Assembly: GCA_938041445.1 (NCBI GenBank)
Contig: CALISO010000060.1
Coordinates: 1-64,000, forward strand
Length of the DNA stretch: 64,000 bases
Direction of reading: 5' to 3'
Source: an uncultured Saprospiraceae bacterium
GTDB lineage: Bacteria; Bacteroidota; Bacteroidia; Chitinophagales; Saprospiraceae
A program made the translations under genes and the position numbers. A model generated the notes under the pieces. That model had not been told where the DNA came from and did no database searches. It was given only the letters and a program-made list of their open reading frames with translations. Below, piece after piece: positions 1-64,000 of the stretch. Each line of letters starts with the position of its first letter. Within the stretch, counting starts at the first letter, position 1.

Positions 1-1
1 A

Positions 2-928
2 GAGGCAACTCCTACTATGGGCAACATATATAGTATCAATGCTTTTAGTGAATCTCAAATATCACCTACTTTTGAAGATTTACCACCTGGAGAGTACACC
101 ATCTTTGTGATTGATAATAATGGGTGTACTGATTCATATGACGTTGAGGTCTTACCCAGTATCATCCCGACCATAGATGTACAGATTGAAAATGAATTTT
201 GTGACAGTGCAGATGGACGTGTAGAATTAACCTCTACTACCACCAATGGAATGCCAACTTATCAAATTGAAGACCTAGCCAATCAAACATCACCAATCTT
301 TGAAAATCTCTCTGCTGGTAGTTATACCTTCAGCGTCATAGATAGCGATAATTGTAGAGCCGATACCATAGTGACTCTAGACAATATCTTTACAACAGAA
401 GTTGATGATGCCATCATCACAGACGCCACTTGCAACGACAAATTTGGATCCATAGAAATATTTGCCATTAATGCAGATGGCGTTCTGACCTATTCCCTTG
501 ACTCTTCAGGCGTCTTTCAATTGTCTAATACGTTTGATAATGTTTCGCCTGGTATGCATACCATCTTTGTGGACGACGATCAAGGTTGTAGAGTCCCCTT
601 TCAATTTGAAATTGATATTCCTGATTGTGCCATTTTTGTGCCCAACATCTTCTGCCCTACTTGTGGTGTAAGTGGCAACGATGAGTTCTCTATCGCAACT
701 ACAGAACTCTATGATATCTGTATCATAAAGTATGAAATCTATGATCGGTGGGGCAACCTCATTTACTTCACTGATAAGTTTTCAATCCATAGTGGTTTTG
801 GTTCTTGGTGGGATGGCACCTTCGATGGAGTGCCAGCTGAGGTCGGAGTCTATGTCTACCTCATAGAAGTAATCCACGAAAACGAAAAAACAGAAATCTT
901 GACGGGTGATATTACTCTTGTTAGATAG
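2..928 (+). CDS. T9SS type B cargo protein, C-terminal part (5' partial)
   Basis: The frame is open to the left edge, so only the C-terminal ~309 residues are present; the first ATG at 17 is probably internal. The visible part has repeats of roughly 75-80 residues with the theme FEDLPPGEYTIFVIDNNGC / FENLSAGSYTFSVIDSDNC / FDNVSPGMHTIFVDDDQGC, typical of SprB-like adhesin repeats. It ends in a domain starting near IFVPNIF and containing YDRWGNLIY, WDGTFDG and GVYVYLIEV, which matches the gliding-motility-associated (type B) C-terminal signal read by the type IX secretion system. The product is therefore an exported, surface-attached or released protein. The repeats carry paired cysteines. It converges on the next gene with only 19 bp between them and no obvious hairpin. 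The family is certain; the binding target is unknown. Confidence 0.85.
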   Translation, partial: EATPTMGNIYSINAFSESQISPTFEDLPPGEYTIFVIDNNGCTDSYDVEVLPSIIPTIDVQIENEFCDSADGRVELTSTTTNGMPTYQIEDLANQTSPIFENLSAGSYTFSVIDSDNCRADTIVTLDNIFTTEVDDAIITDATCNDKFGSIEIFAINADGVLTYSLDSSGVFQLSNTFDNVSPGMHTIFVDDDQGCRVPFQFEIDIPDCAIFVPNIFCPTCGVSGNDEFSIATTELYDICIIKYEIYDRWGNLIYFTDKFSIHSGFGSWWDGTFDGVPAEVGVYVYLIEVIHENEKTEILTGDITLVR

Positions 929-947
929 TCTAGGACAAACCAAAAAT

Positions 948-2642
948 TCAGTACTCAGGATCGCAATGATAAGAAACTCTTTCGCCAGTGATCGGATGAT
1001 CAAGTGAAATGTAGGCAGCATGTAGGTATAGTCTATCCGCCTTTGTGCCATACAGATCATCACCCTTGATTGGGATATTTAATCCTTCTTGATGAGCAGC
1101 ATGTACTCTGAGTTGATGAGTTCGACCAGTGATCGGAGTGAATTGTATTCGTGTTTCTCCGTTCTCTTTACTGAGGACTTTCCAATGTGTTTCTGCACCC
1201 TTACCATGCTCGTAGCAAACGAGTTGACGTGGCCGATCGTCTAGGTCTACTCTTAGCGGTAGTTTGATGACTCCACTTTCTCCTGTTACTTCTCCATCAA
1301 GAACAGCAATGTATTGCTTCTCCACTTTCTTTTTGAGAAACTGCTTTTGCAAATGCTTGTGGGCTTCTTTGGTCTTAGCTATCAACAGTATCCCTGAGGT
1401 GGACATATCCAATCGATGGATGATTAACGGGCTCTTAGAATCTGGATAACGTTGTTTCATCCGGAAGTAGACTGAGTCTTCAATACTTTTACCAGGTACT
1501 GAAAGAAACTCATTTGGCTTATTGATCACAGCCATTGCTTCATCTTCATAGATGATGGTAATGGTCTTATCTGAGTCCGGTCCTTTTAGCATTGGGTTCT
1601 CCTCCATATCCAACCCCTGGAGCATATGTGATAGTATTGGCTCACACTTACCTCGGCAAGCTGGATAGAATGCTTGATGTTTTCTGATCTCTGACTTCGG
1701 TGGTTGTCCCCACCAAAATTCACCCATACAGATGCAATCCAGTCCGTGCTGAAATGCAAAATTGAGGAGCTTTGGTGCTGCACATTCTCCTGCGCCAGCA
1801 GGTGGTGTTTCTTCTTTTCGCTTTTCGAATATGTCTAATAACGTTTTGATCTCACCCTTCACATTGAGGAATTGATACTGATTGAACAGTCTTCTCTGCA
1901 AGGCTCTTGACTTATCTTTTCGTTGTTGTTTTAATGCCTTCAGTTCATTCTCATAGTTGCTCATTTCTTGATTGAGTATTGCAATCTTACCAGTTAACTC
2001 TGCTTGTTCGCGTTTGATATTATGCTGTTGATCGAGGCTTACTTGTCTATGGGATTGATGCAGTAGAGCATAGTCTGATTCACTCTGTGATTCCTTTGCT
2101 GCCTTCCTGATTATTTTTCTTTCCTTTCGTGCCTTATTGAATTGTGTTCTGAGATCAGCGATGAGTTCTTCTCCTGATTTAGACAAAGTCTGATAATCGG
2201 TTTTTAATCTCTGATAGTTTTCATCTTCCTCTATCCTTTCTATGGCTGAGGTGATGTCATTGATTGTAAGTTCCTCCTTTCGGTAAAAGCCCTCATCAGT
2301 CAACATATCATATACCGGCGGGACCAATCCTTTCACATCATTCCGTCCAGCTAACTTACCTGATACTGCTGCCAAGAATCCGATCTTCCCTTCTTTATCT
2401 CGGACAACTAGTACACCAAACATCTTCCCAATAACCAACCCATTCTTAGTCGGATCAATCCCAAAATTATGCTCCAAGCTAGGATTCAGAATCACCTCTC
2501 GTTGTAGTTGTTCTGCTGCTAATCTAGTTAACTTATGTGGCTCATAGTAAAATGGAAAATTAAACCTCTCCGGAAGTGCTATCTCTGAAATATCAGAGCT
2601 AAATCGATGTAAGTAGGGTTCTGTTGCGTAGGGCATTTCCAT
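948..2642 (-). CDS. RluA-family pseudouridine synthase with long N-terminal extension
   Basis: Predicted RNA pseudouridine synthase of the RluA family. The catalytic domain occupies roughly residues 365-564 and has the signature HRLDMSTSG, with catalytic Asp at 412, followed by KQYIAVLDG and GRTHQLRVH. At 564 residues it is about twice the length of a minimal RluA enzyme. The extra N-terminus contains a region of its own (1-150), a charged coiled coil (about 150-275) and a cysteine-rich segment (Cys 287, 303, 305, 329, 333) around EFWWG and FYPACRGKC. I know this long architecture from other RluA-family members, so it is probably a true subfamily rather than a fusion error. The target uridine cannot be read from sequence. 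A minus-strand TAGTTTTG element at 2651-2658 sits almost on the start, so the second Met (2636) may be the real start. Confidence 0.9.
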   Translation of the reverse strand: MEMPYATEPYLHRFSSDISEIALPERFNFPFYYEPHKLTRLAAEQLQREVILNPSLEHNFGIDPTKNGLVIGKMFGVLVVRDKEGKIGFLAAVSGKLAGRNDVKGLVPPVYDMLTDEGFYRKEELTINDITSAIERIEEDENYQRLKTDYQTLSKSGEELIADLRTQFNKARKERKIIRKAAKESQSESDYALLHQSHRQVSLDQQHNIKREQAELTGKIAILNQEMSNYENELKALKQQRKDKSRALQRRLFNQYQFLNVKGEIKTLLDIFEKRKEETPPAGAGECAAPKLLNFAFQHGLDCICMGEFWWGQPPKSEIRKHQAFYPACRGKCEPILSHMLQGLDMEENPMLKGPDSDKTITIIYEDEAMAVINKPNEFLSVPGKSIEDSVYFRMKQRYPDSKSPLIIHRLDMSTSGILLIAKTKEAHKHLQKQFLKKKVEKQYIAVLDGEVTGESGVIKLPLRVDLDDRPRQLVCYEHGKGAETHWKVLSKENGETRIQFTPITGRTHQLRVHAAHQEGLNIPIKGDDLYGTKADRLYLHAAYISLDHPITGERVSYHCDPEY

Positions 2643-2684
2643 ATCTGCTGCAAAACTATCTTAGATTTAGTTTACATTTATCTT

Positions 2685-3224
2685 ATGTGGAATAATTCCG
2701 TAAAGAATATCGAGGATCTTCCCTCACTTGAAGTATCTGATTACATACCGATACAGCGATCCTACATCATCGTCCTACTCGTGAGAAGGCTCTTGTTCTT
2801 CGTCATAATTGGGTTGGTCGCTGTTGGAACATTGATTTCTTCTATTGGTAATGTGATTGCCATATTCTCAACGCTTCTACTACCCTTGATTGCGTTAGGT
2901 GTTCTTCTAGTAGCGGTTGTTCTATTCTCCTATCAGAGTGTACGCCATCAAGGTTACCTGCTCAGAGATAAAGATGTTTCTCATCAGAAAGGATGGATCA
3001 ATAGGACATTTACAACCGTACCTTTCAATCGAATACAACACGTAGAAGTTACTCAAGGCCTAATAGAGCGATGGTTCAATCTGGCAAGTCTCAAGATCTT
3101 TACCGCGGGAGGCAACAGCAGTGATCTCAATATCCCTGGTGTCAAAAAAGAGGACGCAGAACGTATCAAGTCCTACCTACTCAAGCAAGTATCCAGCATC
3201 ACACATAGTAGCGAAGAGGAATGA
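2685..3224 (+). CDS. PH-domain membrane protein (YdbS-like)
   Basis: A 179-residue protein with two hydrophobic segments (about residues 28-50 and 55-82) followed by one bacterial PH-like domain (bPH2, formerly DUF304) starting at GYLLRDKDVSHQKGWI and containing the typical PFNRIQHVEVTQGLIERWF. It resembles YdbS of Bacillus, whose gene is paired with ydbT. The biochemical role of these membrane PH proteins is not established; YdbST has been linked to resistance to some bacteriocins. Its stop overlaps the start of the next gene by 4 bp (ATGA), so the two are translationally coupled and probably form a complex. Transcribed divergently from the pseudouridine synthase. Confidence 0.85.
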   Translation: MWNNSVKNIEDLPSLEVSDYIPIQRSYIIVLLVRRLLFFVIIGLVAVGTLISSIGNVIAIFSTLLLPLIALGVLLVAVVLFSYQSVRHQGYLLRDKDVSHQKGWINRTFTTVPFNRIQHVEVTQGLIERWFNLASLKIFTAGGNSSDLNIPGVKKEDAERIKSYLLKQVSSITHSSEEE

Positions 3225-4708
3225 GTCAGATCATACCAAGACAACGACAATCTCCCTATGCAATACTCGTATTGACATCACGCTTATTGCAAAGTCTGGT
3301 AAAGCAAGCTGGATTCATTATTATCATTATTCTTTTTGGAGGTAAGCGATCCCAAGACAAAGGAGCTGATGCAATATTTATCACGATAGGTCTAGTGGTC
3401 TTATCAATTATCAGAGGATTGATTGCGTACTTTAGATCATATTATTCTGTGCAAGACGATCAATTTATCGTGGAGAAAGGCCTACTCAGAACATCCAAGG
3501 TGACGATACCGCTAGACCGTATCCAGGCTGTAGATTTTGATCAGACGCCAGTCCACAAGCTTGTGAATCTTGTCAAAGTCAATATTACAACTGCTGGTAG
3601 CGATGGTTCTGAAGCGAATATTGAAGCAATTACTCTAGACAAGGCAACTGCATTACGAGAGGTGTTGCTCTCACAAGTAGCCTCCAAGAACCAAGATTCA
3701 TCTGTAGGCTTTGCAGAACTCTCAACCATCGATCAAGAACCAATTATTACACTATCGTTTCTTGACATCCTCAAAGTTGGTTTTGTAGAAAATCATATTA
3801 ATTCTGCCTTAATCATTTTTGCGTTTCTAGCTTCTCTATTTGGTCAGATCCAAGACGTGGGGCTGCTTGATAAACTTAGGCAATACATCCCAGATGCAAG
3901 TGCCCTTGCTGCAGACATCACTGCGATAGGTGCAATGGTTGTGGTAATAGCTATCCTTTCTATCTTGATCAGTCTTGTTAAAACGGCATTGTTATATTTC
4001 AATCTAAAGTTGTTGAGGCAAAAAGACAGTTTTAGGCTTTCGCATGGCTTACTAAATACAAGACAGTTTACAGCCAAGGATAGTAAAATCCAGGTGCTTG
4101 GTTGGGAAAGAACTTGGCTGCAGTCAGCCTTTAATTACTCAACGATGTTCTTAAAGCAAGCTTCTTCTCGGTCCGTCTCAGCGAAAAAAAGACTCTCTAT
4201 ACCTGGCTGTAGAGAACGACATATTCAAGCAGTTGCTGAAGATCTTGACTATCAAGATTCATCGTCACATTTGCCTTGGTCACTGACTTCTAAGTATTAC
4301 ATCCGCTACCACCTAAGAAATCTGATAGTCTTTATTATTCTACTCTTAGCATTGGGATCGTTTTCTCCTTTTGCTATTTACATCAGTATTGCAGCTGTTC
4401 TTTTCGGTATATACCGAGGTGTTGGCATCATAAAACGACAACGAAAACTTGCATACAAGATCGATGAAGATCATATCCAATTAAAGGGTGGGACATTCGG
4501 CCATAGATATGATGTAGCTAAGTCTTACAAGGTTCAGGCCGTTTCAGTTGTGGCTTCTCTCTACCAGAGGCGAAGAGGTTTGGCAAATTTAGTGGTGTCT
4601 ACGGCGGCTGGGGATATCAAGATCCCTATGTTAGAGAGATCCTTGGCAGATAAACTTAGGGACCAACTTCTCTACTATGCAGAGGTCAGTCATCAACCAT
4701 GGATGTAA
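3221..4708 (+). CDS. PH-domain membrane protein (YdbT-like)
   Basis: A 495-residue multi-span membrane protein with three bacterial PH-like units: around residues 65-150 (IPLDRIQAVDFDQTPVHKLV), 250-340 (the second, most diverged), and 400-485 (a third with YDVAKSYKVQAV). Hydrophobic pairs precede each unit near residues 30-65, 195-260 and 365-400. This is the YdbT architecture and it is the partner of the preceding YdbS-like gene, with which it overlaps by 4 bp. Function is unknown beyond the family association with the membrane. Confidence 0.85.
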   Translation: MSQIIPRQRQSPYAILVLTSRLLQSLVKQAGFIIIIILFGGKRSQDKGADAIFITIGLVVLSIIRGLIAYFRSYYSVQDDQFIVEKGLLRTSKVTIPLDRIQAVDFDQTPVHKLVNLVKVNITTAGSDGSEANIEAITLDKATALREVLLSQVASKNQDSSVGFAELSTIDQEPIITLSFLDILKVGFVENHINSALIIFAFLASLFGQIQDVGLLDKLRQYIPDASALAADITAIGAMVVVIAILSILISLVKTALLYFNLKLLRQKDSFRLSHGLLNTRQFTAKDSKIQVLGWERTWLQSAFNYSTMFLKQASSRSVSAKKRLSIPGCRERHIQAVAEDLDYQDSSSHLPWSLTSKYYIRYHLRNLIVFIILLLALGSFSPFAIYISIAAVLFGIYRGVGIIKRQRKLAYKIDEDHIQLKGGTFGHRYDVAKSYKVQAVSVVASLYQRRRGLANLVVSTAAGDIKIPMLERSLADKLRDQLLYYAEVSHQPWM

Positions 4709-4750
4709 GATTTGTATTGCGCTTTACATTTTACGCTAAGTGTCTACCAA

Positions 4751-5800
4751 CTATTCTAAAACCAATTGGGCTCGGATCGGATAGTGGTCTGATATGTCGA
4801 CATCGTCCACTGCGAAGAAGGTCGGCGTGATAGACTTGTCTGTAAATATGTAATCTATACGCAATCCTGGTAAGGCTCGATATGTTGCACCCACTCCCCT
4901 ACCCATCTCATTGAATACATCGCAATACTTTTCAGTCATACGATGGTGGAGATAACTTTGTGGTACATCGTTGAAGTCACCAGCTACGACCACCGGATAT
5001 GGCGATTGATTCATATGGATCTCAAGTTTGTCAAGTTGGCTATTGCGTTGTTTGGAGTAATATGCATAGTTCGCGAATAAGCCCTTCACCTCATCAAATA
5101 GGTTGTCTTTTCGCAGATTACTTTCTTCGATTAGCTCTTGTGATTTCCTTGAGATCATATTAGAACTACAATGCAGGCTGTACACTCTGATGATCTTTTC
5201 AGAAGGTAACTTGATGTCAGCCCAAGCTACGGTACTAGGCCTTCCGCCTACATCAATAAATCCACTCTCAACAATCGGGTGACGTGTGTAGATACCCGTA
5301 CTGATCTCATCATTACCATGTCGAGTATAGCTATCTAGTAATACACTATCAAGCATCGTCTGACCGAAGTATCGTTTCTCTTGAGCACAGATGATGTCTG
5401 TATTGGCTTGTAGCTGAGCCCATTCTTGAAGTGATTGCCTCTTCCGTTCATCAAGAGTACTTGCATCTTTGCGGAGGTATTGTCCTGAATTGATATTGAT
5501 ACTACTGATCGTAAATGCACCACTTACTTCTTCATCGACGGTCTTAGGTGAGAAGTAATTGAAGTGTCTCTTCATTGTACTAAAACCAAGGAGCAAAGTC
5601 AGAATTGGTAAGATGATAAATCGATTAGGAAATAACATCCAATAAATCAAAAACAGAAAATTTGCAATGAGCAAGTAAGGTGTAAGGACGCTGAGCACTG
5701 GAAAGATATAATGCGTACTAGGCGACATATAAGGTGATACATAACAACCTATTGTTACGATCGCAATACAAATATTGATGAAGAATGCAATATACTTCAA
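4751..5800 (-). CDS. Endonuclease/exonuclease/phosphatase-family protein, membrane-anchored
   Basis: The first ~95 residues hold three hydrophobic segments; the remainder is an EEP-superfamily domain. Visible active-site motifs are SSININSGQ, CAQEKRYF (metal-binding Glu), YSLHCSSN, VVAGDFNDVP (catalytic GDFND) and SDHYPI near the C-terminus. Members hydrolyse phosphodiester bonds in nucleic acids or lipids; the substrate here cannot be told, although membrane anchoring with an outward-facing domain is plausible. It lies just downstream of the two rhomboid genes (21 bp gap), an order I recall from other Bacteroidota, so it is probably in the same operon. Length (349) is normal for this group. 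Confidence 0.88.
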   Translation of the reverse strand: MKYIAFFINICIAIVTIGCYVSPYMSPSTHYIFPVLSVLTPYLLIANFLFLIYWMLFPNRFIILPILTLLLGFSTMKRHFNYFSPKTVDEEVSGAFTISSININSGQYLRKDASTLDERKRQSLQEWAQLQANTDIICAQEKRYFGQTMLDSVLLDSYTRHGNDEISTGIYTRHPIVESGFIDVGGRPSTVAWADIKLPSEKIIRVYSLHCSSNMISRKSQELIEESNLRKDNLFDEVKGLFANYAYYSKQRNSQLDKLEIHMNQSPYPVVVAGDFNDVPQSYLHHRMTEKYCDVFNEMGRGVGATYRALPGLRIDYIFTDKSITPTFFAVDDVDISDHYPIRAQLVLE

Positions 5801-5821
5801 TGCCTTTTTTGCTTGTGGATG

Positions 5822-6715
5822 TTAGCTATTACTCATCTTTTTAAGATAATCCTTCTCGGCCTGTGAGAGATTGTCATAACCTTGAGCTTTTATCTTATCG
5901 AGTATTTTATCCAATTTGTCTTCATCGCTGATGGATGCTGATTGCTTATTATCCTTTTTGTGGACAACCGAAAGTCTTGACTGCTTCCGGACAACACTAG
6001 GTCGATCAGTCCGTGTTTGTTTTCTAGTTGGCTTCTTGAGATCTCTATCAAAGATGTTTTCCAGAAAAGCCGTCATATTTGTTCCTCGGCGATATGCGAC
6101 TATATAAAGATAGCCGAATACTGCTCCTCCTATATGTGCCCAATGCCCGCCTTCATTGCCGCTACCAACTGTTCTAAAAATGTCAAGTATAAAAAACACT
6201 AACACAATCCACTTAATCTTCACGTCTCCGAGAAGTATCAATCGCATTGAGTAATCTGGAGACAATGTGGCTGTTGCAACCATGATTCCCATCACAGCAG
6301 CTGATGCTCCTATCACAGTCGCACTCCCTTGTGTGCCGGTCGGCAGAAAGTCAGTCAGTATGAAAACCATCCCTCCTACGACTCCGGCCATCAGATAGAG
6401 CGGTAGCACCTTATGGTCACCTATAAAGTCGCCGAATATCTTACCAAACCAATAGAGTAACAACATATTCCATAGAATATGAAAGAAGTCTATTTGTGTA
6501 AACATGTAGGTGATTAGTGTCCAGAACCGCTTAAGAAACATCAATGGATCAGATGGCAATTCCACAAATGATAGGACAGAATCCAATGCTGTGGGACCAG
6601 CCATACGAAGGAGATTCAATACAATGAACACAGCGATGTTGACCAAGATGATTCTAGTAATCATATTGCCACTCTGAACCTGGCGCTTGATATCGCTATA
6701 GATCGAATCTAACAT
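5822..6715 (-). CDS. Rhomboid-family intramembrane serine protease (297 aa)
   Basis: Six-helix rhomboid core with the catalytic serine in GASAAVMG (Ser138) and the catalytic histidine in AHIGGAVFG (His194); the conserved Asn-containing helix HILWNMLLLYWFG is also present. Rhomboids cleave substrates within or near transmembrane helices. The C-terminal ~80 residues are hydrophilic, rich in Lys/Arg/Ser, and end in an acidic/lysine-rich segment, so the protein has a cytoplasmic tail. Its start lies 5 bp downstream of the stop of the second rhomboid gene, so the two are co-transcribed. Substrates unknown. Confidence 0.92.
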   Translation of the reverse strand: MLDSIYSDIKRQVQSGNMITRIILVNIAVFIVLNLLRMAGPTALDSVLSFVELPSDPLMFLKRFWTLITYMFTQIDFFHILWNMLLLYWFGKIFGDFIGDHKVLPLYLMAGVVGGMVFILTDFLPTGTQGSATVIGASAAVMGIMVATATLSPDYSMRLILLGDVKIKWIVLVFFILDIFRTVGSGNEGGHWAHIGGAVFGYLYIVAYRRGTNMTAFLENIFDRDLKKPTRKQTRTDRPSVVRKQSRLSVVHKKDNKQSASISDEDKLDKILDKIKAQGYDNLSQAEKDYLKKMSNS

Positions 6716-6720
6716 ATCTG

Positions 6721-7332
6721 CTATGTTCTGTTTTTATAGATCTTAAAGAAGAATTTTATTAATAAGAATCCTGTCAATGCTCCACCCAGGTGGGCAAAAT
6801 GTGCAACTCCCGTCTCTTGACCGCTGAAACCCTTGTACAAGTCATAAGCAATGTACCCCAATCCTAGATACTTCGCTTTGATTGGTACTGGTATAGGAAT
6901 GATCATCATCTTAGTATTAGGAAATAATGTCACAAAGGCGATCACGACTCCATAGATCGCTCCTGAAGCTCCAACTAAACCTGGAAAATTATTAATTCCA
7001 TAGGTCATTTGTTGGTAAAAATCTACTCCTAAGTGGGCAATCAATGCGCCTAAAGCACTGAGTACATAGAGAATCAAGAAGTTCTTACCTCCGATTGTTC
7101 GCTCCACCATAGGACCAAGAAAAAATAGTCCTAACATATTAAAAAGCAAGTGTTGTGGATCTACTTTGCTATGCATAAAAAAGTGTGTCACAATCTGATA
7201 TGGCTTGAACTGTGGCATCGTAGGATAGTGCATCGCCAAATCCGGCATAAACGATAACGACACTGCCGCAAAATACACTATCACGTTTATGATAATGAGA
7301 TTCAACACTACTGGTGTAATCTTTGGAAACAT
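6721..7332 (-). CDS. Rhomboid-family intramembrane serine protease (203 aa)
   Basis: Minimal rhomboid core: HLLFNMLGLFFLGP with Asn65, catalytic serine in GASGAIYG (Ser123) and catalytic histidine in AHLGGALTG (His181). Six predicted transmembrane helices. It precedes the longer rhomboid paralogue by 5 bp and follows sprA by 44 bp on the same strand. The paired rhomboids differ mainly in the C-terminal tail. They may have different substrates or work jointly; the sequence does not say. Confidence 0.92.
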   Translation of the reverse strand: MFPKITPVVLNLIIINVIVYFAAVSLSFMPDLAMHYPTMPQFKPYQIVTHFFMHSKVDPQHLLFNMLGLFFLGPMVERTIGGKNFLILYVLSALGALIAHLGVDFYQQMTYGINNFPGLVGASGAIYGVVIAFVTLFPNTKMMIIPIPVPIKAKYLGLGYIAYDLYKGFSGQETGVAHFAHLGGALTGFLLIKFFFKIYKNRT

Positions 7333-7376
7333 TGGTACTTCTTAAAATATATGATTGAAACAGAAATACCTCCTCA

Positions 7377-10300
7377 CTAGTTCAGCTTAAATCTTAGAAC
7401 AAATGCTGTCTCAAAGTTAGTCACTGGGAATGGTGGTGTAACCTTAGGAGTTGTTCTACCATACTCAGCGTACCATCTTATTGAGAAGTTCTTACTGATA
7501 TCGTATTCTATACTTGGATTGATTCTGAACTGTCTTGTACCTCTTACTGCTTGAGGAATCAATTCATCATTTCTCAGATCGTGTGCAAATGTCACATTAT
7601 CAGATATCGTGAATGACAAATCAAATATGAGACTTCTTGGTGTTTCCTCTCCTGTGTCTATGATACTACTCAACCCACCAGATCTTTTAGATCTTCTATT
7701 ATCTCTTAGTGGCACATCCTCTTCATCCGTTTCATTCGTCGTAGGACGTTGTCTCTTCTTACTATTTTTCTTTTTCCCTGTGAGGAAAGAAATGTTGACA
7801 TCTTCAAATTCAAATCCTGCTCCAAATACAAAGTCCGTATTCAACTGCTCTTTCAGCTCTCCTACTGTCGTAAATAACTCAAGTATCCTAGCCTTCTTGT
7901 ATTCGGCTTGTAGTCTGATATTGTTCTGAGTTTGTAGTTCTAGTCCAATGAGTGGGCTGAAGCTTTCATTAATCTGAACTGACGGCAATTCCCATCTTGT
8001 ATAGTAGTTCTGTGATGCTTGCTTTACTTCATCCGGATCATCAAGAGTATCAAATGTTGGATCACTATTGAATCTAAGGATTCCAAAGGTGTTCTTATAG
8101 GCATGCTTCAAGTTGATTGACTTAAAGTACTTGTTGAACATTGGAAGCTTGGCTAACCCGCCATAGTTGACTTTCCAGTTAGGGCTTGGAAGGAAATCCC
8201 ACGCTGATGTCTGCTCGATGATATCAAGATTGACATCCTCTGCCGATTGCCCGGTATAAGCTGCGATGAAAGATGGGACGACAACGTCATTATTCAACTT
8301 ACCATTACCAAAGGAATATTCTTCACCATCTATTGTATGTGTATCTGTTGATCTAGCTAACCTTTGACTGACAACACTTCTGTTGTCTCTCAATGTGTTG
8401 AACAATGTAATCGCTCTTTCGTCTTGAGTACCATCACCAAACAAAGTATTCAATGTGAAGAATGAGAACTCTACTGACCCTACATCATATAGTGCCTGTT
8501 GGACAAATCCTGCTTCGCCATTCTTGTTCAAAAACGTAAATTCCTCTGAGTGATTGAGGCTTGTCTTCTTGAAAAACTCTACATCAATATCAAAATCTTT
8601 CCATGGTTCAAGAGCAATGTCTAATTCTACGGTCTGTCTCTTATCTTGATAGATTTGCTTATTAAGCACTTCACTTCTGTTCCAATTGGTAATGTTTTGA
8701 TATAGCCAATTATCATTCGCATCTGTCTTGGTGATATCTGGCTGGATTCCTGACACGAATGCCCATCCTGGTGCATTGAACCCTTCTGACAGCCCAAAGA
8801 ACTGCGGATTGACAGCACTAGGATCACCAGCATTACCTCCAAACCCAGGAACCAATGTTGACAAGTCTTCTCGGTAAGTCGCCTTGATTGTTCGTAGTGA
8901 GAATAATGGTCTCAGTAAGATCTTCTCTGCTATGCCAGGAGTCCTCGGACCATCTGAGTCTTTGGTACGTTCAGCTTTAGGCTTTTTGCCATCTGGGCCA
9001 ACAACGTCTGCCGGTGCTGTATCCTTAGATAGCTGGTCTCTTGAACTGCTACTCCTTGATTTCTTCTCCGTTGATGAAGATCCGGTCTTATCAAGTTCCT
9101 TAATGTACTTGCTCTTACTATACAGTTTCTTGAAGTCAAATGTCCCGTTGACTGACCTATTCTGACTGTTCTTGATTACACCTCCTGGTTGATTTCCGTT
9201 TCCATCTATCTGTATTAACTGACCTGCTGTCCAATTATAGTCTGCCTTATACTGTGCCTTGATTGTGATCCAATCCAATAGAGGAAGGTATCTGATAGGC
9301 AACGTATATGAGGCTTGTATTGCATGGTCGTATGTTCGATTTCTACCTCCGGCTCTGAGGTTATCTCTCCAGTAGTCTTGAACAAAGTCTGCGTTATCAT
9401 CAACATCAATAGTTCTGTCGATGCCATTCTCATCTTCCCACTGTCGATCGTCTGCTAAGTCTGCAATACCTACCTGTCTCAACTCATCAACGAAGGATTG
9501 GTTAGTAGCATTGAATCGAATGTTTAGTGCTTTTGTCAGATCCCACTTCAAGTCATACTGTCGAGTCCAAGAAAAATTCTTCTCATCAAATTGGAAAACA
9601 GGAATGTCTGGTTGTCTGAATTTACGCTGCTTATGAGTCCTATCTAGTGTTGTGTTAAATGCAAAACTATTCGGGAATGGATTGAAATTGAATTGCTTAA
9701 TCACCGCCAAGTGCTTTGACTTAATCTTGCTAAATGGTGTGATGTACTTAATTTTTCTTTGATAAACATAGTCAAGACCTGCTCTATGTTCTATCGTATT
9801 ATCAAACTCAAGGAGAGGGTCTCGCCTATCTGTTTCGGTATAACCATAACTTGCACTGAAGTTGGAGATGTCCCATGGCTTAGGTACTCTAGGTCTACTC
9901 TTGCGTTCTTCTTTTTTCTTGGCTTTTTCTAACACCTTTAGTTCTTCAGGGGTTAGGTCTTTATTGTTGGGGTCAATCGTAGGACCAGCTGTCTTTGTTG
10001 ATTGAGCGGTTTTGGTTGGTTGCTTAGGTTTAGTACTTCTCTCTTTCTTGACATTCGTGAAATTGATCGTCTTAATCGTTGTCACATCTTGGGCGGCACT
10101 TCTGATTTCATCTCGTTCTGCCTGTGTATCTCCTTCATTAACCTTGTCTCTAAGCTTGACATCTGAGTCAAATGGATGATATTCAGGGTTGCTGATTGAC
10201 TTTAGATATTGAGCATAGAATGGTATCCTTACATTCCATTGTGATGGCAAAAATTTACCTAGCTCGAGACTTGTTGCGATGTCATAGTCAATAAGTTCTT

Positions 10301-13300
10301 CTCTATTTCTCTCTTGTAGTCTTTGATCTAGTGCTCCCCACCCGATACTACTATACTTACCTGATACACTCAAGTTACCGAGATCTGCAAGTTGTACATC
10401 GAGTCGAGCAAGTGCTGCAACACTTGGACTCTCTTCGAAACCAACAGCTCTGAGCTCGTTGACCCAGACCTCACCGGAAACAACTTCCGTTCCTAAATCT
10501 CTGGTATTTCTGACACCAATCTGGATACCCTTCACTAGACCTAAAGTAGGATTACCTACGACTGCGATGCTATGATCCAGCCCTTCGTCTTCTCTATATG
10601 GTTGTCTATATTCTTCTAATATATCTAGACCTAGTGCATTCCGCTCTAGTTTGAGATCAACAAGATCCTGAACTCCGACATCCAAAAAGTTCTCTTCCCT
10701 CCATAGATTATCTACATATCCGGGGTCACCTCTCAATGTATCAATAGAAGACATATTAAGTGGAATGGTATACTCGTAATAGTTAAACTCATAATCCTTG
10801 GCAAACCTCACAAACAATTCTAACTCGTCATCTTCCACTACGCCAAGTAGGTTGCCCATATCATCAATCGCTTCTTCCGCATGCACAAACAATTGTAATC
10901 GCTTAAAGAGTCGAAGGTCCATATCCAGAAGTTTGTTCATAGATACTTCACAGCCTCCTTCAAGATCACCAAAGTTCATTGCCAGTGATCGCTCATTTAA
11001 TTGGTTTGCAGATATAGAATTGAAGATAAGCTCTTGTTGAACTCCCTGTGGTATCTCATAACCAAATGGTATCTTACTACCGTTCTCTTCCACTCCCCTT
11101 GTATCTAAGTTGAACTCTACATCTGCTAAAGATCCATCTCCCCCTGGTCTTTGACATGGATTAGTGTCTCTTCTCCACTGACTTCTGACTAATTCGAATT
11201 CTGCCATTCTAAAGATCTTTCTCGAGGCAAATCCCTTCGTGATTAATCTCATAAACTGGATAGATCGAAATCCATCAATATCTCCCTCGGTCTCGTATAT
11301 AGATGCATCTTGAATAGGTACTTGAAACCTATACCACTTTTCTTCTGGTCTGTTCTCAGGAATAACAACATCGGTAATGAACCTCGCAGCTTCAACATCT
11401 ATCTCATTGAACCCATCATTTACAATTGGCACTTCATACTTAAAGAAATTCTCACTTTGATCTAGAGAATTGTTACCATTCAGATCTTCGCTATCAGGTG
11501 CAAATTTTCCTCTGACATTATTATTGGCAAGTGATTGGTTTACTTGAGTATCTGATCCTTGGATGTCCGGGCTATTATCCTCACTATTACTAAATAATCT
11601 ATACTTGGTCACCAAGTTGTCTGCATCTTCAAATACAGTTGCATCTCCAAAAAAGGCAAAGTCATCATTAGACGGATCATTTTCTACAACTTGTGGTACA
11701 TTGCCACCTAATCCTATAGCGACTTCCTGCAACCAAGCATCGTGTTTCACTCTTTCGTCTGTACTACTCAATCCATCCAATCCTAGATCTTGCTGTTCCT
11801 TTGTCGACACATCAAATGCACCTGTTACTGGTGGTGTCAAGGGAACTAAACCAAATGGCGTCTCCTTTATCGCTACAGCATTTTGTTGTCCATCTACTGG
11901 TACAGCATTTTCATAAAACTGTACACCATCTTTGAGGATATCTTCAGACACACTTCCTAGGTGAAAGACAAGTTTTCCGTTTACTTCCATTCCTTCTGGT
12001 GAAACTACGTTACCATCATAGTCAACTTGATCCATAAATGGATTAAGCATCCAAAACTCAATAAACTCATAGTTAGCAGCTTGGAAATCGTTGGTGTTGA
12101 GATACCGCATCACTCCTCCCCACCTTGTCTCTGGTTCTTCCAACAATAATCCTAACTCTAAGTCTGTTTCAGTTGATATTCCTGCAGAAAAATCTGTACC
12201 ACCATTTGGCACATCAAAGTTATATGGACCTCTGACTGTTGGATCATACAGCAAGTCAAATGTGAATAAATCCTGTCGGACATTTATTGGAAGGTCTCTA
12301 TTAAATATATCATTTTGGAGAACCCCTCTTGAGTAAGAATTGTCGGCATCTGCTCCTGTTCTAGCATTAATATCTGCAAGGTACCAGTTGAGCATTGCTC
12401 TATTGACCCCTGAGAATGTACTATCGGCTGTTGCCTCCGGCCATTCTTCATCTTCTGGTACACTAGATAGTTGCCATGAGAAAGGTGAACTTCCCAATGG
12501 TAGTCCCGTCACAGCACCCTCAAAATCATCAATATTCACCGCCCCTTCATTGTCTCCATCTGCTTCTACATTGATCACTCTCCTGTGACCTGGCTTGAGT
12601 GCAGCTACTTCTGCATTGAAACTCACAGCTGACTCAGCATTAGTACTATATAGTGGTAACTTGTCTAAGACCTTTGTTACCCAAGGTGAGTTCTTCTGAT
12701 ATGCCATGTCAAACCCTAAGACTCTATTGTTAATTGGGTCATCACCAAGATTTACCTTCTGCGTAAATGGTCTCTCTGACAACTTCATATACGTGCCACC
12801 GATACTGAAGTTCTCGCTGAATGCATAGTCTGCTCTCAGACCAAGCATATTTTTTTGTTGTAAACTAAAAAAGGCATCATCCTCTAGTTGTATATCTAAT
12901 GGTACACCTTGTTGCAGATAGGCTTCATTGAGTATTCTTAACCTACCGATACCATAGTCCACTTCATAATCAACACCTTCTATAAGAACTTTTCCTCCTG
13001 CTCTGACCGTCACTGACCCTCTGGGTATATCCCATGATCCAAGTGATATCTCTGCAGAGGTATCTGACTTGTATTCTCCTACCATAACAAACTTACTAGC
13101 GGCAAGATCAAGCTCAGCGATTGTTACAGTGTTTCTATACAGGCTATCATAGGCAAAGAATTCTTGAGCTCCTGGAAAATCGTCTCCGATAAACTCATTT
13201 AAGGTATTACCAAATGGCTCAAGTGTAGGGAAGATAATTGCTCCAACTCTTGGAATAACTGTGATTCCTGGCACATAATCAAAGACACCATCTGGTTGTG

Positions 13301-15110
13301 GATCATTGACAGAGTTGAGATTATCAAGATTGAAGACATTGAGAAGTGGGTCCCGACTTTTGTCAAATACTACACCGTTATTATCAGTAAATACGGGCAA
13401 ATATTTTTTCAACGTACCTCCGTCTCTATCATCCTCATAAAAGATGTCAAATCTAAAATCCTTTTGTGACAAGTTATTAGTCCTCAAGGCATAGACATTC
13501 TTCATCATCAAGTCCCACGTTGGATGCGAGATTGATTGATTACTGCTTTTGAGCATTTTTGCAAACAATACTGTCTCGGGTTGTGCTACACCAGTAGAAT
13601 CTGTACTTGAAATCTGCGCATCTGTAGCAAGCTCTCCTACTCTATAGACTTCGTCACAGTTCTGAGTATAAAAATACTCGTATGAAACTGCAAGTTGCTG
13701 ATTAGGTTGTAACCTTATGTTCAGTGATATAAAACCTAATTCTTGATTGAATGTATACTCATTTGGACGCAAGATTCTTCCTTTGAATTGCTCAAAGTCT
13801 CTTGTGCCTTCCATGCCATATTCCATCCTCAAACTCTGGTTGATATTGTCAAACTCCCTGCTATCCTGGTCGCCTTCTAAGACTTTAAATAGGTTGTTCG
13901 CTTTATTAGATGGTAGGTTATCGCCATTTCTATCTTTGCCAAATTGCACATCTTGTTTTACTGTATTCGGGTTAGCGAAGTTTTCTGCATCCGCTGTACC
14001 TAAATCTACAAGTCCAACTATCTGAGTACTATTCTCATCATAATCTGGCCTATCATCAGAGATCCAAACCTCAAGGTTCGTAATCTTAAATGCGCTTAAT
14101 ACGTGAGGTAGATTAGTAAGAGCACCTTCGTAGGCATTTCTATGATAGTGAGATACGAAGAAGTGTCTATTCTCATCATAGTCCGTTGGCCTCAATTCAA
14201 ACTCTTGTATCTGAGCACCATTTTGGACGGTAAGGTTCTTTGGCTTACTACGTTGTTGTGATGCAACTGCTGTCAACTTCAAGTGACCAAATTGCAAGTC
14301 GGTCTTAATACCAAAAAGCGATTGTGCTCCGGTAATTAATGAACTTCTCAATGGCATACTGATATTACCTGCCTCTATCTTCTTGATGATATCATCCTCA
14401 GTGAATTGTTCTGAGTCATAAGTCAGTTTGATTTTTTGATCTGAGTCAAATGTCGCCTGAGTATCATAATTGAAACCCAAGTCCATCTTGTCTCCAATGT
14501 TACCATCTACATTGATTTTGATCTTAGGCTCGAATAACATAGACCATCTATCGATGGCTCTAGTAGGATTGATACCATTATTGACAAACTGATATCGAGT
14601 ACCTATTGAGATGTCAATATTTCCCTGTGGCTTAATAGTTATACCACTTCCACCGAACAATCGATCTTTGAGTTTGTCTTGTATATTGACTTTAGACATA
14701 GGATCAAGTAAGCCACTTTTGCCCCGATCATTATCCCCTATCCCTGAAAGCTTGCTGAAGTATTCTTTGTCTGATTGTTCACTTTTCCAATCTAGGTACT
14801 CATCAAATGTCATATAAGATGGCATTGTCAAGTACTCATCACCTAGTTTTTCATAGATAATATAGGTGTCAGAATCGGGATCGTATTCTATCGTTTGTTG
14901 TATATCGGTAGGTTGTATATCGAATGGGTTGGAGTATTCTTCCGTTGTGAAATCTCCATCTCTATCACTGAGTGGAATGGTATCACTAGATGATGCCTGC
15001 CAGTAGTCCGCCTCGTCCCGAAGCAGATCCTTCCAATCTGTAGCTTTGACCTCCCCTAAGTATAGACACGACAACACCACCACACAGATAAAACCAATCT
15101 TGAACTTCAT
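7377..15110 (-). CDS. sprA: SprA, giant outer-membrane translocon of the type IX secretion system
   Basis: A 2577-residue protein with a signal peptide (hydrophobic stretch to about residue 23). It matches SprA (TIGR04189-type gliding motility protein): N-terminal region with IEYDPDSDTYIIYEKLGDEY, repeated aromatic beta-strand regions, and a terminal strand ending in FVLRFKLN. In Flavobacterium SprA forms a 36-strand barrel through which T9SS cargo crosses the outer membrane. Length is in the family range (about 2,300-2,600). A low-complexity Lys/Pro/Thr-rich segment (about residues 1690-1740) and a Ser/Lys-rich segment (about 2000-2060) are probably linkers. It lies 96 bp downstream of ruvA, an arrangement I recall as typical for Bacteroidota. 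The window holds at least three likely clients with T9SS sorting domains. Confidence 0.97.
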   Translation of the reverse strand: MKFKIGFICVVVLSCLYLGEVKATDWKDLLRDEADYWQASSSDTIPLSDRDGDFTTEEYSNPFDIQPTDIQQTIEYDPDSDTYIIYEKLGDEYLTMPSYMTFDEYLDWKSEQSDKEYFSKLSGIGDNDRGKSGLLDPMSKVNIQDKLKDRLFGGSGITIKPQGNIDISIGTRYQFVNNGINPTRAIDRWSMLFEPKIKINVDGNIGDKMDLGFNYDTQATFDSDQKIKLTYDSEQFTEDDIIKKIEAGNISMPLRSSLITGAQSLFGIKTDLQFGHLKLTAVASQQRSKPKNLTVQNGAQIQEFELRPTDYDENRHFFVSHYHRNAYEGALTNLPHVLSAFKITNLEVWISDDRPDYDENSTQIVGLVDLGTADAENFANPNTVKQDVQFGKDRNGDNLPSNKANNLFKVLEGDQDSREFDNINQSLRMEYGMEGTRDFEQFKGRILRPNEYTFNQELGFISLNIRLQPNQQLAVSYEYFYTQNCDEVYRVGELATDAQISSTDSTGVAQPETVLFAKMLKSSNQSISHPTWDLMMKNVYALRTNNLSQKDFRFDIFYEDDRDGGTLKKYLPVFTDNNGVVFDKSRDPLLNVFNLDNLNSVNDPQPDGVFDYVPGITVIPRVGAIIFPTLEPFGNTLNEFIGDDFPGAQEFFAYDSLYRNTVTIAELDLAASKFVMVGEYKSDTSAEISLGSWDIPRGSVTVRAGGKVLIEGVDYEVDYGIGRLRILNEAYLQQGVPLDIQLEDDAFFSLQQKNMLGLRADYAFSENFSIGGTYMKLSERPFTQKVNLGDDPINNRVLGFDMAYQKNSPWVTKVLDKLPLYSTNAESAVSFNAEVAALKPGHRRVINVEADGDNEGAVNIDDFEGAVTGLPLGSSPFSWQLSSVPEDEEWPEATADSTFSGVNRAMLNWYLADINARTGADADNSYSRGVLQNDIFNRDLPINVRQDLFTFDLLYDPTVRGPYNFDVPNGGTDFSAGISTETDLELGLLLEEPETRWGGVMRYLNTNDFQAANYEFIEFWMLNPFMDQVDYDGNVVSPEGMEVNGKLVFHLGSVSEDILKDGVQFYENAVPVDGQQNAVAIKETPFGLVPLTPPVTGAFDVSTKEQQDLGLDGLSSTDERVKHDAWLQEVAIGLGGNVPQVVENDPSNDDFAFFGDATVFEDADNLVTKYRLFSNSEDNSPDIQGSDTQVNQSLANNNVRGKFAPDSEDLNGNNSLDQSENFFKYEVPIVNDGFNEIDVEAARFITDVVIPENRPEEKWYRFQVPIQDASIYETEGDIDGFRSIQFMRLITKGFASRKIFRMAEFELVRSQWRRDTNPCQRPGGDGSLADVEFNLDTRGVEENGSKIPFGYEIPQGVQQELIFNSISANQLNERSLAMNFGDLEGGCEVSMNKLLDMDLRLFKRLQLFVHAEEAIDDMGNLLGVVEDDELELFVRFAKDYEFNYYEYTIPLNMSSIDTLRGDPGYVDNLWREENFLDVGVQDLVDLKLERNALGLDILEEYRQPYREDEGLDHSIAVVGNPTLGLVKGIQIGVRNTRDLGTEVVSGEVWVNELRAVGFEESPSVAALARLDVQLADLGNLSVSGKYSSIGWGALDQRLQERNREELIDYDIATSLELGKFLPSQWNVRIPFYAQYLKSISNPEYHPFDSDVKLRDKVNEGDTQAERDEIRSAAQDVTTIKTINFTNVKKERSTKPKQPTKTAQSTKTAGPTIDPNNKDLTPEELKVLEKAKKKEERKSRPRVPKPWDISNFSASYGYTETDRRDPLLEFDNTIEHRAGLDYVYQRKIKYITPFSKIKSKHLAVIKQFNFNPFPNSFAFNTTLDRTHKQRKFRQPDIPVFQFDEKNFSWTRQYDLKWDLTKALNIRFNATNQSFVDELRQVGIADLADDRQWEDENGIDRTIDVDDNADFVQDYWRDNLRAGGRNRTYDHAIQASYTLPIRYLPLLDWITIKAQYKADYNWTAGQLIQIDGNGNQPGGVIKNSQNRSVNGTFDFKKLYSKSKYIKELDKTGSSSTEKKSRSSSSRDQLSKDTAPADVVGPDGKKPKAERTKDSDGPRTPGIAEKILLRPLFSLRTIKATYREDLSTLVPGFGGNAGDPSAVNPQFFGLSEGFNAPGWAFVSGIQPDITKTDANDNWLYQNITNWNRSEVLNKQIYQDKRQTVELDIALEPWKDFDIDVEFFKKTSLNHSEEFTFLNKNGEAGFVQQALYDVGSVEFSFFTLNTLFGDGTQDERAITLFNTLRDNRSVVSQRLARSTDTHTIDGEEYSFGNGKLNNDVVVPSFIAAYTGQSAEDVNLDIIEQTSAWDFLPSPNWKVNYGGLAKLPMFNKYFKSINLKHAYKNTFGILRFNSDPTFDTLDDPDEVKQASQNYYTRWELPSVQINESFSPLIGLELQTQNNIRLQAEYKKARILELFTTVGELKEQLNTDFVFGAGFEFEDVNISFLTGKKKNSKKRQRPTTNETDEEDVPLRDNRRSKRSGGLSSIIDTGEETPRSLIFDLSFTISDNVTFAHDLRNDELIPQAVRGTRQFRINPSIEYDISKNFSIRWYAEYGRTTPKVTPPFPVTNFETAFVLRFKLN

Positions 15111-15206
15111 GAAACTTTTAATTGACCCCTAATCTAAAAATATATCTTTTGTGTATCCCGAAACACCGAATCCTAACGCAGCAAAATTGGCTTCATTATG
15201 ATTTGA

Positions 15207-15809
15207 TTAAGATAATTGTCGCAATAATTGCTTTATTAACGCTTCAACGGACACATCATCGCCATTTTCACCGATTGCCTTGTCGACAGATCCTGTCACC
15301 TTCGCTTTATTAAACCCTAACGATACTAGTGCAGAAATTGCTTCTTCTCTTATACTAGATGACGCTGTAACTACCATTCCAGCTGAATCTTTACCTTCTG
15401 CCATCTCCATCTTTGTAAGTTTATCCTTAAGATCTAAGATGATTCTTTTCGCTGTTTTGGGACCAATACCCTTGACTTTGTTAATCAAGGCAACATTCTC
15501 TTGAATAATTGCCTTTCTTGCCTCAGATGGTGTCATATAAGATGTTACCATTCGTGCAGTATTAGGACCAATACCTGACACTGATATTAAATGAGCAAAC
15601 AATTGCTTCTCATCCTCTGTGGAAAACCCATATAAACTTTGGTCTGATTCTGTGATATGGTGGTGAATGAAGACCTTTGATTCTTCTAACTCCTCAATAG
15701 CGGCATATGTATGCAGACTAATGTTGACGTGATAGGCAATGCCTCCAATATCCAGGTAGATGTAAGTTGGACATTTATAGGTGATTTTTCCATTAAGGTA
15801 TGCAATCAT
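15207..15809 (-). CDS. ruvA: Holliday junction branch migration protein RuvA
   Basis: 200 residues, the normal length. N-terminal OB domain (MIAYLNGKITYKCPTYIYLDI), helix-hairpin-helix pair (VSGIGPNTARMV and VKGIGPKTAKRI), and a C-terminal domain after a variable linker (EEAISALVSLGFNKAKV) that contacts RuvB. RuvA binds four-way junctions and loads the RuvB motor in recombination repair. Upstream gene of the ruvA-sprA pair. Confidence 0.97.
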   Translation of the reverse strand: MIAYLNGKITYKCPTYIYLDIGGIAYHVNISLHTYAAIEELEESKVFIHHHITESDQSLYGFSTEDEKQLFAHLISVSGIGPNTARMVTSYMTPSEARKAIIQENVALINKVKGIGPKTAKRIILDLKDKLTKMEMAEGKDSAGMVVTASSSIREEAISALVSLGFNKAKVTGSVDKAIGENGDDVSVEALIKQLLRQLS

Positions 15810-15910
15810 CGTATGTTTGTTATGTGAGTATTATTCCTGTAGATATCAACTCACAAAATTAGATGATATTGCTATCATATTAAATAAAAATTTAATATAA
15901 TTTATACTTA

Positions 15911-17185
15911 GTGAATTATACGATACTATTAATCGGCGGAGGAGGTAGAGAACATGCAATTGCTAAAGCAATAACAGATAGTCCTAGATGTGAAAAACTC
16001 TATGTTGCTCCAGGAAATGCCGGTACCCAATCACTTGCGTTTAATGTCACATTAGACACAGGTAATTTTGATACCGTTGCTCAGTTTTGTGAAAGCTATC
16101 ATGTGGATTGGATTGTTGTCGGACCGGAACAACCGCTCGTAGATGGTATCTATGATTACTTTATCGACCACAAGGTCAAGATCATTGGACCATCTAAGGT
16201 TGCAGCTATGCTAGAAGGCAGTAAGTCATTTGCTAAAGCCTTTATGAAAAAGATGAATATTCCGACTGCTGGATATCGTGCATTTACTCAAGAAACGCTG
16301 CAGGAGGGAGTTAATCTGCTCAAGTCCCACCCAACACCAATTGTGCTAAAAGCTGATGGTCTCGCTGCCGGTAAGGGTGTACTGATCCTAGAAGATCGTG
16401 ACGAAGCAATCAGAGAATTTAAGTCAATGCTCAGTGGCAAATTTGGTGTAGCTAGTCAGACAGTTGTTGTTGAAGAATTTTTGTCAGGAATAGAATTCTC
16501 TGTCTTCGTAGCTACAGACGGAAAGGAATATGTAATCCTCCCAGAGGCAAAGGACTACAAGAGAATCGGAGAACAAGATAAAGGCCTCAATACTGGTGGT
16601 ATGGGTGCTGTAAGCCCAGTACCATTTTATGATGATGCGATGAAGGCAAAAGTCATCAAACAAGTCATCGAACCAACTATCGCAGGCATCCAACAAGAAG
16701 CACTGGATTATACCGGATTCATCTTTTTGGGATTAATCAGTGTGGATAATAATCCATATGTTATCGAGTACAACTGTCGAATGGGTGATCCCGAAACTGA
16801 AGTCGTATTCCCAAGAATCAAGAGTGATATAGTCTCTCTATTTGAAGCGATGGTTGATAACACACTTGACCAATATTCCTTAGAAACCAAAGCTGAAACA
16901 GCCGTAACAGTGTTTTCTGTAAGCGGTGGATATCCGGGAGCTTATGATAAAGGCAAGGAAATCGATATTCCTGTTGATTCTGATCAATGTTACTACTATC
17001 ATGCAGGGACCAAAGCTATAGACTCATCTGTTGTCACAAATGGTGGGAGGGTCATTGCCGCAACTGCTCTTGCAAACGATTTAGAATCTGCAATTCAACG
17101 AGCTCAAGAAGGTGCAAAAGCGTTGACATTCGAAGGTCAATATTACAGGACAGATATCGGAAAGGATCTACTACCGTATCTTTAA
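15911..17185 (+). CDS. purD: Phosphoribosylamine-glycine ligase (GAR synthetase)
   Basis: 424 residues. N-terminal Rossmann region with GGGGREHAIAKA, ATP-grasp domain with VLKADGLAAGKGV, the metal/nucleotide motif YNCRMGDPETEV near the end of the grasp fold, and a PurD C-terminal domain (residues about 325-420). It joins phosphoribosylamine and glycine in step 2 of purine synthesis. The upstream spacer is very AT-rich (15856-15910) with a TATACTTA element. The next gene starts 6 bp after the stop, so the two are likely co-transcribed. Confidence 0.97.
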   Translation: MNYTILLIGGGGREHAIAKAITDSPRCEKLYVAPGNAGTQSLAFNVTLDTGNFDTVAQFCESYHVDWIVVGPEQPLVDGIYDYFIDHKVKIIGPSKVAAMLEGSKSFAKAFMKKMNIPTAGYRAFTQETLQEGVNLLKSHPTPIVLKADGLAAGKGVLILEDRDEAIREFKSMLSGKFGVASQTVVVEEFLSGIEFSVFVATDGKEYVILPEAKDYKRIGEQDKGLNTGGMGAVSPVPFYDDAMKAKVIKQVIEPTIAGIQQEALDYTGFIFLGLISVDNNPYVIEYNCRMGDPETEVVFPRIKSDIVSLFEAMVDNTLDQYSLETKAETAVTVFSVSGGYPGAYDKGKEIDIPVDSDQCYYYHAGTKAIDSSVVTNGGRVIAATALANDLESAIQRAQEGAKALTFEGQYYRTDIGKDLLPYL

Positions 17186-17191
17186 TCCATT

Positions 17192-19588
17192 ATGTACCTA
17201 CTACTTAGTGATATTATCTCTATCGTCTCAGGTGAGACAACCCAGTCTGTTGAAGGACTCGGGATAAATGATATTACTTATGATAGTCGGTCAATAATCA
17301 AGACTAAGAAGTCACTATTCGTTGCTCTGACAACTGGCAAACGAGATGGTCACCAATACATCTCAGATGCAATAACTGCTGGCTGTCAATACTTCTTAGT
17401 AGATGTTGATGCAAGTCTTCCACCCCACAAAGGTGTGATCTATATCAAGGTTCAAGATACACTAGCAGCCTATCAAGCAATCGCTGCATGGAGAAGATCG
17501 CTTGTAGATATTCCGATCATTGGGATTGCTGGTAGTAATGGCAAAACAATTGTCAAAGAATGGCTTGCCTCTACCCTTGACCAACACTTTGCCATCATCA
17601 AGACACCAAAAAGTTATAATTCTCAAATTGGACTGCCACAGTCGTTATTACCTATAGGAAGACAGTACACCTTGGGTGTATTTGAGACCGGGATTTCTCA
17701 AGTTGGAGAAATGAAAATATTGGCAAACATTCTAAAGCCAACCATTGGAATCTTTACGAATATCGGTGATGCTCACAGCGAATCATTTGAATCTATCGAT
17801 CAAAAGCTTGAAGAGAAGCTCAAGTTATTCACTTCAGTAGAGACACTCATTTACTCTAGTGATAATCCGATGATCAGAGAAGCAATCACTAACTCTTTTG
17901 ACGAGAAAGCACAGATTCTATCATGGGGTTCGCTAGAAGAAGATGCACTGCGGATATTAGATGAATCCACCGATGTCAATGGACTTTCCATCAAGTTCAG
18001 CTATAATAGTAAGACCTATGACTTAACAGTACCGCTTCTAACAAGAATAGAAAGAGAAAATCTTCTTCATGTTCTGACTACAGCGATGTATCTAGATATA
18101 CCATTTGCAGACATTGAGCAATCATTTCAGTCATTGAATCAATTGCCTATGCGTCTGCAAGTGTATCAGGGCAGTCGTGGCAATGTCATTATCAATGACT
18201 CATATACTTCCGACCTACAAGCATTCAGATATGCTCTCGAATATCAAAAAGGACATTACCCAGATATGGAGACTTGTATCATCACGTCTGAAGGAGTAAA
18301 AAGCGATAACTTGACTGTGCTATTTGATGAATATCAAATTAAACATCGCATCTATCTTGACTCTTCTGTTCCTACAAATGAAGCAGTTAAACAAGTTGAA
18401 TCGTTAGGACTCACTGATACGGCATTGCTTGTCAAAGGACATCGAGTCGACAAACTAGATCTGGTCAGTGATGCACTAGCTAGTAAGTCTCGATCTACAA
18501 CCTTGCATGTCCACCTCCCTAGTCTTAAACAAAATCTAGCAGTCTATAGCAGAATGCTAAATTCGGAGACTAAGATCATCCTAGTTGTCAAAGCATCTGC
18601 TTATGGAAGTGGTAGTATCCACGTCAGTAGATATCTCTCCCAATTGCCTATTGACTATCTAGCGGTAGCCGTGTTAGATGAAGCTATAGAGTTGAGGGAA
18701 CAAGGGATTAGGTTGCCTATTTTGCTGTTCAACTTTTCAGATTATAATGCTGTGTTGTCGTTGTGGAAGCACGATATCGAACCAGAAGTTTACTCTATAG
18801 AACAACTCAAACTACTCTGTAGGACCAGTAAGCTTCAACCTTCTATACTAAATATCCACCTAAAGATTGAGACAGGCCTCAATAGACTTGGTCTTACTCG
18901 TGAAGATTTTACCACAGTACAACAATTGATCAACGAAAGTCCTAATATAAGAGTCAAGGGAATCTTTAGCCACTTATCTGGAAGCGATGATCCTGCATAC
19001 GATGAATTTACTGAGCAACAATATGAAACTTATGTCAAGCTTTATGTCGATCTCAGTAGCAGACTTGGCTACCAACCCATTAGACACCTAATCAATACAG
19101 CAGGAATTGTAAGGCATCCACAATATCAGCTAGATGCCGTAAGACTTGGTCTCGGCCTCTATGGAATTGATGAAACTACAGAAATCCAAAGTCAACTCAA
19201 TCCTGTACTCACTTTGACAAGTCAAGTCCTTCAAATCAAACAAGTGAAAGCTGGAGAGTCGGTAAGCTATGCCAGAAGCTTTATAGCAAATGCAGATAAG
19301 AAAATCGCGATACTTGGTATAGGGTATGCCGATGGACTACCTCGATCTGGATATCAACGTGGCAGTTCTGTTTACTATAAAGGTCAATGCCTTCCTTTCG
19401 TAGGAAATATCTGTATGGATGTCTGCATGATAGATGTAAGTGGTGTGGATATTAATCCAGGAGATACCGTTGAGATATTTGGTCACAACCTCTCTATACA
19501 AGAAGTCGCTAAGATTCATCATACGATTAGCTATGAGATAATCAGTCAAATATCACCTCGAGTAAAGAGAATCTATATTGAAGATTGA
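17192..19588 (+). CDS. murF-alr: Bifunctional MurF (UDP-MurNAc-tripeptide:D-Ala-D-Ala ligase)-alanine racemase
   Basis: A 798-residue natural fusion known from Bacteroidota. Residues 1-~430 are Mur ligase: IAGSNGKTIVKEW is the ATP-binding loop (Lys118), followed by the central and C-terminal Mur domains. Residues ~440-798 are a fold-type III PLP enzyme: VVKASAYG carries the PLP lysine (Lys467), IKIETGLNRLGL and GVDINPGDTVEIFG follow, and Tyr693 in SVSYARSF is the position of the catalytic tyrosine of the opposite subunit. The fusion couples making D-alanine with adding D-Ala-D-Ala to the peptidoglycan precursor. Compared with textbook MurF the loop reads GSNGKTIVKE rather than GSxGKTxTK. Confidence 0.95.
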   Translation: MYLLLSDIISIVSGETTQSVEGLGINDITYDSRSIIKTKKSLFVALTTGKRDGHQYISDAITAGCQYFLVDVDASLPPHKGVIYIKVQDTLAAYQAIAAWRRSLVDIPIIGIAGSNGKTIVKEWLASTLDQHFAIIKTPKSYNSQIGLPQSLLPIGRQYTLGVFETGISQVGEMKILANILKPTIGIFTNIGDAHSESFESIDQKLEEKLKLFTSVETLIYSSDNPMIREAITNSFDEKAQILSWGSLEEDALRILDESTDVNGLSIKFSYNSKTYDLTVPLLTRIERENLLHVLTTAMYLDIPFADIEQSFQSLNQLPMRLQVYQGSRGNVIINDSYTSDLQAFRYALEYQKGHYPDMETCIITSEGVKSDNLTVLFDEYQIKHRIYLDSSVPTNEAVKQVESLGLTDTALLVKGHRVDKLDLVSDALASKSRSTTLHVHLPSLKQNLAVYSRMLNSETKIILVVKASAYGSGSIHVSRYLSQLPIDYLAVAVLDEAIELREQGIRLPILLFNFSDYNAVLSLWKHDIEPEVYSIEQLKLLCRTSKLQPSILNIHLKIETGLNRLGLTREDFTTVQQLINESPNIRVKGIFSHLSGSDDPAYDEFTEQQYETYVKLYVDLSSRLGYQPIRHLINTAGIVRHPQYQLDAVRLGLGLYGIDETTEIQSQLNPVLTLTSQVLQIKQVKAGESVSYARSFIANADKKIAILGIGYADGLPRSGYQRGSSVYYKGQCLPFVGNICMDVCMIDVSGVDINPGDTVEIFGHNLSIQEVAKIHHTISYEIISQISPRVKRIYIED

Positions 19589-19670
19589 GGTTCTACTCTC
19601 AGAATTGTCGCCAATAATTTAATATTCTTCTACGTTTGCTAACCACATTTTAGTTATCTATTCTATTCAG

Positions 19671-19678
19671 TACTTTTG
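19671..19678 (+). promoter_or_regulatory. Candidate Bacteroidota -7 element for the SurA/parvulin operon
   Basis: TACTTTTG fits the Bacteroidota -7 consensus TAnnTTTG and lies 46 bp before the first ATG of the operon. A second match, TACGTTTG, lies at 19631-19638. No clear -33 TTTG at the right spacing. Confidence 0.4.
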
Positions 19679-19724
19679 CACCATTAAATTATCTGGTATT
19701 TAGATCTATACGCAAGTAAGCATT

Positions 19725-21698
19725 ATGAATTATATCTTAAGAATTACAACACTCATTCTCACATCATTGGCTTGTAACCTGCTCGTAGCCCAAGTAGATA
19801 GTGATGTCTTGTTCACCGTTGGGGAAAAACCTGTGACTATTGAAGAGTTTAAATACATCTACGAAAAAAACAATGGCTCTAATGCGGATTATTCTGAAGA
19901 GAGTGTGAATGAGTATCTTGACCTATACAAGAAGTTTAAACTTAAAGTTGCACGAGCTAGAGACCTACAAGTAGACACTATACCTTCTCTACAAAGAGAG
20001 CTGGCTGGCTACCGCAAGCAACTTGCCAATACTTATCTCAACGATAAAGAAGTAACCAAAACATTGGTAGATGAAGTCATTGTTCGGATGAAGACGGATA
20101 GAGAAGTAGCGCATATATTCCTTCCACTGGATCAAAAATCGTCGTTCAATATCAAGAATCAAGTCAAAGCTAATATTGAGGCAATCCATAACAGACTCAA
20201 GCGAGGAGAAGACTTCGCTAAAGTTGCTAAAGATGCTTCTCTTGACGCTTCATCTGCAGTGAAAGGCGGTCAACTTGGCTACTATGTTGCTCCCTTACCT
20301 AGTGGCTTCTATGCATTTGAGAATGCTATGTATGATACTCGTATAGGCGAATTTTCAGAGCCTATCTTATCTAAGATGGGTTACCATATCATCAAAGTGT
20401 TGGACGAAAGACCGGCTAGAGGCAAGATGGATATTGCCCACATATTGATTAAGAAAAAGGAAAAAGGAGTCGCCGATATTCAAAGCAAACAACTTATTGA
20501 TTCTCTCCACCGAGAATTAATCAAGGAACCAACAAAGTTCAAATCGGTAGCCACTAAACACTCCGATGATAAAAACACTGCTGCTAAAGGTGGAAAACTA
20601 GGTACAATTCGTATTAGACAATATAATTCTGCATTTGAAGACGCAGCTTTTGCACTGAAAAAAGACGGCGATTTCTCTCAACCCGTAGAATCTGAGATTG
20701 GTTGGCATATCATCCAGCGCATCAATGTAGTAGAAGAACTAGATGAAGATAGACTCAGAAGAAACCTAACAGCTCAACTTGTGAGAGATGACAGATTAGA
20801 AATTTCTAAAAAGGCCTTAATCGAGTCCATCAAGAAAGAATCAAATCTTATTGTTAATAAAAGTGCTATCAACACCTTTAATTCAAAATTGACTGAGGAA
20901 TTCTATAGTTACAAATGGCAAATTCCTACCCTGCCATCCGAAAATCTATTAACATTTAGTGGTGGTGCAAAGGTCTTTACTCTGAGTGATTTTGCAGAAT
21001 ACTGCAAGCGTAACACCAAGGATAGACTCAAGTTCAACAAAGACATCCCAACAGTTGATGCTGTAGCTATGCTATTTGAAGAATATACTGATGATGCAGT
21101 ACTACAATACGAAGAGGCTAATCTTGAAAAGAAGTACCCTGCATTTAAAGCTTTGATGAGAGAATATGAAGAAGGGATTCTTTTGTTTGAAACTACCAAA
21201 ATGGAAGTGTGGGACAAGGCTAGCCAAGACACAGTAGGATTACAAAACTACTATGCCGAGCATAAAGAAGATTATAGATGGGAAGACAGGGTCAAGCTTC
21301 AATCAGCTGTGATCAAAACTTCAGATCCCAAAATATTAGCAAAAATTCAAAAGGGCATTGCAAAGAACAAGAGCTTTTCTTCGCTTCAGAAGAAGTATAA
21401 TAATGAAGGCACGACATTCGTCATTATGGACCCAGAAACATTCACTGTAGACTCTCCACAACTGGAAGGTGTGTCTCCTGTTGCAGGATTTACAAAGACA
21501 AACACCAAGCCTGATGGCAGTATTGTATTTACAAAAGTGGTGGACTCGATTCCTGCAGGAACAAAGAAGTTCAACGAGGCTAAAGGATATATCATCGCTG
21601 ACTATCAAGACTATCTGGAACAAGAGTGGGTCAAAGATCTTAAAGCAAGATATCCTGTAGAGATAAATCAGTCCGTATTAGATCAGCTCATTAAGTAA
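19725..21698 (+). CDS. Periplasmic peptidyl-prolyl isomerase, parvulin type (657 aa)
   Basis: Signal peptide at residues 1-22 (ends near LLVAQ). A SurA-like N-terminal helical region is followed by two parvulin-type PpiC domains: about 125-230 (REVAHIFLPLD ... GGQLGYYVAPLPSGFYAFENAMY ... MGYHIIKVLDERPA) and about 235-345 (MDIAHILIKKK ... GGKLGTIRIRQYNSAFEDAAFAL ... IGWHIIQRINV). The C-terminal ~300 residues have no domain I can name. It probably helps outer-membrane proteins fold in the periplasm. First gene of a three-gene operon: its stop overlaps the next start by 1 bp. Confidence 0.92.
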   Translation: MNYILRITTLILTSLACNLLVAQVDSDVLFTVGEKPVTIEEFKYIYEKNNGSNADYSEESVNEYLDLYKKFKLKVARARDLQVDTIPSLQRELAGYRKQLANTYLNDKEVTKTLVDEVIVRMKTDREVAHIFLPLDQKSSFNIKNQVKANIEAIHNRLKRGEDFAKVAKDASLDASSAVKGGQLGYYVAPLPSGFYAFENAMYDTRIGEFSEPILSKMGYHIIKVLDERPARGKMDIAHILIKKKEKGVADIQSKQLIDSLHRELIKEPTKFKSVATKHSDDKNTAAKGGKLGTIRIRQYNSAFEDAAFALKKDGDFSQPVESEIGWHIIQRINVVEELDEDRLRRNLTAQLVRDDRLEISKKALIESIKKESNLIVNKSAINTFNSKLTEEFYSYKWQIPTLPSENLLTFSGGAKVFTLSDFAEYCKRNTKDRLKFNKDIPTVDAVAMLFEEYTDDAVLQYEEANLEKKYPAFKALMREYEEGILLFETTKMEVWDKASQDTVGLQNYYAEHKEDYRWEDRVKLQSAVIKTSDPKILAKIQKGIAKNKSFSSLQKKYNNEGTTFVIMDPETFTVDSPQLEGVSPVAGFTKTNTKPDGSIVFTKVVDSIPAGTKKFNEAKGYIIADYQDYLEQEWVKDLKARYPVEINQSVLDQLIK

Positions 21699-22528
21699 TG
21701 TTGCTACGATGGACAATAGGATTATCTGTTCTTTGCTTGTTGTATGCTTGTGATACAACAGTACAGACGGAAAGGACGCCGTTAGCACAAGTAGGTCCGT
21801 CAACACTTTATCAAGATGACCTGCCTGATTGGGTGTCTACTAGTGATAACAAGGCTGCTCTCAAGCAGAGCTACATCAATCAATGGATCAGAAAAAAAAC
21901 GATGGTTAATGCCGCCGAAGATTATCTCGGTGATGACATCAATATCGACCAGCTATTGCAAGATTATAAAGAGTCCTTACTAATGATTAATCTCGAGCAA
22001 GAACTTGTCAAGCAAAAGATGGATACCTTCGTCACAAATATGCAAGTCAGTCAGTACTACACAGAACATAGTGACGACTTCCGCCTTAAAGAAGAAGCAG
22101 TTAAAGTCATCTATATTCAGTGTCAAGACAGTATAACCATAGAGGCTATTGATGAGGTCTGGGACAAGACAACAATAGAAAAGAACCTAGCCAATATAGA
22201 TTTGTCCCCTTGCAAACCGTTATGGTTGGATAATAGAGCATTTGTACATAAGTCAAGTGTTTCTTCGACATTGCCCGATGGGATTAATAAGAAAATTAAA
22301 TGGCAATCAGATAGAACGTATAACTTTACGGTCGATAGTATTTCCTACTTCCTCAAAATAGATGAAGTACTTAAACCAAGAGAAGAGGCGCCTTTATCGT
22401 TAGTAAAAGAGAATATTATCAAGCTCATCCTTCACGATAGAAAGATGAAATTGATTAAAGATTATGAAGACAACCTTATAGAAGAGGGAATAAAGTCGAA
22501 ATATATCACACTATATAATACCCAATGA
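21698..22528 (+). CDS. SurA-like lipoprotein without clear catalytic domain
   Basis: 276 residues. The N-terminus has a lipobox-like LLYACDT (Cys18), so it is probably a lipoprotein. The helical N-terminal part (YINQWIRKKTMVNAAEDYL ... LEQELVKQKMDTFVTNMQVSQYYTEHSDDFRL) looks like the SurA/PpiC chaperone segment, but I cannot find the GG.LG and G(Y/W)H motifs of an active parvulin domain. I infer a degenerate, chaperone-only member. It is tightly coupled to both neighbours (1 bp overlap upstream, 4 bp overlap downstream). Confidence 0.75.
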   Translation: MLLRWTIGLSVLCLLYACDTTVQTERTPLAQVGPSTLYQDDLPDWVSTSDNKAALKQSYINQWIRKKTMVNAAEDYLGDDINIDQLLQDYKESLLMINLEQELVKQKMDTFVTNMQVSQYYTEHSDDFRLKEEAVKVIYIQCQDSITIEAIDEVWDKTTIEKNLANIDLSPCKPLWLDNRAFVHKSSVSSTLPDGINKKIKWQSDRTYNFTVDSISYFLKIDEVLKPREEAPLSLVKENIIKLILHDRKMKLIKDYEDNLIEEGIKSKYITLYNTQ

Positions 22529-23877
22529 AGAATATCCAGTTGACAATATTAATGTGCTTGTTGATCACTTGTGTAGGCTATGGCCAAAAATCACTTTTGA
22601 TTGATAAAGTCATAGCACGAGTGGGCGGAGAGACGATATTGCTCTCAGATGTGGAAGCACAATATGCCTTTGCTCTCGATCAAGCCGCTGATATAGGGGA
22701 CGAAGATCAAGCCAAATGCCAAATCCTAGAAGGTATCATCGGCCAAAAACTCATCGTTCACCAAGCGAAGTTGGATAGTATCGTTGTGGGTGATGAAGAG
22801 ATAGAGGCTCAATTAGACTATCGGATAAATGGTGTCCTTAGACAAATGAATAACGACGAAGAATTCTTCGAAGAGTATTATAATATGTCTGTAGACGAGA
22901 TGAGAGGCAATCTCAGAGAAGATCTAGAACAACAACTACTCGCCGAAAGAATGCAATCACAACTGATGCTATCAGTCAATGTAACACCTGATGAGGTTGA
23001 GAAATTCTTCTCAGAAATACCAACAGATAGCCTGCCTTATCTAAGTTCTGAAGTTGAGTTCGCTGAAATAGTGCTTCAACCTGAAGTAAACAGTGAAGAA
23101 GACAAAAAAGCACTCAGCACCGCTGAGGATCTATACCAAAGAATCTTGGCTGGAGAATCATTTGAAGAGTTGGCTAAGGAGTATTCTGATGATCCTGGTT
23201 CTGGAGCCAATGGTGGTAATCTTGGTTATGCACCAAGAGGAACATTTGTCCCAGAATTTGAGGAAGCAGCTTATAACCTAGATATTGAGGAAGTTTCATT
23301 GCCAGTAGAAACAGAATTTGGTTATCACTTGATTAAGATGATTGATAAGAAGGGAACAAAGATTAACCTACAGCACATTCTCATAAAACCAGAGATTACC
23401 GATAATGATGTACTACTTGCTAAGACTAAGTTAGACTCAATTAAAAACTTAGTATCAGAAGAAAAAACGAGTTTCGGTGAAGCTGTAAGAAAATTCTCTT
23501 ATGAAGATATCCCTAGCTACCATAATAGTGGTAGAGTTCAGAACCCTTCAACAGGAAAGACCTTCTTCAGAACAGCAGAGTTGCCTACTGAAGTATACTT
23601 CGCTATTGAAGATATGCAAGTTGGCGAAGTCTCTGAAGTGCTAGAATATCCACTACCTACAGGTGAGACTTATTACAGAATCATTCAGCTACAATCTAAG
23701 ACAAAGCCACATAAAGCGAACCTCAAAGAAGACTACGCTAAGATTCAGGAGTTAGCCAAGCAGAGTAAAAAGAACGAGTACTTTGTGGATTGGGTTAATC
23801 GTAAACTCAAAGAAACATACATAGAAGTTGATGATCGTCTTCGTGATTGTCCAAATCTTGAAGAACTAACAAAATAA
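22525..23877 (+). CDS. SurA-like periplasmic peptidyl-prolyl isomerase (450 aa)
   Basis: Signal peptide ending near CVGYGQ. SurA N-terminal domain (IDKVIARVGGETILLSDVE, and LRQM...) then two parvulin domains: about 170-275 (EFAEIVLQPEV ... GGNLGYAPRGTFVPEFEEAAYNL ... FGYHLIKMIDKKG) and about 278-390 (INLQHILIKPEI ... IIQLQSKTKPH). The first domain keeps all canonical motifs; the second is weaker. This order is close to E. coli SurA, which escorts outer-membrane barrel proteins to the Bam complex. Last gene of the operon; followed by a strong terminator at 23924. Confidence 0.94.
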   Translation: MKNIQLTILMCLLITCVGYGQKSLLIDKVIARVGGETILLSDVEAQYAFALDQAADIGDEDQAKCQILEGIIGQKLIVHQAKLDSIVVGDEEIEAQLDYRINGVLRQMNNDEEFFEEYYNMSVDEMRGNLREDLEQQLLAERMQSQLMLSVNVTPDEVEKFFSEIPTDSLPYLSSEVEFAEIVLQPEVNSEEDKKALSTAEDLYQRILAGESFEELAKEYSDDPGSGANGGNLGYAPRGTFVPEFEEAAYNLDIEEVSLPVETEFGYHLIKMIDKKGTKINLQHILIKPEITDNDVLLAKTKLDSIKNLVSEEKTSFGEAVRKFSYEDIPSYHNSGRVQNPSTGKTFFRTAELPTEVYFAIEDMQVGEVSEVLEYPLPTGETYYRIIQLQSKTKPHKANLKEDYAKIQELAKQSKKNEYFVDWVNRKLKETYIEVDDRLRDCPNLEELTK

Positions 23878-23923
23878 CCTTCTAAATCCAAAAACAGGAC
23901 ACTGACTGTATCCTATACCTTGA

Positions 23924-23963
23924 GCCATTATCAATTAAGATTTGATAATGGCTTTTTCTTTTT
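23924..23963 (+). terminator. Rho-independent terminator of the SurA/parvulin operon
   Basis: A 10-bp perfect stem (GCCATTATCA at 23924-23933 pairs with TGATAATGGC at 23943-23952) with a 9-nt loop is followed by TTTTTCTTTTT. It lies 47 bp after the last operon stop. Confidence 0.85.
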
Positions 23964-24051
23964 ACGATATTTTATGCTGGTGTTCTTTTGTGATTTGCAC
24001 GAAGTAAATGAAGACAATCCCTATATTGCAATCACAAGGTCAGGTATGGGC

Positions 24052-24087
24052 AAAAAAAGACCGGTTCTACCCCTATGTGAACCGGTC
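24052..24087 (-). terminator. Terminator reading on the minus strand
   Basis: GACCGGTT (24059-24066) pairs with AACCGGTC (24080-24087); on the minus strand the stem is followed by a run of seven T. It faces the minus-strand Omp28-like operon and would be a distal or back-up stop. Confidence 0.6.
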
Positions 24088-24183
24088 GTGAAGAAGTACC
24101 TAATTGCTTAAGTAACTACCTCTAATCTGAACAGTTATAATATTGCCAATACCTTGCCAAAAATTGCTTGTTGCTTGCCCTAT

Positions 24184-24245
24184 AAACACCTGCAACATAA
24201 AAACACCACATAATATCCTGAAATACAGGTGTTTATGTGGTGTTT
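24184..24245 (-). terminator. Crossing inverted repeats, probable terminator of the Omp28-like operon
   Basis: AAACACCACATAA (24201-24213) is an exact inverted partner of 24233-24245, a 13-bp stem; an inner CCTG/CAGG pair extends it. On the minus strand the outer stem is followed by TTTTTA, as in a terminator. A second pair, AAACACCTG (24184-24192) with CAGGTGTTT (24226-24234), crosses it and shares two bases, so the two folds compete. It lies about 90 bp past the stop of the lipoprotein gene. Confidence 0.7.
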
Positions 24246-24333
24246 AATCTTAAGAAAAAATCTTAAATTTTCTCTAGCTTTTTGTCCCGAAAGGCTCAAT
24301 TCTAGTGGCTACAAGATGTGTAGCTAGCTTACT

Positions 24334-25179
24334 TTATTGCTCAACCAAGTGAAATTGTGTTCCTTGAATAATCTCTTCACTATTCGCTTCCACTCTTGAG
24401 ACAAAGGCTACAACTTCGATATTATCTTCAACCCAAGTACCATCAAAAGGTGGTAGCGTATAGGTAAATGTTCTTGAAATCATTTCTCCTACTTCAAGAT
24501 CTGTATCAAAGTTGTCTCCGAATGCTGACTCGGTCAATACTGCTCTCAACACATGCATATGTTCATAGTCATCTTGGATATCTGGTCCATTCTTTTGAGC
24601 ATCGATAATGTGGTTTTCTAGTAATTGCACTGTAATATTGAATGTTCCTTCTACATTTTGCTCTGGAAAACCTGTGATTTCTATTTCCACTGTACGAGTA
24701 TCCGAATCATACTCATGGGAATGTCCAAGTGTCAATAGCTGTGGCTTTTCTAGCTCTCTCTCTACATATTGTTGCCAAGCATCCACATTCGTGATACCAA
24801 TAAAGTCTTGGTCTGAAAACTTCTGCCTATTAATGATCGCAGCTGGTTTTCCGATAAAGAAGAAAGAGTTTTCAATCTCTTTAGCCTTGTCAAATCGAAA
24901 ATCATATTGACTATGACCCGAAACAGGCTCACATAGAAAGTCTCCATGGACACCAATACCTATCACATTACCTTCAAACAACTGAATTAGTGATTGTAAC
25001 TTAGTTGAACCATTAGGACAACCTTGGCATGATACGCCAGTCATCTCTTCTATAACGACAACCCTCTCTGTATCTGGCGGCACAAAGGCTGGTATAGTGA
25101 TCTCTTTTTCATCACAGCTTGTCAACATCATGGCAGCCAAGACTATTCCGATGACAATAGTTAATAAACCGTTTTTCAT
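24334..25179 (-). CDS. Omp28-related outer-membrane lipoprotein
   Basis: 281 residues. The leader ends in a lipobox (MMLTSCDEKE, Cys22). The mature part begins with a thioredoxin-like fold: VVVIEEMTGVSCQGCPNGSTKLQSL carries a CQGC pair, then VIGIGVHGDF; this is the Omp28 family first described in Porphyromonas gingivalis. Its job is not settled; the CxxC pair suggests thiol chemistry or a structural disulphide. It lies 22 bp downstream of the barrel protein below and is probably co-transcribed with it. Confidence 0.85.
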   Translation of the reverse strand: MKNGLLTIVIGIVLAAMMLTSCDEKEITIPAFVPPDTERVVVIEEMTGVSCQGCPNGSTKLQSLIQLFEGNVIGIGVHGDFLCEPVSGHSQYDFRFDKAKEIENSFFFIGKPAAIINRQKFSDQDFIGITNVDAWQQYVERELEKPQLLTLGHSHEYDSDTRTVEIEITGFPEQNVEGTFNITVQLLENHIIDAQKNGPDIQDDYEHMHVLRAVLTESAFGDNFDTDLEVGEMISRTFTYTLPPFDGTWVEDNIEVVAFVSRVEANSEEIIQGTQFHLVEQ

Positions 25180-25201
25180 AGTATTACTCTTTTATGCTTA
25201 T

Positions 25202-26863
25202 CTAAAATACAGAACTAATTTCAAATCTTACGCCACTAAACGCTGGCTCAAGCCTACAGATACCTCCTGTACAGATGACACCCTCTACTTGTTTGATATA
25301 ACTCAAAGAATATCGATTGCTGTTATTAACGTAAAATACATCAAATCGTGGATAGTGAAGTTTAAGTAAATTGCCATTTTCGTCAGTTGGCGACTCCTTT
25401 CCTGGACCAGAATTGTACATATCGGCAACTACAAATGACCAATGTGGTGCTAAGCTGAATTCTACTTGAGCAAATACCCAATCACCAAAATCGTGTTTTA
25501 CTCCATCTTTTTCTCCCGTATGCATATACTGCACCTCAGCTCTTATTGATTTCTTTCTATCAAATTTGTACAAGAAGTCCGCATATGGAACAACAGTCTC
25601 TACTATCGGCACATCCGACTTTGCCTCATAGACTTCTTGATTATAGCGTTGAACTTGTACTCCTGAAGTAAGCTGCCATTTTCGCTCATATTTATAAACT
25701 ACTTCGGTATACAATTCTCGATAAAGGAGATTATTATCAAAGTCTGTGATATTGCTAATATTGATACCTGCTGAGAGATTCTTCTTGATTCGATATTGGA
25801 TATCTGCTTGAAAAGCCAACTCTTCTAGGTCTTGTGTCGCTGGTTGATATCGGGTTGTGAGCCTGTATGTATTCTCTCTATTCATCGGTGGGATGAAGTT
25901 AATTAAGCCTTGGTTCAGCATCAAAGTAGGGTCCACTCTAAAGTTAAACTTCTCCGTTCTTTTTCCTTCAAGGGTGATACCCAGTCCATTTTTCGCATAA
26001 CTGATACTATTATAGAATACTGTACCACTATCTCGGACAAACTTTCCAAGAGAGCTCCCTGCTAAATCTGTTCTAGTCGCCAGTGCATCAAAGAAAACAT
26101 CATCGGACTTATATGCTGCCTCAGTATACCAAACAAATGGTCCAACATTCAGAGTATTATATACAGTCGCTGCATAGGTATTGTACTCAAGAGCGAACCT
26201 ATCAACTTCCTGGTAGCCTGTAAGAATACCAACGATATTTCCAACAACTTCATCACTAAGTGTACGATTGACAAACCCTATTCCTGGTGCTAAGGAGATT
26301 TTCTTTTCTTCTCCTAATTGCAGAAAACCTTCAAGATTAGCACCCTTCACAGTAGGAGTAAACGTACTGAATAGATTTCTTTGCCTTCCGGTAAATGCTT
26401 TGAAACTCCAATTCTCATTGAGACGATAGCTTCCTCTGACTCCCAAAAGAGCTGTATCAATTAATTGTGGTCTTGCTTCATAGGCTCTATATATTATTCC
26501 ACTTCCTATTTGATCATAGATATGTCCTGCGGTCAGACTCAACTTTCCGACATCCTTGGATAGATAGTATCTGCCAAGGCCTTGAGCAGTATAAGAGAGG
26601 TTGGGGTTGAGGAGGTTACTGTTGTTAAATAGATCAAACCTGACTCCTACGGTAAATCCAGATACAGAATATGCAAGATCTAGCCATGCTTCAGCTCCTG
26701 CAAACTCATTGTCATACTGAGGTATCTCATCTGCACCAATTAACGAATCCCTAAGAAACACATTGGCCCTAGCTTGAAAACCTCCAGATAGTCTTCCTTG
26801 TGATTGGCTATATACCTGTACAATAGTCAGGAGTGATATGATAGTAAGAAAGAAGCGAATCAT
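25202..26863 (-). CDS. Outer-membrane beta-barrel protein (DUF6029-like)
   Basis: 553 residues with a signal peptide ending near QVYSQS. The rest alternates aromatic and polar residues in many short strands, and ends in Phe (FEISSVF), as in outer-membrane barrels. A conserved-looking ICTGGICRLEPAF motif lies close to the C-terminus. I believe this is the DUF6029 group, which I recall seeing next to Omp28-like lipoproteins in Bacteroidota, but that name is from memory. First gene of a two-gene operon with the Omp28-like lipoprotein. It is transcribed divergently from the TlpA-like gene. Confidence 0.75.
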   Translation of the reverse strand: MIRFFLTIISLLTIVQVYSQSQGRLSGGFQARANVFLRDSLIGADEIPQYDNEFAGAEAWLDLAYSVSGFTVGVRFDLFNNSNLLNPNLSYTAQGLGRYYLSKDVGKLSLTAGHIYDQIGSGIIYRAYEARPQLIDTALLGVRGSYRLNENWSFKAFTGRQRNLFSTFTPTVKGANLEGFLQLGEEKKISLAPGIGFVNRTLSDEVVGNIVGILTGYQEVDRFALEYNTYAATVYNTLNVGPFVWYTEAAYKSDDVFFDALATRTDLAGSSLGKFVRDSGTVFYNSISYAKNGLGITLEGKRTEKFNFRVDPTLMLNQGLINFIPPMNRENTYRLTTRYQPATQDLEELAFQADIQYRIKKNLSAGINISNITDFDNNLLYRELYTEVVYKYERKWQLTSGVQVQRYNQEVYEAKSDVPIVETVVPYADFLYKFDRKKSIRAEVQYMHTGEKDGVKHDFGDWVFAQVEFSLAPHWSFVVADMYNSGPGKESPTDENGNLLKLHYPRFDVFYVNNSNRYSLSYIKQVEGVICTGGICRLEPAFSGVRFEISSVF

Positions 26864-27088
26864 ACGTAGTCTAATGTTTAGTTGTCATTGTATTAAATGT
26901 AAGGATTCTAACTCTTCTATTAAGAAATCTGTCGCTTTCTCGTTAAAACAGAGTTAACTATTGTGCCCAAAATGACTTTTTATTGCACTTTAGTGTATCC
27001 TTGTTATCGGAGATATAAACTACTTAGATGGAAATCTTTTAGCTTTACCTCCTCGTGTAAACATACAAAACACTCAAAAAATACTAAC

Positions 27089-27598
27089 ATGAAACTAATC
27101 TTAAGTCTAATATTGTCAGTTGTATTAGGATTCTCTGCAACAGACATTACTGAACCAGTAACCAATAATCCATTCCCAGAAGCTGAATTAAAGACAGTGG
27201 ACGGCGAAATAGTGAATACTGCCGACTACCTAAAGGATGGAAAAATCACAGTTGTAAGCTTTTGGGCTACATGGTGTAGTCCTTGTAAAAGAGAGCTAGA
27301 TGCAATCTCTGACTACTATGAAGAGTGGCAAGAAGACTATGATGTCCAATTAATCGCTATCACGATAGACAACCAAAGAAGCCTTGCTAAAGTACCCGCG
27401 ACCATAGAAACTAAAGGTTGGGATTATATAGTGCTTTCCGATGCAAATCAGGACTTAATGAGAAAACTAAATTTCCAGACAATCCCACAGACATTTTTGT
27501 TAGACAGAGAAGGGAATATCGTGTACTCTCATAATGGCTACAATAGCGGAGATGAGTTCGAGTTAGAAGATCACATCATCGAACTTGCAGACCAATAG
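27089..27598 (+). CDS. TlpA-like exported thioredoxin-family protein
   Basis: I chose the ATG at 27089 (169 residues) because it gives a proper signal peptide (MKLILSLILSVVLGFSA); an upstream extension in the same frame (from 26963) has no such character. The mature protein has the redoxin fold with VVSFWATWCSPCKRELD, an active-site WCSPC pair, then IAITIDNQ and a cis-Pro loop at TIPQTFLLD. It is a periplasmic thiol-disulphide oxidoreductase or a cytochrome/lipoprotein maturation factor. Divergent neighbour of the Omp28-like and barrel genes, which also carry paired cysteines. Confidence 0.88.
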   Translation: MKLILSLILSVVLGFSATDITEPVTNNPFPEAELKTVDGEIVNTADYLKDGKITVVSFWATWCSPCKRELDAISDYYEEWQEDYDVQLIAITIDNQRSLAKVPATIETKGWDYIVLSDANQDLMRKLNFQTIPQTFLLDREGNIVYSHNGYNSGDEFELEDHIIELADQ

Positions 27599-27682
27599 CA
27601 GACAGTATTGAATCTTTATAGATCCTGCTGCGTTGCATTCTCGTAGAAACATTTTTACCTCACGTTACCTAACCCATCTCTG

Positions 27683-28195
27683 ATGAAAACATTATTTATT
27701 GCCTTGAGTATCCTAGTTTCTAGCATTCATCTCTTCGCACAGATACCTCTTACTGAGAATCTCAAAAACGCAACAAATATGTATGCTAAAGCATTCATAG
27801 ATGCCAATGTGGACTATATATTAGCGACTACTCATCCCAATATCTTAGAAATGGGTGGTGGAGAAGATTTCCTAAGAAAAGATGTTGTTCTCGATTTAGA
27901 GGGATTTCGCAATTCTGGTGTAACCTATACAATGGCAACAGCTTCAGATCCTTCTGATTCTTATCAAGTAGGTGCAGAAACATTCTACCTCGTACCGATA
28001 GAGTGGACAGCAGAACTAGGTAACAGTAAATATAAGTCACAACAACACATATTAGCGACTACAAGTGATGAAGGTGAGTCCTGGTCATTCATCAATGTCT
28101 CCAAGTTTTCAGCTAAAAACCTTGCCGTCTACATTAAGGGATTTAATGAAGCAATCGAGTTTCCAGCACCAGGCCCACTTGAGCAAATAAACTAA
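27683..28195 (+). CDS. Small secreted protein, unknown function
   Basis: 170 residues with a signal peptide (MKTLFIALSILVSSIHLFAQ). The mature part (about 150 residues) starts with a helix LKNATNMYAKAFIDANVDYILATTHPNILEMGGG and continues in alternating strands ending EGESWSFINVSKF, which looks like an NTF2/SnoaL-type cone fold, but no catalytic residues are obvious. It follows the TlpA-like gene at 84 bp and ends before a terminator at 28244. Confidence 0.7.
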   Translation: MKTLFIALSILVSSIHLFAQIPLTENLKNATNMYAKAFIDANVDYILATTHPNILEMGGGEDFLRKDVVLDLEGFRNSGVTYTMATASDPSDSYQVGAETFYLVPIEWTAELGNSKYKSQQHILATTSDEGESWSFINVSKFSAKNLAVYIKGFNEAIEFPAPGPLEQIN

Positions 28196-28243
28196 TATAT
28201 CAATCATATCGATTTTTTGAATACGATCGTATAAAACATATCC

Positions 28244-28274
28244 AATGCCCTATCGTTTCTTGATAGGGCATTTT
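28244..28274. terminator. Rho-independent terminator after the secreted protein
   Basis: AATGCCCTATC (28244-28254) pairs with GATAGGGCATT (28262-28272) around a 7-nt loop, followed by TT on the plus strand. Confidence 0.8.
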
Positions 28275-28278
28275 GATT

Positions 28279-28286
28279 TATATTTG
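28279..28286 (+). promoter_or_regulatory. Candidate -7 element for the MoxR gene
   Basis: TATATTTG fits TAnnTTTG; a TTG lies 17 bp upstream at 28260-28262, inside the preceding terminator. It is 78 bp before the ATG. Confidence 0.35.
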
Positions 28287-28364
28287 CCGCTTATCTAAAG
28301 ATATCCTATTAGGCTTCCATTAAATCTTTACGATAACACTTAATTACAAGAGACAAATCCATAT

Positions 28365-29321
28365 ATGAGTAACGACGTACAAGCAATAGATAACTTAGCA
28401 CAGAAGTTTCACGACCTAAGAGCAGAGATTGGTAAGGTAATCATTGGTCAAGAAGAAGTTGTGAAGACTGTCATTCTTTCAATGTTTAGTAATGGACACA
28501 GTCTTCTCGTTGGGGTACCAGGACTTGCAAAAACCCTATTAATCAGCACGATTGCAGAAGTCCTCGATTTAGATTTTAAGAGAATACAGTTTACACCGGA
28601 TTTGATGCCTACAGATATTACGGGATCCGAGGTGATGGATGATAATAGACAATTCAAGTTTAATAAAGGGCCGCTGTTCGCAAATATTGTGCTCGCGGAT
28701 GAGATCAACAGAACCCCACCTAAGACACAAGCGGCTTTGCTTGAGGCAATGCAAGAGAAGTCAGTAACAGTCGCAGGTGAAAGACATATGTTACCGAAGC
28801 CATTCTTCGTACTTGCAACACAAAACCCGATTGAGCAAGAAGGAACGTATCCATTGCCAGAAGCACAGTTGGATAGATTTATGTTCAACATACCCCTAGA
28901 TTACCCAAGTTATCAAGAAGAAATAGAGGTCGTCAAGGCAACAACAGCTGCAAATGAAGTAAGTCTAAATACTATATTGACTGGTAATCAGATATCAGAA
29001 TTCCAACAATTGATCAGAAAAATACCAATAGCTGATAATGTCCTAGAATATGCGGTAAGCATCACAGCTCGTACTAGACCCAACTCTAGTATGGCCACTG
29101 ATCAAGTCAACGAATTTATCTCCTGGGGAGCAGGGCCGAGGGCATCACAATATCTTGTACTTGGCGCTAAGACACATGCTGCTGTCAATGGTAAGTACAG
29201 TCCAGACAAAGAAGATGTACAAGCGATTGCTAATTACGTTCTCAGACATAGAATCGTTAGAAACTACAAAGCAGAAGCCCAGGGTATCACTGAAGAAAAA
29301 GTGATCGCTAACCTACTCTAA
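28365..29321 (+). CDS. MoxR-family AAA+ ATPase
   Basis: 318 residues. AAA+ features are VGVPGLAKTLL (Walker A), FANIVLADEINRTPPKTQAALLEAMQE (Walker B and the MoxR signature), and FFVLATQNPIEQEGTYPLPEAQLDRFMF (sensor 1 and arginine finger). MoxR ATPases act as chaperones with VWA-domain proteins. Usually in Bacteroidota they head a DUF58/bat gene row; here the next genes are a DUF4837 lipoprotein and trmB, so the MoxR is separated from its usual partners. Confidence 0.95.
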   Translation: MSNDVQAIDNLAQKFHDLRAEIGKVIIGQEEVVKTVILSMFSNGHSLLVGVPGLAKTLLISTIAEVLDLDFKRIQFTPDLMPTDITGSEVMDDNRQFKFNKGPLFANIVLADEINRTPPKTQAALLEAMQEKSVTVAGERHMLPKPFFVLATQNPIEQEGTYPLPEAQLDRFMFNIPLDYPSYQEEIEVVKATTAANEVSLNTILTGNQISEFQQLIRKIPIADNVLEYAVSITARTRPNSSMATDQVNEFISWGAGPRASQYLVLGAKTHAAVNGKYSPDKEDVQAIANYVLRHRIVRNYKAEAQGITEEKVIANLL

Positions 29322-29376
29322 CGATATACGCCAAATCTTCTGGCATTTGCATCTTATCAGTAAAATAGGTGACTGC

Positions 29377-30492
29377 ATGAAGATGAAGATTCGTACATTT
29401 AAAGTTGTGAAACCACTACTCTCAATAGGTAAATCCATACTCCTACTTAGCTTGCTCCTCATTGCCTGTAATAGCGAGGTGTCTAAGTCATCTGTTTACA
29501 ATAAGCCAAAGGCTCTTGGTAAATTCAATGAAGTTGTCGTAGTCTGTGATCAGCAGATGTGGGATGGAGCGGTTGGTGATACCTTTAAGTATTATTTCGA
29601 GTCAGCGTATCCAATAATGCCTGCACCCGAACCACTATTTGACATCAGACATTATACGATAGAAGACCTTGAGTCTGAACCTCTCCGCAAAGAGCTTAGG
29701 ACATATGTGATGCTTGCTGACTTATCAGACTTTGATTCACCGACAACCAAGATGGTTACTCGTGATCTCGGATCAACCAAGTCGAGTGAAGCAATGCGAA
29801 ATCCAGAAATCAGCTCTACAGTCGGCAAGAACAAATGGGCCAATGGTCAACTCCTAATCTATCTCTTTGGAAAAGACAGAAAAAATTTGAGTAATTCGAT
29901 TGCTAAAAACTTCACTGCAGCAACAGACAGGGTCCACGACCATGATAGCGAAATCCTTAAGCAACGTACATATGCTAGAGAACTTAACTTTGGGCACCAA
30001 GCGAAGATTATGGAATATTTTGGTGTCAACTTAGAGATACCTGCAGACTTTAAAGAGGTTGTACTTGATGAAGAAGAACCATTACTTTGGTTGAGAAAAG
30101 ATGCTTACAAATCTATTATGAACCTGGTGTTTATGAAGTTGCCATACGAGAGCAAGAGCCAATTCGAAAAAAGTGAGATCATCAAAATGATAAATGACTA
30201 CGGCGCTGAATATGTCACTGGCAAGACGCCAAAAGATGTACTCGTTGTCAATGAAGATAACCTCCCAATCCTAGAATATACCTCTGAGATAGATGGTAAG
30301 TACACTAAAGAACTTCGTGGTGTCTGGGAAATGACTGATTCATTCCGTGGAGGACCATTCACTGCCAACCTGATCAATAGCGCTGATGACAAATATGTCA
30401 TCCTAACATTCAGTTATGTATTTGCACCCGGTGAAGACAAGAGAGATCTTGTTCAGCAATTAGATTATATGGTCAAGCAAATCGAATTATAG
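29377..30492 (+). CDS. DUF4837-family lipoprotein
   Basis: Of the two possible starts I use ATG 29377 (MKMKIRTFKVV, 371 residues), because the segment before it (from 29347, TTG) does not improve the signal sequence. The leader ends in a lipobox LLLIACNSE. The protein is hydrophilic and has the DUF4837 pattern (FNEVVVVCDQQMWDGAVGDTF, a MNLVFMKLPYE stretch, and GGPFTANLI). Function unknown; found almost only in Bacteroidota. It is followed by trmB at 6 bp. Confidence 0.85.
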   Translation: MKMKIRTFKVVKPLLSIGKSILLLSLLLIACNSEVSKSSVYNKPKALGKFNEVVVVCDQQMWDGAVGDTFKYYFESAYPIMPAPEPLFDIRHYTIEDLESEPLRKELRTYVMLADLSDFDSPTTKMVTRDLGSTKSSEAMRNPEISSTVGKNKWANGQLLIYLFGKDRKNLSNSIAKNFTAATDRVHDHDSEILKQRTYARELNFGHQAKIMEYFGVNLEIPADFKEVVLDEEEPLLWLRKDAYKSIMNLVFMKLPYESKSQFEKSEIIKMINDYGAEYVTGKTPKDVLVVNEDNLPILEYTSEIDGKYTKELRGVWEMTDSFRGGPFTANLINSADDKYVILTFSYVFAPGEDKRDLVQQLDYMVKQIEL

Positions 30493-30498
30493 TAGACA

Positions 30499-31188
30499 AT
30501 GGCGAAGAACAAACTGAAAAAGTTTGCAGACCTCTCAACTCTGAAGAATGTCTTCCAAAACTTTGATTATCTCAAACCAGAATTGGTGCAAACTGAGCAA
30601 GTTGTTGACCTAAAAGGGAAATGGCTAAAGTCTCACTTTAAAAACAATAAACCTTTAGTGATCGAACTTGCCTGTGGTCGCGGAGAATATACCATCGGCC
30701 TAGCAGAACAAGACAACACCAAAAATTATATTGGCATAGATATAAAAGGTGCTCGTATCTGGCAGGGAGCAACCATTGCAGACCAACGGAATTACGATCA
30801 CGTTGCTTTTGTCAGAACTAGAATAGAGTTACTTAGCCACTTTTTTGATGAGAAAGAGTTGGATGAGATATGGATTACATTTCCTGATCCTTTCCTGAAA
30901 GATCGTCGAGCAAACAAACGATTAACTTCTCCTGTATTTCTAAACATCTACAAGCAACTACTCAAACCCAATGGTGTGATCCACCTTAAGACTGATAATC
31001 CTAAATTGTATCACTACTCTCTTCATACACTTTCTGAGGATACTGGTGGTCGTATCACCTTCCATCACAACAATATCTATTCGATGGACTACATACCTAA
31101 GTCTCTAGAGATTAACACCTACTACGAACAAATGCACCTCAATGACAACTGCAGTATCAAGTACATACAGTATCAATTGAATGGATGA
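30499..31188 (+). CDS. trmB: tRNA (guanine-N7-)-methyltransferase
   Basis: 229 residues. SAM-binding motif VIELACGRGEYTIGLA, then IGIDIKGARI, then the TrmB signature WITFPDPFLKDRRANKRLTSP, and a C-terminal LKTDNPKLYHYSL. It makes m7G46 in tRNA variable loops. The signature has FLKDRRANKR in place of the QPKKRHHKRR-type stretch of Enterobacteria, which fits the Bacteroidota form. Last gene of the MoxR row. Confidence 0.93.
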   Translation: MAKNKLKKFADLSTLKNVFQNFDYLKPELVQTEQVVDLKGKWLKSHFKNNKPLVIELACGRGEYTIGLAEQDNTKNYIGIDIKGARIWQGATIADQRNYDHVAFVRTRIELLSHFFDEKELDEIWITFPDPFLKDRRANKRLTSPVFLNIYKQLLKPNGVIHLKTDNPKLYHYSLHTLSEDTGGRITFHHNNIYSMDYIPKSLEINTYYEQMHLNDNCSIKYIQYQLNG

Positions 31189-31234
31189 TTTAAAATTAGT
31201 CCAAACTATTAGATAAAATTTGCAGAGAGCAATA

Positions 31235-32461
31235 CTATTTTCTTACTACCACTCTAGTAAATCCTGACTTCCCCTCCTGACCAAGTAGATAAACACCACT
31301 TTCAATACCAGAAATGTCTATTTGGTTATTTGCTTCTAATTGAAAGTCCTTTAGTCGTTTTCCTTGAAGGTCATATAAAGTCACCTGTTCTATTGGGTTG
31401 AGATCGTCGCTATTTTCAATGATTAGATAATCACTTGCTGGATTCGGGTGTATCAATAACCCTTCGTTTGTCTCTATATCATCAGCTGAAGAGATTTCTC
31501 CAGACATATCATATTTATATGCTTCGATGACACTTTCTGCTGGACCAAAACCATAAACGATACCATTGAAAATATAGACTTCTGAGTCAATAACAAAACT
31601 AGCAGGAGCCCATCTTGAAGTGCTTGGGTGAGAAGGTAGTTGCTCCCAACTATCCGCAACTGGGTCATAAGACCAAAATTCTCCCTCTTCCATTGCATTG
31701 TGGTCTTCACCTTCACCGCTTAAAATGTAACCTTTCCCTTCAAAAGAAAACTGCTGTCCAGCAACTCTTCCTTCTGCTGGTAAAGAAGCCATTTGTGTCC
31801 AAGTATCAGACATCATATCATATTTATACCATGTGTTAAATATTAAGGCACCTCCATGGCCAAATCCAACATAAACATCATCTCCTATCGCAAATTGATA
31901 TGGGTGATGTCGACGCAATGAAGGAAATGATGCTCCAATAGTCCACGTATCTGTGGGAATATCATAAATCCACCAATCACTTAGGTCTCCTGAAGTAGAT
32001 CCACCAAGACCTACAAATACCTTATCATTATGTGCAATAAATGCAGGGTGTATTCTTGGAGCACAAGGGCAGCTAGCTAGCTCAGTCCAAGACTTTGTAG
32101 TAGGGTCAAATTCCCAAAGATCTCCTAATCGTCCACTAACACCATTGCCAAATCCGAAATATGCCTTACCATTCCAAGTATCACCAATAGCAAATCCTCT
32201 TGCTCCTCCTGGAAAATCATCCAACTGTGTAAATTGATCAGTTACAGGATCATATTCATAGAAGTCATCTCGAATAATTCCGTTTTGATCTGTGCCTGTT
32301 ACAAGGTAGCCTTTCCCGTCTAGTGCAAAACCATACGTATGGTCTGTGATAAAGTCTGCTGGTGGAGACGCTACTGGTGTCCATTGAGCATTTAAAGTAG
32401 TAGCACCTAGCATCATAATGATTAGTAGGTACGTGAGGTTTGTTAATAGTGTTTTTATCAT
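31235..32461 (-). CDS. Secreted Kelch-repeat protein with T9SS type A sorting domain
   Basis: 408 residues. Signal peptide to TTLNAQ. Six Kelch-type blades with repeated FYEYDPVTDQFTQL / LWEFDPTTKSWTEL / WWIYDIPTDTWTIG / WYKYDMMSDTWTQM / FWSYDPVADSWEQL units suggest a beta-propeller. The C-terminal ~80 residues, with IHPNPASDYLIIE, TLYDLQGKRL and GVYLLGQ, form the type A T9SS signal that is removed when cargo is delivered. Probably a surface protein; ligand unknown. It converges on trmB. Confidence 0.9.
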   Translation of the reverse strand: MIKTLLTNLTYLLIIMMLGATTLNAQWTPVASPPADFITDHTYGFALDGKGYLVTGTDQNGIIRDDFYEYDPVTDQFTQLDDFPGGARGFAIGDTWNGKAYFGFGNGVSGRLGDLWEFDPTTKSWTELASCPCAPRIHPAFIAHNDKVFVGLGGSTSGDLSDWWIYDIPTDTWTIGASFPSLRRHHPYQFAIGDDVYVGFGHGGALIFNTWYKYDMMSDTWTQMASLPAEGRVAGQQFSFEGKGYILSGEGEDHNAMEEGEFWSYDPVADSWEQLPSHPSTSRWAPASFVIDSEVYIFNGIVYGFGPAESVIEAYKYDMSGEISSADDIETNEGLLIHPNPASDYLIIENSDDLNPIEQVTLYDLQGKRLKDFQLEANNQIDISGIESGVYLLGQEGKSGFTRVVVRK

Positions 32462-32913
32462 TGTCGTTAATTAGTGTTATAGTAATTGGAACACAATCTT
32501 CCGTCTGTGAAGCATAAATTTATCATTTGTTCTTTACTTAAAATGTCCTCTACTATTGATTAGTGCAAATAATCTTTCTTTTTGTGATTTTTGTTTGGTG
32601 CACATAACTCAATCTCCACAATATGAACTAGGGAACTCTTTAGTTGTCTGGCACCACTCTTAGGGGGTAGAACTTCGAATATCACCACATTCCAAATGCT
32701 ACAAGATTCAAAATCTCCTGCTCACAACTTGATTAAACTAAGGCATCTACGAAACTTGTCATTATTACATACATCCGCTGCTCCCGCAATAGCATTTAGC
32801 CATTTTGTCAGACTTAAGGTATATGGTACAGACTTTGGAGAATAGAAACCTATAAGACATTTGCCCTTATGGCAATAGACATAAACTGTAATAACACTCA
32901 ATAACAACCACAA
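32462..32913. other. Intergenic region between the divergent Kelch gene and htpG
   Basis: 452 bp without a convincing gene. A short minus-strand reading frame (32722-32988) overlaps htpG and has no protein-like composition. An inverted pair TTGCC/GGCAA (32861-32875) lies about 40 bp before htpG and might be an operator, but it is too short to be sure. I found no CIRCE-type heat-shock element. Confidence 0.4.
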
Positions 32914-34782
32914 ATGGCAAAAGGTAAAATATCCGTACAAACGGAAAACATCTTTCCGATTATCAAGCAATTTCTCTACTCGGATCAAGAAATATTTCTC
33001 AGAGAGCTCGTAGCAAATGCAACTGATGCTACTCAGAAGCTAAAGACACTCCACACCAAAGGAGAGGCAAAAGGTGATCTTGGTGATGTGAAAATCGAAA
33101 TCCTCTTAGATGCAGATGCTAAGACATTGACGATTAGAGATAAGGGAATCGGGATGAATGAAGAAGAGGTGCAAAAATATCTTAATCAGGTTGCGTTCTC
33201 TTCCGCCCAAGAATTTTTAGATAAGTATAAAGATGATGCAAGTGTCATAGGGCACTTTGGTCTTGGTTTCTACTCAGCATTTATGGTGGCTGATACTGTT
33301 GTCGTTCAGACAAAGTCATATCGTAATGGTGAAAAAGCTGTTCAATGGTCTTGTGACGGTAGCCCGGAATATGACCTAGAGCTTATCGAAAAAGAAAGTA
33401 GAGGAACTGATATCATCCTACATATCTCTGATGATAGTACAGAGTATCTTGATCAAGCTCGTATCCAGACATTACTAGATAAGTATTGTAAGTTTTTACC
33501 GATTGAAATCTTATTCGGTACGAAGACTGAGTATGAGTATGAAGGCGAAGGAGACGACAAAGAGAGAAAAGAAATAGAAGTCGAAAACATCGTCAACAAT
33601 CCTAATCCGCTATGGAAGAAGAAGCCGGCCGATCTGACGGATGACGATTACAGAGCTTTCTATAAAGAACTTTACCCATATGCTCCTGATCCACTATTTT
33701 GGATCCACTTGAATATTGATTATCCATTTGATCTGACGGGTGTTCTTTACTTCCCTAAACTCAATAATACACTAGAAGTACAGAAGAACAAGATCCAACT
33801 CTATAGTAATCAAGTCTATGTGACGGACAATGTGAAAGAAATTGTACCAGAATTCTTGATGTTGCTTCACGGTGTCATTGATTCACCCGACATTCCCCTC
33901 AACGTATCTAGAAGTTATCTTCAAGCGGATAGTAATGTGAAGAAGATCACCAACTATATCACTAAGAAGGTTGGAGACAAACTCAATGACTTGTTCAAAA
34001 AAGATAGAGAGTCTTATGAGGATAAATGGGATGATATCGGTGTCTTTGTCAAGTATGGTATGCTCTCAGAAGAGAAGTTTCACGATAGAGTATTCAAGTC
34101 TGCATTGGTAAAAGACACGGAAGAGAAATTCTTCACGATAGATGAGTATAAAGAAGCAATCAAAGACAACCAAACAGATAAGCACGACAAAGTCATCGCG
34201 ATCTATGCTAATAACAAGGATGAGCAACACACTTACATCAAATCTGCAATAGACTATGGATACAAGGTCTGCTTGCTAGATCATATGATTGACAATCACT
34301 TTATGCAAAATTTGGAGCAGAAAGGAGGAGAGATGACTTTTGTAAGAGTAGACTCTGATACAGTAGATAAGCTTGTGCAAAAAGATGAAGAAAAGGAGTC
34401 AATATTAAGTGAAAAGGAACAAGAAAAGGTCAAAACTCTGTTCACTGAAACACTTGGAGAAAACACACAGATAGACTTAAGACCATTATCCCCTACCGAT
34501 CATCCTGTCTTGATTACTAAGCCAGAATTTATGAGAAGAATGAAGGAGATGAATGCAATGCAAGGAATGGATATGAGTATGCTTCCTGATAGTCACAATG
34601 TAGTAGTCAACAGCAATCACCCTCTCATCGCTCAGAAGTTACTCAAGATGCGAAGTGCTGAAAAGAAGACAGACTTCACAAAGTATCTCTATATGCTCGC
34701 TAAGCTTAATCAAAAAATGTTAACCGGAGAGGAGATGAGTGATTTTATCTCAAAAAGTGTAGAGTTCTTACAAGAAGGATAA
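32914..34782 (+). CDS. htpG: Molecular chaperone HtpG (Hsp90)
   Basis: 622 residues. GHKL ATPase motifs: FLRELVANATDATQKL (helix with Asn/Asp binding Mg-ATP), IRDKGIGM and VIGHFGLGFYSAFMVA. The middle domain and C-terminal dimer domain follow normally; the C-terminus lacks the MEEVD tail, as expected for bacteria. Slight differences from the usual sequence, for instance NATDA instead of NASDA. The start at ATG 32914 gives the normal MAKGKISVQTE... beginning. Terminator follows at 34846. Confidence 0.97.
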   Translation: MAKGKISVQTENIFPIIKQFLYSDQEIFLRELVANATDATQKLKTLHTKGEAKGDLGDVKIEILLDADAKTLTIRDKGIGMNEEEVQKYLNQVAFSSAQEFLDKYKDDASVIGHFGLGFYSAFMVADTVVVQTKSYRNGEKAVQWSCDGSPEYDLELIEKESRGTDIILHISDDSTEYLDQARIQTLLDKYCKFLPIEILFGTKTEYEYEGEGDDKERKEIEVENIVNNPNPLWKKKPADLTDDDYRAFYKELYPYAPDPLFWIHLNIDYPFDLTGVLYFPKLNNTLEVQKNKIQLYSNQVYVTDNVKEIVPEFLMLLHGVIDSPDIPLNVSRSYLQADSNVKKITNYITKKVGDKLNDLFKKDRESYEDKWDDIGVFVKYGMLSEEKFHDRVFKSALVKDTEEKFFTIDEYKEAIKDNQTDKHDKVIAIYANNKDEQHTYIKSAIDYGYKVCLLDHMIDNHFMQNLEQKGGEMTFVRVDSDTVDKLVQKDEEKESILSEKEQEKVKTLFTETLGENTQIDLRPLSPTDHPVLITKPEFMRRMKEMNAMQGMDMSMLPDSHNVVVNSNHPLIAQKLLKMRSAEKKTDFTKYLYMLAKLNQKMLTGEEMSDFISKSVEFLQEG

Positions 34783-34845
34783 GAGTCTTTGTTGAAAAGC
34801 TAGTCTGACAAGGTTAAGCAGATCGCAGCTCAAATTATTACAGAA

Positions 34846-34870
34846 CCTCGGCCGTAGGCCGGGGTTTTTT
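34846..34870 (+). terminator. Rho-independent terminator after htpG
   Basis: CCTCGGCC (34846-34853) and GGCCGGGG (34857-34864) form an 8-bp GC-rich stem on a 3-nt loop, followed by TTTTTTA. Confidence 0.85.
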
Positions 34871-34991
34871 ATTTTTCCTTGATGGTAATAAATATAATGC
34901 TGTAATGTTCTTAACTATTAGTAAGAGAAGTTATTTATACTACCAAAACAAGGGTAAATCTCCCATGTCAGAAGACAGTGTAGATTTTTTG

Positions 34992-35030
34992 TCTAGATAT
35001 CTAGAAAATAAAAAAATAGGTATATCTTTG
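34992..35030 (+). promoter_or_regulatory. tRNA-Val promoter with a perfect palindrome
   Basis: TATCTTTG (35023-35030) fits the -7 consensus and lies 11 bp before the mature tRNA 5' end. The 14-bp perfect palindrome TCTAGATATCTAGA (34992-35005) lies where the -33 element and an operator could be. Confidence 0.4.
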
Positions 35031-35041
35031 CGACCGCTTTA

Positions 35042-35116
35042 GGGTGATTAGCTCAGTTGGTTCAGAGCACCTGGTTTACACCCAGGGGGTCGGGAGTTCG
35101 AGTCTCTCATCGCCCA
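35042..35116 (+). tRNA. tRNA-Val (TAC)
   Basis: Full cloverleaf of 75 nt. Acceptor GGGTGAT pairs with ATCGCCC (one G-U pair), D-arm has AGCTCAGTTGGT, the anticodon stem CCTGG/CCAGG holds the loop TTTACAC with anticodon TAC (reads GUA), and the T-arm has GTTCGAGTC. The discriminator is A at 35116; CCA is not encoded. Confidence 0.97.
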
Positions 35117-35126
35117 CTTAAACCAA

Positions 35127-35165
35127 AACACCTTTCTTCATTCATTTGAGGAAAGGTGTTGTTTT
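35127..35165. terminator. Terminator after tRNA-Val
   Basis: AACACCTTTC (35127-35136) pairs with GAAAGGTGTT (35151-35160), followed by GTTTTA. An AACCAAAA run on the left could let it work on the minus strand too, for the small gene at 35197. Confidence 0.75.
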
Positions 35166-35196
35166 ATGAGGTTCTTTGCTTAACAAGCTTGCTCTC

Positions 35197-35541
35197 TTAC
35201 TTTTTCTGCTTTGTAGTTTTTGGTTTAAGACTAGAGACATAGTCTATACTCTTCTGAAAATACTGACTCATCTCCTCTATCTGGTCTATTATTTTCTCTG
35301 GTACTTCTACATACTCTTTCATTATTCGTCCGTGTTGTTCCATCACCTTTCCTTGGTGTTGCTCTATAAAATCTTCTAGATTTTTAGAAGATAATCTCAA
35401 CCCCATCTTCCCTTCCTTGCTCAAGAATGAAGACATATGTCCATTGATAGAAGTGTATGGCATTGTTTTTCCTTTGCGTTCTATTGATGGGTGGCGTTCT
35501 ATAATCTTCTCATAGTTGCCTAATGCTTCAGCGTATGTCAT
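35197..35541 (-). CDS. Small TfoX/Sxy-like protein, function unknown
   Basis: 114 residues. The segment MPYTSINGHMSSFLSKEGKMGLRLSSKNLEDFIEQ resembles the TfoX N-terminal domain (a small alpha/beta fold), followed by a helix KEYVEVPEKIIDQIEEMSQYFQKSIDYVSSLKPK with a lysine-rich end. No DNA-binding residues are clear. The similarity is from memory and moderate. It lies between tRNA-Val and the candidate origin; its start faces the DnaA boxes. Confidence 0.65.
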   Translation of the reverse strand: MTYAEALGNYEKIIERHPSIERKGKTMPYTSINGHMSSFLSKEGKMGLRLSSKNLEDFIEQHQGKVMEQHGRIMKEYVEVPEKIIDQIEEMSQYFQKSIDYVSSLKPKTTKQKK

Positions 35542-35982
35542 CCTTAATTATATTTTATTCTTGTCTGGCAAATAGACATTTTTGTATCACAATATATCCT
35601 GTGTATAAGTCGTGTAAAGAAAGAGATATTCACAATGGTATTATTATTATCAGATCGTAATACATATGTGAATTTTTCTATGTGTTTATCCTCACATTTG
35701 ATCAAGTGTTTTGCGCATCTCTTTGCACATCCTGTTATTCACAATCAGCATATTCCACTACTGTGAATAACCTTTTACTTTACCTAAATATACTACTACT
35801 CTGTTGTGAATAATCTCTTGATTACTTGTGATTCTAGATTTATCCACATTCTAACAGCAAGTAATAATAAGTAATGTATTTCTTTTTTAAAAAAGAGGTC
35901 AATAATATTAATACATAGCTGGTGGATAACTCAAAACTGTTGATTTGCAAAAACTTAATACTTTCACATCAGTTTTAAGATT
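35542..35982. other. Candidate replication origin (oriC) with DnaA boxes
   Basis: 441 bp without genes. Five exact TTATNCACA boxes: 35600-35608 (minus, TTATACACA), 35735-35743 (plus, TTATTCACA), 35762-35770 (minus), 35805-35813 (minus) and 35840-35848 (plus, TTATCCACA). Near matches are ATATTCACA at 35626-35634 and TTATCCACC (minus) at 35921-35929. Between the boxes and the next gene lie repeats of AGT/AAT (35860-35876) that could be DnaA-trios, and the AT-rich palindrome TCTTTTTTAAAAAAGA (35881-35896), a possible unwinding element. Three parS-like sites lie 7.5 kb to the right. No dnaA gene is in view. Confidence 0.72.
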
Positions 35983-37041
35983 ATGTATTCAAAAGCAGTT
36001 CGGTATTGGTTAATCGTAGGTTGTGTTCTTCTCTTCTTTCAAGTAGTGATTGGAGGTATTACGCGAATTACAGGTTCTGGTCTGAGTATTACTGAGTGGG
36101 ATATTGTGTTTGGCACCTTTCCTCCTATGAATCCAGAATCTTGGGGTATAGAGTTTGATAAGTATAAAGCTACTCCACAATATGATAAGCTTAATGATGG
36201 TATGTCAATGTCCGATTTTAAGTTTATCTATTTCTGGGAATACTTTCATCGCCTCTGGGCACGGATGATGGGTTTCATCTTTTTAATACCTGCTATTTTG
36301 TTTACTCTTAACAAGTCTTTAGATAGTAAGCTATGGCGGAAGTTATATCCTGTTATAGGATTTGCAGGGTTAGCTGCAGTTTTTGGGTGGATAATGGTCG
36401 CAAGTGGTTTGATTGATAGACCATGGGTCAATGCATATAAGTTATCAATTCATCTTTCTATTGCATTTGTAACATTTGCCTTTCTTGTAAGAGCGACTCT
36501 ATTTGCTTATAGCGGATCGTCAGAAAAGGCCTTTGAAAAAATTCCTTCTTTTTTTATTTTTCTAGGAGTTGTCTTTGCTATTCAAGTTGTGTTTGGGGGG
36601 ATAATGAGTGGAATGCGAGCAGGGTTAGTTTTTCCTACATGGCCTGATATGGGAGGAGCAATTGTTCCTGACGTATTGACGGAAGGTAGTAACTGGACAA
36701 TAGATAATCTTGAATATTATGAAAGAAGCAGCTTTGCACCGGCACTTATACAATTTATTCACCGCTTAACCGCTTACGGACTAGCAATTTTAGTATTTGT
36801 AGGTTGGAAAAAACAAAATAAGACAGTTGCAGGTGTATCTTATTGGTATAAAATTTTTACAATGTTAATTGGCCTACAAGTTCTAGTTGGCATTCTCACT
36901 GTAGTGAGTTGTAAGGGGAGTATACCACTAGGATTAGGTGTTTTGCATCAAGCGATCGCTTTATTGTTAGTAGGTGCTTTCGTTGGTGTTTTATTTGTGA
37001 TAAGACGTGGAGAAACTCAACGTACTTCAGAAGCAATTTGA
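35983..37041 (+). CDS. ctaA: Heme A synthase, COX15/CtaA family
   Basis: 352 residues with about eight transmembrane helices. Family marks: GGITRITGSGLSITEWD at the N-terminus, FWEYFHRLWARMMG with a heme-ligand histidine, RPWVNAYKLSIHLSIAF and QFIHRLTAYGLAILVF and LGVLHQAIAL with the others. It oxidises heme O to heme A for cytochrome c oxidase. The pattern is the COX15 (alpha-proteobacterial/mitochondrial) type rather than the short Bacillus type. First gene to the right of the candidate origin. Confidence 0.93.
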   Translation: MYSKAVRYWLIVGCVLLFFQVVIGGITRITGSGLSITEWDIVFGTFPPMNPESWGIEFDKYKATPQYDKLNDGMSMSDFKFIYFWEYFHRLWARMMGFIFLIPAILFTLNKSLDSKLWRKLYPVIGFAGLAAVFGWIMVASGLIDRPWVNAYKLSIHLSIAFVTFAFLVRATLFAYSGSSEKAFEKIPSFFIFLGVVFAIQVVFGGIMSGMRAGLVFPTWPDMGGAIVPDVLTEGSNWTIDNLEYYERSSFAPALIQFIHRLTAYGLAILVFVGWKKQNKTVAGVSYWYKIFTMLIGLQVLVGILTVVSCKGSIPLGLGVLHQAIALLLVGAFVGVLFVIRRGETQRTSEAI

Positions 37042-37045
37042 TTTG

Positions 37046-37053
37046 TACTTTTG
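37046..37053 (+). promoter_or_regulatory. Candidate -7 element of the hydrolase gene
   Basis: TACTTTTG fits TAnnTTTG and is 39 bp before the ATG at 37093. Confidence 0.4.
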
Positions 37054-37092
37054 CACACTTACTTTCGTTAAAAATGAAGTACAAGAATTAAG

Positions 37093-37863
37093 ATGAATAT
37101 AGTAACAGAAGAAGGATATCAGTACTACGAGTCAAAGGGTGATGGTGAAGTCTTATTATTACTCCATGGCTTAATGGGTTCACTCAGTAACTTCACATCT
37201 CTTATTAATCGGTTCAAAGATCGGTTCAATGTGGTACTTCCTATCTTACCGATATTTGATCTTCCTCTCAAAAAGACAGGTCTTGGTGGCCTACTAGACT
37301 ATGTTGAAGGTTTTGTGAAGATGAAAGGCTACCAAAACATTAATGTGTTGGGTAACAGCCTTGGTGGCCATCTTTCCCAGTTGGTTGTATTTAGAAATCC
37401 TGAGCTGTATAGAAGTATGACTTTGACAGGAAGTAGTGGACTATTTGAAAACACGATGGGTAATACCTTTCCTCGTCGAGGAGACTATGAATATATAGAT
37501 ACTAAAACTCGGTTGACTTTCTATGATCCAGACAAGATAGTGACTAAGGAGATGGTAGATGAAATCTATGAAATTGTCAACAATAAGGAGAAGGCTATTC
37601 GATTAGTGATTACTGCTAAGACGGCGATAAGACACAATGTTGAAGATAGATTACCGAATGTAACTTGTCCTACCCTACTCGTTTGGGGAGCTGACGATAC
37701 AATCACACCTCCTTTTGTTGCAGAGAAGTTCGATGAGAAAATACAGAATAGCGAATTACACTTCATACCAGAATGCGGACATGCTCCGATGATGGAGAAG
37801 CCTGAAGCATTCAATGATATCTTAGATACTTTCTTAAATAGAGTAAATCTGGAAAGTGCTTAG
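37093..37863 (+). CDS. Alpha/beta hydrolase
   Basis: 256 residues. Oxyanion motif LLLHGLMGS, nucleophile elbow VLGNSLGGH (Ser in GNSLGG), acid region VWGADDTITPP and a histidine in CGHAPMMEKP complete a catalytic triad. Close to the MhpC/BioH type; substrate unknown. The end overlaps the convergent M1 peptidase gene by 4 bp. Confidence 0.9.
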   Translation: MNIVTEEGYQYYESKGDGEVLLLLHGLMGSLSNFTSLINRFKDRFNVVLPILPIFDLPLKKTGLGGLLDYVEGFVKMKGYQNINVLGNSLGGHLSQLVVFRNPELYRSMTLTGSSGLFENTMGNTFPRRGDYEYIDTKTRLTFYDPDKIVTKEMVDEIYEIVNNKEKAIRLVITAKTAIRHNVEDRLPNVTCPTLLVWGADDTITPPFVAEKFDEKIQNSELHFIPECGHAPMMEKPEAFNDILDTFLNRVNLESA

Positions 37864-40166
37864 TTTTTAGCTCCTGCTTTCTGCATCAAGTTTTTACTAG
37901 GTCTCTGCTTACTTTCGTAAATTTCAAATCTGCTCATTTCTGACTTTGGAGGAAAGTAGTTGTTACTACGATCGGTATCTGCTGTTTCTAAGTATGGGTC
38001 TAGTACGATACTTTTCACAGGCGAGTCAGTAGTAAAGACTTTTGATACTTTTTCATTATCAGTCTTCCAGATTTCTGCTGGTATTCTGATGATTTCTGTA
38101 GATCCATTTTCATAACTGAACTCTAAGAAGATTGGCATCACTAACCCCCCGACATTTTCAAAGTCTATCTGGTAGTAATTCTTCTTTTCACTGATTGCTT
38201 GCTTTTCTGCGTCAGTTAGTTTTTTCTGCTTTTCTTTATAAGCCTCCTTTTCGAAGTCATATACTTTCTTTGGATCGTACGTCGAGTAGAAGTCTATCAA
38301 GTTTTTATCTTGGTCTTCATACGTTTCTTTTATCTCTGTTTGATTTCTCAGTGTCGTGATATCAATTCTATCTTCTGCATTGACAAGATCTTTTTCTACA
38401 GTAGGATCAAAAGTGCTTGCTGTAGAATGTGTCACATTAGTAATAGCGATATCTGAATGATCCGTTGTATAGAACCACCCTCTCCAGAACCAATCTAGAT
38501 CTACTGCAGATGCATCCTCCATCGTTCTAAAGAAATCACTAGGTGAAGGATACTTGAACATCCATCTCTGTGAATAAGTCTTGAATGCGTAGTCAAATAG
38601 TTCTCTGCCCATCACAGACTCTCGTAGAATATTAAGTGCTGTTGCTGGTTTGCCATATGCATTGTTGCCAAATTGATGGATTGACTCAGAGTTAGTCATA
38701 ATAGGTGAGATAAAGTCTTTGTTACCTTTCATATAGTCAACAATCTTGTGAGCTTGACCTCTTCTCGAAGGATAATTTCTTGACCATTGTTGTTCGGCAA
38801 GATACTGGCAGAAAGTATTGAGGCCCTCATCCATCCATGTCCATTGTCGCTCATCAGAGTTGACAATCATAGGGAAGTAATTATGTCCTACTTCGTGAAT
38901 GATGACCGAGATCATTCCGTATTTCGTTCGCATACTATAGGTACCATCATCCTCAACTCTACCATAGTTGAAGCAGATCATCGGATACTCCATACCTATA
39001 CGCTTAGCATTGATAGACCACGCTACTGGATAAGGATAATCAAATGTGTAGTGTGAGTACCACTTCAATGTATGGGCAACCGCTTTAGTGCTATATCTTT
39101 CCCATAGGGGATTTCCTTCTTTTGGGTACATAGACATCGCCATCACAATACTTCCATCAGATTGCTCAACAGCCATAGCATCCCAGATGAATTTTCTAGA
39201 GGAAGCAAAAGCAAAGTCTCTAACATTATCTGCTTGGAATACCCATGTTTTCTTAGTCTTAGATTTTTTCTTTTCTGCTCTTTCAGCTTCATCTTGCGTA
39301 ACGATGATAACGGGATCAACGAAAGATTCTCTAGCATCAGCAAGTCTAGATTTTTGATCTGCAGTTAACACGTCATCAGGATTCTGTAACGTTCCTGTTG
39401 ATGCCACAAGGTGATCACTTGGCACAGTAATAGCTACTTCATAATCGCCAAATTCTAGGGTAAACTCTCCTCTTCCTAAGAATTGTTTATTCTGCCACCC
39501 ATAGATATCATTGTACTTACATAGACGGGGGAAGAATTGAGCAATTGTGTATAGATAGTTTTCATTTTCTTCAAAGTATTCATAACCTGATCGTCCTCCA
39601 ATCTGCATCCGATCATTGATGTTGTAGTACCAGTCAATTGAGAATGTAAATGTATCTCCAGGTTGCAGACTTTCTGGAGGATCAATTCTCATCATTGTTT
39701 TATTGATGACGTGGTTAAGTGTGTTACCATCGACATCTACTACTTTCTGAATTTTGAAGCCTCCATCAAAAGTGGGTTCCAATTTATCTAAAGACCGAGT
39801 TGATACCTCATCTCCTAACGTAGATGTAGAAACCTTATAGGTATCTGAATCTTTTGCCCGCATATTCTGATCAAGTTGTAACCAGAGATAGTCAAGTCTA
39901 TCCGGGGAGTTATTTGTATATGTGATAGTTTCTGATCCCGTAAGCGTTTGCTTGTCATCATCAATTTCCACTTCCATTATATAGTCAACCTTTTGTTGCC
40001 AGTATTCATGTCCTGGAGCACCAGAGGCTGTTCTATAGCTGTTCGGAGTTGGTAACTCTTGACCTAGCTGCCTGAATTTATTCGTGTTTGTGTTTTCCTG
40101 TTGGGCTTGTGTAATTGCAGTGCTTACGCAAAAGCCAATAATGAGGAGATACCTAAAGTAGTACAT
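37860..40166 (-). CDS. Secreted M1-family metallopeptidase
   Basis: 768 residues with a signal peptide (to about AITQAQ). Gluzincin zinc site IIHEVGHNYFP (His424, Glu425, His428) and Glu447 in WMDEGLNTF give HEXXH-X18-E. The N-terminal part is the beta-sandwich domain typical of M1, and a helical domain follows the active site. The usual GAMEN substrate motif of aminopeptidase N is replaced by something like RIGMEYPMI. The C-terminal ~150 residues with lysine-rich KEKQKKLTDAEKQ are not recognised. It probably trims peptides outside the cytoplasm. Single gene; 49 bp downstream of the fucose synthase start region is divergent-free since both read leftwards. Confidence 0.9.
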   Translation of the reverse strand: MYYFRYLLIIGFCVSTAITQAQQENTNTNKFRQLGQELPTPNSYRTASGAPGHEYWQQKVDYIMEVEIDDDKQTLTGSETITYTNNSPDRLDYLWLQLDQNMRAKDSDTYKVSTSTLGDEVSTRSLDKLEPTFDGGFKIQKVVDVDGNTLNHVINKTMMRIDPPESLQPGDTFTFSIDWYYNINDRMQIGGRSGYEYFEENENYLYTIAQFFPRLCKYNDIYGWQNKQFLGRGEFTLEFGDYEVAITVPSDHLVASTGTLQNPDDVLTADQKSRLADARESFVDPVIIVTQDEAERAEKKKSKTKKTWVFQADNVRDFAFASSRKFIWDAMAVEQSDGSIVMAMSMYPKEGNPLWERYSTKAVAHTLKWYSHYTFDYPYPVAWSINAKRIGMEYPMICFNYGRVEDDGTYSMRTKYGMISVIIHEVGHNYFPMIVNSDERQWTWMDEGLNTFCQYLAEQQWSRNYPSRRGQAHKIVDYMKGNKDFISPIMTNSESIHQFGNNAYGKPATALNILRESVMGRELFDYAFKTYSQRWMFKYPSPSDFFRTMEDASAVDLDWFWRGWFYTTDHSDIAITNVTHSTASTFDPTVEKDLVNAEDRIDITTLRNQTEIKETYEDQDKNLIDFYSTYDPKKVYDFEKEAYKEKQKKLTDAEKQAISEKKNYYQIDFENVGGLVMPIFLEFSYENGSTEIIRIPAEIWKTDNEKVSKVFTTDSPVKSIVLDPYLETADTDRSNNYFPPKSEMSRFEIYESKQRPSKNLMQKAGAKN

Positions 40167-40214
40167 AGAGTGTATATCGTTTAAAAAATACGGATGCGGT
40201 CCAAAGTTATAAAA

Positions 40215-41147
40215 TTAGTACCAAGGCTTGTCTTTCAAAGACTTGTAGACTGAATTTATGCCGACATCAAGGGAGATTTTGTGTTTAAACCCTAAGTTAT
40301 GTAGTAGTGATACGTCCATAAGTTTACGCGGTGTACCATCTGGTTTACTCAAATCTTTAGTTATAACTCCTTGATAATCAGTTATATGTGATATTTTTTG
40401 TGCAAGTTCATAGATTGAAATCTCTTCACCTGTCCCGATATTAACAACACCGGCATCACTATAGTTGTCCATTAGATAGATACAAGCCTCAGCAAGATCG
40501 TCTACATGCATGAATTCTCTTTTGGGAGAACCGGTTCCCCACATGACAACTTCTGGATCATTGTTCTTTCTAGCTGTATGAAACTTACGTAGTAGTGCAG
40601 GTAGCACATGAGAGTTATCGAGATCATAATTATCATTTGGCCCATATAGATTAGTTGGCATCACTGATATGAAATCTCTGCCGTGCTGCGATCGATATGC
40701 ATCGCACATTTTGACACCAGCTATTTTAGCAATGGCATATGGTTCATTTGTGGGTTCTAGTTCTCCAGTAAGAAGAGCAGCTTCACTCATTGGTTGAGCG
40801 GCGAACTTAGGGTAGATGCATGATGATCCTAAGAATAGAAGTTTTGTAACATCTGAAGTATGTGCTGCATGGATGACATTTGACTGGATCATAATGTTAT
40901 CATAGATGAAGTCAGCACGGAGTGTGTTGTTAGCGTGAATACCCCCTACTCTAGCGGCAGCTAAAAAAACATAGTCAGGTTTCTCTGTATCAAAGAAGGC
41001 ATTAACTGCAGCTTGGTTTCTCAAATCTAGTTCGTTCGAGCTCTTTGTAATGAAATGCTTGAAACCTCTTGCCTTTAGATTTCTGTGAATTGCTGAACCG
41101 ACCATACCATTGTGTCCTGCAATATATACTGATGCTTCTGTGTTCAT
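40215..41147 (-). CDS. fcl: GDP-L-fucose synthase
   Basis: 310 residues. NAD(P)-binding GHNGMVGSAIHR, catalytic YAIAKIAGVKMC (YxxxK) with an upstream Ser (LGSSCIYP), and DNYDLDNSHVLPALLRKFH of the Fcl/WcaG family. It converts the 4-keto-6-deoxy-mannose product of GMD to GDP-fucose by epimerisation and reduction. The gmd stop is 4 bp upstream, so the two are co-expressed. Confidence 0.95.
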   Translation of the reverse strand: MNTEASVYIAGHNGMVGSAIHRNLKARGFKHFITKSSNELDLRNQAAVNAFFDTEKPDYVFLAAARVGGIHANNTLRADFIYDNIMIQSNVIHAAHTSDVTKLLFLGSSCIYPKFAAQPMSEAALLTGELEPTNEPYAIAKIAGVKMCDAYRSQHGRDFISVMPTNLYGPNDNYDLDNSHVLPALLRKFHTARKNNDPEVVMWGTGSPKREFMHVDDLAEACIYLMDNYSDAGVVNIGTGEEISIYELAQKISHITDYQGVITKDLSKPDGTPRKLMDVSLLHNLGFKHKISLDVGINSVYKSLKDKPWY

Positions 41148-41151
41148 AGAC

Positions 41152-42267
41152 TTACTCGAACTCGTTTTTGATTGTAAACCCAGCTTTTTTCAATAGCTGA
41201 TCCCTTTTGAATAAGTCAAGATCATGGTCAACCATTTCTGCGCATAGTTCTTCCAATTGGTACTTAGGTTCCCAATCAAGTAACGTCTTAGCCTTAGTTG
41301 CATCACCGATTAAAAGATCGACCTCTGTCGGTCTATAGTAATTCGGGTCAACAGAGACGACAACTGTTCCTTCAGGTAGTTGATGGTCAGGGTTCTTACA
41401 ATGTGCAATTTTGCCTATCTCTTGAGTTCCTGCTCCTTCGAACTCAACTGAGATGCCTAGATGCTGAAACGACATCTTCACGAAATCTCTAACTGTAGTA
41501 GTACGTCCTGTAGCAATTACCCAATCTTCAGGATTGTCATACTGGAGAATCTTCCACATTACTTCAACATAATCCTTCGCGTGTCCCCAATCTCGTTTGG
41601 CATCTAGGTTCCCTAGGTATAGCTTCTCTTGTAAACCAAGGCTGATTTTCGCAACAGCTCTAGTAATCTTACGTGTTACAAAGGTTTCACCTCTCAAAGG
41701 ACTTTCGTGGTTAAACAAGATGCCGTTACAGGCAAACATATTATACGCTTCACGATAATTTACTGTAATCCAATATGCATAGAGCTTAGCTACTCCATAA
41801 GGAGACCGAGGATAAAAAGGAGTCTTTTCAGACTGAGGAACCTCTTGCACTAGACCGTATAGTTCAGAAGTTGAAGCTTGATATATTTTGACTTTATCAG
41901 TAAGACCTAGCAATCTAACAGCTTCTAGAATTCTAAGTGTCCCTACCCCATCTACATCAGCTGTATATTCTGGGGACTGAAAACTAACAGCGACATGAGA
42001 CATTGCTGCTAAATTGTATATCTCGTCAGGCTGTACATTTTGAATAATACGTATGATATTAGTAGAGTCGGTTAAGTCACCATAGTGCAGAATGTATCTC
42101 CTATTAGTGACGTGTGGATCTTCGTAAAGATGATCGATTCTTCCTGTATTGAAAAGAGAAGATCTTCGCTTGATGCCATGAACTTCGTAGCCTTTTTCAA
42201 GTAGGAGTTCTGATAGATAAGCACCATCTTGTCCTGTTACACCAGTTATAAGAGCTTTTTTAGCCAT
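41152..42267 (-). CDS. gmd: GDP-mannose 4,6-dehydratase
   Basis: 371 residues. SDR motif [28 protein letters not shown], catalytic [10 protein letters not shown] with an upstream STSELYG triad member, and [17 protein letters not shown]. It makes GDP-4-keto-6-deoxy-mannose, the precursor of GDP-fucose. Forms an operon with fcl and, upstream at 28 bp, a family 2 glycosyltransferase. Confidence 0.96.
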
Positions 42268-42295
42268 AGAGAGTTGACGATTTACGACGATAAAG

Positions 42296-43060
42296 TTAGG
42301 AAAGTTTGAATTGTTTGAGTTTTCGCAAGGGTTTCATTGGTATAGTATAGAACCTAGGGTTGAGATCATTCATCGCCCATGCTCTTCGGTCTTCTCTATT
42401 AGCCTTCCATCTGTGTGATAAGCTTGAATTACTGAAACCACCGTCACGCATATGTACAAGCACGCTAGGTATGTACTTAGCTTTAAGTTTGTGCTTGTAT
42501 AGAAACCGTAACATCAGTTCATAATCTGCTGCACTACGAAGATCAAGAGTGTATGTGCCTAGTGCATCATAATGTTTCTTCTTTACAAAAAATGTTGGGT
42601 GAGGCGGCATCCAACCATATAGGAAAGAAGCTCTCTTATATTCTCCAGACACCCAATTACGTTTGATGACCGAAGTATCGACAGGGTCAACATAGTACAA
42701 ATCGCCGTATACGCAATCAACCGATGGATCTTTAAAAGCGTCAGCTACCTTCGATAAGACATCGTTGTTGGCATAAAAATCATCCGAGTTAAGAATACCA
42801 ACTATATCACCTGATGTTTCAGCGATACCTTTATTCATTGCATCATAGATTCCTTTGTCGGGTTCTGATATTACTTTAGCTAGGTGTTTGCCATCTGATC
42901 TTGCTAAAGATAATGTCTCATCCGATGAGTTACCGTCTATGAGTATGTGTTCCACATTCTGATATGACTGTTCAGCTACTGAGGTGAACGTATCAGTTAT
43001 AGTAGCCGCACTATTATATGCTGCTGTTACTATTGATATCTTAATCTTTGACGATTCCAT
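42296..43060 (-). CDS. Family 2 glycosyltransferase
   Basis: I start at ATG 43060 (254 residues; [16 protein letters not shown]) because the region upstream (to 43096) adds a poor leader and GT2 proteins usually begin just before the VTAAYN strand. It has [26 protein letters not shown], and the DxD-like [10 protein letters not shown]-terminal helix is basic. GT2 enzymes of this length often add a sugar to a glycan or lipid carrier in surface polysaccharide synthesis; a fucosyl or other donor cannot be told. The gene lies close to parS-like sites. Confidence 0.88.
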
Positions 43061-43122
43061 ACTAGCAAGCAAAGATAACATATGCTTTGAGAACACATCT
43101 AAAATTTTGACATATGAATAAC

Positions 43123-43138
43123 TGTTCCACGTGAAACC
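43123..43138. promoter_or_regulatory. parS-like ParB site 1
   Basis: TGTTCCACGTGAAACC differs from the parS consensus TGTTNCACGTGAAACA only at the last base. It lies 63 bp upstream of the glycosyltransferase start. Confidence 0.75.
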
Positions 43139-43208
43139 TCTTTAGTTGCTCCACTATCACAATTGTTGTGGTAAGAGTTTCTAGCAAATGGCAAAAAATG
43201 GGAGCTGT

Positions 43209-43224
43209 TGTTCCACGTGGAACA
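43209..43224. promoter_or_regulatory. parS-like ParB site 2
   Basis: TGTTCCACGTGGAACA is a perfect 16-bp palindrome of the parS type, 18 bp downstream of the ybeY stop. Confidence 0.8.
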
Positions 43225-43241
43225 TAGGTTGGTTGTATTTT

Positions 43242-43673
43242 TTATATTGTGTAGTATGTATTAATGGCCAGATCTTCTGCAACTCTCATCGTAGATTTTT
43301 CTTCATCTGATTTGTCTGAGTAGCCAATTAGGTGTAAGATACCATGTGCCATCACACGAAGTAGTTCTTTTTTAAAGTCAACTTCAAATTGAGCTGCATT
43401 CTCTTTAACTCTATCGACACTTATGAATATGTCAGCTTCTATATGTTGAGAGGTTACCTCAAGAGGAAATGTGATAATGTCAGTGTAGGTATCGTGATTG
43501 AGATACTCTACATTAATTTTATGAAGACTTGTATCATCACAGAATATGTAATTGATGTTCCACGTGGAACGATTGCCATTGTCAGTGAGCAATAAGGCGA
43601 GCCATTTATGTAAGTGAGGTAGAGTAGGAGAGTAGTCGATACCCTCGCTGTGGAAATTTATTATTCTAGACAC
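43242..43673 (-). CDS. ybeY: Endoribonuclease YbeY (16S rRNA maturation)
   Basis: 143 residues. The zinc site is HGILHLIGYSDKS: two His (in HGILHL) are present, but the third ligand of the usual HGxLHLxGYDH, the last His, is replaced by Lys/Asp. I recall this variant as usual in Bacteroidota. FCDDTSLHKINVEYLNHDTYTDIITFPL is the other family segment. It acts in 16S 3' end processing and ribosome quality control. A parS-like site lies inside the gene (residues R35-S36-T37-W38-N39). The next gene (ATPase) ends 1 bp before the ybeY start region. Confidence 0.93.
   Translation of the reverse strand: MSRIINFHSEGIDYSPTLPHLHKWLALLLTDNGNRSTWNINYIFCDDTSLHKINVEYLNHDTYTDIITFPLEVTSQHIEADIFISVDRVKENAAQFEVDFKKELLRVMAHGILHLIGYSDKSDEEKSTMRVAEDLAINTYYTI
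43556..43571. promoter_or_regulatory. parS-like ParB site 3, inside ybeY
   Basis: TGTTCCACGTGGAACG matches the consensus core except for the last base. It is within the coding sequence and specifies R35-S36-T37-W38-N39 of YbeY. Confidence 0.75.
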
Positions 43674-43674
43674 T

Positions 43675-44076
43675 CTAAGAAATCTTGAATGTCATCTCTA
43701 CTGTACTGCCTTTGTCGTGATATTTGACGCCGTCACAAAGAGTATTCATAATGAACACCCCTCTGCCGCCTTCTTGCTCTAGATTTTCTTCAGCTAATGG
43801 GTCTTTGATTTGGTTCGGATTGAATCCAGAACCTTCATCACTGATTTTAAATGTCAAGATACCATCATTGCAGTTGCAGAGAATGTCAACACATTTTTCT
43901 GTATTGTTTCTGTTGCCGTGTATGATTGCATTATTCACGGCTTCAGTTACACTGATAAGAATATCAGGGTACTGTTCTTCATTGATGTCAAACTGTTGCT
44001 TGATTTGAGACACATAGCTTTCAAGCTTTGTGATCTGTGACTTGCATGATGTGATTTTCAATGTATGGACAGACAC
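43675..44076 (-). CDS. Anti-sigma-factor-type ATPase (GHKL, RsbW-like)
   Basis: 133 residues, only the GHKL ATPase domain: VTEAVNNAIIHGN (N box), ISDEGSGFNP (G1), and GGRGVFIMNTLCD (G2). Such small proteins bind sigma factors or act as a serine kinase of an anti-anti-sigma factor. No partner gene is nearby. It lies immediately between ybeY and the DUF4175 gene, on the same strand and closely spaced, so it is an operon. Confidence 0.88.
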   Translation of the reverse strand: MSVHTLKITSCKSQITKLESYVSQIKQQFDINEEQYPDILISVTEAVNNAIIHGNRNNTEKCVDILCNCNDGILTFKISDEGSGFNPNQIKDPLAEENLEQEGGRGVFIMNTLCDGVKYHDKGSTVEMTFKIS

Positions 44077-44104
44077 TTGTTTTAGTGTTTTTAGTTGTTT
44101 AATC

Positions 44105-47100
44105 TTACTCCCCTTTCCCCTTCAGTGCATTGTAGTAACCTTCTATCATCTTCTGATATAGAGGATAGACATCTGGTGATACTTGCTTGAAGAGTTCTAC
44201 TTCTGACTCCTTCTCCTTGAGATATTCTTTTAGGTTGGGTGGTAGCTCTCTGATTATTTGATCTGCTGTTTCTCCCTTCCTTTTATTATCCTTTTCTCTT
44301 TTTCTATCGGCCTTATCTGCTTGTAGAAGCCTTGTTTCTATATCCTGCTGTCTTTTCAGCAAGTCATTATTTAGTCTCTTATTTACAAGATCTTCTTCTA
44401 TTTTGTTCATCAGATCGATGATTTCCTGTAGACCTTGTCCGCCTTCACCTTGTTCTTGAAGCTCTTTTCTAGCATCTTCTAGTGCTTTACGGAGAGCAGC
44501 TTGTTTAGCTGCGGCTTCGGCAAAGTCCTTAGCAGAGTTACCATCTTTGCCAGACTTACCTTGTTTGCTCATCATATCTTTTAAGCCTTCTCCTAAGGAT
44601 TGTTGCCCTTCGGATATCTTATCAGATGGTTTAGCTCCTGGTTTTCCTTGTCCTTGACCACCGGGTTTGTTACATTGCTGATTACCAGGCATAGACATAC
44701 CCATCTGCTGTTGCATCTGGTCCATCGACTCTGCGAGCATTAATGCAAGGTCATTAAGATTAGTCATTACTCTTCTTTGACTTACACTTGCCTCCTGTTT
44801 CTTTCTTGCTTCTAGGTCATCGATGGACTTTTCCATTCTTCGCTCAGTTTCCACAAGCTTTTCTGTTACAAAGCTTTCTATCTTATCTACTCTCTTACTG
44901 AGGGCATATAAACTATCACTTATTAATTCAAAATCCTCTTTCAGCTTGAACTGATCTTGTATTAACTCTACATATCTTGGCGTATTCGTCACACTTGTTT
45001 GAATATCACTTATGAGGGTTTCTTCATCATATGAAAGCGTCACCAAATTTTCTAACAGTTGCCTTAATGCCTTTAAGTCTTCTTCAAAAGCCTCCTCTTC
45101 ACCACTCTCCATTTGAGATTGCAAATTTCCTGCCATCTTCTTCATTTCTCCAGCAGCTTTTTTCTGACTTTTACTAGCTCCCGAGTTTTCTTTTTGCTCT
45201 AGTTTTTCTTGAGAGTCATCAAGCTGCTCTTGTACATCTTCAGAGTTTTCTTCTATTTCTTCCTTATCCAGTGGCTTAGGGAACTCTAGTTCTTCATTCT
45301 CTTCAGCAAGTTTTTCCATTTCTTCTTTGAGCTTTTCAAACTCTTCATTAATTTTCTCTTGCTCCTTCTTTAATTCTTCGTTTGTTTTCTTCTTTTGTTC
45401 TGTTTCTTCAGCAAGTTCTTCTTGTTTTTCAGCAAGTTCTTCGAGCTTTTCCATCATTTCGTTCATCTCCTTCTCAAATTCTAACTGCTTGAACATCTCT
45501 TCAAGTCGCTCCATTTCCATCTCTTGCATCTCTTCTTGCATCTCAAACTCTTCGAGTTGCTCCATCATTTCATCCTTATTGAGCTCTTGCATAAGTTCCT
45601 GGATCTGCTCCATTAATGTCTGCATCTCTTCATCTATTACCTCCTCGAACATTTCTTCAATCTTTTCCTGCTTCTGCTGAGTCTCTTCATCAGGCTTGTT
45701 GAACTCCTCTTGCTTTTCTAGGTTCTCTTGGAAGGCTTCTTGCGCTTCTTTGAGTTTCTCTTGTATTTCTTTTTGCTTCTCCAGTAGCTTTTCAAGTTCC
45801 TTTTGCTCTTGCCAGCTAAGCTCTTTTTTCTCTAAGAGCTTTTCTCTCATTTTACGGATTTCTTCCTTGAGTTTCTTAGACTCTTTGATCGCTTCTTCTA
45901 CTTTGTCTTTGACTTGCTCTTCATTGAGGTCTTCTTCTTCTTCTAACTCTTCAATTGTTGGTTTAGCGAATGTCATAACTTGAGTCTTAGACGACTTACT
46001 TCCATTGATACCATCATTATCCTGCACTTCGAAGAAGTATGTGATCTGATCACCAGCATCTAGATTATATTCCCTTAGGTCCATCACGTAGTCGTATGTC
46101 CACTCATTAGAGGGTGCCTTAGGGATTGGGATACGGTTATTAGTTTTATTGCGGCCTGCTTGATCAGTAACTGTATAATTGAATGTTAGGTTTGTCAATC
46201 CATAGTCATCTGACGCATTGCCAATAAAATACTTGACTTCTTCTGTATTTATGCTGTCGGCAAATGCTTCAACAGAGATACTCGGGTGATTGTCAGGAGC
46301 AACATTGATATTGTATACTGATGAATCTGGTGTTGTGAGATAAGCATTGTTTATATAGACCGTGTAGAGATCACTAGACATCATTGTCTTAGTGTGGCTA
46401 AATGTATTTTTGCGGCTCTGCTTAAATTCGGCTACTTTTTTAGCATTGTTAAACCATATTGAGACTTCGTCTGTATCTTCTGTCTGGTATGTCCACTTGA
46501 TTCTTGTTCCTTGTGGGACAAAAGCATCACCAATGTTGTTCAAAGTTTCATCTTTACGTCCTGTATAACCAGGATAATCTAATGTTAATGCGAATTGATC
46601 AATACTTGGTTTAGGTAATACTTTGATTGACTTTTCGGTAGAGTAGTATGGTCCAGAGTATACCTTAAACTTGGTATCTTTTTGAACATTTTTAAAAGTA
46701 TAGGTGTATAGATCACGGTCAAGCATTTTCAGTTCATACTGAAAGTCCTTTAGGTCAATAAATACTTGATCAGGTAGAGTGCTTCCCTCAACCCTAACTG
46801 TGATTGTCACATCTTCAGATCTAAGTACTTCGATATTATCGTTTTCTAGTTTGAAGTGAAAAGGTGCTGCTCTTTCAAACTCTCTGTCATTGTTGATAAG
46901 TCTGTGTGTACTGTCTTTCAAAAGTGATGGTGCTCCGAAAATCAGAGCAAGAAAAATCAAAAAGGGTGGGAGTGCATACTTTGCATACTTTTTGTTGTAA
47001 CTGAGATCAATTGCTGACTTGAATGGCACAAGTTTGAGCCCATCAGTTTTTTGATTGATACTTGCATCTATGAGTTCCGAATTAATTTGGCTAGAGCCGG

Positions 47101-47458
47101 ACTGACTTTTAAGTTGTAAGATGTTAAGCAACTTATCCTTGACATCTGCGAAGTGATCACCAATGATATTAGCCGCTTGTTCGTGGGTTATTGTTCTTCC
47201 TAGAGAAAAGTACTTCATCAAAGGATTGATTACCCAAAAGAATAAAGCTACTGCAGAACTAAGAATAAATCCAAAGAACATCACCTTACGGATACCCTTT
47301 TCAAAGTAGAAGTAATGCTCCAAAATATTGATAACCAGAAATGCCGCGATGATGAGTCCTACTGAGTAAAGTAAACCTCGAATAAGCTTATTCAGATAGA
47401 ATTTTCTAATAAACTGATCTAATCTCTGTATCAATAAATCGTAACTACTCTTACCCAC
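44105..47458 (-). CDS. DUF4175-family large membrane/coiled-coil protein
   Basis: 1117 residues. Three membrane segments (about 22-45, 55-78, 150-170) are followed by beta-rich domains (190-500), then a long Glu/Lys/Gln-rich coiled coil (about 500-830) with many heptads (EEMMEQLEEFEMQEEMQEM), a helical region and a Gly/Lys/Pro-rich linker (about 920-980). The C-terminal helices (LPPNLKEYLKEKESEVELFKQVSPDVYPLYQKMIEGYYNAL) are the most family-like. DUF4175 is a Bacteroidota family of unknown role, probably in the envelope. Operon with the GHKL ATPase and ybeY. The reverse strand of the coiled coil reads as long Ser-rich frames that are not genes. Confidence 0.88.
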   Translation of the reverse strand: MGKSSYDLLIQRLDQFIRKFYLNKLIRGLLYSVGLIIAAFLVINILEHYFYFEKGIRKVMFFGFILSSAVALFFWVINPLMKYFSLGRTITHEQAANIIGDHFADVKDKLLNILQLKSQSGSSQINSELIDASINQKTDGLKLVPFKSAIDLSYNKKYAKYALPPFLIFLALIFGAPSLLKDSTHRLINNDREFERAAPFHFKLENDNIEVLRSEDVTITVRVEGSTLPDQVFIDLKDFQYELKMLDRDLYTYTFKNVQKDTKFKVYSGPYYSTEKSIKVLPKPSIDQFALTLDYPGYTGRKDETLNNIGDAFVPQGTRIKWTYQTEDTDEVSIWFNNAKKVAEFKQSRKNTFSHTKTMMSSDLYTVYINNAYLTTPDSSVYNINVAPDNHPSISVEAFADSINTEEVKYFIGNASDDYGLTNLTFNYTVTDQAGRNKTNNRIPIPKAPSNEWTYDYVMDLREYNLDAGDQITYFFEVQDNDGINGSKSSKTQVMTFAKPTIEELEEEEDLNEEQVKDKVEEAIKESKKLKEEIRKMREKLLEKKELSWQEQKELEKLLEKQKEIQEKLKEAQEAFQENLEKQEEFNKPDEETQQKQEKIEEMFEEVIDEEMQTLMEQIQELMQELNKDEMMEQLEEFEMQEEMQEMEMERLEEMFKQLEFEKEMNEMMEKLEELAEKQEELAEETEQKKKTNEELKKEQEKINEEFEKLKEEMEKLAEENEELEFPKPLDKEEIEENSEDVQEQLDDSQEKLEQKENSGASKSQKKAAGEMKKMAGNLQSQMESGEEEAFEEDLKALRQLLENLVTLSYDEETLISDIQTSVTNTPRYVELIQDQFKLKEDFELISDSLYALSKRVDKIESFVTEKLVETERRMEKSIDDLEARKKQEASVSQRRVMTNLNDLALMLAESMDQMQQQMGMSMPGNQQCNKPGGQGQGKPGAKPSDKISEGQQSLGEGLKDMMSKQGKSGKDGNSAKDFAEAAAKQAALRKALEDARKELQEQGEGGQGLQEIIDLMNKIEEDLVNKRLNNDLLKRQQDIETRLLQADKADRKREKDNKRKGETADQIIRELPPNLKEYLKEKESEVELFKQVSPDVYPLYQKMIEGYYNALKGKGE

Positions 47459-47614
47459 CTGGAGATATTTTTAGCATAATGATAATAGATAGTGCTCTAC
47501 AAGACGGTAAAACGCCTAAACCGCGAATTTAATTTCAATATCGATCGATTTATGGTATAAATCAAGGGAAGTTACGAATGAAGAAATATCGTTATATGAT
47601 TAATAAGCAATTCT

Positions 47615-47622
47615 TACCTTTG
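47615..47622 (+). promoter_or_regulatory. Candidate -7 element for aspS
   Basis: TACCTTTG matches TAnnTTTG. It overlaps the upstream alternative GTG start, which supports the ATG at 47640 as the true start with a short leader of about 12 nt. Confidence 0.45.
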
Positions 47623-47639
47623 TGGCAAAACAAAACGTC

Positions 47640-49412
47640 ATGTATAGAAGTCATAATTGTGGAGAGCTTAGAATGGACCACTTAGGTAAAGAGGTTACTC
47701 TGAGTGGATGGGTACAGATTGGTAGAGACCTCGGGGGATTAACATTTGTAGACCTGCGCGACAGATATGGAATTACCCAACTAGTATTCAATATGGATGA
47801 TAAGCCAGAACTCTGTGAGCAGGCTAGAAAACTAGGAAGAGAGTTCGTTATCAGAGTTACAGGAACGGTGAATGAAAGATCCAGCAAAAACCCAAATCGT
47901 CCTACAGGAGACATCGAAATTATTGTGACATCGCTAGATATCCTAAATGCTTCTCAAGTACCACCATTTATTATCGAAGAAGAGACAGATGGAGGTGACG
48001 AAATTAGAATGAAGTACAGATACCTAGATATCCGGAGATCAAATGTTCAGCAGAATCTAGTATTTAGAAGTCAATTGGCGATACAAACACGAAGTTATCT
48101 TTCTGACCTAGGTTTTATTGAAGTAGAGACACCAGTTCTAATCAAAAGTACACCAGAAGGCGCAAGAGATTTTGTTGTCCCGAGTCGGATGAATCCAGGA
48201 GAATTTTATGCACTACCACAATCACCACAGACTTTCAAGCAGATATTGATGGTGGCAGGAATGGACAAGTACTTTCAGATAGTTAAGTGCTTTAGAGATG
48301 AAGACTTAAGAGCTGATCGTCAGCCAGAGTTTACACAGATTGACTGTGAAATGTCATTCGTTACGCAAGAGGACATCCTCAATACATTTGAAGGATTGAC
48401 TAAGCACGTATTCAAAGCTTTGAAAGGCATAGAACTTGATGACTTCCCTAGAATGTCTTACGATGATGCGATGGAGAAGTATGGAAGTGATAAGCCAGAC
48501 TTGAGATTTGATATGTCATTTGTTGATATTTCAGATCGTGTCAAGGGGTTTGACTTCAAGGTCTTAGATGATAGTGAGTACACTGTAGCAATCGTAGCCA
48601 AAGGCGCAGCGGACCAATATTCAAATAAGGACATTAAGAAATTGACAGAATGGATGCAACGACCACAAGTCGGGGCAAAAGGGTTAATCAACATCAAATA
48701 TCTGGCAAATGATGAAGTGAAATCTTCAGTTGGAAAATTCTACTCTGATGAGGTGCTCAATGAATGGAAAACAGATGTCTTCAATGCTGAAGCAGGAGAT
48801 ATGGTACTCATCCTGACAGGAGAAAAAGAAAAGACACAAAAACAAATGAATGTCCTGCGTCTTGAAATGGCAGATAGACTTGGTCTGATCAAGGAAGGAG
48901 ACTTTAAACCACTTTGGGTAGTTGACTTTCCATTACTAGAGTGGGATGAAGAGTCAGAGAGATTCCATGCAATGCACCACCCATTCACATCACCAAAGAA
49001 AGAAGATGTCCAAAGAATGCTCAATGGTGATCACGAAACAATGAAAGCATTAAGAGCAGATGCTTATGACCTTGTCCTTAATGGTAGCGAGATCGGTGGT
49101 GGTTCGATCAGAATACACGACAGAGATTTACAATCTAAGAACTTTGACCTTCTTGGATTTACAAAAGAAGAAGCAGAAGACCAGTTTGGATTCCTACTTG
49201 GTGCCTTTGAATATGGAGCTCCACCACATGGAGGAATAGCATTTGGCTTTGACAGACTCTGTGCTGTGATGAATGGACAAAGCTCAATCAGAGACTTTAT
49301 TGCTTTCCCTAAAAACACATCTGGAAGAGATGTGATGATTAATAGTCCAAGTAATATAGCTAAAGAGCAATTGGAAGAGCTGAGTATTGCACTAGATGTG
49401 AAAGAAGAATAA
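47640..49412 (+). CDS. aspS: Aspartyl-tRNA synthetase
   Basis: 590 residues from ATG 47640, which gives the family-typical [11 protein letters not shown] start; an in-frame GTG at 47622 is less likely. OB-fold anticodon-binding domain with [24 protein letters not shown], class II motif 1 around [24 protein letters not shown], motif 2 [13 protein letters not shown], and motif 3 [10 protein letters not shown]. The inserted GAD domain and lengths are of the bacterial type. It charges tRNA-Asp. Terminator at 49462. Confidence 0.97.
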
Positions 49413-49461
49413 CATTCTTGGTAAATCAGAAAACACGTTTTCTCAAATAGAGTAATAAAAA

Positions 49462-49502
49462 CAAAGGCTACTAGATTTCTTTTCTAGTAGCCTTTGCTTT
49501 TT
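49462..49502. terminator. Bidirectional terminator between aspS and the sugar porter
   Basis: CAAAGGCTACTAG (49462-49474) pairs with CTAGTAGCCTTTG (49484-49496); 13-bp stem with T run right and A-rich sequence left, so it can stop both convergent genes. Confidence 0.9.
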
Positions 49503-49535
49503 TCGGCATAATATTAAGGTCTATCACCGTCAACC

Positions 49536-50990
49536 TTAAAACTTCACATTAAACTTTTCTTCCCACATCGCTTCAACCTCCTCTAATGACTTACCCTTAG
49601 TCTCAGGAATGTACTTTCTGACAAAAAAGATAATAAAGAGTATGAAGGCTGAAAAGATAAAGTAGGGGAGTGAGTTATTCCAAAAACCTCCATCGAGTTT
49701 AAGTGAATTCACTTGGCTTTCCACGACAGAAGGAAATGTTCCCGATACAAAGGCATTCGCAATCCATTGGGCTGCCACAGCGATAGACATTGCCACACTA
49801 CGGATATTATTGGGGAACATCTCAGAGAGCATTACCCAAACGATAGGTCCCATTGACATTGCAAATGATCCAATAAAAGTCAAGACACCAATCAAACACA
49901 GAATTCCTTCTGTAGAACTGATAGAAGGATTACCTGCAGCATTTATTGTAGAATAATCACTGGAATATAGTGTCCATCCCATCAATAAGAATCCTAGCAA
50001 CATCCCGATACCACCTATTGTCAATAGTGGTTTACGACCTAGCTTATCTACAGTGAACATTGCGATGAAAGTAAACAAGAGGTTGACTCCTGCTAATAAG
50101 ATTTGTTGTTGTAACACCTGATCCTTACCCATACCAAGAGCAGATTCAAATATGTCCGCTCCATAGTAAAGCACAGCATTGATACCAGTAAACTGTTGAA
50201 GTGCAGAAAGCACTGTACCTATGACAATGATTGTGAAGACTCCTTTAGAAAATATTGAAAGTTTTGGTTTAGCTATGTCTTCATCAAGAGACTCCTTAAT
50301 TCTAGAGAATTCATTATTAACTACAGCTTCATCTCCGTATATCTTCATCAAGACTGACTTTGCTTCATCATTTTTGCCTTTAAGTGCAAGCCACCTCGGG
50401 CTCTTGGGAGTGAGAAACATCAAGCCAAGGAATAGAATGCATGGAATCAACTCTGACCAGAACATATACCTCCACCCTTGTGCAATATTCTCAGCATCAG
50501 TCCTTCCTTCTCCGATAAAGTAGGTAGCAAGGAAGACAACAAAAAAGCCAACAACAATTGCTAGTTGGTAGTATGTCACTAAAGTTCCTCTCTTGTCAGC
50601 AGGAGCTATTTCAGCAATGTAGGTAGGAGCATTCATTGAAGCGATACCAATACCAAGACCACCAAGGACACGGAAGAATATAAGTAAGTTAAACTGATCT
50701 ACAGACGGAAGGCCAGAGCCGAAAGCAGAAATCGTAAAAAGCACTGCTGCGATAATTAATGACATCTTCCTTCCGATCGCTGAACTTAGTACACCAGAAG
50801 CGACCGCTCCGACAACACATCCGATCAAGGCAGAAGAAACTGCCCACCCTTTGGCAACAGCATCAAGGCCGAAAAATTCTGAAAAGAAAAACTGCGTTCC
50901 ATTAATCACCCCTGTATCGTATCCAAAGAGCAAACCACCCAGAGAGGCAGCGATAGTAATCAGTAGGATGAATCCCTTATTTTGTTTCAT
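49536..50990 (-). CDS. Sugar porter of the MFS (XylE/GLUT type)
   Basis: 484 residues, 12 predicted helices. Family marks: GGLLFGYDTGVINGT (helix 1), FRVLGGLGIGIASMNAPTYIAEIAP (helix 4 region), the loop-2/3 GRKMSL motif, QQFTGINAVLYY (helix 7), VDKLGRKPLLT, and PETKGKSLEEVE near the C-terminus. Imports a hexose or pentose with H+. Sugar specificity cannot be fixed. It stands alone. Confidence 0.93.
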   Translation of the reverse strand: MKQNKGFILLITIAASLGGLLFGYDTGVINGTQFFFSEFFGLDAVAKGWAVSSALIGCVVGAVASGVLSSAIGRKMSLIIAAVLFTISAFGSGLPSVDQFNLLIFFRVLGGLGIGIASMNAPTYIAEIAPADKRGTLVTYYQLAIVVGFFVVFLATYFIGEGRTDAENIAQGWRYMFWSELIPCILFLGLMFLTPKSPRWLALKGKNDEAKSVLMKIYGDEAVVNNEFSRIKESLDEDIAKPKLSIFSKGVFTIIVIGTVLSALQQFTGINAVLYYGADIFESALGMGKDQVLQQQILLAGVNLLFTFIAMFTVDKLGRKPLLTIGGIGMLLGFLLMGWTLYSSDYSTINAAGNPSISSTEGILCLIGVLTFIGSFAMSMGPIVWVMLSEMFPNNIRSVAMSIAVAAQWIANAFVSGTFPSVVESQVNSLKLDGGFWNNSLPYFIFSAFILFIIFFVRKYIPETKGKSLEEVEAMWEEKFNVKF

Positions 50991-51338
50991 ATTGTATTAG
51001 GTTGATAGTCAACAGTATTATAAACGCAATAATCTATTCCACAAACAGGCCTAGGCTTACAATACTACGAGTTATTTAAAATCAGCAAATTAAATTTTGT
51101 AGAAGCTAAAAGTAGCAAAAAGTATTTATTTACCCAGTGAATGTAATCGTTATAGGTTCCCATCTATTACTAAAGGAGTACTACTTGATTACATCAATGT
51201 AGTATCATTTGCCGAAAGAGGTATAAACAAAGATTAACCTCAATCAAATAGAAATATAGGCTGTCGCATATTGACTTTGGACAACTTCCGTTTTGTAATA
51301 AGGTCTCTCTAGTCTGAATAGTGATATTGAGCCACAAT
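50991..51338. other. Intergenic region before the O-antigen ligase-like gene
   Basis: About 350 bp, AT-rich. It should hold the divergent promoters of the sugar porter and the ligase-like gene; no clear TAnnTTTG, repeat or RNA structure stands out. Confidence 0.4.
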
Positions 51339-52610
51339 ATGAACCCAAGAACCAAAATTGATATACAGATTCTTTTTGCACTAGCTATTCTTACGGTGAT
51401 AGGTGTGATTTATTCTAAAATACTGCCTTCACTCTGTATGTGGGCATTGATGTTGGTATCTCAAATCTCGATAGCCAAAACCACTAAAGGTAAGTACACA
51501 TGTCAATTTGTAGGCGGCACCTTGCCAATCCAGCAATCCATAAAGCGATCTCGGCAGAACTTGTTGTGGCTGACTCTGTTGTTTTTCATCGCATTGTTAT
51601 CTTTCTTCAATAGCTCAAATCTGGATGAATGGTTTAAGATAGGAATATTAAAGGTTCCTTTTTTGGTCATTCCGATTGCACTAGTTTATTATCAAGCCTT
51701 TTCATTTCGCGACAGACGCAATATCTTCATAATGATGGCGACAGTACTTGCGCTTAGCAATATTCCGGTTTTGATAGATTACGGAATACACTATGAGCTA
51801 TACACTCACCAGCTTAGCAAAGGAATACCTATACCAACGCCGTTGAATCATATCAAATACACGTTACTAATTGGCTTGATGGCTTGCTTCTTATTGGTGA
51901 TATTGTTGGATGATCGCTACCAGATCTCAAATGAGAAGAGGCTTAAGTGGTCAGTTATTGGTCTGTGTCTCTTTTTGTTCATAGTTAATCACATTCTAGC
52001 AGTTAGGACCGGCTTGATTGCGATGTACATCGGATTAATTACTGCGATTTGTTTTAGTCTCATTAATTCACAGCAATATCGAAGGTATGCGTTATTGCTT
52101 TTGTTTGTTACTGGTGGATCTTTCATTTTTGCCGTAAAGACTATACCGAGTATACAGAAAAAGATAGGGTATACGATGTATGATTTGTCTAAGTACAAAG
52201 CCTCAAAAGATGCCTCAAATTTCAGTATTGCTGGAAGGATGTATAGTTACAAAGCAGGTATGAATCTGTGGAAATCAGCTCCAATATTCGGAGTAGGTAC
52301 AGGTGATGTTAGCGACGAGATGACAACGCAATACCAAAATGTACTGAATATTAAAGATGGACCAAGCTTGCCACACAATCAATTTTTGCTCACAGCTGCT
52401 GGGGTTGGGCTTGTAGGGCTTATGCTATTTTTACTTGGAATTTTTGCTCCCTTTTTTGGAATCCAATATCGAAGTGATCCAATGGTCTGGGTATTTTTAT
52501 TAGTATTAGGCTCAGCATTTATGGTAGACAACATAATTGAGCGATCTGCGAGTATTGCATACTTCGTTTATTTGCACTGCCTGTTAGTCAATACCAACTA
52601 TGTTAAGTAA
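51339..52610 (+). CDS. O-antigen ligase/polymerase-like membrane protein (Wzy/WaaL type)
   Basis: 423 residues from ATG 51339 (MNPRTKID); a GTG six codons upstream gives no better start. About ten transmembrane helices and a large extracellular loop with SIAGRMYSYKAGMNLWKSAPIFGVGTGDVSDE, and LPHNQFLLTAAGVGLVGL, the O-antigen ligase family motif. It likely joins or polymerises a surface glycan. It is isolated from the other polysaccharide genes (gmd-fcl-GT2 are 9-11 kb away). Confidence 0.85.
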   Translation: MNPRTKIDIQILFALAILTVIGVIYSKILPSLCMWALMLVSQISIAKTTKGKYTCQFVGGTLPIQQSIKRSRQNLLWLTLLFFIALLSFFNSSNLDEWFKIGILKVPFLVIPIALVYYQAFSFRDRRNIFIMMATVLALSNIPVLIDYGIHYELYTHQLSKGIPIPTPLNHIKYTLLIGLMACFLLVILLDDRYQISNEKRLKWSVIGLCLFLFIVNHILAVRTGLIAMYIGLITAICFSLINSQQYRRYALLLLFVTGGSFIFAVKTIPSIQKKIGYTMYDLSKYKASKDASNFSIAGRMYSYKAGMNLWKSAPIFGVGTGDVSDEMTTQYQNVLNIKDGPSLPHNQFLLTAAGVGLVGLMLFLLGIFAPFFGIQYRSDPMVWVFLLVLGSAFMVDNIIERSASIAYFVYLHCLLVNTNYVK

Positions 52611-52676
52611 AGAGGCTATCGGAAGTATTTATCCATAAGAATAGACTCTGAAAAGAAGGCTGATTATCTTCACAAT

Positions 52677-53315
52677 ATGAAAGTCCACACATTTACCTTC
52701 AATCCATTTAGTGAAAACACATACATTCTCAGCGATGCAACTAAAGAATGTATCATTATCGATCCAGGATGTTTTGATGCTGAGGAAAGAACTTTGCTTG
52801 TCAATTATATAGAACAGAATGGATTGAAACCCGTAAAATTAATCAACACGCATTGTCATATTGATCACATATTGGGTAATGCCTATGTCTCAGAGAAATA
52901 CCAACTACCACTAGAAGCACATAAAGGAGAAAAACCAGTGTTGGTTGCCGGCCAAGTTTCCAGTCAAATCTATCAAATACCCTATGAGCAGTCACCGGAG
53001 ATCACCAAGTATCTAGTACCTGGAGAGCATGTTACCTTTGGGGAGACTGTTTTGGATATTCTCTTTACACCAGGCCATAGTCCTGCAAGTGTATGCCTAC
53101 ACCATGTCGAGTCGAATCAAGTCATTGCTGGCGATGTCTTGTTTCAAGGGAGTATTGGCAGGACTGATTTGCCGGGAGGAGATATGGATACATTACTCAA
53201 CAGCATAAGGCGAGAACTGCTGGTATTAGATGATGCTACTCTTATCTATCCGGGTCATGGACCAAGTACAACAATAGGTGAAGAGCGGAGAATGAATCCG
53301 TTTTTGCAGGTATAA
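52677..53315 (+). CDS. MBL-fold metallohydrolase
   Basis: 212 residues. The zinc site INTHCHIDHILG (T58-H59-C60-H61-I62-D63-H64), GHSPASVCLHH, VIAGDVLFQGSIGRTDLPGG (bridging Asp) and IYPGHGPSTTIGEE are typical of the hydroxyacylglutathione hydrolase-like group, and the length (about 210) is that of the short GLX2-like/YcbL group. Its substrate is probably a thioester. Converges on ogt. Confidence 0.92.
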   Translation: MKVHTFTFNPFSENTYILSDATKECIIIDPGCFDAEERTLLVNYIEQNGLKPVKLINTHCHIDHILGNAYVSEKYQLPLEAHKGEKPVLVAGQVSSQIYQIPYEQSPEITKYLVPGEHVTFGETVLDILFTPGHSPASVCLHHVESNQVIAGDVLFQGSIGRTDLPGGDMDTLLNSIRRELLVLDDATLIYPGHGPSTTIGEERRMNPFLQV

Positions 53316-53344
53316 GAAATTGTATCTCTTGTTTACATCAAACA

Positions 53345-53836
53345 TCAAAAGAACATCCCCTCAGGTTTCTGATATTCAAGAGTTAACAAGTATCGCTTGA
53401 CATCTAGACCAAGTGCAAACCCTTGAAGCTTGCCATTGGCAGCGATGACTCTATGACAAGGGACTATAATTGGAATTTTATTCTTTCCATTTGCGGCACC
53501 TACTGCACGGACTGAGTTTTTGTTTCCTATCTTTTCTGCGAGTTCACCATATGAGATGGTATTTCCATATGGAATATTGAGAAGCTGTTGCCAAACTTGC
53601 TGTTGAAAAGGAGTACCCTCAAAGGCAAGAGGTAGGACAAATTCTTGAAGATTTCCCTTGAAGTAACTTGTCAATTGTTCACAAGCAGTAGTCGTTAAAC
53701 TTGATGACTTTTCGCTATGACGGAAGCGGTCTTTGTCTAAGAGTTGAACCGAGCAAATAGCATCTTCACTAGCAGTGATATTGAGTAACCCGATTGGAGT
53801 CTTTACTACTTGATGGTAGAGACCCACACTAGTCAT
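53345..53836 (-). CDS. ogt: Methylated-DNA-[protein]-cysteine S-methyltransferase
   Basis: 163 residues from ATG 53836 (MTSVGLYHQVV). A longer reading from 53878 would overlap hscB by 50 bp; with the shorter one the overlap is 8 bp. Helix-turn-helix region FQQQVWQQLLNIPYGNTISYGELAEKIG, then the active-site PCHRVI with the methyl-accepting Cys and downstream asparagine hinge (VGAANGKNKIPII). It removes methyl from O6-alkylguanine. The unusual feature is its overlap with hscB. Confidence 0.93.
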   Translation of the reverse strand: MTSVGLYHQVVKTPIGLLNITASEDAICSVQLLDKDRFRHSEKSSSLTTTACEQLTSYFKGNLQEFVLPLAFEGTPFQQQVWQQLLNIPYGNTISYGELAEKIGNKNSVRAVGAANGKNKIPIIVPCHRVIAANGKLQGFALGLDVKRYLLTLEYQKPEGMFF

Positions 53837-54359
53837 TTGCTTGTTTGGATCGTTCAAGTGTTTCTCTAAGGCGAACAAGGTATTTAGACTTGAGATGATA
53901 GAGCTTGAGTGCTTCTAAGTCTTCATCTGGGATTATTCTTAGGTCATCAGCTTCAAGGAGTGGTTTGACTTCTTCTTCAAATGACTTTTCTAAATCTTTG
54001 ATTGTTTTGCTCAACTTCTGAAAGTCTTCTTCTGTCTTGCACACCTCTATGGTCTCATTGAGATCCATCATTTCGAAAAGGAACATCTGAGGAAGTGCTT
54101 GTGCATTGCCCTTGATATCTATCTTGTTTTCTACAAGAAAGTAGGCAAGGCGTTTTTTCGCATCACCAAGAGTTGCATATGCTTGATTGAGCAAGCTCGT
54201 CATTGCTAGAGCATAATCTTGCTCATCAGCAGTAGCCTGGGTAAAGTAGTCCGGGTGGAACTCTCTACTCTTGGTAAAAAATATTCGCTTGAGTTGTGCT
54301 GGATCAATCTTGAGATTGACAGGAATATCAAACAGTTCAAAGTAGTTGCTGTCTATCAT
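53829..54359 (-). CDS. hscB: HscB, Fe-S assembly co-chaperone (J-domain)
   Basis: 176 residues. J-domain at residues ~5-75 with the HPD triad in REFHPDYFTQA, and a C-terminal HSCB oligomerisation domain (LFEMMDLNETIEVCKTEEDFQ). It stimulates HscA in transfer of Fe-S from IscU. The N-terminus lacks the CxxC pairs of the eukaryotic form. No other isc or hsc genes are near. Its end overlaps ogt by 8 bp. Confidence 0.9.
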   Translation of the reverse strand: MIDSNYFELFDIPVNLKIDPAQLKRIFFTKSREFHPDYFTQATADEQDYALAMTSLLNQAYATLGDAKKRLAYFLVENKIDIKGNAQALPQMFLFEMMDLNETIEVCKTEEDFQKLSKTIKDLEKSFEEEVKPLLEADDLRIIPDEDLEALKLYHLKSKYLVRLRETLERSKQAND

Positions 54360-54371
54360 CTTTAAAATAAA

Positions 54372-55682
54372 TTAGAATAATCTAGAGATGTCGAGACCAA
54401 GGGCATAGATCATAAAAATCACTAAAAGTATAAATCCTGCAAAAGTAGAATATTCAAGAACTTTGTCGCTAGGCTTACGACCAGTGATAACTTCCCAGAT
54501 TAAGAACATGACATGACCTCCATCTAAAGCAGGAATTGGCAATAGATTAAGAAAGCCTAAAATCATAGACAGCATAGCAGTCATATTCCAAAACTTCAAC
54601 CAATCCCATGTCGGACTATATTGCTTATATATTGTGATAAAGCTTCCAAGACTATCATTAGGATTGATTTTGCCAGTAAACATTTTGCCAAAAGCACCAA
54701 TTTGGCCGCGTAAGAAGTTGATTCCATGACTCACTCCCATTCCCATTGACTCTATAAATCCAAATTTTTCGGACACGGTCTCAGGAAGGATAGCATAGAA
54801 CCCTAGTGGTTCGCCCTTTTCAATGTTGAATGTCGCTGTCTGTTCTTGATTATTTCTTAGATAGATAAGTGTAGTCTCTCTTCCGTAATTTTCTTGAATG
54901 ACTTTTTTAAACTGATGGAAATACTTAATTGATTTACCGTTTGCGGTGAGGAGTTGGTCCCCTGGCTTGAGGCCAAGACTATCTGCAATACTTTCTGGCT
55001 CTATTTCTTGGATAGTACTGAGTGTCCGCATCCCAAGGACTTCTGCTTTTTGATTATTACTACCCGTAAGCATCTTGATTGCATCATCAGCAACAGGAAG
55101 GACGACTTGAGATCCGTTACGCATAACTGTGATCGACTTGATGTCGTCAAATATGATTCCTCTAACTACAGCTCCTGAACTAAACCGTTCTATCTTATTA
55201 TCTCCAATTTTATAAAGTTTATCTCCATCTAATAGACCGAGTTTCATACCGATACTATCTACGTAGATGCCTTCAGTTACATTGTCAATGGGTGTATATG
55301 TTTTGCCCCATTGCCAGAAGATCATACCAAAAATGAAGAACCCTAGAAGAAAATTGACAACTACGCCACCTAGCATAATGATTAGTCGCTGCCATGCCGC
55401 CTTTGATCTGAACTCCCACGGTTGAGGTTCTCCTTTCATCTGTTCACTGTCAAAACTTTCATCGATCATACCCGAGATCTTGACATATCCACCAAGTGGC
55501 AACCATCCAATGCCCCATTCGGTCTCACCAATCTTCTTAGAGAAAAGAGAGAAGTATGGATCGAAGAACAAGTAGAACTTTTCCACACGTGTACCAAACC
55601 ACCTAGCTGGAGCAAAATGCCCAAACTCATGAAGGACTACTAAAATAGAAAGACTAAGTAAAAACTGGATTGCTGCAATCAT
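54372..55682 (-). CDS. rseP: RseP-type site-2 protease
   Basis: 436 residues. The zinc motif HEFGH is near the N-terminus (His18-Glu19-His22), one PDZ domain is at about 225-290 (TIQEIEPESIADSLGLKPGDQLLTANGKSI), and the third ligand motif LLPIPALDGGHVM is near 385. It cuts single-span anti-sigma factors or remnant signal peptides in the membrane. Bacteroidota RseP have the HEFGHFAPAR form rather than HELGHFLxA. It lies 12 bp upstream of hscB. Confidence 0.95.
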   Translation of the reverse strand: MIAAIQFLLSLSILVVLHEFGHFAPARWFGTRVEKFYLFFDPYFSLFSKKIGETEWGIGWLPLGGYVKISGMIDESFDSEQMKGEPQPWEFRSKAAWQRLIIMLGGVVVNFLLGFFIFGMIFWQWGKTYTPIDNVTEGIYVDSIGMKLGLLDGDKLYKIGDNKIERFSSGAVVRGIIFDDIKSITVMRNGSQVVLPVADDAIKMLTGSNNQKAEVLGMRTLSTIQEIEPESIADSLGLKPGDQLLTANGKSIKYFHQFKKVIQENYGRETTLIYLRNNQEQTATFNIEKGEPLGFYAILPETVSEKFGFIESMGMGVSHGINFLRGQIGAFGKMFTGKINPNDSLGSFITIYKQYSPTWDWLKFWNMTAMLSMILGFLNLLPIPALDGGHVMFLIWEVITGRKPSDKVLEYSTFAGFILLVIFMIYALGLDISRLF

Positions 55683-55811
55683 TGGTTGTCTCTAACAATT
55701 AATTCTAGGTGAAATCTGCGCATTAGCATGCAAATGTAAGCATCTCTATACTCAATCGTCAGAGTCTATCACCACTTATGAATCAATATGACTGCACTTA
55801 AGTTCAATAAC

Positions 55812-56681
55812 TTATTCCAGAGCAAACCGTACAGGTAGCGTAAATAGCACTTTGACATTTCTTCCCTGTTGCCTTCCTGGAACCCAAAGACCTACATTTT
55901 CTTCCATGTTAGAAAGCAAGCGATGTACTTCTTGGCCGCAACCACCACCTATATCTCGCTTAATGTCTATATTGGTAATACTACCATCTTTGTCCACTAC
56001 AAACTGAACAACAACTGTCCCTTCTATACTATTTTGTCTAGCAATACCTGGATACTTAACGTGCTTATAGACATACTCCATTAGTGCTTTTTTTGAGCAG
56101 CTATATTTTTCGTTTTTAGAAATATCTTTAGCTTCACAAGCTGGAAACCTTGGCATCTCTTCTACTATTACCAGGGGGATTTCCTCTCTTTTTGGCTCTG
56201 GAGGTAAAGGTGGTGGAAGAGTTGAGGGAGTGAGAACATCAGCTACGAGAGCATCATTGGTTATTGTATCACCGATTGCATCAGTTACCTCGACGATAGG
56301 TTTCACTTTCTGGATGATTGTATCGATAGGATCCTCATCTACAAGTTGGATAGAGTCTATCACAGGAGGAATGTATTTGATTTTTTTGGCAACCACAGGG
56401 TTTATGACTCGCTTGTTGATAAGTTCAAAGTCATTACTCGGCGGCAAATCTTCAACCTCGTAAGTGTACTTCTCGGTTATGGCCGTGATGTTGAAAGCAT
56501 AAATCACTACCAACAGACTCCAGGCAAGTCCAAGATAGAAGGCAGGTGTCCGCATTTTTAAAGGGTCATACAGATTGCTAGGATAGAATTTTTTTGAGAG
56601 ATATCTTCCTAGGACGATACAACCGAGAAGTAAGAGAACTTGAGTAAAGAGCTGGAAAGAAAAACTTGTAACCATTTCCAT
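55812..56681 (-). CDS. TonB-family energy transducer with two N-terminal membrane segments
   Basis: 289 residues. Hydrophobic segments at about 8-25 and 45-65, a proline-rich periplasmic spacer (LPPPLPPEPKREEIP), and a TonB C-terminal domain (residues ~205-289) with YPGIARQNSIEGTVVVQFVVDKDGSITNIDIKRDIGGGCGQEVHRLLSNM and the final LPVRFAL. Bacteroidota TonB proteins often carry the MPRFPACE motif before it (seen at 175-182). It transfers proton-motive energy to TonB-dependent receptors, one of which is in the window. Confidence 0.9.
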   Translation of the reverse strand: MEMVTSFSFQLFTQVLLLLGCIVLGRYLSKKFYPSNLYDPLKMRTPAFYLGLAWSLLVVIYAFNITAITEKYTYEVEDLPPSNDFELINKRVINPVVAKKIKYIPPVIDSIQLVDEDPIDTIIQKVKPIVEVTDAIGDTITNDALVADVLTPSTLPPPLPPEPKREEIPLVIVEEMPRFPACEAKDISKNEKYSCSKKALMEYVYKHVKYPGIARQNSIEGTVVVQFVVDKDGSITNIDIKRDIGGGCGQEVHRLLSNMEENVGLWVPGRQQGRNVKVLFTLPVRFALE

Positions 56682-56871
56682 AACCGTAGATTTTTGATTC
56701 TACTATATAGATGTTTTGAAGTTTACACTTTGGCGTATCATTTGTATGATTAACTTGCATAGGAAGGACAAAATCTGTCGTTACGCAGCGTTAAAAACAA
56801 ATTTTTTGTATTAAAGACAATAACCCTACTATCCCATATACGTTAGTATAGAGCAACACCCAAATAATCCC

Positions 56872-57534
56872 ATGATCGCAAGAGAACTTATATCAGACAG
56901 CATATTTCCTTTAAAGGTGACGGACACCGTAGGCCAAGTGATGGAGCAATTAGATATCTATAGGCTCAACGAACTGCCAGTCGAAGACGAAGAAGGAGAT
57001 ATCATTGGTATCGTCAATATGACTGAACTCGGGGGCTATGATGAGAACACACTACTAGGTGAGCACATTCATAAAGGATTGATAGAGCACGTGTCTCCGA
57101 TTACACACATATTTGATATTATCAAATTGCTAGGAGAGAGAGGCTGGAGTATGATGCCTGTGCTAAACAAAGAAGGAAAGTATCGTGGCATCATCAGCCA
57201 AGAAGATATCTTCAAAGTGTTTGCAACGAGTTTTTCAGTAAGAGAAAATGGTGCAATTTTAGTCTTAGAGACACGACGAACGGCTTACACGATGTCAGAG
57301 ATTGCGCAGTTAGTTGAATCAGAAAATGCTTCAATGATTTTTTGCTTCTTATCTGACGGGAAGGATGCAGAGCATTTGCGGATTACGATCAAGGTAAATA
57401 AGATGGATGTCCACCACCTACTTGCGACCTTTGAAAGGTATGCTTACGATATAGTGGCGAGCTTTACACCTTCAGATCACATTGACACGTTGAAAGATCG
57501 ATACGACCATCTGATGACATATCTCAATGTCTAG
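56872..57534 (+). CDS. CBS-domain protein
   Basis: 220 residues with two CBS units (IARELISDSIFPLKVTDTVGQVMEQLD ... and LIEHVSPITHIFDIIKLLGERGWSMMPVLNKEGKYRGIISQEDI), and a C-terminal ACT-like part. Such proteins sense adenine nucleotides. It ends inside the next gene (8-bp overlap), so the outer-membrane protein is translated with it. I recall NAD kinase and Bam genes following such a CBS gene in other Bacteroidota; here it is fused in layout directly to an Omp85-like gene. Confidence 0.87.
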   Translation: MIARELISDSIFPLKVTDTVGQVMEQLDIYRLNELPVEDEEGDIIGIVNMTELGGYDENTLLGEHIHKGLIEHVSPITHIFDIIKLLGERGWSMMPVLNKEGKYRGIISQEDIFKVFATSFSVRENGAILVLETRRTAYTMSEIAQLVESENASMIFCFLSDGKDAEHLRITIKVNKMDVHHLLATFERYAYDIVASFTPSDHIDTLKDRYDHLMTYLNV

Positions 57535-58927
57535 GATTCCACGATATGGAATAGGATGGCTACTAATGATAGTCGCTATCACCCAAGTACTCGAGGCCCA
57601 GACAGTATTAGTCGACACCATTATTCTCAATGGAAACAGGAAGACGTTGTCCAAGACCATCAATTTTGAAAATCCCATAAAGCAAGGGGATCAGATTGTA
57701 TTGGCAGATGTGTCGGAAACAGTGACGATGAGTAGACTTCAATTGCTAAGTTCTGGATTATTCAATGACATAGCAGTAGAGTCAAGTTATAATACCGACT
57801 CTACTTCGATTATCCTTACTTATGATATCATAGAGAACTGGTACTTATTCCCAGCACCAATATTCGAATTGGCGGATCGAAACTTCAATGTTTGGTGGCA
57901 AGATTTTGATAGAGACTTAAGCAGGACACTCTATGGTGCTAGACTTGCTCACTACAATCTCACTGGACGCCGAGACAAACTCAAATTTCTAGCACATACC
58001 GGATACCAGCGAAAGCTTGAGTTAACATATGACTTACCCAACATTGTTGGAGAGAACTGGGGCCTAGGTTTTAATGTATTTTATTCTGACCAAAGAGAAG
58101 TTAGTTACAAGACGGAATTCAATAAACCGTTGTTTTTTGAAGCAAATGATGAACGTGTATTGATAAAGAATTTCAGAGCAGGATTAACATTTATTAATCG
58201 TCCCAATACTTATGTAGACCATACGTTTCGTCTAGAGTACAATACAGCCACAGTAGATGAAGCAGTGGTAAGCCTCAATCCAGATTACTTCTTTGAAGGT
58301 TCGACTAGTCTGAGTTTCTTTTTGCTAGAGTATGAGTTCTTACTTGATAAGACAGACTACAACCTCTATCCGTCGAGAGGCTTTAAGATTATGATCAATG
58401 CCTCCAAGGAGGGTACGTTTATTCTTAATGAAGTTGATAATACATTTATTACTGCTTCAGCTAAGTATTATCAGCCATTTGGCGATAGACTCACTGCGAC
58501 TACACAGCTGGAGGCTAGGACCAATCTTTCTAGAAGTCGCCAAGCCTATAGTCGCAATAGAGGATTGGGATGGAAAGACTTCGTGATCACTGGATACGAT
58601 CTGTTTGTGTTAGATGGTCCGGATTATGTAGGGGTGAAAAACTATGTAACGTTCAAGTTTTTTGATCGAACGTTTAATACCTTTCAAATCATGCCGCGTC
58701 AATTTAGGACAATACCTGTCCTTGCCTACCTAAGATTAAACCTTGACATAGCCTATGTCAATGAGCCAACCTATCTTGCCACTAATGACCTGAACAATAC
58801 TATCATTTATGGATTTGGTCCAGCACTTGATATCATTGCCTACAACAACTATCTCTTTGCTATCGAGTATGGAATCACACAAGATCTAGATACAGGCATT
58901 TACCTTAAAACAAGTATATCATTTTAG
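57527..58927 (+). CDS. Omp85/BamA-superfamily outer-membrane protein
   Basis: 466 residues with a signal-like N-terminus (LLMIVAITQVLEAQT). One POTRA-like domain (about 27-105, DTIILNGNRKTLSKTI ... LLSSGLFNDIAVES) is followed by a barrel region of ~350 residues (YLFPAPIFELADRNFNVWW ... end ISF). It is much smaller than BamA (usually 5 POTRA), so it belongs to the short TamA/surface-antigen type. The partner or cargo is unknown. A transport or lipid role is an inference from the superfamily. Start overlaps the CBS gene. Confidence 0.85.
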   Translation: MSRIPRYGIGWLLMIVAITQVLEAQTVLVDTIILNGNRKTLSKTINFENPIKQGDQIVLADVSETVTMSRLQLLSSGLFNDIAVESSYNTDSTSIILTYDIIENWYLFPAPIFELADRNFNVWWQDFDRDLSRTLYGARLAHYNLTGRRDKLKFLAHTGYQRKLELTYDLPNIVGENWGLGFNVFYSDQREVSYKTEFNKPLFFEANDERVLIKNFRAGLTFINRPNTYVDHTFRLEYNTATVDEAVVSLNPDYFFEGSTSLSFFLLEYEFLLDKTDYNLYPSRGFKIMINASKEGTFILNEVDNTFITASAKYYQPFGDRLTATTQLEARTNLSRSRQAYSRNRGLGWKDFVITGYDLFVLDGPDYVGVKNYVTFKFFDRTFNTFQIMPRQFRTIPVLAYLRLNLDIAYVNEPTYLATNDLNNTIIYGFGPALDIIAYNNYLFAIEYGITQDLDTGIYLKTSISF

Positions 58928-59291
58928 GTTAGTCTGTATATCAGAGACACTTATGATATGTCCAATACCAAAAAATCACATTAGATTTCTAGGGTAGATT
59001 TCTATCTAAATGGATTAGGTAATTTTAAGAAAAGGATTTTCTATACATAGATGGAATCAAGATTTGAAGCATTCATAAAGCGCTTGAAATTAGGCATTTA
59101 TAAAAGCAACCAGAATCATATGCAATTTTCTACCCCATTTATAACATATGATTTGGTATAGAAATCATATGTGGGATAATTCTTATGGTATCGTTATTGG
59201 CATAGTATGGATGATTGAACGTCTCACTGCTAATGTTTCAGAATGCTAGATTCATGGTGTGGGCTTTAATAACCAAAACCATATTCATATT
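58928..59291. other. Intergenic stretch with an 11-bp inverted repeat
   Basis: 364 bp with no convincing gene (a 36-residue reading frame at 59051-59161 has no support). ACATATGATTT (59144-59154) and AAATCATATGT (59162-59172) form an 11-bp inverted repeat with a 7-nt spacer; CATATG also occurs at 59117. This may be an operator for the small membrane protein. Confidence 0.5.
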
Positions 59292-59399
59292 ATGCTTCAA
59301 AAGAATGAAGAATCCATTCTCTCGGATGCTCGTTTTTGGTTTGTTCTCGTTACCAGTATTGCTTTAATCAGCTTTTTAATTTCGAGTTATCCGGGATAA
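59292..59399 (+). CDS. Small single-span membrane protein (35 aa)
   Basis: ATG 59292 to TAA 59399. The sequence starts with a polar head (MLQKNEESILSDARF), then one hydrophobic helix (WFVLVTSIALISFLI) and a SSYPG end. A terminator follows directly, so it seems to be transcribed as a unit. I do not recognise a named family, though the pattern (SDARFWFVLVTSIALISFL) looks natural. Role unknown; it could be a regulator subunit of a membrane complex. Confidence 0.55.
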   Translation: MLQKNEESILSDARFWFVLVTSIALISFLISSYPG

Positions 59400-59410
59400 C
59401 CAATTTGAAC

Positions 59411-59447
59411 AAAAAGGATTGCCTTACTCAAGGTGATCCTTTTTTTA
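59411..59447 (+). terminator. Terminator after the 35-residue gene
   Basis: AAAAAGGAT (59411-59419) pairs with ATCCTTTTT (59436-59444), with an inner CCTT/AAGG stem, followed by T's. It is 11 bp after the small gene stop. Confidence 0.8.
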
Positions 59448-59516
59448 ATTTGCTCAAAACCAGAACCTTCTGATTATCAACGCGTTTAACTTTTAAAGAA
59501 GAAAACTAAACAGCGT

Positions 59517-60038
59517 ATGAATAATTTACTTTTTCACACAATGGTATCGGCTTCAGTTGTGATTTTTCAGTTTGACTCATCATCTACAACTGAAGGGTGG
59601 CGAATTATCAATGATGGTGTAATGGGTGGCAAGTCAACTAGTATGATTACTGTTAACAGCCAAGGTAATGGAGTGTTTCAAGGTAAAGTCGTTACTGATG
59701 GTGGCGGATTCTGTTCATTGAGGTACAATTGCAACCTTGAGGATGTTCGCAAGTATCGATCCTTGAGAATCCGAGTGAAAGGAGACGGTAAGACATATCA
59801 GTGTCGAATCGTAGGAAAGAGAGGAGATTACCATCAGTATACATTTAGTATTGATACCACAGGAGAGTGGGAAGTTCTAGACATTCCTCTTAATAAGTTT
59901 ACCCCAATATTCAGAGGTCAGCATCTCGAGATTCCAAAGTATGATGGAAGGTCTATCCAAGAAGTTGGCTTCTTAATTGCAGATGGGCAAGCGGGCAATT
60001 TTAAGTTGGTGATTGATCGCATCGGTCTTCTTGAGTAA
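59517..60038 (+). CDS. CIA30-domain protein
   Basis: 173 residues. The whole length is a CIA30 (complex I intermediate-associated protein 30) jelly-roll: FDSSSTTEGWRIINDGVMGGKSTS, FQGKVVTDGGGFCSLR, LRIRVKGDGKTYQCRI, WEVLDIPLNKFTPIFRG and EVGFLIADGQAGNFKLVIDRIGLL. In bacteria it is often found alone, with a role in complex I assembly not proven. The start gives a weak N-terminal hydrophobic segment only. Possibly in one unit with the receptor gene that follows at 75 bp. Confidence 0.9.
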   Translation: MNNLLFHTMVSASVVIFQFDSSSTTEGWRIINDGVMGGKSTSMITVNSQGNGVFQGKVVTDGGGFCSLRYNCNLEDVRKYRSLRIRVKGDGKTYQCRIVGKRGDYHQYTFSIDTTGEWEVLDIPLNKFTPIFRGQHLEIPKYDGRSIQEVGFLIADGQAGNFKLVIDRIGLLE

Positions 60039-60113
60039 AACACTCCAAATTCCAAATTCAAGGCTGTCATCACTTAGACATCTTATCAAACCAATCTTTA
60101 TTACCTTTATTTA

Positions 60114-61985
60114 ATGAAGATGTGGTCTTGGATCGTTCCTATTCTATTTGTATTATCTACAGTTATTCTGAGTGGTCAGGATCTAGATTCTGTATTAATA
60201 CAGAATATTGAAATTGTCTCAACGCCTATCACATCTTCCAGTAATGACACTTATCTAGAGGGATCTCCAGATGAAACCATTGATGAGGTACTCTTCTTAT
60301 CATCTGACCTTTTTCTTAAATCCAACGGACCAGGATCATCTGTGACGACAAGCTTGCTTGGCGGTACAGCGAGCCACACGACATTGACAATACATGGAGT
60401 ACCTGTGACTAATCCGTTGATAGGACAAGCAGATTTTTCATTGATCCCAATCTTTTTTAATCAATCCCTGTCTCTACAGACAGGAGCAAGTGAAGCAATT
60501 ACGACAACAGGAAGCATCGCAGGTAATATAGATATCTCCGATAGCGGAAGATCAAAACCGATGATAAAGGTCGGCTCAGTGTACAGATCGTTTCGCAATC
60601 TAGAGTCTTATGTGAGTTACAACCTACTTAAAAGTCGACTGGACTTGTCAATAAATGTCTCACGGCTAGATGCTAAGAACAATTATAGTTATCAAATAGA
60701 CGGAATAGATAATACTAGGTTTACACAGGAGAATGCTGAGAATACTGCAACAAATATTTATCTCAATGGCACATATCATCTATCGGATAGTCAGTCAATA
60801 GAGGGATGGTACTGGTGGCAAGATCAGTGGCGAAATATCCCACCGACGACGGTACAGACTACAAGCCAACAAAGCCAGACGGATCAATTTCACAAAGGAG
60901 GACTGATCCATCGCTATCAGACTGATCGACTATCAATAGTATCTAAAATTGGTTATACTGATCAAGATATTGGATTTGTGGACGATGCAATATTGTTTGA
61001 GAATGCTGGTGCCTTTACTAGTCAATATTATGAGTCAATCTTGAGACTCAGACAAGACAAGGACTTACAACTATCAATAGGTTATCAAGGAGATATTAAT
61101 CAAGCGTCAAATGGTGGATTCGCAGAGGATAATAACTTGACAACACAGCGACTACTACTAGGAGTAAATCGACAAAAGTTTCTAAATAACACCACGTTTT
61201 TATTAAGAGTTATCAGTAGCAACTTAGATGATGTACCAATCTCAACCAGTGGCTTTCTTAGCCAATCATTTACTAATGCAAGCGATGGAGTACTAACTGG
61301 CAATGTCAGAAAACTCTGGCGAGCACCATCTATGAATGATCTTTATTGGGCAATGGGAGGCAATCCAGAACTTGGGCCAGAAAAAGGGTGGGAGATAAAT
61401 ATAGAGTACGAGTCAACACCTTCCACAAGATTGCGATTGCAGACAAATGTCTTCTCTAGGTGGGTCAATGACTTCATTTTATGGTCTCCTTCAGAGGAAC
61501 TAGGGGGACTATTTAGAGCTAGTAACGTGTCTTTAGTCTGGAGCAGAGGAATTCTCTTTGACTTGGCTTGGACTCAGAGATATGATGCATTTGACCTGAT
61601 TATCAAGAACAATCATAGCCTTATTTACAGCAGTCCTGACGAAACAATAGAAAGTACATTCTTAACTAAAAATGCACAGCTGATCTATACACCTATTTAC
61701 TCAAGTAGGCTGATGGCGCAAGCCCAACGGAATAATACGATCTTAAGAATGCAATCAAGTGTGACCACACAGTATACAGGCATCAATGATGATGTAGATG
61801 GGTATGCATTGTTTGATGTATATCTAGGGCATACCTTTGGATTAGGTCGTGGAGGAGAGCTGCTAATCGGAATAGAAGCGATCAATATTCTAAATGAGAC
61901 TTATGTCGTGATTGAGAGAAGACCGATGCCAGGACGATACTTTAAAGTAAGTTTTAACTATCTTTATTCTAGGTTGAATAAATAA
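60114..61985 (+). CDS. TonB-dependent outer-membrane receptor (BtuB-like)
   Basis: 623 residues with a signal peptide to about LSGQD. Plug domain (VLFLSSDLFLKSNGPGSSVTTSLLGGTASHTTLTIHGVPVTNPLIGQADFSLIP), then a ~450-residue barrel with WRAPSMNDLYWAMGGNPELGPEKGWEINIEY, the loop motif common in BtuB-like receptors, and a final aromatic strand YLYSRLNK. Without a riboswitch or other cobalamin genes the substrate is an inference only. The DUF4465 gene follows at 19 bp. Confidence 0.85.
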   Translation: MKMWSWIVPILFVLSTVILSGQDLDSVLIQNIEIVSTPITSSSNDTYLEGSPDETIDEVLFLSSDLFLKSNGPGSSVTTSLLGGTASHTTLTIHGVPVTNPLIGQADFSLIPIFFNQSLSLQTGASEAITTTGSIAGNIDISDSGRSKPMIKVGSVYRSFRNLESYVSYNLLKSRLDLSINVSRLDAKNNYSYQIDGIDNTRFTQENAENTATNIYLNGTYHLSDSQSIEGWYWWQDQWRNIPPTTVQTTSQQSQTDQFHKGGLIHRYQTDRLSIVSKIGYTDQDIGFVDDAILFENAGAFTSQYYESILRLRQDKDLQLSIGYQGDINQASNGGFAEDNNLTTQRLLLGVNRQKFLNNTTFLLRVISSNLDDVPISTSGFLSQSFTNASDGVLTGNVRKLWRAPSMNDLYWAMGGNPELGPEKGWEINIEYESTPSTRLRLQTNVFSRWVNDFILWSPSEELGGLFRASNVSLVWSRGILFDLAWTQRYDAFDLIIKNNHSLIYSSPDETIESTFLTKNAQLIYTPIYSSRLMAQAQRNNTILRMQSSVTTQYTGINDDVDGYALFDVYLGHTFGLGRGGELLIGIEAINILNETYVVIERRPMPGRYFKVSFNYLYSRLNK

Positions 61986-62004
61986 CCGATAGAATATACC
62001 ACAA

Positions 62005-62979
62005 ATGAAGTACTTTTTATTTTCAATATTATTAGGAGTCAGTGTTGTAGCTAATTGCCAAATAACAACCAATTTTGAGTCTTTTGGTGTGGAGGATATG
62101 AGTCCTCTAGAACAAGCTGCTAATGGGTTTGCATTTATTTCTCCAGAAGGATTAGCGCTTTACAATAATTATGATGCAGGATATATGTTCTGGACAGGCT
62201 GGTCTATATCAGCTGATAAGGATACGACTACACCAGGCTTCACAAATGAAAACAGTAGTATCGTGGGTTCAGGTAATGAGGGAAGCCAAAGTTACGCAAC
62301 TTGTTATGCATTTACCCCGTCTTCAATAGCAGTAAGAGAGACATCTACACAACCGATCTTCTTTAAAGGTCTTTATATTTCTAATTCAACATATGCAGCC
62401 CTAAGTATGAGGGACGGAGATGGTTTTGCTAAGAAGTTTGGTGGAGAAGATGGTACAGACCCAGACTTCTTTTCTGTGACAATCGATGGATATGTACAAG
62501 GAAATGTAGTTGCTACAACAGAGCATTTTCTAGCAGACTATAGATCAGATGATAGTAGTCAAGATTACATTCAAAATGATTGGGAATTTGTGGACCTTAG
62601 TGTTTTTTCACAAAACTTTGTAGATAGCTTGACTTTTACCCTTAATAGTAGCGATGTTGGAATGTTTGGAATGAATACACCAGCATACTTCTGCATTGAC
62701 GATGTGTCATTTGACATATTAGGTGGTTTTGCGGAGTCGGCAACTAAGGAGAATCAGATAGAAATCGGACCAAATCCGGTCCAAGATGAGATGCGAATTG
62801 TAAGTCAACAATCTATGAAAGCGATTACCCTCATTGATACGAAGGGAAATGTTGTGACTAATGTTCGACCTGACAATACTCGGTATACACTCCCGTTATC
62901 TCAGTTTCCTTCTGGGATATATACTATATTGGTAACCTATGAAGGACATCAACACCACGAACGTATCGTTAAGTTATAG
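62005..62979 (+). CDS. DUF4465 secreted protein with T9SS type A sorting domain
   Basis: 324 residues. Signal peptide (MKYFLFSILLGVSVVANCQ). DUF4465 domain (TNFESFGVEDMSPLEQAANGFAFISPEGLALYNNYDAGYMFWTGWSISADKDTTTPGF ... YFCIDDVSFDILGGF), a beta-sandwich that in Bacteroidota often goes with TonB-dependent receptors, followed by a type A T9SS signal (IGPNPVQDEMRIVS ... SGIYTILV). It is therefore exported by the SprA machinery. Probably a binding partner of the receptor gene. Confidence 0.87.
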   Translation: MKYFLFSILLGVSVVANCQITTNFESFGVEDMSPLEQAANGFAFISPEGLALYNNYDAGYMFWTGWSISADKDTTTPGFTNENSSIVGSGNEGSQSYATCYAFTPSSIAVRETSTQPIFFKGLYISNSTYAALSMRDGDGFAKKFGGEDGTDPDFFSVTIDGYVQGNVVATTEHFLADYRSDDSSQDYIQNDWEFVDLSVFSQNFVDSLTFTLNSSDVGMFGMNTPAYFCIDDVSFDILGGFAESATKENQIEIGPNPVQDEMRIVSQQSMKAITLIDTKGNVVTNVRPDNTRYTLPLSQFPSGIYTILVTYEGHQHHERIVKL

Positions 62980-63628
62980 TCGATACTTATATACACTTAT
63001 TGTTCTCTTTGTGAGTAGTAGCTCTGTCCTGATTGGTCAGAATGCAAGAACGATTGCTTATGAAGGAATGAAGGCTGCCAAGGAAGGCACATTCCTAGTC
63101 GTCATTGAATCTCAAGAAAAGAACCTTGTGGCACTTGACAAGGTCATTGCTAACACCGAGAACAAAGAGCGGAAGGCTGCCCTTATGGAAGAGAGAGAAA
63201 ATAAGATTGAATTTCGCGAAATCTATGAAGCTAGTGCTAAAGCTGCATTTGATGAAGACTATACTTTTGGTAAATATCAGTTAGTGATGGATAATCGACT
63301 CAAAGAAGTCAGAGACTCATTAGAGTTGCTTGATGAACCATACATTATGCTAATCAGAAGGCAGGATGTCAGAGAACTAGGAGTTCTCAATAGTGACAAC
63401 ATAAGAGTGCCGTCACCATTTCCACAGTACTTTGACGGATTCGCAGCCAACCTAGGAAATATGTATAGAAAGGGTGAAACAAATCTGACGGCATACAAGG
63501 AATTTTTCAAGGCGAGTATTAACAAACTAGATGGCAGAATGAACCTGGTATACTACAAGCTAGAAAACAAGCTTAAAATGAAAGCATTGAAAAAAGCAAA
63601 GAGATTGGGCACAGCTATTGAGCGGTAG
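62939..63628 (+). CDS. Secreted helical protein, unknown function
   Basis: 229 residues; overlaps the DUF4465 gene end by 41 bp. The N-terminus (YLYTLIVLFVSSSSVLIGQN) is a signal peptide with a hydrophobic core from residue ~17; a later start (for example after the overlap) is possible but would lose it. The remainder is helical and charged (MKAAKEGTFLVVIESQEKN ... LENKLKMKALKKAKRLG). No family recognised; no catalytic motifs. Co-transcribed with the receptor and DUF4465 gene. Confidence 0.65.
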   Translation: MKDINTTNVSLSYSRYLYTLIVLFVSSSSVLIGQNARTIAYEGMKAAKEGTFLVVIESQEKNLVALDKVIANTENKERKAALMEERENKIEFREIYEASAKAAFDEDYTFGKYQLVMDNRLKEVRDSLELLDEPYIMLIRRQDVRELGVLNSDNIRVPSPFPQYFDGFAANLGNMYRKGETNLTAYKEFFKASINKLDGRMNLVYYKLENKLKMKALKKAKRLGTAIER

Positions 63629-63710
63629 GTATATGGTTTTCGAGAAGTAAGAAAATTATAGATTAATAGTTATAGAACTCCAGAGATAACAAACACATCG
63701 GAGTGAAAAA

Positions 63711-63750
63711 AGAGAGGCGTTACAACACAATGTAACGCCTCTCTTTTTAT
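63711..63750. terminator. Bidirectional terminator between the receptor operon and rny
   Basis: AGAGAGGCGTTAC (63711-63723) pairs with GTAACGCCTCTCT (63732-63744); 13-bp stem, 8-nt loop, T-run right and A-run left. It serves both convergent units. Confidence 0.9.
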
Positions 63751-63784
63751 AGCAATATATCGTTGATTTAAACAGACCTTCTGT

Positions 63785-64000
63785 TTACTTAGCAATAGCG
63801 GTTGCTCTTTTCTCTCTAATTACTGTAACTTTTACTTGTCCTGGATACTGCATTTCGTCTTGAATTTTTTGCGAAATCATAAATGCTAGATCGTCTGCAT
63901 ATCCGTCGGTAACCTTGTCACTTTCTACGATAACTCTAAGTTCTCTACCTGCTTGAATTGCATAGGCCTTTGAGACACCATCATGAGACATTGCTAGATC
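63785..64000 (-). CDS. rny: Ribonuclease Y, C-terminal end (partial)
   Basis: Only about the last 71 residues are in the window; the reading frame is open to the right edge. [44 protein letters not shown] and the end match the C-terminal part of RNase Y (after the HD domain). The enzyme begins mRNA decay at the membrane. The rest of the gene is beyond the window. Confidence 0.92.

Follow-up and report, generated by a model that had tools for sequence, protein, structure and literature searches.

Where does an uncultured Saprospiraceae bacterium, represented by a 3.35-Mb draft of 146 contigs, begin to replicate its chromosome? The question is raised by a 441-bp stretch within the 78,238-bp contig C60, whose bases 1-64000 (64,000 nucleotides) are the whole stretch of DNA that was analysed and are called the window here. 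A first-pass annotation had proposed this AT-rich interval as a candidate chromosomal origin on the strength of its DnaA boxes, and our analysis supports that reading through the box cluster, its conservation in the family and a switch of strand bias. The stretch carries the sole cluster of exact boxes in the assembly, its place and its core are kept in relatives, its duplex stability is low, and the strand bias switches at this site both here and in relatives. Judged from sequence, it is very probably the chromosomal origin (oriC) of this bacterium, with the predicted origin most likely lying at 35.60-35.93 kb. The features of the stretch and its flanks, with the two profile models of the core that are described below, are as follows.

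35197..35541, minus strand: 114-codon ORF, TfoX_N-like, under the curated cut-off
35542..35982, no strand: gene-free AT-rich stretch, candidate oriC, 441 bp, 28% GC
35600..35608, minus strand: exact DnaA box TTATACACA
35626..35634, plus strand: one-mismatch DnaA box ATATTCACA
35686..35694, plus strand: one-mismatch DnaA box TTATCCTCA
35735..35743, plus strand: exact DnaA box TTATTCACA; conserved in aligned position in three close relatives, two with an exact box and one with a one-mismatch box
35762..35770, minus strand: exact DnaA box TTATTCACA; in the three close relatives, exact in one and with one mismatch in two
35805..35813, minus strand: exact DnaA box TTATTCACA; retained in one of the three close relatives
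35839..35890, plus strand: this genome's own diverged copy of the 50-bp core; 13.4 bits with model R1, 11.0 bits with the family HMM
35840..35848, plus strand: exact DnaA box TTATCCACA, box 1 of the core, its ACA end towards the AT-rich part
35850..35857, plus strand: weak box TCTAACAG, box 2 of the core (family consensus ATTAACAG)
35859..35918, no strand: least stable 60 bp of the stretch, likely unwinding site (predicted)
35861..35869, plus strand: trinucleotide steps GTA ATA ATA (other strand 3'-CAT TAT TAT-5'), DnaA-trio-like, 12 bp past box 1
35881..35896, no strand: perfect 16-bp palindrome TCTTTTTTAAAAAAGA, of the form T6A6, about where a T/A tract closes the family core
35921..35929, minus strand: one-mismatch DnaA box, beyond the AT-rich part
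35983..37041, plus strand: ctaA (heme A synthase, COX15-CtaA), which stays beside the origin across the family

The five exact TTATNCACA boxes (35600-, 35735+, 35762-, 35805-, 35840+) fall within 249 bp, and all are where the first-pass annotation had placed them, on both strands. The gene-free, AT-rich character of the interval between the 114-codon ORF and ctaA, the AGT/AAT repeat at 35860-35876 and the palindrome were likewise described correctly; the near matches it mentioned are real, but there are three of them (35626+, 35686+, 35921-) and not two. In 3000 dinucleotide shuffles of the 441 bp, exact boxes averaged 0.06 with a maximum of two, and five were never reached. The eight boxes of the whole window are weak evidence against an expectation of 3.8 +/- 1.9, eight being reached by 4 of 100 shuffles; it is their clustering, and not their number in the window, that carries the evidence. 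Across the assembly the exact box occurs 161 times against 159 for the reversed pattern, and since it is therefore not over-represented genome-wide, a single cluster stands out. By eye, in the full listing of these 161 boxes (98 + 63), this five-box cluster is the only one: the assembly has no second spot with more than two exact boxes per 500 bp, and one other spot, on contig C63, has two.

A better cluster elsewhere, for example next to dnaA, had been named as the finding that would overturn the origin reading, and the assembly contains no better cluster of exact boxes. The dnaA gene lies on another contig (C39:40175-40378, a match to the C-terminal domain), hence not adjacent to the stretch, and the surrounding 3.2 kb contain no exact box. 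DnaA of this genome is an intact 465-residue ORF (L001) with a normal box-reading domain IV that aligns with solved DnaA structures, and should be able to read TTATNCACA. The duplex is also unusually weak at the site: its 60-bp stability minimum is among the lowest 0.05% of the window and its 200-bp minimum among the lowest 0.002%. The ACA end of box 1 faces this AT-rich part, which is the orientation of known origins. When the stretch is aligned to the DNA of three near relatives, its boxes at 35735, 35762 and 35840 hold their positions, exactly or with one mismatch, as does the block 3' of 35840.

The same box cluster, which the first-pass annotation had suggested looking for in related genomes, is found upstream of ctaA across the family. 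We located ctaA in 101 of 120 family genomes (E<=1e-20) and counted boxes in the upstream regions of 90 of them; 11 of the 101 matches were left out, two of which start at a contig end, and G013 and G026 offered less than 700 bp. Within 700 bp upstream of ctaA, the exact boxes of these 90 genomes number 130, the reversed-pattern controls 10, or 580 against 159 when one mismatch is allowed, and 79 of the 90 have at least four such boxes (9 of 90 for the controls). No exact box is present in 25 of the 90, and the five of this genome are more than most relatives have. The best 80 of 579 named loci, which favour near relatives, share organisms with the family set and include a few Flavobacteriaceae, gave a similar picture: the kilobase upstream of ctaA has 90 exact boxes and 6 controls, the other 1.26 Mb 86 and 47. 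Of the 60 named loci that extend more than 3 kb in each direction, 45 have the greater local GC skew on the side of ctaA. Among these loci, the nearest named relatives of our bacterium are metagenome bins of Saprospiraceae. Outside the family, none of 24 loci, drawn from 56 ctaA matches in 55 genomes, has an exact box within 1.5 kb upstream of ctaA. The gene across the predicted origin from ctaA varies among close relatives, being the TfoX_N-like ORF here and a different gene in L074 (9169-9615, minus strand), an ORF read by eye as D-aminoacyl-tRNA deacylase. Farther off in the window are a 2577-residue SprA_N protein (7377-15110, minus strand; Pfam: motility related/secretion protein) and a single ORF (17192-19588, plus strand) that fuses a Mur ligase middle domain to both alanine racemase domains, which we take to be a MurF-Alr type fusion.

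Besides boxes, the upstream regions share a core of about 50 bp. In an 8-mer count of the family upstream regions, words of the DnaA box and the word TGATGATG were far above shuffles, the latter occurring in 26 genomes against 1.8 expected, and in 23 of the 26 its context is one element in one direction. The other three places were removed by hand from the seed, two for lying on the opposite strand in another context and one for lying too close to ctaA. A profile seeded on the 23 sites and then iterated with the genus of our bacterium excluded (67 sequences in the last HMM round) scores at least 8 bits in 80 of 90 upstream regions, each time with the orientation of ctaA, and none of 90 reversed decoys reaches that score. 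The consensus is TTATCCACA-A-ATTAACAG-CAC-TAATGATGATGAGG-TTTTTTTAAAAATT, that is, a strong and a weak box followed by a trinucleotide repeat and a T/A tract. A 53-position model built from 71 sequences (R1) was then run on whole genomes: at E<=1e-4 it matches 75 of 120 family genomes, once each, and where ctaA is also found the core lies less than 1 kb upstream of it and in the same direction in 71 of 72, G008 being the exception. Because these sequences entered the building of the HMM and of R1, the 80 of 90, like the majority of the 71 of 72, in part reflect fitting; what supports the core independently is the held-out genomes, a sister family and the reversed decoys. Among genomes held out of the model, five of six agree at E<=1e-4; the sixth is G008, whose contig has ctaA starting at base 49. 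With the threshold relaxed to E<=1e-3, 74 of 77 cores lie upstream of ctaA (6 of 9 in held-out genomes), the exceptions G008, G041 and G077 having their strongest match elsewhere. In 8 of the 120 family genomes R1 has no match at E<=0.1.

An origin should also mark a switch in strand bias, and the first-pass annotation had suggested a sign change of GC skew near 35.7 kb from five hand-counted lines. The counts were all correct and yet overstate the raw signal: among all 60-base lines, G exceeds C in 238 and falls short of it in 322 on the left of the stretch (n=595), against 230 and 203 on the right (n=472). The raw skew, cumulated over the window, reaches its lowest point at 46 kb, away from the stretch, pulled there by coding-strand effects that include a long minus-strand gene at 44105-47458. 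This gene encodes a 1117-residue DUF4175 protein with a long Glu/Lys-rich part and has a strongly negative raw skew. The raw curve was dropped as an origin test and replaced by a break model of G versus C at fourfold silent sites in which the coding strand is a term. With the coding strand so modelled, the sign switch on contig C60 falls at 34-36 kb; the gain is 17.0 log units, which 0 of 200 permutations reach, and the earlier suggestion of a turn near 35.7 kb holds in this form though not for the raw minimum.

A skew curve of the full chromosome of this genome cannot be drawn because the assembly is in 146 contigs, and two relatives on single large contigs, G062 (7.51 Mb) and G057 (4.35 Mb), were sampled in 20 stretches of 20 kb each. 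Both turn at the site. The coarse skew passes from negative to positive between 2.32 and 2.36 Mb in G062 and between the stretches at 2.03 and 2.05 Mb in G057, with single weak exceptions farther away. At finer scale, the raw minimum of the 60 kb around ctaA in G062 is at 2349 kb (ctaA start 2348.7 kb, core 2348.9 kb), and that of the 40 kb around ctaA in G057 is at 2053 kb (ctaA start 2051.8 kb, core 2052.3 kb), so that the local minimum lies about 1 kb or less from the site in both. The silent-site model puts the best break at 2348.5-2349.5 kb in G062 (0 of 200 permutations) and at 2052.5-2053.5 kb in G057 (1 of 200). In a further relative, G042, all 8 stretches to the left of ctaA, spread over 1.2 Mb, have negative skew, and the one to its right has positive skew. 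The strand bias thus switches at the site in contig C60, with the coding strand modelled, and in G062 and G057.

The sister family f2, of the same order, allows the core to be separated from ctaA. The core is found at E<1e-3 in 8 of 10 f2 genomes, with at least six boxes (up to one mismatch) in the 850 bp around it in 7 of the 8, and only two in G232. In G384 the core, at 640.2 kb, sits in a cluster of ten boxes (up to one mismatch) per 500 bp, and ctaA is 150 kb off at 790.7 kb; in G152 a cluster of seven such boxes surrounds the core at 3710.9 kb, and ctaA is 34 kb off at 3676.4 kb. The core of f2 therefore goes with the box cluster and not with ctaA, and is no part of the ctaA promoter. Compared with the predicted f2 origins, the common elements are the 50-bp core and the box cluster, while f2 differs in that ctaA is not adjacent and in that the repeat is mostly TAATAGTAATAG on the strand of box 1. 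Coarse skew changes sign between 620 and 740 kb in G384 and between 3.52 and 3.80 Mb in G152. The fine-scale skew of both genomes is noisy: in G384 the raw local minimum is at 638 kb, about 2 kb from the core, with only 20 kb read on the left, and the best silent-site break is at 692.5 kb rather than at the core; in G152 the raw local minimum is at 3652 kb, and the best silent-site break, at 3680.5 kb, has the opposite sign and is not at the core. Although not adjacent, ctaA and the predicted origin share one region of the chromosome in both f2 genomes, and their neighbourhood looks as if it were ancestral.

In more distant families the picture is mixed, and we make no phylum-wide claim. R1 matches have 7 to 11 boxes (up to one mismatch) within 400 bp in G264, G228 and G193, four in G159, two in G292 and none in G245, G154 and G311. 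In G264, of another family of the phylum, locus L299 (contig C1, about 13.0 kb) has a core match accompanied by six exact DnaA boxes within 850 bp, which suggests that the module extends beyond the order.

DnaA boxes double as regulatory and titration sites, and the cluster lies directly upstream of ctaA with a core whose direction is fixed relative to that gene. The stretch could then be a datA-like or regulatory site that controls ctaA or soaks up DnaA, the origin being elsewhere. We consider this improbable. A datA-like site would have its box cluster away from the skew minimum, and the skew turns at the site in two relatives and, with the coding strand modelled, in contig C60. In f2 the core keeps its own box cluster far from ctaA in both G152 and G384, and in G384 it is close to the raw local skew minimum; three family genomes have a strong core (R1 at E<=1e-4) with no ctaA match at E<=1e-20; and the 24 ctaA loci from outside the family all go without an exact box in the 1.5 kb upstream.

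The copy of the core in this genome is diverged, reading TTATCCACA-T-TCTAACAG-CAA-GTAATAATA-AG and onwards. It is the top R1 match within the window and not within the genome: run genome-wide on this assembly (G000), R1 does not single out the site, and reports a partial match at C2:37276 with E 0.04. On contig C60 itself, at about 72.9 kb (L282 8900-8922, minus strand), a partial match of box 2 and repeat only reaches 13.6 bits against 13.4 at the site, and is probably due to chance. In G089, of the same genus, the core scores 7.1 bits with the family HMM and the R1 match sits on another contig. The site is identified by its box cluster, position and strand bias, and the core serves as supporting evidence. 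A core this weak in the genus would be accounted for if the genus now started replication mainly elsewhere and the stretch were a real but secondary or former origin. This we regard as more improbable still than a regulatory or titrating site, given that the stretch has more exact boxes than most relatives, several of them kept in near relatives, that the silent-site switch falls on it, and that the assembly has no other cluster of exact boxes. Least probable of all is a chance, functionless clustering of boxes in AT-rich DNA, for which the lack of a genome-wide excess and the box number of the window could be cited. Shuffles of the stretch never exceed two boxes, boxes keep their places in close relatives and abound at the site family-wide, and this conservation across the family already refutes the chance reading.

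If the stretch is the origin, as we predict, how might it open? According to PMC6669920 and PMC8287927, the basal origin unwinding system (BUS) consists of tandem DnaA boxes, a short spacer and DnaA-trios, and DnaA on the paired boxes forms an oligomer that grows along one strand over three-base steps, each with A in the middle, and opens the duplex. A permissive form of the rule, given in PMC8287927, asks for tandem boxes, a spacer of up to 16 bp and at least three 3'-NAN-5' steps. The sequence at 35840-35869 conforms to it, with three such steps and a 12-bp spacer, and by eye the three near relatives and the alignment of 71 sequences show the same register. The rule is loose, being satisfied beside 272 of 573 family boxes and still beside 259.4 of 573 after shuffling. 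Canonical 3'-GAT-5' trios are absent from this site. Strict trio runs of at least three number 24 beside the 573 family boxes, 20 on the upstream side and 21.6 after shuffling, which is no clear excess; for runs of at least four the numbers are 6, 1 and 3.5. With no strict-trio excess, the trio label, which the first-pass annotation had given to the repeat, rests on its register inside the aligned core: the likeness holds under the permissive published rule and fails for the canonical repeat.

The module thus resembles the BUS in having a strong and then a weaker box, a first step that begins 12 bp past box 1 here and 11 bp past it in the consensus, three or more 3'-NAN-5' steps, and AT-rich DNA beyond; it departs from the BUS in that the family repeat after the first step is mostly 3'-TAC-5' (here 3'-CAT TAT TAT-5') and not 3'-GAT-5'. 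With this in mind, one may outline initiation at the stretch, where we infer the binding of DnaA, the opening and its direction, and the loading of helicase. DnaA, supplied by the dnaA gene on another contig, would load onto both the scattered boxes (35600-35813) and the box pair (35840-35857); an oligomer starting at the pair would extend rightwards on one strand of the steps at 35861-35869; the AT-rich segment at 35859-35918 with its T6A6 palindrome would be opened, the helicase would be loaded there, and two forks would depart. One may further speculate, with rather more doubt than conviction, that a DnaA box, a weak box, a (TRA)n repeat off the GAT type and a T/A tract form an ancestral opening module of the whole order, which has stood beside ctaA and apart from dnaA since the Saprospiraceae arose, and in which DnaA reads a changed single-strand code with the 3'-CAT TAT TAT-5' of this genus as an extreme.

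DnaA-dependent bacterial origins are predicted by tools and collections such as Ori-Finder and DoriC, and the stretch is an ordinary element of this kind: a box cluster, an AT-rich part of low stability, gene-free DNA, a skew switch and one cluster per genome. It is unlike the general case in lying beside ctaA rather than dnaA, and in having been detected by a family-wide comparison of draft genomes. Among the matches listed there is no published account of this origin, and DoriC may already list the predicted origins of complete relatives. What is new is the ctaA address kept across the Saprospiraceae together with a shared, off-type opening core.

For the family, this provides an example of an origin that holds its place beside a gene other than dnaA. 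As the place beside ctaA is kept family-wide, and the 50-base core in most relatives, origins can be found even in fragmentary genomes, and ctaA together with the 53-position model is a practical landmark for the origins of draft and metagenomic Saprospiraceae and their relatives, whose position is needed by growth-rate estimates from read depth. The conserved and slightly off-type opening module is, moreover, open to direct test with purified DnaA.
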